Source of the DNA: Gammaproteobacteria bacterium | GTDB lineage: Bacteria; Pseudomonadota; Gammaproteobacteria; Pseudomonadales; CAMLJR01 | Assembly (NCBI GenBank): GCA_029265075.1 | Contig: JAJUJZ010000020.1 | Coordinates: 1 to 32,879, forward strand | Direction of reading: 5' to 3' | DNA length: 32,879 bases | Program-made: the position numbers and the translations under genes | The notes under the pieces: model-generated | Seen by the model: the letters and a program-made list of their open reading frames with translations, nothing else | What the model was told of the DNA's origin: nothing | Database searches by the model: none | Shown here: positions 1 to 32,879 of the stretch, piece after piece | Position numbering within the stretch: the stretch's first letter is position 1 | Layout of the letters: each line of letters starts with the position of its first letter

Positions 1-216
1 CGCGTGCCCCGGCGTGTCGATCCGGTCGAGCTGCCGGAAGTGAAGTCGGCCGTGGCAGACGCCGAGGCGAAACTGGCGGGTCGCGGCCGCGTGCTGCTAC
101 GTGCATCGGGGACCGAGCCAGTGGTGCGGGTGATGGTGGAAGGCGAAGACGCGACGCTGGTCAGTACGCTGTGCCACGAGCTTGCCGAAGTGGTCGAAGG
201 CGCGGTACCGGCATAA
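1..216 (+). CDS. glmM: Phosphoglucosamine mutase, C-terminal end (partial)
   Basis: This is the last 71 codons of a gene whose start lies before the window; the frame is open from base 1 and ends in TAA at 214-216. The protein converts glucosamine-6-phosphate to glucosamine-1-phosphate on the way to UDP-GlcNAc for peptidoglycan and lipopolysaccharide. The visible piece is domain 4 of the phosphohexomutase fold, with the phosphate-binding loop RASGTEP at visible residues 34-40, followed by the VRVMVEGED strand typical of GlmM. GlmM is preferred over ManB/AlgC paralogues because of the tpiA-secG-tRNA-Leu genes that follow, which is a standard glmM neighbourhood in gammaproteobacteria. The active-site serine is outside the window. 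Confidence 0.9.
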
Positions 217-247
217 TCGGGCGGGGCTGCCGCGGTGAGCGGTTCAG

Positions 248-276
248 TTGTGAAGGCGGACCCTTTTGGTTAACAT
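248..276 (+). promoter_or_regulatory. Candidate sigma-70 promoter for tpiA
   Basis: TTGTGA (248-253) and TAACAT (271-276) match the -35 and -10 hexamers at 4 of 6 positions each and are separated by exactly 17 bases. The -10 lies 27 bases before the tpiA start. The site sits in the 87-base gap after glmM, so tpiA-secG could be transcribed independently of glmM. This was found by eye only. Confidence 0.4.
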
Positions 277-303
277 GGCCCGCCATTTTGCTGACGGGAC
301 CGA

Positions 304-1047
304 ATGATGCGCCGCAAGCTCGTCGCTGCGAACTGGAAAATGCACGGCAGCAGGGCCGTCATCGAAGAACTGATACCTGCCATTATTGAAGGTGTTGGCG
401 GGGTGTCAGCCGACGTGGCGATCTCTCCTCCTTTCGTTTATCTGGAAGCGGCAGGCCGGGCACTGCAGGGCAGCGCCATCGCGCTCGGGGCACAGAATGT
501 CAGTGCCGAAGCGTCCGGTGCCTTCACCGGTGAGATCGCTGCTGATATGTTGCGCGAGCTGGCCTGTCGCTACGTTATTGTTGGCCACTCCGAGCGCCGC
601 GCGCTGTTCGGTGAAGATGACGCACTGGTGGTCCGCAAGGCGGTTCAGGTGCTGCGCTGCGGCATGACCCCCGTTTTCTGTGTTGGGGAAACCCTGGCAC
701 AGCGTGAGGCCGGCGCGACACTGGCAGTGGTGGGATCGCAGATCGGCGCACTGCTGGGCGCGCTGAGCAGTGCCGAGCTGCTGCGCTGCGTCATCGCGTA
801 CGAGCCCGTATGGGCAATCGGCACGGGCCTGACGGCCACACCCGGCCAGGCCCAGGAAGTTCACGCCTTCATTCGCGGTCGTTGTGCGGAGCAGGGGGCA
901 GCCGACGTTCGTATCCTGTACGGCGGCAGTGTGAAAGCAGACAATGCGGCGGAGCTGTTTGCCGAGCCGGATATCGATGGCGGCCTGATCGGCGGCGCAT
1001 CGCTCAACGCAGACGAATTTACCGCTATTTGCAGGGCGGCAGAGTAA
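304..1047 (+). CDS. tpiA: Triosephosphate isomerase
   Basis: This cytoplasmic (beta/alpha)8-barrel enzyme interconverts dihydroxyacetone phosphate and glyceraldehyde-3-phosphate in glycolysis and gluconeogenesis. All catalytic landmarks are present: NWKMHG at residues 10-15 (Asn10 and Lys12), GHSERR with the electrophilic His95, and YEPVWAIGTG with the base Glu167, followed by the flexible phosphate loop and the YGGSV phosphate-binding motif near residue 207. The length of 247 residues is normal for the family. Two ATG codons stand in tandem at 304 and 307 and either could be used. The gene lies between glmM and secG, with only three bases before secG, so tpiA and secG are almost certainly cotranscribed. 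Confidence 0.97.
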   Translation: MMRRKLVAANWKMHGSRAVIEELIPAIIEGVGGVSADVAISPPFVYLEAAGRALQGSAIALGAQNVSAEASGAFTGEIAADMLRELACRYVIVGHSERRALFGEDDALVVRKAVQVLRCGMTPVFCVGETLAQREAGATLAVVGSQIGALLGALSSAELLRCVIAYEPVWAIGTGLTATPGQAQEVHAFIRGRCAEQGAADVRILYGGSVKADNAAELFAEPDIDGGLIGGASLNADEFTAICRAAE

Positions 1048-1050
1048 ACA

Positions 1051-1425
1051 ATGGAACAGCTGATCATCATCGTGCACATTCTGGGGGCCGTGGCCATCAC
1101 TGGCCTTATCCTGATTCAGCAGGGTAAGGGGGCTGATGCAGGGGCGTCCTTCGGCGGCGGCGCATCGCAGACCTTTTTTGGTGGTCGTGGCAGCGGCAAC
1201 GCCCTGACGCGCGCTACCGCAATCCTTGCCACGCTCTTCTTTGCTACCAGTTTTGCGCTGGCTTATGTGGCCAAGGACAAGGCGCGGGCAGTCGATGATG
1301 TCGATATTCCCGTGCTCGAAGAAATCGATCAAAATTCGCTGCGGACAGTTGACGAGATCCCCACAGTCGAGGACAATGCTGCGCCTTCGACGGAGGATAT
1401 TCCCAACGTTGATCCCGCTGAGTAA
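1051..1425 (+). CDS. secG: Protein translocase subunit SecG
   Basis: SecG is the small auxiliary subunit of the SecYEG inner-membrane channel. The 124-residue product has the family pattern: a first hydrophobic helix at about residues 3-23 ending in QQGKGADAG, the conserved glycine-rich cytoplasmic loop containing SFGGGASQTFFGGRGSGN, and a second hydrophobic helix at about residues 51-72. The remaining C-terminal third is strongly acidic and looks unstructured, which is common and variable in gammaproteobacterial SecG. The start is three bases after the tpiA stop. A short perfect inverted repeat, CTGGCC-T-GGCCAG, follows the stop but has no T tract. The tRNA-Leu begins 94 bases downstream, as in many secG loci. 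Confidence 0.95.
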   Translation: MEQLIIIVHILGAVAITGLILIQQGKGADAGASFGGGASQTFFGGRGSGNALTRATAILATLFFATSFALAYVAKDKARAVDDVDIPVLEEIDQNSLRTVDEIPTVEDNAAPSTEDIPNVDPAE

Positions 1426-1519
1426 GACTGGCCTGGCCAGTAGCTGCAGTGATTTGAGGCGTGTAACGACGTTGCCACGAGCAGAGCGTTACAAGCCAGG
1501 CGCGACAGCGCAGAGTTAT

Positions 1520-1604
1520 GCCCAAGTGGTGGAATTGGTAGACACGCTATCTTGAGGGGGTAGTGGCGCAAGCCGTGCTGGTTCAAGTCCAGTCTTGGGC
1601 ACCA
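1520..1604 (+). tRNA. tRNA-Leu (anticodon GAG)
   Basis: This 85-base sequence folds as a class II tRNA. The acceptor stem GCCCAAG (1520-1526) pairs perfectly with CTTGGGC (1594-1600), followed by discriminator A and an encoded CCA (1602-1604). The D region reads TGGTGGAATTGGTAGACAC. The anticodon stem CTATC/GGTAG encloses the loop TTGAGGG, giving anticodon GAG, which reads CUC and CUU. A variable arm precedes the T arm, whose loop reads TTCAAGT. The sequence closely resembles E. coli leuU, which is also located downstream of secG. Confidence 0.97.
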
Positions 1605-1704
1605 ATGTAACGATCTGACCAGTCTGGTCACATCGACGAGCGACGGCTCAGAAGTATCCGCTCCAGAGGCTGGGGCAAAATGCTGGAAGCTGAATCGCTC
1701 AATG

Positions 1705-1731
1705 AAAAACCCGCCACGTGCGGGTTTTTTT
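1705..1731 (+). terminator. Rho-independent terminator after tRNA-Leu
   Basis: A perfect 10-bp stem, AAAAACCCGC (1705-1714) with GCGGGTTTTT (1720-1729), closes on the 5-base loop CACGT and runs into seven T residues (1725-1731). It lies about 100 bases past the tRNA and would end the tpiA-secG-tRNA transcript. Because the stem is A/T-flanked on both sides it could also work on the minus strand, ending the modBCA transcript that arrives from the right. Confidence 0.88.
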
Positions 1732-1890
1732 ATGTCTCTGATTTGCGTTCTTCAGTGCTGGTGTCCTTTGGTTGGCCGGTGCCCGCTGTCGTTCTGACAG
1801 CTTTGTCGAGCGGCGTGCTCTCCCTGATCAATCGCGTGCCTGGGGCTCGGTGCGCGATGGGGTGTCAGCGCGTAAACCGAGATGCTGACG

Positions 1891-2670
1891 TCAGTGTCCC
1901 GGTTCAGGCTCGTAGCCGAGCCGTTCCAGCATTTGCGCAGCCTCCGGTGAACGCAGGAAGGCCAGGAAGGATTCCGCGGCTGTCCGCTCGCGCGCTGTGT
2001 TCAGTAATACCGCGGCCTGCCGGATCGGCTGATGATAACTGGCTGGTACCAGCCAGTGGCTGCCGCGCTCGGCGGGTGGCAGTGCCCGCACCTGTGCCAG
2101 CCCCACAAAGCCGAGTGGCACATTACCGCTGTGCACAAACTGCAATGTCTGTGCGATGTTCTCGCCCGTTATCAATTTGCCCCTGAGCTTGTTCAGCACT
2201 CCCAATGCGGTCATCGTCTCGTATGCAGCGGCGCCGTACGGGGCCGTTTGGGGATTGGCAACTGCCAGCCGCGAGAAGGTCCCGTGTGACAGCACCTGTC
2301 CGTCCCCGTCGACATAGTCCGCTTGCCGGCTCCACAGCACCAGCCGCCCGCGCGCATATATGAAATAGCTCTCTGGTACCGCGCGACCAGCATCGATCAG
2401 CTGCCGGGGCGTGGTGGCGTCGGCAGCGAGGAAAACATCATAAGGCGCACCGTGGCTGATCTGCGCATAGAGCAACCCCGTTGCACCGAGGCTGAGAACA
2501 ACCCGATGACCGGTCTGAACCTCGAACAGCGGCGTCAGTTCGCGCAGCGCGGTGGCAAAATTGGCGGCCGCAGCCACGCGCACTTCAGCCGCGGCCAGCG
2601 GATAAGTCAGCCCTGTCAGTAACAGGCAGCAGAGAAATAACCGGCAGAGCAGACTGATCGACGGGTTCAT
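1891..2670 (-). CDS. modA: Periplasmic molybdate-binding protein ModA
   Basis: This is the substrate-binding protein of the molybdate ABC importer. The 259-residue precursor has a lipophilic N-terminus (residues 1-28) ending in a PLAAA cleavage region, so export to the periplasm is expected. The mature part begins EVRVAAAANFATAL, the typical ModA first strand and helix. It continues with the family blocks SLGATGLLYAQISHG, APYDVFLAADATTP and VANPQTAPYG. The final segment, FLAFLRSPEAAQMLERLGY, is the usual C-terminal helix. Its ATG overlaps the modC stop by four bases (ATGA), so it is the last gene of the operon rather than the first as is usual. The wider family includes tungstate binders, so metal preference is inferred from the ModB and ModC partners. 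Confidence 0.93.
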   Translation of the reverse strand: MNPSISLLCRLFLCCLLLTGLTYPLAAAEVRVAAAANFATALRELTPLFEVQTGHRVVLSLGATGLLYAQISHGAPYDVFLAADATTPRQLIDAGRAVPESYFIYARGRLVLWSRQADYVDGDGQVLSHGTFSRLAVANPQTAPYGAAAYETMTALGVLNKLRGKLITGENIAQTLQFVHSGNVPLGFVGLAQVRALPPAERGSHWLVPASYHQPIRQAAVLLNTARERTAAESFLAFLRSPEAAQMLERLGYEPEPGH

Positions 2671-3752
2671 GGGCTGCCGGCTCCCTCCATCAGCGCGACG
2701 CCCTTTACCTGTGCAAACGCAGCGCTGCCCGGTCGCAGACCGAGCTGGTCGACCGACCGTCGCGTGACCCTCGCGAGTATGGAGCTGCCGCCGAGATCAA
2801 GCCGTATCAGCGCCTGCGCACGATCATGCGTAGCGGTGACTTGCTGCACCTGCACCGGCAGCACGTTGATGATGCTGGTCTGGTGAGGGGGCACCAGCGT
2901 AAGGCTGACGTCGCGTGCCAGGATGCGCACCCGCACCCGCTGTCCCACTGGCAAATCACGGTGGCCGACCACCAGCTCGGCGCCGGACAGGGCGACGCGG
3001 GTCAGGTGATAGTGATCATCATGCCCCGCGATCACGCCTTCGACCACCGCGCTTGCTTCATCGAGATGGGCCAGCGGCAGATCGGCGCGTGTCAGCAGCG
3101 CGTTGACGTCGCCATGCGCGAGGATGCGCCCGTTGTCGATCAGCACCAGGTGGTCGGCCAGCTGTGCGACTTCGGCGGGTGCATGGCTGACATAGATCAT
3201 CGGAATCGCCCAATGGTCCCGCAGTCGCTGCAGCCACGGCAGAATTTCGGCCCGGCTTGGCAGATCGAGACTGGCCAGTGGCTCATCCAGTAAAAGCAGG
3301 CGCGGACTGGTAAGCAGTGCGCGGGCGATGGCGACACGCTGTTTCTGGCCGCCCGACAGCTGCTGAGGCATGCGTGGCAGCAGCGGCTCGAGCCCGAGCA
3401 GCGCCACCGCTTCGTCAAAATCGATACGACGGTCGTCACGCGGGACGCGGCGCAGCCCGAACCGGAGGTTGGCCGCGACGCTCAGGTGGGGGAACAGGTT
3501 GGCGTCCTGAAAGACGTAACCGACCGCGCGTCGGTGGGCCGGCAGAAAGTGTCGCCCGTCCTGCCATACTTCACCGTCGCAGTGGAGTTTGCCGCTGACG
3601 CGTTGCAGGCCGGCCAGACAGCGCAGCAGCGTCGTCTTGCCACCGCCCGACGGTCCGAACAGGGCTGTGACCCCCAGCGTCGGCAGGTCGAAGTCGAAGT
3701 CGAACGCGAAATCCTCGTAAGCGCCCTGCAAATGTCCATGAATACGGCTCAT
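2667..3752 (-). CDS. modC: Molybdate ABC transporter ATP-binding protein ModC
   Basis: This is the cytoplasmic ATPase of the molybdate importer, 361 residues long. The nucleotide-binding domain fills about residues 1-235, with Walker A GPSGGGKT (33-40), Q-loop VFQDANLFPHL (80-90), signature LSGGQ (132-136), Walker B LLLLDEP (152-158) and a switch histidine in YVSHAP. The C-terminal part from about residue 290 is a molybdate-binding MOP/TOBE domain (INVLPVQVQQV and ILARVTRRSVDQLGL), which separates ModC from general importers and allows feedback by intracellular molybdate. It overlaps modB upstream and modA downstream by four bases each, so all three are translationally coupled. Confidence 0.95.
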   Translation of the reverse strand: MSRIHGHLQGAYEDFAFDFDFDLPTLGVTALFGPSGGGKTTLLRCLAGLQRVSGKLHCDGEVWQDGRHFLPAHRRAVGYVFQDANLFPHLSVAANLRFGLRRVPRDDRRIDFDEAVALLGLEPLLPRMPQQLSGGQKQRVAIARALLTSPRLLLLDEPLASLDLPSRAEILPWLQRLRDHWAIPMIYVSHAPAEVAQLADHLVLIDNGRILAHGDVNALLTRADLPLAHLDEASAVVEGVIAGHDDHYHLTRVALSGAELVVGHRDLPVGQRVRVRILARDVSLTLVPPHQTSIINVLPVQVQQVTATHDRAQALIRLDLGGSSILARVTRRSVDQLGLRPGSAAFAQVKGVALMEGAGSP

Positions 3753-4444
3753 GCGCGCGCCACCTGACCGAGCAGGGCGATCCGCCGCGACGCGGCGTAT
3801 TGCAGGATGAGCAGCGCCACGAAAGAAAACACCACCATGCCGGCCGACAGCCAGTGAGCCTGGGTATACTCCAGCGCTTCGACATGGTTATAGACTGCGA
3901 CCGACAACACGCGGGTTTCGCCGGGAATGTTGCCGCCCACCATCAGCACCACACCGAACTCACCAATAGTGTGGGCGAAGGTGAGTATTGCCGCGGTGGC
4001 AAAGCCAGGTCTGGCCAGCGGCAGTGTGACGTTGAAAAAACGGTCGAGCGGTCCGGCTCGCAGCGTGGCAGCGGCCTCCAGCGGCCCGCGTCCCACTGCG
4101 GCAAAGGCGTTTTGCAGAGGCTGGACGGCGAACGGCATTGAATAGATGATGGACGCCACCACCAGCCCCGCAAAGGTGAAAGGCAGCGTGCCCAGGCCGA
4201 GGCGCGTGGTCAGTGCGCCCACCGGGCCGGCGGGACCCAGCAGCATCAGCAGGTAAAAGCCAAGCACCGTAGGCGGCAGGATCAGCGGCAGCGCCAGCAG
4301 CGCGCCCAGCGGTTTGCGCCACGGCGAGGCGGTATGCGCCAGCCACCACGCGATGGGGGTGGCGATCAGCAACAGCAGACAGGTGGTTATGCTGGCAAGC
4401 TGCAGTGTCAGCGTTACCGCCTGCCAGTCGAAGGATTCAGGCAT
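3749..4444 (-). CDS. modB: Molybdate ABC transporter permease ModB
   Basis: This is the inner-membrane channel subunit of the molybdate importer. The 231-residue protein shows five to six hydrophobic segments, starting at about residues 10-33, and the EAA loop that docks onto the ATPase (EAAATLRAGPLDRFFNVTLP followed by LARPG). The LPLILPPTVLGFYLL and GEFGVVLMVGGNIPGETRVLS blocks are characteristic of ModB. The ATG at 4444 is preceded by a weak AGAAG ribosome site. It is the first gene of the operon (modB-modC-modA), so any promoter must lie in the 439-base gap before edd. No obvious ModE-type palindrome was seen there. Confidence 0.94.
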   Translation of the reverse strand: MPESFDWQAVTLTLQLASITTCLLLLIATPIAWWLAHTASPWRKPLGALLALPLILPPTVLGFYLLMLLGPAGPVGALTTRLGLGTLPFTFAGLVVASIIYSMPFAVQPLQNAFAAVGRGPLEAAATLRAGPLDRFFNVTLPLARPGFATAAILTFAHTIGEFGVVLMVGGNIPGETRVLSVAVYNHVEALEYTQAHWLSAGMVVFSFVALLILQYAASRRIALLGQVARA

Positions 4445-4883
4445 TGGCGTTCACTTCTCGGGGTGAAACGTCGGTTGTCGCTGTTGGCACACCGATTCGC
4501 GGTACAGCCGTCAGCTGGCAAACCCGGCCATTCTGGCTGTTGTGCAGGCTCCTTGCCAATTGCCGCAGCAGAGCTGCGAACATTCGCCGGCTGGCCGACT
4601 CCTGCTACCCGCTCCCCGGCTCCTGCTGAAAATGAGCGGCGATTGTGGCGGACCGCATCAGCAGGCCAGCGCAGGGTAGCCTGTGGGGTTTGCCAGATCG
4701 CCGGCACCGCCGGCTTTTGCTAAACAGTGCGCAGCCTGGTCCCCAAAAGACAGCGCTGCCAATGTCCAGCTTGTGCTCAGGGCGCAAACTGGTAAACCTT
4801 GCTGGGGCGGTCGCCAGCCGCGCCACCGGATTCACTTGAGCGATCGTTTGTGAGCGACGCCAGAGATTGTCAGAGAGGAAGAC
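4445..4883. other. Divergent intergenic region between modB and edd
   Basis: No gene is visible in these 439 bases, which must carry the start signals of both modB (leftward) and edd (rightward). They hold several short hairpins: GCAGC-AGA-GCTGC at about 4565-4577, a REP-like element at 4584-4606, and GCCGGC-ACC-GCCGGC followed by TTTT at 4700-4718. A direct repeat TGAGCGA occurs at 4837-4843 and 4851-4857, just upstream of the edd ribosome site. I found no convincing HexR or ModE consensus. Confidence 0.6.
4584..4606 (+). repeat. REP-like hairpin, copy A
   Basis: The motif begins TCGCC, contains a small perfect stem CGGC-TG-GCCG, and ends with CTCCTGC. The same layout (TCGCC, short GC stem, CTCCTGC) occurs at 8083-8106. 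The arrangement is similar to the intergenic REP family of pseudomonads. Only two copies are visible, so assignment to a family is tentative. Confidence 0.35.
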
Positions 4884-6809
4884 ATGCATCCTACCGTTGT
4901 TGCCGTTACCGACCGTATCCGCGAGCGCAGTCGTGAAACACGACGTTGCTATCTCGATCGCATCCGCGCTGCAGAGGCGGCTGGCCCATCGCGCCGCATG
5001 CTGTCGTGCGGCAATCTCGCCCACGGCTACGCCGCCTGCGGCGCGGCCGAAAAGCAGGCGCTGGCGGGCGATGTCACTAACGTTGCCATTGTCTCCGCTT
5101 ACAACGACATGCTGTCGGCACATCAGCCCTTCGAGCGGTTTCCGGCCCTGATCAGGGAAGCAGTGGCGGAGCGGGGCGCTGTGGCGCAGTTCGCCGGCGG
5201 GGTGCCGGCCATGTGCGACGGCGTCACCCAGGGCCAGCCGGGCATGGAGCTGTCGCTGTTCAGCCGTGACACCATTGCCATGGCTACTGCCATTGCCCTC
5301 AGCCACAACATGTTCGACGCTGCGCTCTACCTCGGTGTCTGCGACAAGATCGTGCCGGGTCTGCTGATCGGCGCGCTGTCGTTCGGCCACCTGCCGGCGC
5401 TCTTCGTGCCGGCCGGGCCGATGCCATCTGGCATCAGTAATGACGAGAAAGCGCGGGTGCGCCAGCTTTTCGCCGAGGGTAAGGTGGGCCGGGAGGAGCT
5501 GTTGCGGGTCGAATCTGAGTCGTACCACAGCCCCGGCACCTGCACCTTTTATGGCACCGCCAACAGCAACCAGATGCTGATGGAAATGATGGGGCTGCAC
5601 CTGCCCGGCACCTCCTTCATCAACCCCAATACTCCGCTGCGCGATGCACTGACCAAAGCCGCGGCGCAGCAGGTGCTCAAGTTCACTTACGGTGGCAACG
5701 ACTACCGGCCGCTCGGCGAGCTGGTCGACGAACGAGCCATTGTCAACGGCGTTATCGGGCTGCTGGCCACCGGCGGCTCGACCAATCACACGCTGCACAT
5801 CGTGGCGATGGCTCGTGCCGCCGGCATCCTGCTCGACTGGCGCGATTTCGACGAGCTGTCGCGCGTTACGCCGCTGCTTACCCGCGTCTATCCGAGTGGT
5901 TCGGCCGACGTGAATCACTTCCACGCTGCTGGCGGCATGGCGTTCCTGATCGGTACGTTGCTCGACGGCGGCCTGCTGCACGAAGACATCATTACCGTCG
6001 CTGACCAGCGTGGGCTGCGCGGATACGCCTGTGAGCCCTTCCTCGATGGCGAGCGGCTGACCTGGCGTCCGTTCAAGGCAGCTGACGGCCAGTCGCTCGA
6101 CAGCAGCGTGCTGCGTCCCGGCAGCGACCCGTTCAGTCCGGAAGGCGGACTGCGGCTGCTCGAAGGCAACCTGGGAAGGGCGGTAGTGAAGGTCTCGGCA
6201 GTAAAGCCCGAACATCGCGTGATCGAGGCGCCCGCGGTGGTGTTCAATGACCAGCATGAGCTGATCGAAGCATTTCAGGCTGGTGCACTCGATCGCGATT
6301 TTGTCGCTGTGGTGCGGTTCCAGGGACCGAAGGCCAATGGCATGCCGGAGCTGCATCAGCTGACTCCGCCGCTGGGCGTCCTGCAGGATCGCGGCCATCG
6401 GGTGGCGCTGGTTACCGACGGCCGCATGTCAGGTGCATCCGGCAAAGTGCTGGCAGCGATCCATGTGACGCCGGAAGCAATCGATGGCGGATTGCTGGCC
6501 AGGGTGCAGAACGGCGACCGCATTCGAATCGATGCGGAGCGCGGTGAGCTGATGTTGCTGGAGGAGCTCACGCACCTCAACACGCGCCTCAATGTAGTCG
6601 GTAGTCGCGAGCCTGCCGACCACGGCATGGGACGCGAGCTGTTCAGCATCTTCCGGCATCACGCACTGCCTGCCGATCAGGGCGGCGGGGTGGTCGGGAC
6701 GCTGGCGGAGCCGGGTCTGCCGCTGGTCGCAGAGGGTGCTGCCGGGGCTGTGGGAGAAGTGGAGCACATCACTGCCACCCCGATCCCGGCCCGCGATCAG
6801 GATGCCTAG
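4884..6809 (+). CDS. edd: Phosphogluconate dehydratase (Entner-Doudoroff)
   Basis: This cytoplasmic enzyme dehydrates 6-phosphogluconate to 2-keto-3-deoxy-6-phosphogluconate. It belongs to the IlvD/Edd family and carries a labile iron-sulfur cluster. The family blocks are present in order: [13 protein letters not shown] (41-53), [16 protein letters not shown] (72-87), and the cluster-region cysteines at Cys111 ([12 protein letters not shown]), Cys153 (GVCDKIVPG) and Cys220 ([15 protein letters not shown]). RMSGASGK near residue 515 is a conserved C-terminal block. Edd-specific spacing separates it from IlvD. At 641 residues it is somewhat longer than E. coli Edd (603), with extra sequence at the C-terminus. 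GAGGAAG precedes the ATG. The aldolase eda is not adjacent. Confidence 0.94.
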
Positions 6810-6817
6810 TTTGGTCG

Positions 6818-6861
6818 CCGACCCTTTATACTGAGCCTCTTTTTCAGACCTGAAGGGTTGG
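6818..6861 (+). promoter_or_regulatory. Possible ribosome-site-masking hairpin before metZ
   Basis: CCGACCCTT (6818-6826) can pair with AAGGGTTGG (6853-6861), giving nine pairs including one G-U, across a 26-base loop. The right arm contains AAGGG, the only good ribosome-binding match before the metZ ATG at 6868, so folding would hide it. This may be chance in a short GC-rich leader. Confidence 0.3.
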
Positions 6862-6867
6862 CGGCTC

Positions 6868-8070
6868 ATGAGTGAACAAGCGGAGCGTGCGGCGGCACTG
6901 GCGGAGGCGCAGCTCGATACACTGGCGATCAGAACCGGGCACCAGCGGACGCCGGAAGGCGAGCACAGCGAGCCGCTGTTTCTCACCTCCAGCTTCGTAT
7001 TTGACAGTGCCGCACATGCGGCTGCGCGGTTCGGTGGTGAGGAGGACGGCAACGTCTATTCACGCTACACCAACCCGACAGTGCGTGCCTTCGAGGAGCG
7101 GCTGGCGGCGCTTGAAGGTGGCGAACAGGCAGTGGCGACGGCGTCGGGCATGGCGGCCATTCTCAGCACCTGCATGGCGTTGCTGAGCTCGGGCGATCAT
7201 GCGGTCTGTTCGCAGAGTGTATTCGGCACCACCAATGTGGTGTTCGGGCGTTACCTTGCCAAGTTCGGCGTCGACACCACGTTCGTGCCGCTGACCGATA
7301 TCGACGCCTGGGCTGCTGCCATCACGCCGAAAACCCGCCTGTTGTTTCTCGAAACTCCTTCCAACCCGATGAATGAGGTCGCGGACATTGCGGCGCTGGC
7401 GATGCTCGCCCGCGAGCGCGGTGTGCTGCTGGTGGTCGATAACTGTTTCTGCACGCCGGCACTGCAGAAGCCGCTGGCGCTCGGCGCCGATATCGTTATC
7501 CACTCCGCAACCAAGTATCTCGATGGCCAGGGACGCTGTCTGGGTGGTGCCGCGGTAGGGCGCAGCGCAGAGATGAATGAAGTGCTGGCGTTTATCCGCT
7601 CCTGCGGACCGAGCATGAGCCCGTTCAATGCCTGGGTCTTTCTGAAAGGGCTGGAGACGCTGCGGCTGCGCATGGACGCACACAGCAGCAATGCGCTGGC
7701 GCTGGCACGCTGGCTGCGGGAACAGGACGGCGTCGAGCGCGTCCACTATGCCGGCCTCGAAGAGCATCCGCAGCATGCGCTGGCAGCACGGCAGCAGCGC
7801 GGTTTTGGCGGAGTGCTGGCATTTTCGGTGCGCGGCGATCGCGCCGCTGCCTGGCGCTTCATCGATGCCACGCGTATCTGCTCCATCACCGCCAATCTGG
7901 GCGATGTGAAAACCACCATCGTGCATCCCGCCACGACCACGCACGGGCGGGTGTCGGATGAGGTGAGGGCCCGCGCCGGGATTACCGACAACCTGATCCG
8001 GGTCGCAGTGGGTCTGGAAGATATCGACGATCTGAAGGCTGATATGGCACGCGGCCTGAGTGCACTCTGA
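6868..8070 (+). CDS. metZ: O-succinylhomoserine sulfhydrylase
   Basis: This pyridoxal-phosphate enzyme makes homocysteine directly from O-succinylhomoserine and sulfide in methionine biosynthesis. It belongs to the Cys/Met metabolism (gamma) family. Visible landmarks in the 400-residue protein are YSRYTNPT (64-71), TASGMAAI (91-98) in the cofactor phosphate-binding region, LETPSNP, the ring-contacting Asp191 in VVDNCFCTP, and the Schiff-base Lys216 in HSATKYLDGQGR. GQGRCLGGA after the lysine, the PLFLTSSFVF start and the C-terminal IRVAVGLEDIDDL fit MetZ better than MetB, MetC or MetY. It lies 58 bases after edd on the same strand, with no obvious metabolic link. A hairpin that may mask its ribosome site is described separately. 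Confidence 0.9.
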   Translation: MSEQAERAAALAEAQLDTLAIRTGHQRTPEGEHSEPLFLTSSFVFDSAAHAAARFGGEEDGNVYSRYTNPTVRAFEERLAALEGGEQAVATASGMAAILSTCMALLSSGDHAVCSQSVFGTTNVVFGRYLAKFGVDTTFVPLTDIDAWAAAITPKTRLLFLETPSNPMNEVADIAALAMLARERGVLLVVDNCFCTPALQKPLALGADIVIHSATKYLDGQGRCLGGAAVGRSAEMNEVLAFIRSCGPSMSPFNAWVFLKGLETLRLRMDAHSSNALALARWLREQDGVERVHYAGLEEHPQHALAARQQRGFGGVLAFSVRGDRAAAWRFIDATRICSITANLGDVKTTIVHPATTTHGRVSDEVRARAGITDNLIRVAVGLEDIDDLKADMARGLSAL

Positions 8071-8082
8071 GCGCTGGACAGA

Positions 8083-8106
8083 TCGCCTGCAGGCAGGCTC
8101 CTGCGA
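8083..8106 (+). repeat. REP-like hairpin, copy B
   Basis: TCGCC leads into a perfect 6-bp stem GCCTGC/GCAGGC (8085-8090 with 8093-8098) and then CTCCTGC, the same plan as 4584-4606. It sits between two convergent genes. A second weak hairpin, CCGAT...ATCGG at 8114-8134, follows. Together they may serve as a bidirectional transcript end, but neither has a T tract. Confidence 0.4.
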
Positions 8107-8147
8107 TAGAGCGCCGATGATTCAGATGAATCGGGGCTGGTCCGTAG

Positions 8148-9002
8148 TCAGCGCGCCTGCCGCACCGCGTGCCACGTGACCAGCCGGCGCCCGGCGCTTT
8201 CGCTCGACTGGGCGTATCCTTCCATCCGGTCGCCCGTTACCCTGCCGTTGAGGATGTAGCGGGCGTCGCCGGCATCCATCTGCAGCTCCAGGCGTTCGCC
8301 GCGCAGCAGGACACGCTCCACACGCAGCAGCTTGTCGTCCGGTGTCAGACGGCCATTCACGCGCTGGAAGCGCTGACTGAGCTCCAGCGTGAAGCGCTCT
8401 TCGCCGACCACGAGTTCCCAGTTGCCGGCCACGTCTGCCGGTACGATCCAGAGATAAAGCTCAGGGCCAGCCACGGATGTGATCTGCTCATCGGGCAGCC
8501 ACTCGCCCATATCGAACGCGCTGGAGACGACCCGCGTCCCCGGCGCCAGCTGCTTGAGCAGCAGCGGTCGCAGGCGCAGGTTGGCTTCAGGCATCAGGTA
8601 GAGCGCGACGACCGAAGCGTGGGCCAGATCGGCCTGGTAGAGATCTCCTTCCAGGAACAGCGTGCGATCGCTGACGCCGGCCGCCGCGGCGCGGGTGCGC
8701 GCGGCTGCAACCAGCTCTGGTTCCAGTTCGACGCCATGCGCCAGCACACCACGGCGGGCGGCTTCAATAACGATGGGGCCGTTGCCCGCACCGAGATCGA
8801 TCAGATAGTCGCCGGGCGCCAGCCGGGCCAGCGCCAGCAGCTCCTGGATCAGTCGCTGGTCACTCTCGACATAGGGTGCCACCGCGCCGGCCGAGGGCGT
8901 GATCGTGCCGGCAGTCTGTGCTGTAACTGGCACTGCGGCTGCCAGCAGCAGTGGCCCGAGCAGGGGCAGCAGCGGCCGGAGGAAGGCGGTAGCACGGGTC
9001 AT
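8148..9002 (-). CDS. Class I SAM-dependent methyltransferase-fold protein with export signal
   Basis: The 284-residue product starts with a signal-like segment: MTRATAFLRP, a leucine/alanine core at about residues 10-25, and VTAQTAG as a probable cleavage site. A Rossmann methyltransferase domain follows, with motif I DLGAGNGPIVIEAARRG (from residue 69) and an acidic residue after the second strand in HGVELEPELV. The last 80 residues are strand-rich with no assigned function. The ATG at 9002 is chosen because GAGGAG stands five bases before it; an in-frame ATG at 9089 would add 29 residues without such a site. A methyltransferase outside the cytoplasm would lack its usual cofactor supply, so either the segment is a membrane anchor or the domain has another role. 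The substrate is unknown. Confidence 0.75.
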   Translation of the reverse strand: MTRATAFLRPLLPLLGPLLLAAAVPVTAQTAGTITPSAGAVAPYVESDQRLIQELLALARLAPGDYLIDLGAGNGPIVIEAARRGVLAHGVELEPELVAAARTRAAAAGVSDRTLFLEGDLYQADLAHASVVALYLMPEANLRLRPLLLKQLAPGTRVVSSAFDMGEWLPDEQITSVAGPELYLWIVPADVAGNWELVVGEERFTLELSQRFQRVNGRLTPDDKLLRVERVLLRGERLELQMDAGDARYILNGRVTGDRMEGYAQSSESAGRRLVTWHAVRQAR

Positions 9003-9166
9003 CTCGGCTCCTCGATCAGGACAGTGCGGATGCAAAGCGCTGCAGGGTACACGAGTGCCCCAGGACGAGCCATGCAGGCGCTGACGCATCGGTTACCGAT
9101 TCTGTGACAAAGTTGGCGCAACCGGACTGCTAGACTCCTGACAGTTGTTCAAGCGGAGCAGTAATC

Positions 9167-10081
9167 ATGGAGAAAGTGCTGGCGCAGGCCGCGCAGGAAA
9201 TTGCCACGGTCGTACTGGGCAAGGAGCGGCAGATCCAGCTTTCGCTCTGCTGCCTGCTGGCGGATGGTCACCTGCTGCTGGAGGACCTGCCGGGCATGGG
9301 CAAGACCACACTCAGCCACGCGCTGGCGCAGGTGCTGGGGCTTCAGTACCGGCGGGTCCAGTTCACCAGCGATCTGCTGCCGGCCGATATTCTCGGGGCG
9401 AGCATTTTTGACCGAGACAGTAACGCCTTCCAGTTTCTGCCCGGACCCATCTTTACGCAGGTGCTGCTGGCGGACGAGATCAACCGCTCGACGCCAAAGA
9501 CCCAGTCGGCGCTGCTGGAAGCGATGGAGGAGCGACAGGTGACCGTGGAAGGTGAAACACGGCCGTTGCCGCGTCCCTTTTTTGTCATTGCCACGCAGAA
9601 CCCCATCACCCAGTCGGGCACCTACCCGCTGCCGGAGTCGCAGCTCGATCGCTTTCTGATGCGACTGTCGCTCGGTTATCCGGACCCGGCTGCTGAGCGC
9701 CAGCTGCTGAAAGGGGAGAGGACGGCAAAGCGCCTGCCGCAGCTGCGGCAGTGTCTGGCGCCTGAACAGCTGGTCAGGCTACAGGCCGCGGTCGAAGAGG
9801 TTCATGTTGCCGACGCCCTGCTCGACTATCTGCAGCGGCTGATCGCCTATACCCGCAGCGAGCCCGGTTTTGCTTTTGGCCTGTCGCCGCGCGGCGCGCT
9901 GGCCCTGCTACGGGCGGCGCGTGCCTGGGCGCTGATGGCCAGGCGCGGTCATGTGGTGCCGGAAGATATTCAGCAGGTGCTGCCAGCGGTGGTCGAGCAC
10001 CGTCTGCATGCACCGGTCGATTACAGCGGCGGTGGCGGCGCCCTGGTCGAACGTCTGTTACGTCAGGTGCCTGTGATCTGA
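9167..10081 (+). CDS. MoxR family AAA+ ATPase
   Basis: MoxR ATPases are cytoplasmic chaperone-like AAA+ proteins that usually act with DUF58 and transglutaminase or VWA partners encoded next to them. The 304-residue protein has Walker A GMGKTT (43-48) within LEDLPGMGKTTLSHALA, Walker B VLLADE (99-104) followed by INRSTPKTQSALLEAMEER, sensor 1 in FFVIATQNP, and a C-terminal AAA lid (LSPRGALALLRAARAWA). The ATG follows GGAGCAG at a reasonable distance. Only two bases separate its stop from the DUF58 ATG, so it heads a three-gene operon. It is divergent from the methyltransferase-fold gene across 164 bases. The client is not known. Confidence 0.93.
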   Translation: MEKVLAQAAQEIATVVLGKERQIQLSLCCLLADGHLLLEDLPGMGKTTLSHALAQVLGLQYRRVQFTSDLLPADILGASIFDRDSNAFQFLPGPIFTQVLLADEINRSTPKTQSALLEAMEERQVTVEGETRPLPRPFFVIATQNPITQSGTYPLPESQLDRFLMRLSLGYPDPAAERQLLKGERTAKRLPQLRQCLAPEQLVRLQAAVEEVHVADALLDYLQRLIAYTRSEPGFAFGLSPRGALALLRAARAWALMARRGHVVPEDIQQVLPAVVEHRLHAPVDYSGGGGALVERLLRQVPVI

Positions 10082-10083
10082 CA

Positions 10084-11088
10084 ATGTCCGGAACTTCGGT
10101 ACAGCGCGCTGGTGATCGGCGTCAGCAGAGCAGCCGGCTCGGACGCTGGTTGCCCAGCATGCTGGAGCGGCGTATTCCACGCGGACGTCGGGTCACGCTC
10201 GATCAGCGCCGCATTTTCATCGCACCGAGCGTCACCGGAGCGTGGTTTCTGCTCATGCTGCTGCTCATGTTTCTGGTGGGGGTGAACTATCAGAACAACA
10301 TGGCACTGGCGCTGGTTTTTCTGCTGCTGAGTCTGTTTACGGTCGCCATTCTCCACACCTATGCCAACCTGGCTGGCCTGACGCTCGAGGGCCGGCCGGG
10401 ACAGCCTACCTTTGCCGGGGAGCGTGCCGAATTTGAGATTCTGCTCCAGCATCACAGCGCGCGACCGCGCCATCACCTTACCCTCGGCTGGCCCGGTGAA
10501 GCACCGGTTACGGTGTCGGTGGACAGCGGTACCGCCGTGTCGGTCCGGCTGTTCCACGCCGCTCTCCAGCGCGGGGTGCTGCGGCCCGGCCGGCTGCGGC
10601 TGCAGTCGGTCTATCCGCTGGGCCTGCTGCGAGCCTGGACCTGGCTCGACGTGGAGCTGACGGCGCTGGTCTATCCGCAGCCGCTGCCCGGGCCGCGCCC
10701 AATGGCAATGCTGGCTGCCAGCGAGCAGCCCGGCACTATCCATACCCAGCCGGGCAGTGACGACTACGCGGGCTTTCGTCCCTACCGGCCCGGCGATGCA
10801 CCGCGGCAGGTGTTGTGGCGCACGGCGGCCAAGGGGCTGCCGCTGCAGACCAGGCAGTTTGCCGAGACGCGTTTGCCCACCGAGCTGCTGAGCTTCGACG
10901 CAGCCGAGGGAGATACCGAGCAGCGCCTGCGACTGCTCTGCCACTGGGTGCTGGAAGCGAGTCGGCGCCAGCAGCCGTTCGGGCTGGACCTGCCGGGCCG
11001 GACCCTGGCTCCGGTCAGCGGCCCCGAGCATACCGCCCAGGCCCTGGCGGCGCTGGCGCGCTTCGGCTTACCGGAGACGCGTCCGTGA
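10084..11088 (+). CDS. DUF58 domain membrane protein
   Basis: The 334-residue product has a basic N-terminus of about 45 residues (RRIPRGRRVTLDQRRIF), then two closely spaced membrane helices at about residues 50-68 and 75-92 (WFLLMLLLMFLVGVNY and LALVFLLLSLFTVAIL). A soluble part ends in the DUF58 signature at about residues 222-250 (GSDDYAGFRPYRPGD followed by VLWRTAAKG). Such proteins regularly follow MoxR genes and are often followed by a transglutaminase-like membrane protein, exactly as here. The biochemical role is unknown; the DUF58 fold is related to VWA domains. Its TGA overlaps the GTG start of the next gene by four bases. Confidence 0.9.
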   Translation: MSGTSVQRAGDRRQQSSRLGRWLPSMLERRIPRGRRVTLDQRRIFIAPSVTGAWFLLMLLLMFLVGVNYQNNMALALVFLLLSLFTVAILHTYANLAGLTLEGRPGQPTFAGERAEFEILLQHHSARPRHHLTLGWPGEAPVTVSVDSGTAVSVRLFHAALQRGVLRPGRLRLQSVYPLGLLRAWTWLDVELTALVYPQPLPGPRPMAMLAASEQPGTIHTQPGSDDYAGFRPYRPGDAPRQVLWRTAAKGLPLQTRQFAETRLPTELLSFDAAEGDTEQRLRLLCHWVLEASRRQQPFGLDLPGRTLAPVSGPEHTAQALAALARFGLPETRP

Positions 11089-13079
11089 TTGCGCGTGACT
11101 GGCTGTCACGTGGCAGTCTCGGCTGGCTGCTGGCGGCTCAGTTCGCGCTGGTCAGCACCCATCTGGGCCATCTGCCGGTCTGGGTGCTGGCGCTGTGGCT
11201 GTTCGTCGCCGGCTGGCGCGTGCTGGTATTTCAGGGGCGCGTCGGCTTCCCGCCACGCTGGGTGAAGCTGATCGCCATCGCCGGTGCAGTGGCGGGAATC
11301 TGGAGCAGTTACGGCAGCTGGCAAGGGCTGGAGCCGATGGCTGCGCTGCTGGTCAGCGGCTTCTGTTTCAAGCTGATGGAGGCGGCGACCCGGCGCGACG
11401 CCTATGTACTGATTTTTCTTGGCTATTTTGTCGCGCTGTCGGCGTTTCTGTTTGGTCAGGAGCTGCTGGCGGTGCTGCATGTGGCGCTCGCCGTCGGGCT
11501 GCTGCTGACAGCGCAGGTCGCTCTGCACCAGACCGATCATGCCGCGTTCAGCCGGCAGGCGCTGCGGCTGGCAACGATGCTGCTGTTGCAGGCACTGCCG
11601 CTTGCATTACTGCTGTTTCTGGTGACACCGCGGCTGGCACCGATGTGGCGGGTGCCGATTCCCGGCGAACATGCGCGCACCGGCATGAGCGAGGTGATTG
11701 CGCCCGGTGATGTCGCGAAGCTGGCCCGTTCAGCCGAGCTGGTGTTCCGCGCACGCTTCGATCAGCCGGCGCCTCCGCCAGCGGATCTCTACTGGCGTGG
11801 TCTGGTACTCGATCACTTTGACGGCCGCGCCTGGCGGCCTGGCCCGGCCGCGGAATGGCTCCGCAGAAGTACGGCCAGTCCGGCACCTCCGGGTATCGAC
11901 TATGAGATCTTCCTCGAGCCCACCGGCACGCGCTGGCTCTACGCGCTCTGGCCTTCGATGAGCCGCCAGTCGGGCATTGTCGAAACCGCGGATGGCCGCC
12001 TGGTATCGGTGCAGCCGGTGCACGACAAATTTCGCTATCAGGTCCGTCTGTTGAGCGACAGCGCGGCGACTGTGGTCCGGGACAGCGGTACGCTGCCGCC
12101 GCCACAGCGGCGCAGCGCGCTGCGGCTGCCGGCTGACAGCAATCCGCGGACCCGGCAGTGGGCGGCTGCGCTCCGTGACAGCCATCCGGACGACGCACAG
12201 CTGATTGCTGCTGTACTGGGCCATCTGCGACACGAGCCGTTTGTCTACACACTGCAGCCGCCGACCCTGGGCGAACACAGCATCGACGAATTCCTGTTCC
12301 AGACGCGGCGCGGCTTTTGCGAGCATTACGCCAGCAGCTTTGCGTTCGTGCTGCGAGCCGCTGGCATTCCCGCCCGTGTCGTCGCCGGTTATCAGGGCGG
12401 CGAGCCCAATCCACTCAATGGCACCCTGGTTGTGCGTCAGTATGATGCGCATGCCTGGGTCGAGGCCTGGCTGCCGGAGTATGGCTGGGTGCGGCTTGAC
12501 CCGACCGCGGCGGTTGCGCCGGAGCGGGTGGAGATGGGACTGGAAGGGGCGCTTCCGGGCGGCGAGTTTCTGGCTGAGCAGCCGCTGTCGCCAAACCGCT
12601 ACCGGCACATTCCGTGGCTCAACCGGGCCCGCATGCAGCTCGACTCGATCAATTACCAGTGGATGCGCTGGGTGGTCGATTACCGTGGCCAGACTCAGGA
12701 GGCGGTGCTGCGCCGGCTGCTCGGGGAAATCGACACCTGGCGCCTGTTGCTGTTCGCGATCGCCGCCGGCGGCGTCTCGTTGCTGCTGTGTGCCGCAATG
12801 CTGTTCGGGCGTCACTGGCACCAGCGTCAGCCCCCCGAACGGCGCCTGTTCGAGCGCTTCTGCCGGCAGATGGCGCGGCGCGGTTATCCGCGACCGGCTG
12901 CGCTGGCGGCGCGAAACTATGGCGAGTGGCTGCAGCAGCAGCGGCCGGAGTGGCAGTTCGTCAGGCCGGTTATCGACAGTTTTGAGGCGTTGCAGTACCG
13001 CCCGTTGACGCCGGTGCAGCGGCGTCTGCTGCTGCAGCGACTGCGTGCCGGGGTGCGTCAGGCCGCTCGCGCCAGCTGA
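11085..13079 (+). CDS. TgpA-like transglutaminase-domain membrane protein
   Basis: This 664-residue membrane protein has an N-terminal bundle of hydrophobic helices (about residues 10-190, DUF3488 region), a periplasmic transglutaminase-like domain, one more helix (LLLFAIAAGGVSLLLCAAML, near residues 558-577) and a DUF4129-type C-terminal tail. The papain-like triad is complete: Cys412 in RGFCEHYASS, His456 in YDAHAWVEAW and Asp472 in VRLDPTAAV. This matches the Pseudomonas aeruginosa TgpA type, which is important for viability there. The GTG start at 11085 overlaps the DUF58 stop (GTGA); the frame stays open further upstream, but that stretch lies inside the DUF58 gene. The natural substrate is not established. 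Confidence 0.9.
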   Translation: MIARDWLSRGSLGWLLAAQFALVSTHLGHLPVWVLALWLFVAGWRVLVFQGRVGFPPRWVKLIAIAGAVAGIWSSYGSWQGLEPMAALLVSGFCFKLMEAATRRDAYVLIFLGYFVALSAFLFGQELLAVLHVALAVGLLLTAQVALHQTDHAAFSRQALRLATMLLLQALPLALLLFLVTPRLAPMWRVPIPGEHARTGMSEVIAPGDVAKLARSAELVFRARFDQPAPPPADLYWRGLVLDHFDGRAWRPGPAAEWLRRSTASPAPPGIDYEIFLEPTGTRWLYALWPSMSRQSGIVETADGRLVSVQPVHDKFRYQVRLLSDSAATVVRDSGTLPPPQRRSALRLPADSNPRTRQWAAALRDSHPDDAQLIAAVLGHLRHEPFVYTLQPPTLGEHSIDEFLFQTRRGFCEHYASSFAFVLRAAGIPARVVAGYQGGEPNPLNGTLVVRQYDAHAWVEAWLPEYGWVRLDPTAAVAPERVEMGLEGALPGGEFLAEQPLSPNRYRHIPWLNRARMQLDSINYQWMRWVVDYRGQTQEAVLRRLLGEIDTWRLLLFAIAAGGVSLLLCAAMLFGRHWHQRQPPERRLFERFCRQMARRGYPRPAALAARNYGEWLQQQRPEWQFVRPVIDSFEALQYRPLTPVQRRLLLQRLRAGVRQAARAS

Positions 13080-13163
13080 TCGCTTCGCCTGGCGGTTTCT
13101 CCTAGAATGCCGCTTCTCGAGGCGCGCCACGCGCGCCAGCTGTTCCGTGATGAGAGATCTGAA

Positions 13164-13571
13164 ATGAATCAGGCTGCCAAAAAGATCGTTGAAAACTACT
13201 ACGCCGCTTTCAATGCGGGAGATATGGATGCCTTTCTGGCGCTGCTGACCGACGATGTGATTCACGACATCAACGAGGGACCGCGCGAAATTGGCAAAGA
13301 GGCGTTTCGGGCCTTCATGAATCGTATGAATGGCAGCTACCAGGAGGAGCTGGTGGATATGACGATTATGACCAGCGCGGACGGCACCCGGGCGGCGGCA
13401 GAGTTCACTGTGCTCGGTACCTATCTCAAAGCGGATGCCGGTCTGCCGCCTGCGCGCGGTCAGCAGTATCGGTTGCCGGCTGGTGCGTTTTTCGAACTGC
13501 GCGACGGCAAGGTGGCGCGCATCAGCAATTACTACAACCTGCAGAACTGGATTGCCCAGGTAAGTCAGTGA
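13164..13571 (+). CDS. SnoaL-like / NTF2-fold protein
   Basis: The 135-residue protein has the layout of the SnoaL-like / ketosteroid-isomerase-related (NTF2) fold: an opening helix (KKIVENYYAAFNAGDMDAFLALL), a strand with DDVIHDINEG, a helix (KEAFRAFMNRMN), and strands ending in GAFFELRDGKVARISNYYNL. The ATG at 13164 is preferred over an in-frame ATG at 13107 because the extra residues do not resemble the fold. The last four bases overlap the GTG of the next gene, so it is coupled to the acetyltransferase and nitrilase genes. Members are enzymes or binding proteins; no catalytic residues can be assigned from sequence alone, so its function is unknown. Confidence 0.8.
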   Translation: MNQAAKKIVENYYAAFNAGDMDAFLALLTDDVIHDINEGPREIGKEAFRAFMNRMNGSYQEELVDMTIMTSADGTRAAAEFTVLGTYLKADAGLPPARGQQYRLPAGAFFELRDGKVARISNYYNLQNWIAQVSQ

Positions 13572-14212
13572 GCAGCGACAATGCTCCAGCACGTGGCGCT
13601 GCGCAGCAGCAACCGCTGCAAATCGTAGCCCGGTCCGGCAGCGCACTGCGTGACTATGTGCCTGCGCTGGCGGCGCTGCGGATCGAAGTGTTCCGCGAGT
13701 GGCCTTATCTCTATGAAGGAGATATGGACTACGAACGCAACTACCTGCAGACCTATGTCGACTCGCCACGCGCAGTGGTGGTGCTGGCGCTGGCGGGCGA
13801 TCAGGTGGTCGGTGCCGCCACCGGTCTGCCGCTGGCGGATGAGACGCCGGAGTTCCAGCAGCCCTTCATCGACCACGGTTATGCCCCGGCAGAGGTGTTC
13901 TACTGTGCAGAGTCGGTGCTGCGTGCGCCGTGGCGCGGGCGCGGTGTGGGCCATGAGTTCTTTGCGCTGCGCGAGCAGCATGCGCGGGGGCTGGGTGGTT
14001 TTCGTTACAGCGCGTTCTGTCGCGTTGAACGACCGGACGATCACCCGCTGCGACCGGCGAATTATGCGCCGCTTGATGCCTTCTGGCAGCGGCGCGGCTA
14101 TCGCGAGCAGCGGAAGTTGCGTACCTTTTACAGCTGGAAGGATGTCGGTGCCGATCGAGAAACCGAAAAGCCGATGATTTTCTGGCTCAAGCATCTGGAG
14201 TCAACGCCGTGA
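13568..14212 (+). CDS. GNAT family N-acetyltransferase
   Basis: The 214-residue product carries a GNAT acetyl-CoA fold. The pyrophosphate-binding motif is APWRGRGVGHEFFALREQHA (roughly residues 118-137), preceded by the strand EVFYCAESVLR. RIEVFREWPYLYEGD near the N-terminus is seen in the GNAT part of GNAT-nitrilase two-domain proteins, from memory of that family. The GTG start overlaps the previous stop by four bases, and its own TGA overlaps the GTG of the nitrilase gene by four bases. The substrate is unknown; given the partner, an amide- or amine-containing small molecule is a reasonable guess. Confidence 0.85.
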   Translation: MSSDNAPARGAAQQQPLQIVARSGSALRDYVPALAALRIEVFREWPYLYEGDMDYERNYLQTYVDSPRAVVVLALAGDQVVGAATGLPLADETPEFQQPFIDHGYAPAEVFYCAESVLRAPWRGRGVGHEFFALREQHARGLGGFRYSAFCRVERPDDHPLRPANYAPLDAFWQRRGYREQRKLRTFYSWKDVGADRETEKPMIFWLKHLESTP

Positions 14213-15087
14213 GTGATACCAGGCTGCGGATTGCGGCGGCTCAGTATCCGGTCGACTATCTCAGCGACTGGTCGGCCTATCAGTACAAGATCACCGAATG
14301 GGTCGAGCGTGCTGTCGAAGAGCGCGCAGCACTGCTGCTGTTCCCCGAATATTTCAGCATGGAACTCGCCTCGCTCTTTGAGGAGCGGATTTATCGGTCG
14401 CTCTCACTGCAGCTCGAAGCGATGCAGTCACTGCTCAAGGGATTTCAGGCACTGCTTGGCAGCCTGGCGAGTCAGCACCGCATCCATATCGTCGGTGGGA
14501 CCTTCCCGGTGCGGCAGCCTGATGACAGTTATCGCAACCGCTGCTACTGGTTCTACCCCGATGGGCGTCTGCAGTTTCAGGACAAACTGCAGATGACACG
14601 CTTCGAGACTGAACAGTGGCTGATCAGTGCAGGTGACACGATCAATCTGTTTGAAACACCGTTTGGCAAAGTTGGCGTGAGCATCTGCTACGACAGCGAG
14701 TTTCCCCTGATTGCACGCCGTCAGGTGGAGCAGGGCGCTGATCTGATTCTGGTACCGAGCTGTACCGATACGCTGGCTGGCTTTCACCGGGTGCAGATCG
14801 GCAGCCGTGCACGAGCGCTGGAAAACCAGTGCTATGTGGTGCAGTCGGCTCTGATCGGCACTGCGGAATGGTCAGAAGCGGTCGATATCAACAATGGTGC
14901 TGCCGCCATCTATACGCCGGTCGATTATGGCTTCCCCGATGATGGCATCCTGGCGATGGGCGAGCTGAACCAGCCGCAATGGATTTACGCCGACGTCGAT
15001 CTTGCGGCCCTGCGCCAGGTGCGGGAGACAGGCCAGGTGTTCAATCATCGCGACTGGAACGGTCAGTATCGCATCTGGCAGTCGTAA
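14209..15087 (+). CDS. Carbon-nitrogen hydrolase (nitrilase superfamily)
   Basis: This 292-residue enzyme belongs to the nitrilase/amidase superfamily, which hydrolyses C-N bonds in amides, nitriles or N-carbamyl compounds. The catalytic triad is complete: Glu47 in LLLFPEYFSME, Lys126 in QDKLQMTRFE and the nucleophile Cys160 in VGVSICYDSEFP. RARALENQCYVVQSA is another conserved superfamily block. The family branch is that of free-standing Nit-like amidohydrolases, also found fused to GNAT domains. GTG at 14209 overlaps the acetyltransferase stop, which suggests the pair forms the split version of such a fusion. It ends nine bases before the convergent cytochrome c gene. Confidence 0.9.
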   Translation: MSDTRLRIAAAQYPVDYLSDWSAYQYKITEWVERAVEERAALLLFPEYFSMELASLFEERIYRSLSLQLEAMQSLLKGFQALLGSLASQHRIHIVGGTFPVRQPDDSYRNRCYWFYPDGRLQFQDKLQMTRFETEQWLISAGDTINLFETPFGKVGVSICYDSEFPLIARRQVEQGADLILVPSCTDTLAGFHRVQIGSRARALENQCYVVQSALIGTAEWSEAVDINNGAAAIYTPVDYGFPDDGILAMGELNQPQWIYADVDLAALRQVRETGQVFNHRDWNGQYRIWQS

Positions 15088-15096
15088 CCACTGGCA

Positions 15097-16245
15097 TCAT
15101 CCCGGCGCATCGAATTCCAGACTGGCATAAAACGCGGCCACGTCGCTGCGCTGCGCCGGTGACAGACGCCGGGCGATGGTCTGCATGATGTGAGCATAAC
15201 TGGTACCGCCGCGCCGTCCCGTTGCCAGCAGTTCCAGCTGGCGCTCGAGATAACCTGCCGGCTGACCGGCGAGCAGTGGATAACGCTCGTTACGCTGGTG
15301 GCCGGCTGGTCCGTGGCAGTCGGCGCAGGCGGGAATCCCGTCCAGCTCCGCGCCTGCCAGTGCCAGCTCCCGGCCCCGTGCAACGGCCGACGGGTCTCGG
15401 GCTGCAGCATGCTCGTTACGCACAGGGCCGGTGCGCGAGGCATACCACGCGACCAGTTCGCCCAGAATGGCTGAGTCAGGCTCGGCGGCCGCCACCTGCA
15501 TGAAGCCGCTGTGCCGGCGCCCTTCCCGATAGGCGTGCAGAGTGGCGAGCAGGTACGCTTCACGCTGGCCCGCCAGCCGCGGAAACTCATCATAACGACC
15601 GATTCCATCGTAGCCGTGGCAGCTGGCACAGCGAGTCAGTGCTGTCCGCACGGGCTCTTTCAGCTGCTGGAGTGCCGGCGGCCGGGCGTCGGGAGGCTGG
15701 GTCAGCGCGCGCCACTCGCTGGCCGGAAGGGCCGGCAAGCGGCGCAGGAAAGCCACCATTGCCCACACCTCATCGTCGCGCTGACTGGTGGGCCAGGCCG
15801 GCATGGCGGTGAACTTCACGCCATGCCGCACAATCCAGAACAGTTCGCGGTCGCGCCAGGCCGGGATTCTGGATAGCAGCAGTGGCGGCGGTGGCGTCAT
15901 GCGTCGGGTAGTCACCGCGGGTGTCTGACCCGGCGCCCCATGGCAGCTGACGCAGGCGGTCGCGTAATGGCCAGCGCCGCGTTTTACCAGTGCCGGGTCT
16001 TGCAGATCGGGCGGGTCTGATACCGCGTGCGCACGCAGCTCGACGCTGTTGCGCATGGCGAAGTGGAGGAGCCACGAGGTGACCGGCCAGTGGCCGCTAC
16101 TGGCGGCAATTGGGGCGAACCCCAGCCACGCAAACAGCAGCGCACCGGCGGCGGCCGCCAGCGCCAGCGCTGTCAGCTGCAGCCCGAGCGTGCGCCATGA
16201 GCTGGCGGTCAGGAGCCGCCACAGCGTTGCCCGGCGCCGGCTCAT
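15097..16245 (-). CDS. Membrane-anchored triheme cytochrome c
   Basis: The 382-residue protein has one N-terminal hydrophobic helix (about residues 22-45) and three heme c attachment sites: CVSCH (98-102), CASCH (206-210) and CADCH (307-311). The second and third lie in a tandem repeat that resembles diheme cytochrome c4 (each followed by FPRLAGQ or YPLLAGQ and YLxxxL), while the first is a separate class I domain. It would be anchored in the inner membrane with hemes in the periplasm and probably passes electrons to the oxidase encoded just upstream. The ATG overlaps the stop of the preceding small gene by one base, so it is the last gene of the oxidase operon. It is longer than ordinary c4. 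Confidence 0.9.
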   Translation of the reverse strand: MSRRRATLWRLLTASSWRTLGLQLTALALAAAAGALLFAWLGFAPIAASSGHWPVTSWLLHFAMRNSVELRAHAVSDPPDLQDPALVKRGAGHYATACVSCHGAPGQTPAVTTRRMTPPPPLLLSRIPAWRDRELFWIVRHGVKFTAMPAWPTSQRDDEVWAMVAFLRRLPALPASEWRALTQPPDARPPALQQLKEPVRTALTRCASCHGYDGIGRYDEFPRLAGQREAYLLATLHAYREGRRHSGFMQVAAAEPDSAILGELVAWYASRTGPVRNEHAAARDPSAVARGRELALAGAELDGIPACADCHGPAGHQRNERYPLLAGQPAGYLERQLELLATGRRGGTSYAHIMQTIARRLSPAQRSDVAAFYASLEFDAPG

Positions 16246-16661
16246 CAGCGACAGTCTCCGATCAGCGCCGGCACCATTGCGGTGAACAGCGTTGCCACCA
16301 GACTTAGCTCACACAACAGCAGGGTTGCCAGGCCGAGGAAACGCCGGCGATCGCCGGCGGTGGCTTCGTCATGCGGCGGCGCCTGCTGCCCCCATCGATG
16401 TTGCCGCCACGCACGCCAGGTGGCGACAAGGATGATCGCGACCGCGACGACGGTGTAGACCGCGATCAGCCGGCCAGGCCCCGCGAGCGGGCCATCGCGG
16501 CCGGCGAACCTGGCGCACCAGACTGCGGCGGTGATGTAGCAGAGCATGAAATGCACTGCCCAGGTGGTGGGTGCGACTACCAGCTGCCACAGTGTCTGTC
16601 GCGGTTGCCGTTGTTCTGGCCGGTGATCTGCATCTGACAGGATGCGTGTACCGCGTTTCAT
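16245..16661 (-). CDS. Small three-helix membrane protein of the oxidase operon
   Basis: The 138-residue product has three hydrophobic segments, at about residues 25-48 (VAPTTWAVHFMLCYITAAVW), 65-85 (VYTVVAVAIILVATW) and 110-135 (FLGLATLLLCELSLVATLF). I do not recognise a named family. Its place between the fused subunit I-III gene (four bases upstream) and the triheme cytochrome (one-base overlap) suggests a small oxidase subunit or assembly helper. The ATG at 16661 is chosen because GAGGTG precedes it; an in-frame ATG 39 bases upstream would overlap the oxidase gene and adds an unconvincing segment. Confidence 0.7.
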   Translation of the reverse strand: MKRGTRILSDADHRPEQRQPRQTLWQLVVAPTTWAVHFMLCYITAAVWCARFAGRDGPLAGPGRLIAVYTVVAVAIILVATWRAWRQHRWGQQAPPHDEATAGDRRRFLGLATLLLCELSLVATLFTAMVPALIGDCR

Positions 16662-16665
16662 GCCT

Positions 16666-19216
16666 TCACCTCGCACTGGTGAGCAGCGGAAATACGGCAA
16701 TCGTAAACACTGTGACCGCAGCGGTCAGCGCCATAAAATGCCAATAGAGGCCGATGTTCTGAATATCCATATCATGCTGTGGCGTCAGGCGTCGCCGCCA
16801 GCGCCGCGCCATGCAATAGGCCTGCATGATCACACCGGCACCAATATGCAGGGTCAGCCACACCACCAGCGCCCAGGTGATCGCCGGATAGACATGTTCA
16901 GTTGGGCGCATACCGTTGAACCACGGACCCGCCATCAGCGCCGCTGCTCCTGCCACGCCGCAGAGCACACTGGCAGCCAGATCCAGCTGGTACCGGACGT
17001 TGCGATCCTCACGATTGTCGTGCCGCGCCCTGAGCGTCAGCAGCCAGCTGGCCAGCAGCAGAAGCAGTGCAGCAACGGGCCATCCGATACCCGGACCCGG
17101 CAGTGCGGCGGGCGGAAAGTCGGCGCTGATTGTCCAGTAGAAGAGATAGCCGAACACCAGGCTGAAAAACGCACTCATGTCACCGATCATGGTGATCAGC
17201 ATCGCCCACCAGCCGACCGAATGCCGTCCCGATTCATACAGTGGCAGCCTGAGCCCGAGGCCGACATCCTTTTGCTCTTGCTCCGGGATGATGCTCGTCC
17301 CGGTCCAGAGCCAGAGCAGGATCACCGCCAGCGCCAGCACGGCACTGATCAGAGCCGCTGAGTACCAGGCAAACGTGGCAAAGATAAAGGCGCCGCCGGT
17401 AAAGAGCGCTGCCCACAGCGCCTTGAAGGTGGGGCCGGGCACTCGCTGGCATTGCACGGGCATGGCGTCGAGTGTCGTGGTAATCAGCGTTTCGCGGTGA
17501 CCGTCGGCAGCACCGGGGAGAAAGTAACGGCCGGTATCGACCTCCCGCATCAGTCCCGGCTGATCCCATAGCGGATAGCGGCTGCGAACCACAGGAATCG
17601 AGCGTACCCCCCAGCTTTGGGGTGGCATCTCGGCCAGCCACTCAAGCGTGCCGGCCTGCCAGGGGTTGCGTGGTGCGAATGGCTGTTTTTTGCGCGGCCG
17701 CACCACATCGAACAGCAGTACGGCAACACCTGCCGCCAGCACGTACGCGCCGACGGTGGAGATCAGGTTGAGGGTGTCAAAACCCAGGTTGGGAGCGTAG
17801 GTGTAGACACGCCGTGGCATGCCCAGCAGGCCGGTGAGATGCATCGGCATGAAGGCAACGTTGAAGCCGATGAACATCAGCCAGAATGCCCACCGCCCCA
17901 GTCTGGGTGACAGCAGTTTGCCGGTAGCCAGCGGGAAGAAATAGTGCACACCGGCTGCCACCGGAAACAGCATGCCGCCGATCAGCACATAGTGCAGATG
18001 AGCCACGATGAAATAGGTGTCATGGGCCTGAAAATCGAACGGCGCGAGCGCCACCATCACGCCGGTCAGTCCGCCCAGCACGAAAATCGCCAGCGCACCA
18101 GCCACGAACAGCATCGGCACCGAGCGCGTGAGGCGTCCGGCTAGCAGGGTCGCCAGAAAACAGAAAATCTGCACCCCCGTCGAGATGGCGACGGCCTCCG
18201 ATGCGGCCGAAAAAAAGCCGATAGAGATGTTGGGCATGCCGGTGGTGTACATGTGATGCACCCACAGGCCGAAACTGAGAAAGCCAGTGCCGACAGCAGC
18301 CAGCACTATCCAGCTGTAGCCAACGATGGGCCGCTGGGCGAAGGTGGGGACAATCATCGCTACCAGCGCAATCGAAGGCAGGAAAATGATGTAGACCTCA
18401 GGGTGGCCGAAAATCCAGAACAGGTGTTGCCACAGCAGCGGGTCGCCGCCGCGCGCGGGGTCGAAGAAGGGCCAGTCAAAGGCGCGTTCCAGCTCGAACA
18501 GCAGATCACCGGCAATGAGTGGCGGAAATGCGAACAGGATCATCACGCCGACGACCAGGATGTACCAGGCGTAAAGCGGCATCAGGTTGATGCGCATGCC
18601 GGGCGGGCGCGTCTTGAGTACACCGACAATGAGCTCGACCGCTGCAGCCAGTGATGCCACCTCGATAAAGGACAATCCCAGCAGCCAGATATCCGGGCCC
18701 AGACCGTCCTGGTATTGCGTCGTGAGTGGCGGATACATGAACCAGCCTCCGGCTGGCGCGACGTTGAAAAAAATTGAACCACACACAAATACGCCGCCGA
18801 TCAGAAAGCACCAGAAGCCATAGGCCGACAGGCGCGGAAAGGGGAGATCACGCGCGCCCAGCAGCTGCGGCAGAATCAGGATGGAAAACGCCTCGAAAAT
18901 CGGCACCCCGAACAGAAACATCATGGCCGAGCCGTGCAGCGTGAAAAAGCTGGTTGTAGGTTTCTGCGGAGACAAAATCGTTGTCTGGCACCGCGAGCTG
19001 GGTGCGCATCAGCAGTGCCAGCACGCCGGCAAACAGAAAAAAGAGAAAAGAGACCGCGATGTACCAGAGGCCGACTTCGGAGTTGTTCACTGCTGACCAG
19101 TAGCGCCAGCCGCGCGGCGATAGCCACACGCGCGCCAGTTGCTCCGCCTGGGCAGCCTGTTCCGCACGGCTCGGTGGCGGGCCCGGCGCCGGCAGCACAG
19201 CGGCGACGGGTTTCAT
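16666..19216 (-). CDS. Cytochrome c oxidase subunit I fused to subunit III, interrupted by a one-base frameshift
   Basis: This is the catalytic subunit of a heme-copper oxidase that reduces O2 to water. The N-terminal part reads from ATG 19216 (overlapping the subunit II stop, ATGA) to AETYNQLF; the rest, TLHGSAMMFLF onward, is in another frame. The break is at the five-base run 18944-18948, where one base too many is present; with one base fewer the protein would be about 849 residues. Subunit I landmarks are present: the heme ligand in LHGSAMMF, CuB ligands in GHPEVYIIFLP and WVHHMYTTG, and HLHYVLIGG. From about residue 555 it is subunit III (GWWAMLITMIGDMSAFFSL and later helices). Such I-III fusions are known. 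Without the frameshift it is a normal gene; it is either a sequencing error or a recent mutation. Confidence 0.85.
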
Positions 19217-20217
19217 TGCAGGGCCTCCAGATAAGCGGCCATCGCGGTGATCTCGGCTGCAGGCAGCACCTCGAACGCTGGCATACGGGCATCGGGCTTG
19301 ATCGTGGGCGCATGGCTGATCCAGCGAGCCAGCGTATCGCTGTCAGTCGTCAGCGTGCCGGCGGCCAGTGAGAGCCGACTCCCCACATGTGTGAGATCTG
19401 GTCCGACACGCCCGCCTGCGGCTGTGCCGCGGATGGTGTGGCAGGCACCGCAACCGTTGCGGAGGAAGGCATTGGCCCCGGCGAGCGCCAGTGCGTCTGT
19501 CGGCATCATCGCCGGGGCGCGCTGCGCAGCCAGCCACGCTTCGTATTGCAGGCGCTCGACGACGCGCACCTGCAGCGCCATAAAGGTGTGTGAGGCGCCG
19601 CAGTATTCGGCGCAGGCACCGCGAAAGCTGCCGGTACGGTTCGGTTCCAGCAGCAGGCGTGTGGTGCGGCCGGGAATCATGTCCATTTTTCCGGCCAGTG
19701 CCGGCACCCAGAAAGAATGGATGACGTCGCGACTCTGTAACAGCAACTCAACCGGCTCGTTGACCGGCAGCCAGAGTTCGTTAGCCAGTTCAATCTGGTT
19801 ATCGGTGCCGTCGGGATAGCGTACGCGCCACCAGAACTGTTCGCCGATCACAGTAATGCGAAGCGCGTCGGTGCCCGGCTCGGCGCGCAGTGGGGCCAGC
19901 AGCCAGAGTCCCCACACCAGCAGCGTGGTCAGTACCAGGGTCGGAAAAACTGCGCCGCCGATGATAATGAAGCGGCGCAGTGCGGTGGTGCTCCAGGGCT
20001 GGCGGTCTGTGCGCTGAGCGTACCAGGCGATACCTATCACCAGCGCCCAGATCAGCAGCGCGCCGCCAGCCATCCACCAGAACAGCCCGGCAATCAGCTC
20101 GGCGCCACGGCCGGCCGGGTGCAGCGTCGATTGCGGCAGCGCAGCGGCGATAATAGGAAGACTGAACAGCACCACAGCAGTGCTGCAGATGACGGCCACG
20201 GCCAGGCGCTGCCGCAT
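19213..20217 (-). CDS. Cytochrome c oxidase subunit II with C-terminal cytochrome c domain
   Basis: This 334-residue membrane protein accepts electrons from soluble carriers. It has an N-terminal hydrophobic segment, two membrane helices (about 41-66 and 84-108), then a cupredoxin domain with a complete CuA site: His167, Cys202, Glu204, Cys206, His210 and Met213 (CAEYCGASHTFM). A cytochrome c domain follows, with heme site CGACH (256-260) and axial Met312 in ARMPAF. This II-c fusion (caa3 type) is typical of oxidases that take electrons directly through the attached heme. The start has only a weak ribosome site and overlaps a short upstream reading frame. It is the first clear gene of the oxidase operon. 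Confidence 0.94.
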   Translation of the reverse strand: MRQRLAVAVICSTAVVLFSLPIIAAALPQSTLHPAGRGAELIAGLFWWMAGGALLIWALVIGIAWYAQRTDRQPWSTTALRRFIIIGGAVFPTLVLTTLLVWGLWLLAPLRAEPGTDALRITVIGEQFWWRVRYPDGTDNQIELANELWLPVNEPVELLLQSRDVIHSFWVPALAGKMDMIPGRTTRLLLEPNRTGSFRGACAEYCGASHTFMALQVRVVERLQYEAWLAAQRAPAMMPTDALALAGANAFLRNGCGACHTIRGTAAGGRVGPDLTHVGSRLSLAAGTLTTDSDTLARWISHAPTIKPDARMPAFEVLPAAEITAMAAYLEALQ

Positions 20218-20294
20218 CAGCCATCAGCCGGCGGCAGTTGCGGGGGAAGCAGGGTGATCAGCATGGTGAGCACTCCGAACCAGGGGAAGCTCAC
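20217..20294 (-). CDS. Possible 25-codon leader peptide before the oxidase operon
   Basis: A reading frame starts with GTG at 20294 and ends with a TGA whose last base is the A of the subunit II ATG (TGATG). The peptide contains the hydrophobic stretch FPWFGVLTMLITLLPP; an internal ATG preceded by GGAG would give a 15-residue form. Because the subunit II gene lacks a good ribosome site, coupled re-initiation from this frame is plausible. It may equally be chance, as no homologue is known to me. Confidence 0.25.
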   Translation of the reverse strand: MSFPWFGVLTMLITLLPPQLPPADG

Positions 20295-20342
20295 ACGGGG
20301 ACAGGCGCCGGGCCCAGCAGTTCCGGGTCCGGCAGTGGCAGG

Positions 20343-22130
20343 TCAGTACTCCAGTGGCAGCCAGGGCAGCGGATCACGAGCGCGAGCGCGGGTGGCGAAC
20401 GGCGTGACCTCCGGCAGTACCCAGTCGAGAGCGAAGCGCATCAGTTCGAATTTGCGCCGATACCAGGTATCACTCCCGGCCTGTGGCAGGGCCAGACGGG
20501 CGCTGCGCGCCCACGCCCAGCAGAGCAGGGCGTAGGCAGCCACCTTGAGGTAGTCATCAGCCACCCGCAGCGGCCATTCGCGATCGGCGCTGTCACCAGC
20601 CGCGTGGTTGGCGAGCAGGGCGTCGCTGATGGCTCGCAGCTGATCAAGCTGTTGCGCGAGCGCGACGGCAAATGGCTCCAGCTGGCTGTCACCAGTGCTG
20701 CGACACGCTTCGATCTCCTGCCGGAGCTCAGCTTCCAGTTGCGTCAGGCGAGCGCCATCATCGGCCAGTACCTTGCGCAGCAGCAGATCGATGGCCTGAA
20801 TTTCATTCGTGCCCTCGTAGATCATGGCGACCCGGCTGTCACGCACCGCCTGTTCGATACCGTACTCATGGATGTAACCGTAACCACCCCAGACCTGCAG
20901 CGCATCGTCCGCGCCATAATGGCCGCTTTCAGTCAGGAAAGATTTGAGGATCGGCGTCAGCAGACTGGCGAGGGCTCCACCCCGTTCGCGGCGGTCGGCG
21001 TCGGGATGATGGTCATGTTCATCCAGCAGCAGCCCGGCCCAGTAGGCGAGGACTCGACCGCCCTGGGTGAGCGCCTCCAGTCGCAACAGCTTGCGTCGCA
21101 TGGCGGGATGCAGGGCAATCGGATCGACCGGCGCAGGTGCAACCCCATCCGGGTGAGCGACGGCGCGCATCTGCTGGCGTTCGGCGGCGTAACGGATGGC
21201 ATTCTGCGTGGCAGCTTCGAGATGGCCGAGGCCCTGCAAGGCGACATGCAGACGCGCTGAGTTCATCATCACGAACATGGCACTGAGACCACGGTTGGGT
21301 TTACCGATCAGCCAGCCGGTGGCACCGTCGAAGCTCATCACGCACGTGGCGCTCGCTTTCAGTCCCATTTTCTTTTCGATGCCATCGCAGCGCACATTAT
21401 TGCGGGTGCCATCGGGCAGAATTTTGGGTACCAGCACCAGCGACAAACCGCGGTTGCCCGCCGGTGCACCGGGCAGCCGTGCCAGCACCAGGTGAACGAT
21501 GTTCGCGGTGAGGTTGTGCTCGCCGCCGGAGATAAAAATCTTGCTGCCGGTCACTTTCACTTCATCAGCCCCGTCGGCTACTGGAACTGCCTGCGTGCGC
21601 AGCAGACTCACATCGCTGCCGGCGTGCGCTTCGGTGATGCACATGGTGGCCAGCGTCTCGCCACTGATAATGTCAGCGAGGTAGCGCTCTTTCAGGGTGT
21701 CACTGCCATGGGCGCTGAGGCACTCGACCGCGCCATGCAGAATGCCGGGATACATGGTCCAGCTGTGGTTAGCAGCTGGCAGCATTTCATAGAAAGCGGC
21801 ATTCAGCAGCTGCGGCAAACCCTGGCCACCATGTTCAGGCGGGCAGGCGAGCGCGGCCCAGCCATTTTCAACAAACTGGCGATAGGCGGTACGGCAGCCT
21901 TCCGGTACGGTCACCTCGCCATCCGCCCAGTGACATCCTTCGAGATCGCCTTCGGCATTGGTTGGAGCGAGCACGTCAGAGGCAAAGCGCCCTGCCTCTT
22001 CGAGTACGGCCACCGCAGTGTCGAGATCCATTTCCTCAAAGGCCGGAATCGCGCCCCAGCTTTCGGCGGCGTTCAGCACATCGGCAATGACAAACTGCAT
22101 ATCTCGTAGCGGCGGGTCGTACTTCCACAT
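20343..22130 (-). CDS. Acyl-CoA dehydrogenase, DmdC-like long type
   Basis: This FAD enzyme oxidises an acyl-CoA to a 2-enoyl-CoA. The 595-residue protein starts MWKYDPPLRDMQFVIADVLN, the opening typical of the long group that includes 3-methylmercaptopropionyl-CoA dehydrogenase (DmdC). Further blocks are CITEAHAGSDVSLLRT, ITGSKIFISGGEHN-like (VTGSKIFISGGEH), the catalytic Glu439 in MIYEGTNEIQAIDLL, and a C-terminal helical extension of about 130 residues. The ATG at 22130 follows GAGGAG at eight bases; the longer open frame upstream crosses the promoter and was rejected. The true substrate cannot be told from sequence; many members act on branched or medium-chain acyl-CoAs. Confidence 0.88.
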   Translation of the reverse strand: MWKYDPPLRDMQFVIADVLNAAESWGAIPAFEEMDLDTAVAVLEEAGRFASDVLAPTNAEGDLEGCHWADGEVTVPEGCRTAYRQFVENGWAALACPPEHGGQGLPQLLNAAFYEMLPAANHSWTMYPGILHGAVECLSAHGSDTLKERYLADIISGETLATMCITEAHAGSDVSLLRTQAVPVADGADEVKVTGSKIFISGGEHNLTANIVHLVLARLPGAPAGNRGLSLVLVPKILPDGTRNNVRCDGIEKKMGLKASATCVMSFDGATGWLIGKPNRGLSAMFVMMNSARLHVALQGLGHLEAATQNAIRYAAERQQMRAVAHPDGVAPAPVDPIALHPAMRRKLLRLEALTQGGRVLAYWAGLLLDEHDHHPDADRRERGGALASLLTPILKSFLTESGHYGADDALQVWGGYGYIHEYGIEQAVRDSRVAMIYEGTNEIQAIDLLLRKVLADDGARLTQLEAELRQEIEACRSTGDSQLEPFAVALAQQLDQLRAISDALLANHAAGDSADREWPLRVADDYLKVAAYALLCWAWARSARLALPQAGSDTWYRRKFELMRFALDWVLPEVTPFATRARARDPLPWLPLEY

Positions 22131-22159
22131 ATTGGCTGCTCCTCTGCTTGACTCGCCGG

Positions 22160-22186
22160 ATTGTATTACAGCGCGCAGATATCTGC
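22160..22186 (-). promoter_or_regulatory. Candidate promoter -10 and 12-base palindrome before the acyl-CoA dehydrogenase
   Basis: On the minus strand TACAAT (22165 to 22160) is a 5/6 match to a -10 box. Ten bases upstream lies the perfect palindrome GCAGATATCTGC (22175-22186), in the spacer and -35 region, where a repressor could act. No good -35 hexamer is visible. ACTCGCC occurs on both sides as a direct repeat. Confidence 0.35.
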
Positions 22187-22252
22187 AGACTCGCCAGACA
22201 GTTAGCGGCATCCACGCGCCGAACCATCGATACTTCGTGAGCGTGAAAGAAA

Positions 22253-23692
22253 CTATTTCGGATCTGCCGCCGAAAGTGGCCGTGCAACCTGTTCCAGTGG
22301 CTTGCGTTCCGCAGCGTAACCAAGCCACAGCTCGACGATTGCAGCAACCAGCATCAGCACCGCGCCGAATACATAGCCCCCGCTGATCGCGCTGCGCTCG
22401 CCCGTGCCGATCAGCGCTCCGAATACCAGTGGTCCGGCAACGCCGCCGAGGCCAGTCCCCAGTGCGTAGAACAGCGCGATGGCGAGCGCGCGCACCTCCA
22501 GCGGGAAGCTCTCTGCCACCACCAGATAGGCGGAGCTGGCCGCTGCCGAGGCGAAGAAAAAAACCACGCTCCACGCAAGGGTCTGGCCGACGACATCGAG
22601 CACGCCATAGTTGAACAGCAGTGCAGTAATCAGCAGCAACAGGCCAGAAGTCGCATAGGTCGAGGCGATCATCGGGCGGCGCCCGATGGTATCGAACAGC
22701 GGCCCCAGCAACAGTGGTCCGAGAAAATTGCCAAGCGCAAACGGCAGCAGAAACAGACCGACGCGATCAGCCGCGATGCCGAAAAAGTGGCTCAGTACCA
22801 GCGCATACGTAAAGAAAATGGCGTTGTAGAAAAACGCCTGTGAAGACATCAGCACAACACCGAGTACAGCCCGGCGCGGATAGAGCCTGAACAGCGCCTG
22901 CATCAGACTGACCGGGCCGATAACATCGCGGCGCACATGCAGCCGCACTGTGGGCAGCTCTGCCGCTGGTGCTGAATGGGCGCGTGATTCGATGGCCCGC
23001 ATGATGGCTTCTGCCTCGATCAGCCGGCCATGCATCATCAGCCAGCGCGGACTCTCCGGAATCCAGCGCCGCAGCAGCAGGATGATAACGCCCAGCATGG
23101 CACCGATCAGAAAGCAGGCGCGCCAGCCCCAGTCCGGTGGCAGCACACCGGGTGCCAGCAGGACAACTGAACCAAGGGCGCCGAACGCAGCACCGATCCA
23201 GAAACTACCGTTGACCAGCAGATCGATGCGGCCACGGTAACGCGCGGGAATCAGCTCCTGGATGGCCGAGTTGATGGCCGTGTATTCGCCGCCGATGCCG
23301 GCGCCGGTCAGAAAACGAAAGAAGGCAAACCAGTAGAATTTGGGTGCGAAGGCGCAGGCGGCAGTCGCGAGCAAGTACAGGGCCAGCGTGACCCAGAACA
23401 TTTTTTTGCGGCCAAGCAGGTCCGTCAGCCAGCCAAAAACGAACGCGCCTATGACAGCGCCCGCCAGATAGGCGCTGGCGGCAGTGCCGATCTGCAATTC
23501 GGTGAGCCGTAGCACCGGGCTCTGCTGCAGCGCGCTGGCGACCGCGCCGGCCAGTGTCACCTCCAGCCCGTCGAGAATCCAGGTAATGCCGAGGGCGGCG
23601 ATGACCAGGGTATGAAAGCGACACCATGGCAGCCGGTCGAGCCGTGCGGGGATATCAGTCTCGATAACGGGGCCGGGTAAGATGGGCTTCAC
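22253..23692 (-). CDS. MFS transporter (metabolite/sugar-porter type)
   Basis: This is a 479-residue inner-membrane secondary transporter with about 12 predicted helices. The first helix contains LGITWILDGLEVTLAGAV, the loop between helices 2 and 3 has the MFS motif GWLTDLLGRKKMF, and helices 4-5 carry FRFLTGAGIGGEYTAINSAI and ELIPARYRGR. These resemble the NiaP/SV2-like metabolite:H+ symporter branch. In the second half, GPLFDTIGRRPMI repeats the motif. GTG at 23692 is chosen because AAGGAG lies five bases before it; an ATG at 23857 would add 55 residues overlapping the divergent remnant gene. The substrate is not deducible; aromatic or carboxylic acids are common for this branch. Confidence 0.85.
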   Translation of the reverse strand: MKPILPGPVIETDIPARLDRLPWCRFHTLVIAALGITWILDGLEVTLAGAVASALQQSPVLRLTELQIGTAASAYLAGAVIGAFVFGWLTDLLGRKKMFWVTLALYLLATAACAFAPKFYWFAFFRFLTGAGIGGEYTAINSAIQELIPARYRGRIDLLVNGSFWIGAAFGALGSVVLLAPGVLPPDWGWRACFLIGAMLGVIILLLRRWIPESPRWLMMHGRLIEAEAIMRAIESRAHSAPAAELPTVRLHVRRDVIGPVSLMQALFRLYPRRAVLGVVLMSSQAFFYNAIFFTYALVLSHFFGIAADRVGLFLLPFALGNFLGPLLLGPLFDTIGRRPMIASTYATSGLLLLITALLFNYGVLDVVGQTLAWSVVFFFASAAASSAYLVVAESFPLEVRALAIALFYALGTGLGGVAGPLVFGALIGTGERSAISGGYVFGAVLMLVAAIVELWLGYAAERKPLEQVARPLSAADPK

Positions 23693-23770
23693 GATCACTC
23701 CTTGCTGGTCGGCGTGAACCGGCAACGGAGGCTGTGACCGCAATCGGATCTGATCGGTCGGGGAGAAGCG

Positions 23771-23972
23771 ATGCCAGAGCGGTTTATCCAACGGAACAGC
23801 AGTCGCTATGCCGATGCACTGCTGGCAGAAGCACAGGGGCTGGCGGCGCTGCGGCAAACGCCCGATCTACAACCTCTGCCACTACCTCAACCACTACAAC
23901 CTGTTCGGCAACAGCTATCTCGACGGCTATGAGGCGGGGTTGCGCGGGATCGAGCGCATCGCGGCCCGGTAA
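23771..23972 (+). pseudogene. Fructosamine kinase family gene remnant with internal deletion
   Basis: A good ribosome site (GGGAGAAGCG) leads into ATG 23771 and a peptide ending RYADALLAEAQGLAALR, which looks like the early part of fructosamine/ketosamine-3-kinase proteins (FVK.N....MF.AEA.GLAAL). At about 23850 the match moves to another frame, which reads PIYNLCHYLNHYNLFGNSYL and then DGYEAGLRGIERIAAR to a TAA at 23970-23972. That is the C-terminal signature of the same family (Y.LYH.LNH.NLFG..Y). The two ends together are about 67 codons where the family has about 290, and they are out of frame by one base. The simplest reading is loss of the middle, about 220 codons. Identification is from remembered family patterns. 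Confidence 0.65.
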
Positions 23973-23985
23973 CGGTCCCCTCGCC

Positions 23986-24534
23986 TCACCACATGAGATC
24001 GTCGGGAATCTGGTAAGCGGCGTATGGATCGTCTTCATCCATCGCATCGGCCGGCGCCGTCCGGTCGCGGCTGACGATCACATAGTCCGGGTCGCGCTGC
24101 TGAATTTTTTCGGCCACGACCTTAGGCACCACTTCGTATTTTTCATCCAGCCTGACGATGGCAAGCTTACCGCTGCCGAGCTGGTCCAGCATGGCGGCGG
24201 TGACATAGATCTTCTTGATCCGGGTGCCGTCGGTGAAATTGTAAGCGACCTCGCCGCGGGAGCGGTCGATTCGGCTGTTCTCGATCAGCTGTCTGATCTG
24301 CGCGACGATGGCGCGTTCCTGCGCCTGTCGATCGCGTTCCGCATTGAGCTGGCGGTCGCGCTCCGCCTTCTCCTCAAGGGCACGGCGCGCGTTCTCCTTC
24401 GCTTCGTCCACCGTCTCGATGCGGTGCTTGCGCTGATAATTCTCCTGCTTGCGCTTCTCTTTGGTAATCGCCTTCGCCTTGTTGCGATCGATCAGTCCGG
24501 CCTTCATCAGCTGGTCCTGCAGCGAATTCGCCAT
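23986..24534 (-). CDS. DUF2058 family protein (YaiL-like)
   Basis: The 182-residue cytoplasmic protein opens MANSLQDQLMKAGLIDRNKA followed by a highly charged lysine/arginine/glutamate-rich helix of about 70 residues that is likely a coiled coil. It ends with a compact strand-rich domain (VAYNFTDGTRIKKIYVT and GKLAIVRLDEKYEVVP) and an acidic tail. This order is characteristic of DUF2058, whose E. coli member YaiL has been listed as a nucleoprotein; its function is not firmly known. ATG 24534 is preceded by AGGAG at seven bases; a longer open frame upstream lies in the neighbouring gene. It lies 35 bases after the methyltransferase gene and may be cotranscribed. Confidence 0.9.
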   Translation of the reverse strand: MANSLQDQLMKAGLIDRNKAKAITKEKRKQENYQRKHRIETVDEAKENARRALEEKAERDRQLNAERDRQAQERAIVAQIRQLIENSRIDRSRGEVAYNFTDGTRIKKIYVTAAMLDQLGSGKLAIVRLDEKYEVVPKVVAEKIQQRDPDYVIVSRDRTAPADAMDEDDPYAAYQIPDDLMW

Positions 24535-24569
24535 ATTGTGTCTCCTGAATGCAAATCTCTGGTATGGGT

Positions 24570-25220
24570 TCAGCTGAGCGGCTTGTGTATCAGCGCCACA
24601 TCCGGGGCCGGGATTTCGCACTCCCAGCCGAAGTGCCGTGTCAGCCATCGTACAGTCGATTCACGGTAGAAAACCACGTGGGTCGGGTCGAGCCGGTAGT
24701 GCCAGCGGGCGAACTGAGCGTCGTCGGTCTGGAAGCAGGTCATCAGCCCGAGCCAGCCGCCAGGTCTGAGCAGCGCGTCGAAGCGCTCGAACTCCCGCGC
24801 GGGGTCGTGAAAATGTTCGGCCGCTTCGGTGCAGGTGATGAAATCGTAGCGCTCCTGCAGCGGTGCCGGATCCGGCGCAAAGAAGGGGTCATAGAGTGCG
24901 ATGCTGTGGCCTGCCTCGCGCAGCATTGCGGCCAGCGCCGGGCCTGGTCCACAGCCGTAATCGAGGCCGCGCGCGGGGGCTTTCAATCGCTGCAGCAGAG
25001 GCTCGGCAAGACGGCTGAGAAATGCGCGGTAACCGGGGTCGTTTTCCTCATTGCGATGGTGACGATAATGCGCCAGCTCATCCGCCGCCGACAGGTAGTG
25101 ACACGGCGCGAGAAACCGGGCCTCGCAGCGATGACAGTGCCAGTAGTCGCGCCCGTCGACCTCAACGAGCAGCGCAGCAGCAGGCGAGCGACAGACAGGA
25201 CAAGCGGGTGGAGTGGGCAC
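24570..25220 (-). CDS. Class I SAM-dependent methyltransferase with zinc knuckle
   Basis: The 216-residue protein has two CxxC pairs near its N-terminus (Cys7/Cys10 and Cys29/Cys32, in CPVC and CHRC), a likely structural zinc site. The methyltransferase domain follows: motif I GLDYGCGPGPALAAML at about residues 85-100, an acidic residue in IALYDPFFAPDP, and the post-I segment FITCTEAAEHFHDP, with a C-terminal region containing HVVFYRESTVRWL. This zinc-knuckle arrangement also occurs in families that methylate small molecules or sugars. The start is GTG at 25220 with no clear ribosome site. The substrate is unknown. It is unrelated in layout to the exported methyltransferase at 8148-9002. Confidence 0.85.
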   Translation of the reverse strand: MPTPPACPVCRSPAAALLVEVDGRDYWHCHRCEARFLAPCHYLSAADELAHYRHHRNEENDPGYRAFLSRLAEPLLQRLKAPARGLDYGCGPGPALAAMLREAGHSIALYDPFFAPDPAPLQERYDFITCTEAAEHFHDPAREFERFDALLRPGGWLGLMTCFQTDDAQFARWHYRLDPTHVVFYRESTVRWLTRHFGWECEIPAPDVALIHKPLS

Positions 25221-25307
25221 GGCGACAGCAACGGCGGTGGAAAGCGCGAACTCTAGCAGTCAGCCGCGCTGCTGTCAGGCCCGCCGGCTCCGTCGCCGAT
25301 GGGCAGA

Positions 25308-25664
25308 TCAGAAGCGCACAGCTTCGTTGAAGCCACCCCAGAACATCCGTTTGCCATCGAAAGGCATGGTCTCCGGCGACATATCTTTCAGGCGGGAATC
25401 GCTCATGACCTGCTGCATGATGCGGTCGCGATCCTCTCTGGACGCGTAGCGGATCCAGGAAAAGACCACGGTTTCGCCGGGCTCTGCCTTCACGCTGAGC
25501 GGAAAAGAGGTGACCTTGCCCTCGGGCACGTCGTCCGCCACGCACTCCACATATTCGAGCGCGCCGTACTCCATCCAGATCTCACCCGCTTTGCGGGCGA
25601 TCTCCCAGTAGGCCTCCAGCTTGTCGGTTGGGACCGGCAGCACGAATCCATCCACATAGCTCAT
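25308..25664 (-). CDS. DUF1428 family protein
   Basis: The 118-residue protein begins MSYVDGFVLPVPTDKLEAYW and contains the blocks GALEYVECVADDVPEGK, FSWIRYASREDRDRI and DGKRMFWGGFNEAV, the standard DUF1428 pattern. Members fold as ferredoxin-like (dimeric alpha-beta barrel) proteins and have no established function. ATG 25664 follows AAGGAG at seven bases, which rules out the in-frame ATG 66 bases upstream. Length is normal for the family. The gene appears to be alone, followed by the zinc-knuckle methyltransferase after 87 bases on the same strand. Confidence 0.92.
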   Translation of the reverse strand: MSYVDGFVLPVPTDKLEAYWEIARKAGEIWMEYGALEYVECVADDVPEGKVTSFPLSVKAEPGETVVFSWIRYASREDRDRIMQQVMSDSRLKDMSPETMPFDGKRMFWGGFNEAVRF

Positions 25665-26096
25665 TACAGTTCTCCTTGCTGAGTCGATTCGGTGTGGCTT
25701 CGAGAGTTGGTCGGCTGGCGCTGGCAGCAATCGACACTGCGGCGCGTTTTTTTAGTGCAACGTTCCCGTGACGTCCGCGCGCATTGGCTCGGTCACATAG
25801 AGACCATACTCCTACGCGGAATCGACGATGAGGCGGCGCTCAACGGGATCCACGAAATGCTTCTCCTCATCATGCGGGAGGAGCCTCGAATGCAGGGGCA
25901 AGAGCGCAGCGAAAATGCGCAACAGGCGGCATTTTCCAGTTTCGTGAATCAGCGGATTAGCTGAAAAGAGAGGCCGGGCGTCAGTGCATAGCCCAGCCGG
26001 ATGGTGATGCCAAGGAAAGGGAAGGCGCCGCCACGGCGCTCCGAACGTAACGTTGGATCGGGTTCCGCGGCGGCTGGCGTGGTCTTCAGCGAGCGA
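25665..26096. other. 432-base region without a recognised gene
   Basis: No intact gene is visible. A 90-codon plus-strand frame (25692-25964) has no ribosome site and no recognisable similarity. On the minus strand a frame without a start codon runs to a stop at 25949-25951, encoding GGAFPFLGITIRLGYALTPG near its end, which has the alternating pattern of an outer-membrane strand and could be the tail of a lost gene. A run of seven T lies near 25750. The DUF1428 promoter should be here, but no good hexamers were found. Confidence 0.5.
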
Positions 26097-27557
26097 TCAG
26101 CCACGCAGCTTCGAGCGATCCGCCCAGTTGCCGTGCAGGCCCGACCGCATCCGGAAGGGGAGCTTGAGGCGGGCGATTGGCCCTTCCTCGATCCGCAATG
26201 CCTCCAGGATGACCAGATCGCTGTAGTTGGTGTTGAGGTCGTCCACCAGCGCGATCAGATAGCCATCGCCTTCGGGCGAGGTGGCGCTGCGCGGTACGAA
26301 GCAGGGCTCCTGGATCATCGACGAGGGGCCCGCCCACCAGCTCTTCTGTTCGCCGGTAGCGTGATCGATATGGCCGAGCTTGTTCATGCGGAAGCCGGAA
26401 GCGCGGCTGCCAGCAGTTTCCATCGGCATATCGGGATCCATCACCAGCATCCAGCCGTGGCGGTACGGCTGCGACACGTAACGCTCATCGATGCGCGGGA
26501 ACTCGTCGATCATCGGGCTGAGCTGCTCGACGCTCTCGAACTCGTCTTTCTTCGAGTTCATGTCGACACACCAGCGATGCAGGTAAGGGCGGCTGGCGAT
26601 CGGATCGAACGGCTTGCCGTCGACATCCGGGAAGAAGGGGAAGCTGTTGCCTTCGGCCTGCGGAATATCGAAGTAAACCTTGCTGCCGTCGTTGAAGGCG
26701 TTCATCACGTGGCTGGCGAAGACCGTCTTCGGCGCCTTGAACCAGCGCATGTCGCGTCCTTCACCGCGGCGCGGCATCACGCCCAGCCAGACCGGCAGCT
26801 TGGTATCGAAGCCGAAGTGCGGCAGTCCCGCGCGCAGGCGATCCCAGCTTGAGACGATCGGCACCACGTGCACGACCACGTAGTCTTCGGTGAGGCCGAA
26901 GTCATGAAGCATGGCGTAGTAGGGGACCTCGAAGAAGGTCTCCAGTACCAGCTCGCCCTGTGGGTTGACTTCCAGGTAGGTGCAGTCGCGGGTCAGCAGT
27001 CCGGTCGAGGCGTAGCTGATGTTGCAGAGGTTGCCGCTCTTCGGATCGATCTTGTGGTGAGCGCCGAAGGTCTGGCTCTTCATCTTGCCGTTGAAGTCGG
27101 TGTAGCCGAAGGTCTCCAGCGTCAGCGGATCCATCAGCAGAGGCGGGCTGTCCTCCTTGGTGGCGTAGAGCTTGCCGCCGTGCACCATGACGTTGGTGTT
27201 GGCTGTGCCGCGAATCATCCCCTCGACTCTGGGGTCGTCGGTCAGCGGATTGCGGTAGGCGCCGAACAGCGATTCACCGGCTTCGCGTTCGATCTTCCAC
27301 TTGTCGGTCTGCGCATACCGTTGCCTGAAGTCCACCTTGCCCTTGCGGAAGTGGAACAGGCTGATCATGCCGTCGCCATTGAAGAACTGGTCATTTTCAA
27401 ATTTGGGCGGGAACTGTGCATCCGGGTGCACGCGGTGGAAAGTGCCGTCGAGCTCTGCCGGGACTTCACCCTCCACCTCGAGGTCGTGAATGTCGCACTC
27501 GATGCGCAGTGGACGCAGCACGCCGGTGAAGCCGGGCGTATCGGGAAAATGTGCCAT
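26097..27557 (-). CDS. Carotenoid/stilbene oxygenase (RPE65 family)
   Basis: This non-heme iron enzyme of the carotenoid cleavage dioxygenase family cleaves conjugated C=C bonds to aldehydes or ketones. The 486-residue protein carries the four iron-binding histidines of the seven-bladed propeller: His167 (GAHHKIDP), His218 ([11 protein letters not shown]), His283 ([10 protein letters not shown]) and His475 (GLHGNW). The early block [14 protein letters not shown] and [12 protein letters not shown] fit bacterial lignostilbene dioxygenase-like members more than plant carotenoid enzymes. AAGGAGAGG precedes the ATG. It is divergent from an AraC-type regulator across 146 bases, so regulated expression by a substrate is likely. 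Whether it acts on stilbenes, phenylpropenes or apocarotenoids cannot be told from the sequence. Confidence 0.92.
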
Positions 27558-27703
27558 GACAGTGCCTCTCCTTATCTGTTCAGCTGTGACACAGGGCTGT
27601 ATTGCATTATTCTCGTTAAAAATTACGCCAACAATGGATTATATGGCCTATTCATTGCACTTTTTATTGGTCGTACGACTAGCTGCGGCAGCCGAGGCCT
27701 GAC
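27558..27703. promoter_or_regulatory. Divergent control region, oxygenase and AraC-type regulator
   Basis: This 146-base stretch is clearly richer in A+T than its surroundings, as expected of a control region. It holds the ribosome site of the oxygenase (AAGGAGAGG on the minus strand) and, on the plus strand, the -10-like TTATAT near 27637 before the regulator. Two related words, TTGCATTATTC at about 27602 and TTCATTGCAC at about 27651, could be half-sites of a regulator. These are visual suggestions only. Confidence 0.45.
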
Positions 27704-28576
27704 ATGAGCGATATCGCATGGTTTGGAATCTACGGGGAGCGGGGTGGTGACGAAGACCCCGGCTTTCTCCATATCGAGCGAATGCGCGATCGCGCGCGGC
27801 TGCTGCAGGGCCGTGCAGTTCCGCATGCACACCGCAATCTGTTTCAGCTGATGTTCTCGGCTGCCGGCAACTGTGTGCTCGAGGTGGACGGCCGCACGCA
27901 CTCGCTGACGGCGCCGTGCGCGGTCTACATCCCGGGCGGCGCCGTACACAGCATCACTTTTGACGATGCCGTTACCGCTGGCTGGGTGGTGACCGCAGCG
28001 GAGGACTGGCTGTTGCCAATCCTCAGTAGTAATGTGTTGCCGGGTTCCCTGGCGGAGCCGGCCATCGCCATGTTTCCGGCTGGCAGCGAACCTGAGGCCA
28101 ATTTTGGCTGGTTGTTGCGGCAGCTCGAACGCACCGTCCAGCAGCCGCAGGCACCGCACGAGCTGGTGGTGCAGAGCCTGTTGCTGCTGTTGCTGACTGA
28201 CCTGATGGCACACAGCAGGACGCGGGTCGAGCCGCCGGCCACAGCACAGGCGGAACGTGAGGAGTTCCAGCGCTTCCGGGAGCTGCTGGAAGAGCGCTTT
28301 CGGGATCATTGGACGGTCGAGCAGTTTGCTCAGGCAATGTCGCTCAGCCCGGCTGCGCTCAATCGGCTGGTGCAGCGACATGGTGGCAAGACGGCCCATG
28401 AGATGCAGCAGCACCGGTTGCTGCTGGAAGCACAGCGCCTGCTGATCTACACCTCTGCCAGCGCGGTACAGATCGCCGCCGAGCTTGGCTTTCAGGATCC
28501 GGCCTATTTCTCGCGCTTTTTCAAACGGCACACCGGCCTTACGCCGCTGGCATTCCGGCAGGCGCGCGCCGGCTGA
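27704..28576 (+). CDS. AraC family transcriptional regulator
   Basis: The 290-residue protein has an N-terminal cupin-like sensing domain (about residues 20-100, with VPHAHRNLFQLMF and PCAVYIPGGAVHSITF) and a C-terminal AraC DNA-binding domain with two helix-turn-helix units: WTVEQFAQAMSLSPAALNRL (about 201-220) and AVQIAAELGFQDPAYFSRFF (about 250-269), followed by HTGLTPLAFR. The layout resembles PobR-type activators of aromatic catabolism. It is divergent from the carotenoid/stilbene oxygenase and lies before the molybdenum-enzyme genes, making it the likely local regulator. GAGG lies six bases before the ATG. The inducer is unknown. Confidence 0.92.
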   Translation: MSDIAWFGIYGERGGDEDPGFLHIERMRDRARLLQGRAVPHAHRNLFQLMFSAAGNCVLEVDGRTHSLTAPCAVYIPGGAVHSITFDDAVTAGWVVTAAEDWLLPILSSNVLPGSLAEPAIAMFPAGSEPEANFGWLLRQLERTVQQPQAPHELVVQSLLLLLLTDLMAHSRTRVEPPATAQAEREEFQRFRELLEERFRDHWTVEQFAQAMSLSPAALNRLVQRHGGKTAHEMQQHRLLLEAQRLLIYTSASAVQIAAELGFQDPAYFSRFFKRHTGLTPLAFRQARAG

Positions 28577-28638
28577 GCTATGAACCGGATAAGCTGATAC
28601 GATTGTCCGACAAGAATCTGAAGGTTATCTGCACGTCG

Positions 28639-29706
28639 ATGAGTGCCTGCGCCACCTCCTCCCGCCATACCGGTCTGGTTTCGCTGCTTCAGCAATATGC
28701 CGAAGCGGGCGCCGACGAAACGTGGTTCGCGGCTGCAGTCGTTTCCAAGGAAGGTTCGAGCTATCGCCGGCCCGGCGCTACCATGCTGGTCACCCCCGGC
28801 GGCCGCACCCTCGGCCTGGTCAGCGGTGGCTGCCTCGAAGCCGATATTGTGCTGCAGGCCTGCAAAGCGCAGGCTGATGGCGTGGCGCGTCATGTCATCT
28901 ATGACAGCAGTGACGAAGAAAACATCGCCGCCGAGCTGGGGCTTGGCTGCAACGGGCGCATCGGCGTGCTGGTGCAGGAGCTCGGAGCCACCGAGCGCGC
29001 CATCCTGCTGCAACTGAAGGATGAGCTGGATGGCGGCCGCAGCGCATTCCTGTTGCGCTGCTATAAGGCAGCGAGTGACCGCGATCTCGGCAGCTGGGCC
29101 CTGCTCGCCGAAGATGGCAGTTATCTGGCCGGCATTGCGCTGCCTGCTTCGCCGCCGCTGCCTGGACGCGGGGAGCGCTGTGTCGACTGGCGCGAGCCGG
29201 AACACAACCGGCGCTGGGCTGTATGCCGCTATCAGCCAGCACCCCGCCTCTGCATTGTTGGCGGTGGCGTCGACGCCGGCCCGGTGGTTACGCTGGCGCG
29301 ACTACAGGGCTGGCGAGTGACGGTGATCGATCACCGGGCAGCGTACGCCCGCAGCGCGGCATTTACAGAGGTGGAGGTCGTCCGTCTGCCACCCGACACC
29401 GACGCGTATGCGCTCGCAGCCGATGCCGTGATTCTGATGAGCCACAACGTCGAGATGGATGCAGCCTGGCTGCAGCGGGTGCATGCCATGCCGCGACAAC
29501 CGACCTATGTGGGCCTGCTGGGGCCGGCCAGTCGCAAGCGGGAGGTGCTGGAGCGCGCTGATATTGCGCCCGACTCGCCGTTTGCTCTGCGAGTGCGAGG
29601 ACCGATGGGACTGGATCTGGGCGGTGACACGCCGGAGGCCGTGGCGCTGTCGGTGGTAGCGGAGTGCCATCAGACGCTGGCGCGTGCAGGGCTGGTGGGC
29701 GCCTGA
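28639..29706 (+). CDS. XdhC/CoxI family molybdenum-enzyme maturation protein
   Basis: XdhC-type proteins bind molybdenum cofactor, help install its sulfido ligand and deliver it to xanthine-dehydrogenase-family enzymes. The protein has an N-terminal XdhC_CoxI domain (VVSKEGSSYRRPGATMLV, then LVSGGCLEADIV and LGLGCNGRIGVLVQ) and a C-terminal Rossmann domain (RLCIVGGGVDAGPVVTLARL, then YVGLLGPASRKREVL and RVRGPMGLDLGGDTPEAVALS). Start choice is uncertain: ATG 28639 gives 355 residues, and TTG 28603 would add 12. It precedes a convergent MocA-like gene and the molybdenum oxidoreductase subunits, which supports the maturation role. Confidence 0.9.
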   Translation: MSACATSSRHTGLVSLLQQYAEAGADETWFAAAVVSKEGSSYRRPGATMLVTPGGRTLGLVSGGCLEADIVLQACKAQADGVARHVIYDSSDEENIAAELGLGCNGRIGVLVQELGATERAILLQLKDELDGGRSAFLLRCYKAASDRDLGSWALLAEDGSYLAGIALPASPPLPGRGERCVDWREPEHNRRWAVCRYQPAPRLCIVGGGVDAGPVVTLARLQGWRVTVIDHRAAYARSAAFTEVEVVRLPPDTDAYALAADAVILMSHNVEMDAAWLQRVHAMPRQPTYVGLLGPASRKREVLERADIAPDSPFALRVRGPMGLDLGGDTPEAVALSVVAECHQTLARAGLVGA

Positions 29707-29735
29707 AGCCGCTGCGCAGGCGCCAGCCTGGGTCA

Positions 29736-30320
29736 TTAACGTTCGCGGTTGAGGTCGCCGGGGCGATCGATGTCGCGGATAATACCGCGATCGCTCAGCG
29801 GCAGCCGGCGAACAAGGTCTGCATGGCGCTCAACGATGGCGCGGCCGCCGCGGTCACCGGTCAGCGCGGCCAGTTCGGGGTACAGCTGTCGCTGGAAACC
29901 CACCGGGTGGCCAGGCTGATCGCCCAGCTGAGGAACCACGATGGGGTGGTGTACCAGCTGGGCGGCGACTGCGCGAACAGTGGCGGGCTCGAGCCACGGC
30001 ATATCGCCGAGGGCGATGAGAACGGCATCAGCCGTAACGGTGGTGATAGTGGAAGCAATGGCACCGCCCAGCCCTTCGTGGGCACGTGGCGCTCCGAACA
30101 CCGTCACGCGGGCAGCGGCGCTGGCAGGGAGCTCTGCGATGAAGCGGATCTGTTCCCCGGGGCGCACCACCAGCGTGACCGGCAGTCCGGCAGCCAGCAG
30201 CACCGACAGGCTCTGGCGCCAGAGCGGCAGTCCCGAGGACAGCTCGGCGAAGCGCTTGTCGCTGCCGAAACGGCGTCCCTGGCCGGCGGCGAACATTAAA
30301 CAATGGACAGAAAACGCCAT
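29736..30320 (-). CDS. MocA-like molybdenum cofactor cytidylyltransferase
   Basis: MocA-type nucleotidyltransferases convert Moco to the cytosine dinucleotide form used by xanthine-oxidase-family enzymes. The 194-residue product opens with the nucleotide-binding signature FAAGQGRRFGSDKR (residues 10-23; family pattern LAAGxSxRxGxxK). It also has ALGDMPWLEPATVRAV with the metal-binding aspartate region and HPVGFQRQLYPELAALTGDRG-type sequence typical of MocA/MobA-like proteins. ATG 30320 is chosen from the family start although no ribosome site is evident; longer upstream frames contain unrelated sequence. It is convergent with xdhC (29 bases apart) and divergent from the molybdenum enzyme genes, the typical context for MocA rather than MobA. 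GTP/CTP preference is inferred. Confidence 0.85.
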   Translation of the reverse strand: MAFSVHCLMFAAGQGRRFGSDKRFAELSSGLPLWRQSLSVLLAAGLPVTLVVRPGEQIRFIAELPASAAARVTVFGAPRAHEGLGGAIASTITTVTADAVLIALGDMPWLEPATVRAVAAQLVHHPIVVPQLGDQPGHPVGFQRQLYPELAALTGDRGGRAIVERHADLVRRLPLSDRGIIRDIDRPGDLNRER

Positions 30321-30457
30321 ATCGTCGTCAAACGTTGTAACGGTTGTTTTAGTATCAAGGGTTGCGATTCGGCCGATGGCTGGGGCGTGTGCCGCGCTAC
30401 CCGCGAACATGAGCAAAACAACAAGAGCTGTTAAAAGCGTAAAAGAGAGGAGCGAGC

Positions 30458-30952
30458 ATGCCTGACTTCAACCTGAGCGTAAACGGAGAGCGGGTGGTCG
30501 CGCGCAACGTTGCGCCCGACACACCATTGCTCTGGGTGCTGCGCGATACCCTGGGGCTGGTGGGTACCAAATTCGGTTGCGGTTTGGCTCAGTGCGGCGC
30601 CTGCACTGTGCAGATCGATGGCGAGCCGATGCGCTCCTGCGTTTACCCGGTCTCGGCCGTGGGTGACAAGGCCATTACAACCATCGAAGGGCTGGCCTCT
30701 GAGGTCTCTCTGCACCCCCTGCAGCAGGCATGGATCGATCTTGACGTGCCGCAGTGCGGCTATTGCCAGGCCGGTCAGCTGATGTCGGCAGCGGCACTGC
30801 TGGCTAAAAATCCGCAGCCATCGGATGCCGATATCGATGCCGCGATGGCAGGTAACTACTGCCGCTGTGCCACCTATAACCGCATCCGCGCCGCTGTTCA
30901 CACTGCCGCTGAAACGCTGCAGAAGCAGGGAGGTGATCGTGAAACAGTCTGA
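30458..30952 (+). CDS. Molybdenum hydroxylase 2Fe-2S small subunit (isoquinoline oxidoreductase alpha type)
   Basis: This is the electron-transfer subunit of a xanthine-oxidase-family enzyme. The 164-residue protein has the plant-ferredoxin-type 2Fe-2S site with Cys41, Cys46, Cys49 and Cys61 (CGLAQCGAC ... RSC) and the second, helical 2Fe-2S site with Cys100, Cys103, Cys135 and Cys137 (QCGYCQAGQ ... NYCRC). The length and the two-subunit context match the IorA/isoquinoline 1-oxidoreductase group rather than three-subunit enzymes with a FAD subunit. GAGGAG lies before the ATG. The last 14 bases overlap the large-subunit gene. Confidence 0.93.
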
Positions 30953-32879
30953 CCTGATGCCCGCGTTCGACATTCACGCACTGCTCGCAGAGATCAATGG
31001 CGCCCGTCCGCAGGCTGCCGCTGCTCAGACGGCAGGCGTCACCGCCGTGATTGCAGCAGGCCCGGCACTGGATCGCCGCCGCTTCCTGAAGCTGACCGGG
31101 CTGGTGGGCGGCGGTTTCGCACTGGCGTTCGCACTGGGGTCGCCGCGCAAGGCGCTGGCGGCGGCCACTGACACTGCGGCAGATGCAAAAGATGAACTCA
31201 ATGCCTTCGTGCAGGTGCGCGACGACGGCACCATTCTGATTGCTGCGAAGAATCCAGAGATGGGGCAGGGCGTAAAAACGACGCTGCCGATGATCATCGC
31301 AGAGGAGCTGGATGCGCGCTGGGAGGACGTCGAGGTCTACCAGTCGCCGTTCGATACGCCGCGCTACGGTCCGCAGATTTCCGGGGGCTCGCGCTCTGTT
31401 CCCGACGGCTGGGATGCGATGCGCCAGGCTGGCGCCACGGCCCGCACCATGCTGGTCGCGGCTGCGGCGGCGCAGTGGGAGGTGCCGGTGAGCGAGTGCC
31501 GCACCAGCGACAGCCGCGTGCTGCACGAGAAGAGCGGTCGCTCGCTCTCCTACGGTGAACTGGCTGCCGCTGCTGCGCGCCAGCCGGTGCCCACTGCGGA
31601 TGCGGTCAGGTTGAAGAATCGGTCCGAATGGCGCCTGCTTGGCAAGCGTGTGACGGGTGTCGACAACCGCGCCATCGTCACCGGTCAGCCGCTGTTCGGT
31701 ATCGACCAGACGCTACCCGGCATGCGATTCGCCACCTATGTCCGCTGCCCGCGGCAGGGTGGTCGCGTCCGGAGCGCCAATCTCGACGCGATCAGGCAGC
31801 TGCCAGGCATCGACACCGCATTTGTGATTGATGAAGGTCCTGATCCCGCGTTTCTGCGTGCCGGCGTCGCCATCGTCGGTGATTCCACCTGGAATGTGCT
31901 CAAAGCGCGCGAGCAGCTGAAGGTGGAGTGGGATGAAAGCAACGCTGCCGAGGACGACTGGGACACGTACAGCGCTCAGGCCGAGGAGCTGCGCAAGCAG
32001 CAGCCTGCAGAGCTGGTGTACGACAAGGGCGACGTGGGCAAGGCATTCGAGCAGGCGGCCACAACGGTCGAAGGTTTCTACACCTTCAACTTCATCACCC
32101 ACGCCCAGCTTGAACCGCAGAACTGCACCGCCTGGTACCGCGACGGCGGTTACGAATTCTGGGCGCCCACGCAGGCGCCTGCCTGGGGAGCCGGCGTCGT
32201 TGCGCAGGCGCTGGGCACATCGCCTGACAAGGTGAAGATTCATGTCACACGCAGTGGCGGCGGCTTCGGTCGCCGGCTGATCAACGACTTCATGTGTGAA
32301 GCGGCGGCGATCGCTCGTGAGGTGAAGGCGCCCGTGAAATTGCAGTGGACGCGCGAAGACGACATGCGCCACGACTGCTTCCGTCCTGGTGGCTTCCAGC
32401 AGCTGACTGCAGCGCTCGACAACCGCAAAAAAATGACGGCGCTGCGCAATCATCACATCACCTTTACCAACGACGGCGAAAAGCCGGCCGCCGGCGCGGG
32501 TTATTTCCGTCCCGAAATGGCCAAATGGGAGTTTCCCGCGCATAGCGTGGACCACTATCAGTTTGGCCAGACCATGCTGCCGCTGAAGACACCGTGCGGC
32601 CCGTGGCGTGCACCGTTCTCGAATACGCTGGCGTGGAGTACGCAGTCATTCCTGCATGAGGTTTCGACGGCGGCCGGCCGCGATCATCTGGATTTCCTGC
32701 TAGAACTGATGGGTGACCCGCAGTGGCTGGCGGAGGGTGTGGACTACGCGCTGAACACTGGCCGTGCAGCGGCGGTAATCAAGGCGGCTGCGGAAAAGGC
32801 CGGCTGGGGCAAGCCCCTGCCGAAAGGCCGGGGGCTGGGGCTGGCGTTCTACTTCTCGCATGCTGGTCACTTCGCTGAA
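30939..32879 (+). CDS. Molybdenum hydroxylase large subunit (IorB-like), Tat-exported, 3' end missing
   Basis: The molybdopterin-binding subunit runs open for 647 codons to the window end; full family members have about 740. GTG 30939 follows GGAGG at five bases and overlaps the small subunit by 14 bases. A Tat signal RRRFLK is at residues 46-51, followed by [14 protein letters not shown] and KALAA, so the mature enzyme is periplasmic. The n-region of 45 residues before the twin arginine is unusually long; alternative starts within it are possible. Conserved blocks include [55 protein letters not shown] and [14 protein letters not shown]. Family members oxidise N-heterocycles or aldehydes; which one here is not clear. 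Confidence 0.92.

Follow-up and report, generated by a model that had tools for sequence, protein, structure and literature searches.

The window analysed here, a stretch of 32 879 nucleotides, carries at positions 23771–23972 of the forward strand the relic of a fructosamine-kinase-family gene (PF03881), about 200 bases long, in which two gene ends are still readable. They represent 28 codons from the beginning and 38 from the end of a family gene, offset by one frame. We hold with high confidence that the relic is a deletion pseudogene of a short-form (~250-residue) gene of the fructosamine/ribulosamine-3-kinase family, produced by one internal deletion. Bacterial deletion pseudogenes keep start and stop around an internal deletion with a frame offset and show point decay; the relic has the same traits throughout, with no difference of substance. 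With its middle three quarters gone, it is ordinary in kind as a dead gene and represents one gene loss caught midway, with start and stop still in place.

Structure of the relic

The 5′ end of the relic (23771–23854, forward strand) comprises the start codon and 28 codons, recognized by a profile of relatives and by tblastn to a family gene of another genome of the order (G007). Its ATG at 23771 is preceded by GGGGAGAAGCG; by direct reading, a ribosome-binding-like stretch lies in front of the start (23759–23770, same strand). The N-terminal frame reads MPERFIQRNSSRYADALLAEAQGLAALR, in which the F-x-K-x-N strand of the family appears as F-I-Q-R-N. The 3′ end (23856–23972, forward strand) comprises 38 codons with LNHYNLFG, the C-terminal signature of the family, followed by the stop codon TAA at 23970–23972, and is recognized by PF03881, by a profile of relatives and by DNA identity. 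Its frame, which reads KRPIYNLCHYLNHYNLFGNSYLDGYEAGLRGIERIAAR, lies one base out from the ATG frame. The latter is 53 codons long, and both fragments are free of internal stops when read in their respective frames. The first-pass annotation had described a ribosome site with an ATG, two retained ends and an offset of one frame between them, and all of this is borne out by the sequence.

At the junction (23854–23856, forward strand), the N-side and C-side homologies meet within about one base and the frame shifts by one. The last strongly conserved N-side column is L at 23849–23851 (18 of 19 intact relatives), followed by R at 23852–23854 (8 of 19); the first C-side column is K at 23856–23858, conserved in all 19. 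The 10 bases across the junction occur exactly once in the window, and occurrences with one mismatch are at chance level (6 against 5.88 expected).

Both ends belong to the kinase family

The C-terminal fragment matched PF03881 with 25.4 bits (E 9.8e-6; profile positions 254–282 of 288; cut-off 22.4 bits). In a genome-wide frame scan with the same profile, this stretch scored 21.8 bits, just below the cut-off. The N-terminal fragment alone gave no match in Pfam. By tblastn, however, the N end aligned to the start of the intact family gene in G007 (38% over 52, E 6.9e-6, the alignment extending beyond the junction), and the C end aligned to that gene's end (58% over 38, E 2.4e-10).

From a search of 390 genomes in the order with the G007 protein, we examined the best 30 loci. 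The 19 best matches (L114–L132), all of the short form, were used for the counts and for a profile of each end; three genes of a longer form (L133–L135) were read but excluded from the counts, and the remaining loci (L136–L143) received a rough motif check only. The search space for the profiles was the window's 907 stop-to-stop frames of at least 15 residues. The relic ranked first with the N-end profile (E 3.5e-10; next frame 0.93) and also with the C-end profile (E 2.7e-16; next frame 6.2). The relatives' own profiles thus recognize both ends of the scrap, where Pfam detects one end only. At the DNA level, the C end was up to 89% identical to intact genes over 44–45 bases, in two genomes. 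The whole relic DNA was matched only by its own genome among the 390; the remaining genomes gave C-end homology or short chance pieces.

The failure of the N fragment to match Pfam on its own might suggest that the resemblance to the family is fortuitous. Two independent profile matches in the correct order and on the correct strand, adjoining a start and a stop, make this explanation practically negligible. The assignment of both fragments to the kinase family, made in the first-pass annotation from the letters alone, therefore stands after searches with each fragment in its own frame.

Size and content of the missing middle

Counting from the last aligned position of the N end up to the conserved C-end K, the relic lacks 186–192 codons relative to the 19 intact relatives (189 in 13 of the 19 comparisons). 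The loss of the middle is thus confirmed, but not the earlier estimate of about 220 codons: the nearest relatives are of the ~250-residue short form (246–254 residues counted from the F-x-K-x-N strand), and the figure of 220 fits the longer form of the family. A single internal deletion of about 560–575 bases would have brought the final 38 codons up against codon 28 in a differing frame, and the one-frame offset would give the deletion a length of 3k+2 bases. The ribosome-binding stretch, start and stop are still in place.

The missing part includes the catalytic motifs HGDLWxGN and IDPA, which are located there and kept in 19 of 19 intact relatives. HGDLWxGN and DPA were absent from all three forward frames over 23771–23972. 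In human FN3K, the variants D217N and D234N are inactive (PMC11754801); by our own mapping, these residues would be the D of HGDLW and the D of DPA. Judged by its motifs, the relic copy cannot phosphorylate sugar adducts. Translation of the ATG frame, should it occur, would yield 53 residues that include no catalytic motif.

The intact ribosome-binding stretch, start and stop, together with open frames in both fragments, could also be read as a new functional small protein, either the 53-residue peptide of the ATG frame or a frameshifted product of 66 residues. Every catalytic motif is lost, however, and the relic's own genome is the only one among the 390 of the order to match the relic DNA as a whole; we regard such a protein as extremely unlikely.

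Decay of the surviving ends

Of 16 aligned columns without variation among the 19 relatives, three are changed in the relic (K to Q, Y to C and C to Y). The first of these is the conserved lysine of the F-x-K-x-N strand, present in all 19 relatives and replaced in the F-I-Q-R-N of the relic. Human FN3K has a conserved nucleotide-phosphate-binding lysine at position 41 (PMC11754801), to which the lost residue would correspond by position. In a leave-one-out control, 16 of the 19 relatives departed at no invariant column and one departed at 1 of 17, while L128 and L131 departed at 2 of 18 and 4 of 20 columns, respectively, by milder changes. Given these two values, the divergence count of the relic is not unique. 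The kind of residue change nevertheless speaks for lost constraint and counts against a mere assembly collapse. The ends would be free of selection now, or may have been so already before the deletion.

A collapse of this sort, in which assembly of a fragmented genome lost the central part of a living gene, has to be considered for a draft of 214 contigs with 89.89% completeness. It would not yield three altered residues in ends that are otherwise invariant at these positions, and the junction lies within a 32.9-kb contig, between intact genes. We consider an assembly artefact very unlikely, and a deletion pseudogene remains our reading of the relic.

Relation to short-form relatives and known enzymes

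Over aligned columns, the N end of the relic is 54–58% identical to the intact short-form proteins L128 (G325) and L129 (G269), and its C end is 66–75% identical to intact short-form proteins such as L128, L129 and L114, the G007 protein. Unlike the relic, these proteins keep the 186–192 middle codons, HGDLWxGN, IDPA and, at the invariant columns, K, Y and C. An intact short-form relative matched the structure 6oid (E 1.1e-39), and 9cx8 and 3jr1 were also matched. The C-terminal signature YHYLNHYNLFG is shared by 6oid. All three structures are protein-ribulosamine/fructosamine-3-kinases of full length with a P-loop (for the human enzyme, PMC11754801), whereas the relic is without P-loop and catalytic core.

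The relatives L114–L132 seem to be a short form without the glycine-rich P-loop of known fructosamine kinases, since their proteins start directly at the F-x-K-x-N strand; HGDLWxGN and IDPA are kept in 19 of 19. We consider it about an even chance that the relic comes from a distinct P-loop-less clade of probably active kinases which retain the catalytic loop, and that the window's lineage is among those in which this clade is disappearing. Neither for the relic nor for the P-loop-less form did we find a literature title or abstract opening. The apparent P-loop-less short form is a more interesting lead than the relic.

Three side observations concern the beginning of the short-form genes. In four of four proteins scanned, the PF03881 match begins at profile position 42–44. 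Fewer than 18 open codons precede the F-x-K-x-N strand in 9 of the 19 genes. A GG[DEGS] motif in the open frame upstream is absent from 18 of the 19; L130 has one, in an upstream run of 248 codons.

Distribution of the gene and the question of lost function

A PF03881 scan of the relic's own genome (214 contigs, 89.9% complete) found no intact family copy over the cut-off elsewhere. The sole same-genus genome compared, G001, gave no family member in either the PF03881 scan or the search with the G007 protein. That search matched 124 of the 390 genomes of the order (E ≤ 0.001); the matches were weak or partial in six of them (the relic's own genome, G113, G251, G320, G331 and G348), and the other 118 had E values of 1.8e-19 or lower. 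In this order, the gene is therefore typically patchy in its distribution, and absence is common. In a sample of 37 genomes, 12 had a match over the PF03881 cut-off, eight of them above 100 bits and the rest weak. The partial match in G113 was considered as a second relic and rejected: it lies at 8490–8567 of an 8585-base contig, and is explained by assembly truncation because the contig ends there.

Judging from homologues, the product of the intact gene would act on sugar adducts of protein amines or lysines, which are released once phosphorylated. Bacterial homologues are reportedly, to judge by the title of Gemayel 2007 (cited in PMC13223202), mostly ribulosamine/erythrulosamine kinases. 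Ribulosamines are substrates of both human enzymes and fructosamines of FN3K only (PMC13223202). A ribulosamine is thus the more likely substrate of the intact gene, and 'loss of fructosamine repair' is the less likely wording. The analysis of the relic thereby revises the probable substrate class as well as the size of the loss.

The further suggestion that protein repair may have been lost in this lineage is borne out only in part. The gene is also absent from G001. The relic's own assembly, however, is 89.9% complete, and bacterial members of the family are said to act mainly on ribulosamines and erythrulosamines, so 'loss of protein repair' overstates the case. The relic by itself is no proof that the lineage cannot deglycate proteins.

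Genomic neighbourhood

The relic lies between two intact genes, both on the reverse strand. Divergent from it is an MFS/sugar-transporter gene (22253–23692; PF00083, E 6.5e-44) with a GTG start at 23692 behind AAGGAG; the first-pass annotation had rightly called it functional-looking, and it may have been acquired. Convergent with the relic is a DUF2058 gene (23986–24537; PF09831, E 3.5e-66), which ends 13 bases past the relic stop.

No match to the relic was found at 80 loci of the MFS gene. A match to the DUF2058 gene was present in 26 genomes, among which we examined 20 loci, the window's own included; at the 19 others, no kinase gene was found within 1.5-kb flanks or to the contig end. Conversely, within 1.5 kb of intact kinase genes (19 of the short and 3 of the long form, 22 in all), none of the window's neighbour genes occurred apart from a weak AraC match, nor did DUF2058 occur in larger flanks around 10 intact genes. 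Because these searches found no intact orthologous locus, the ends of the deletion are not readable from one, and the deletion itself is deduced from genes in other families of the order.

In G001, a DbpA-like helicase gene holds the convergent place beside DUF2058 that the relic holds in the window. Both G325 and G231 have an intact short-form kinase gene with a DbpA-like gene downstream of it in the same orientation. The original arrangement may conceivably have been kinase – DbpA – DUF2058. The best DbpA-like matches in the relic's own genome are 38–42% identical and look like paralogues.

Among the matches listed, the nearest relative of the MFS gene was from Dokdonella (73%), and many others were from alpha- and betaproteobacteria; the same-genus genome gave matches of 23–31% only.
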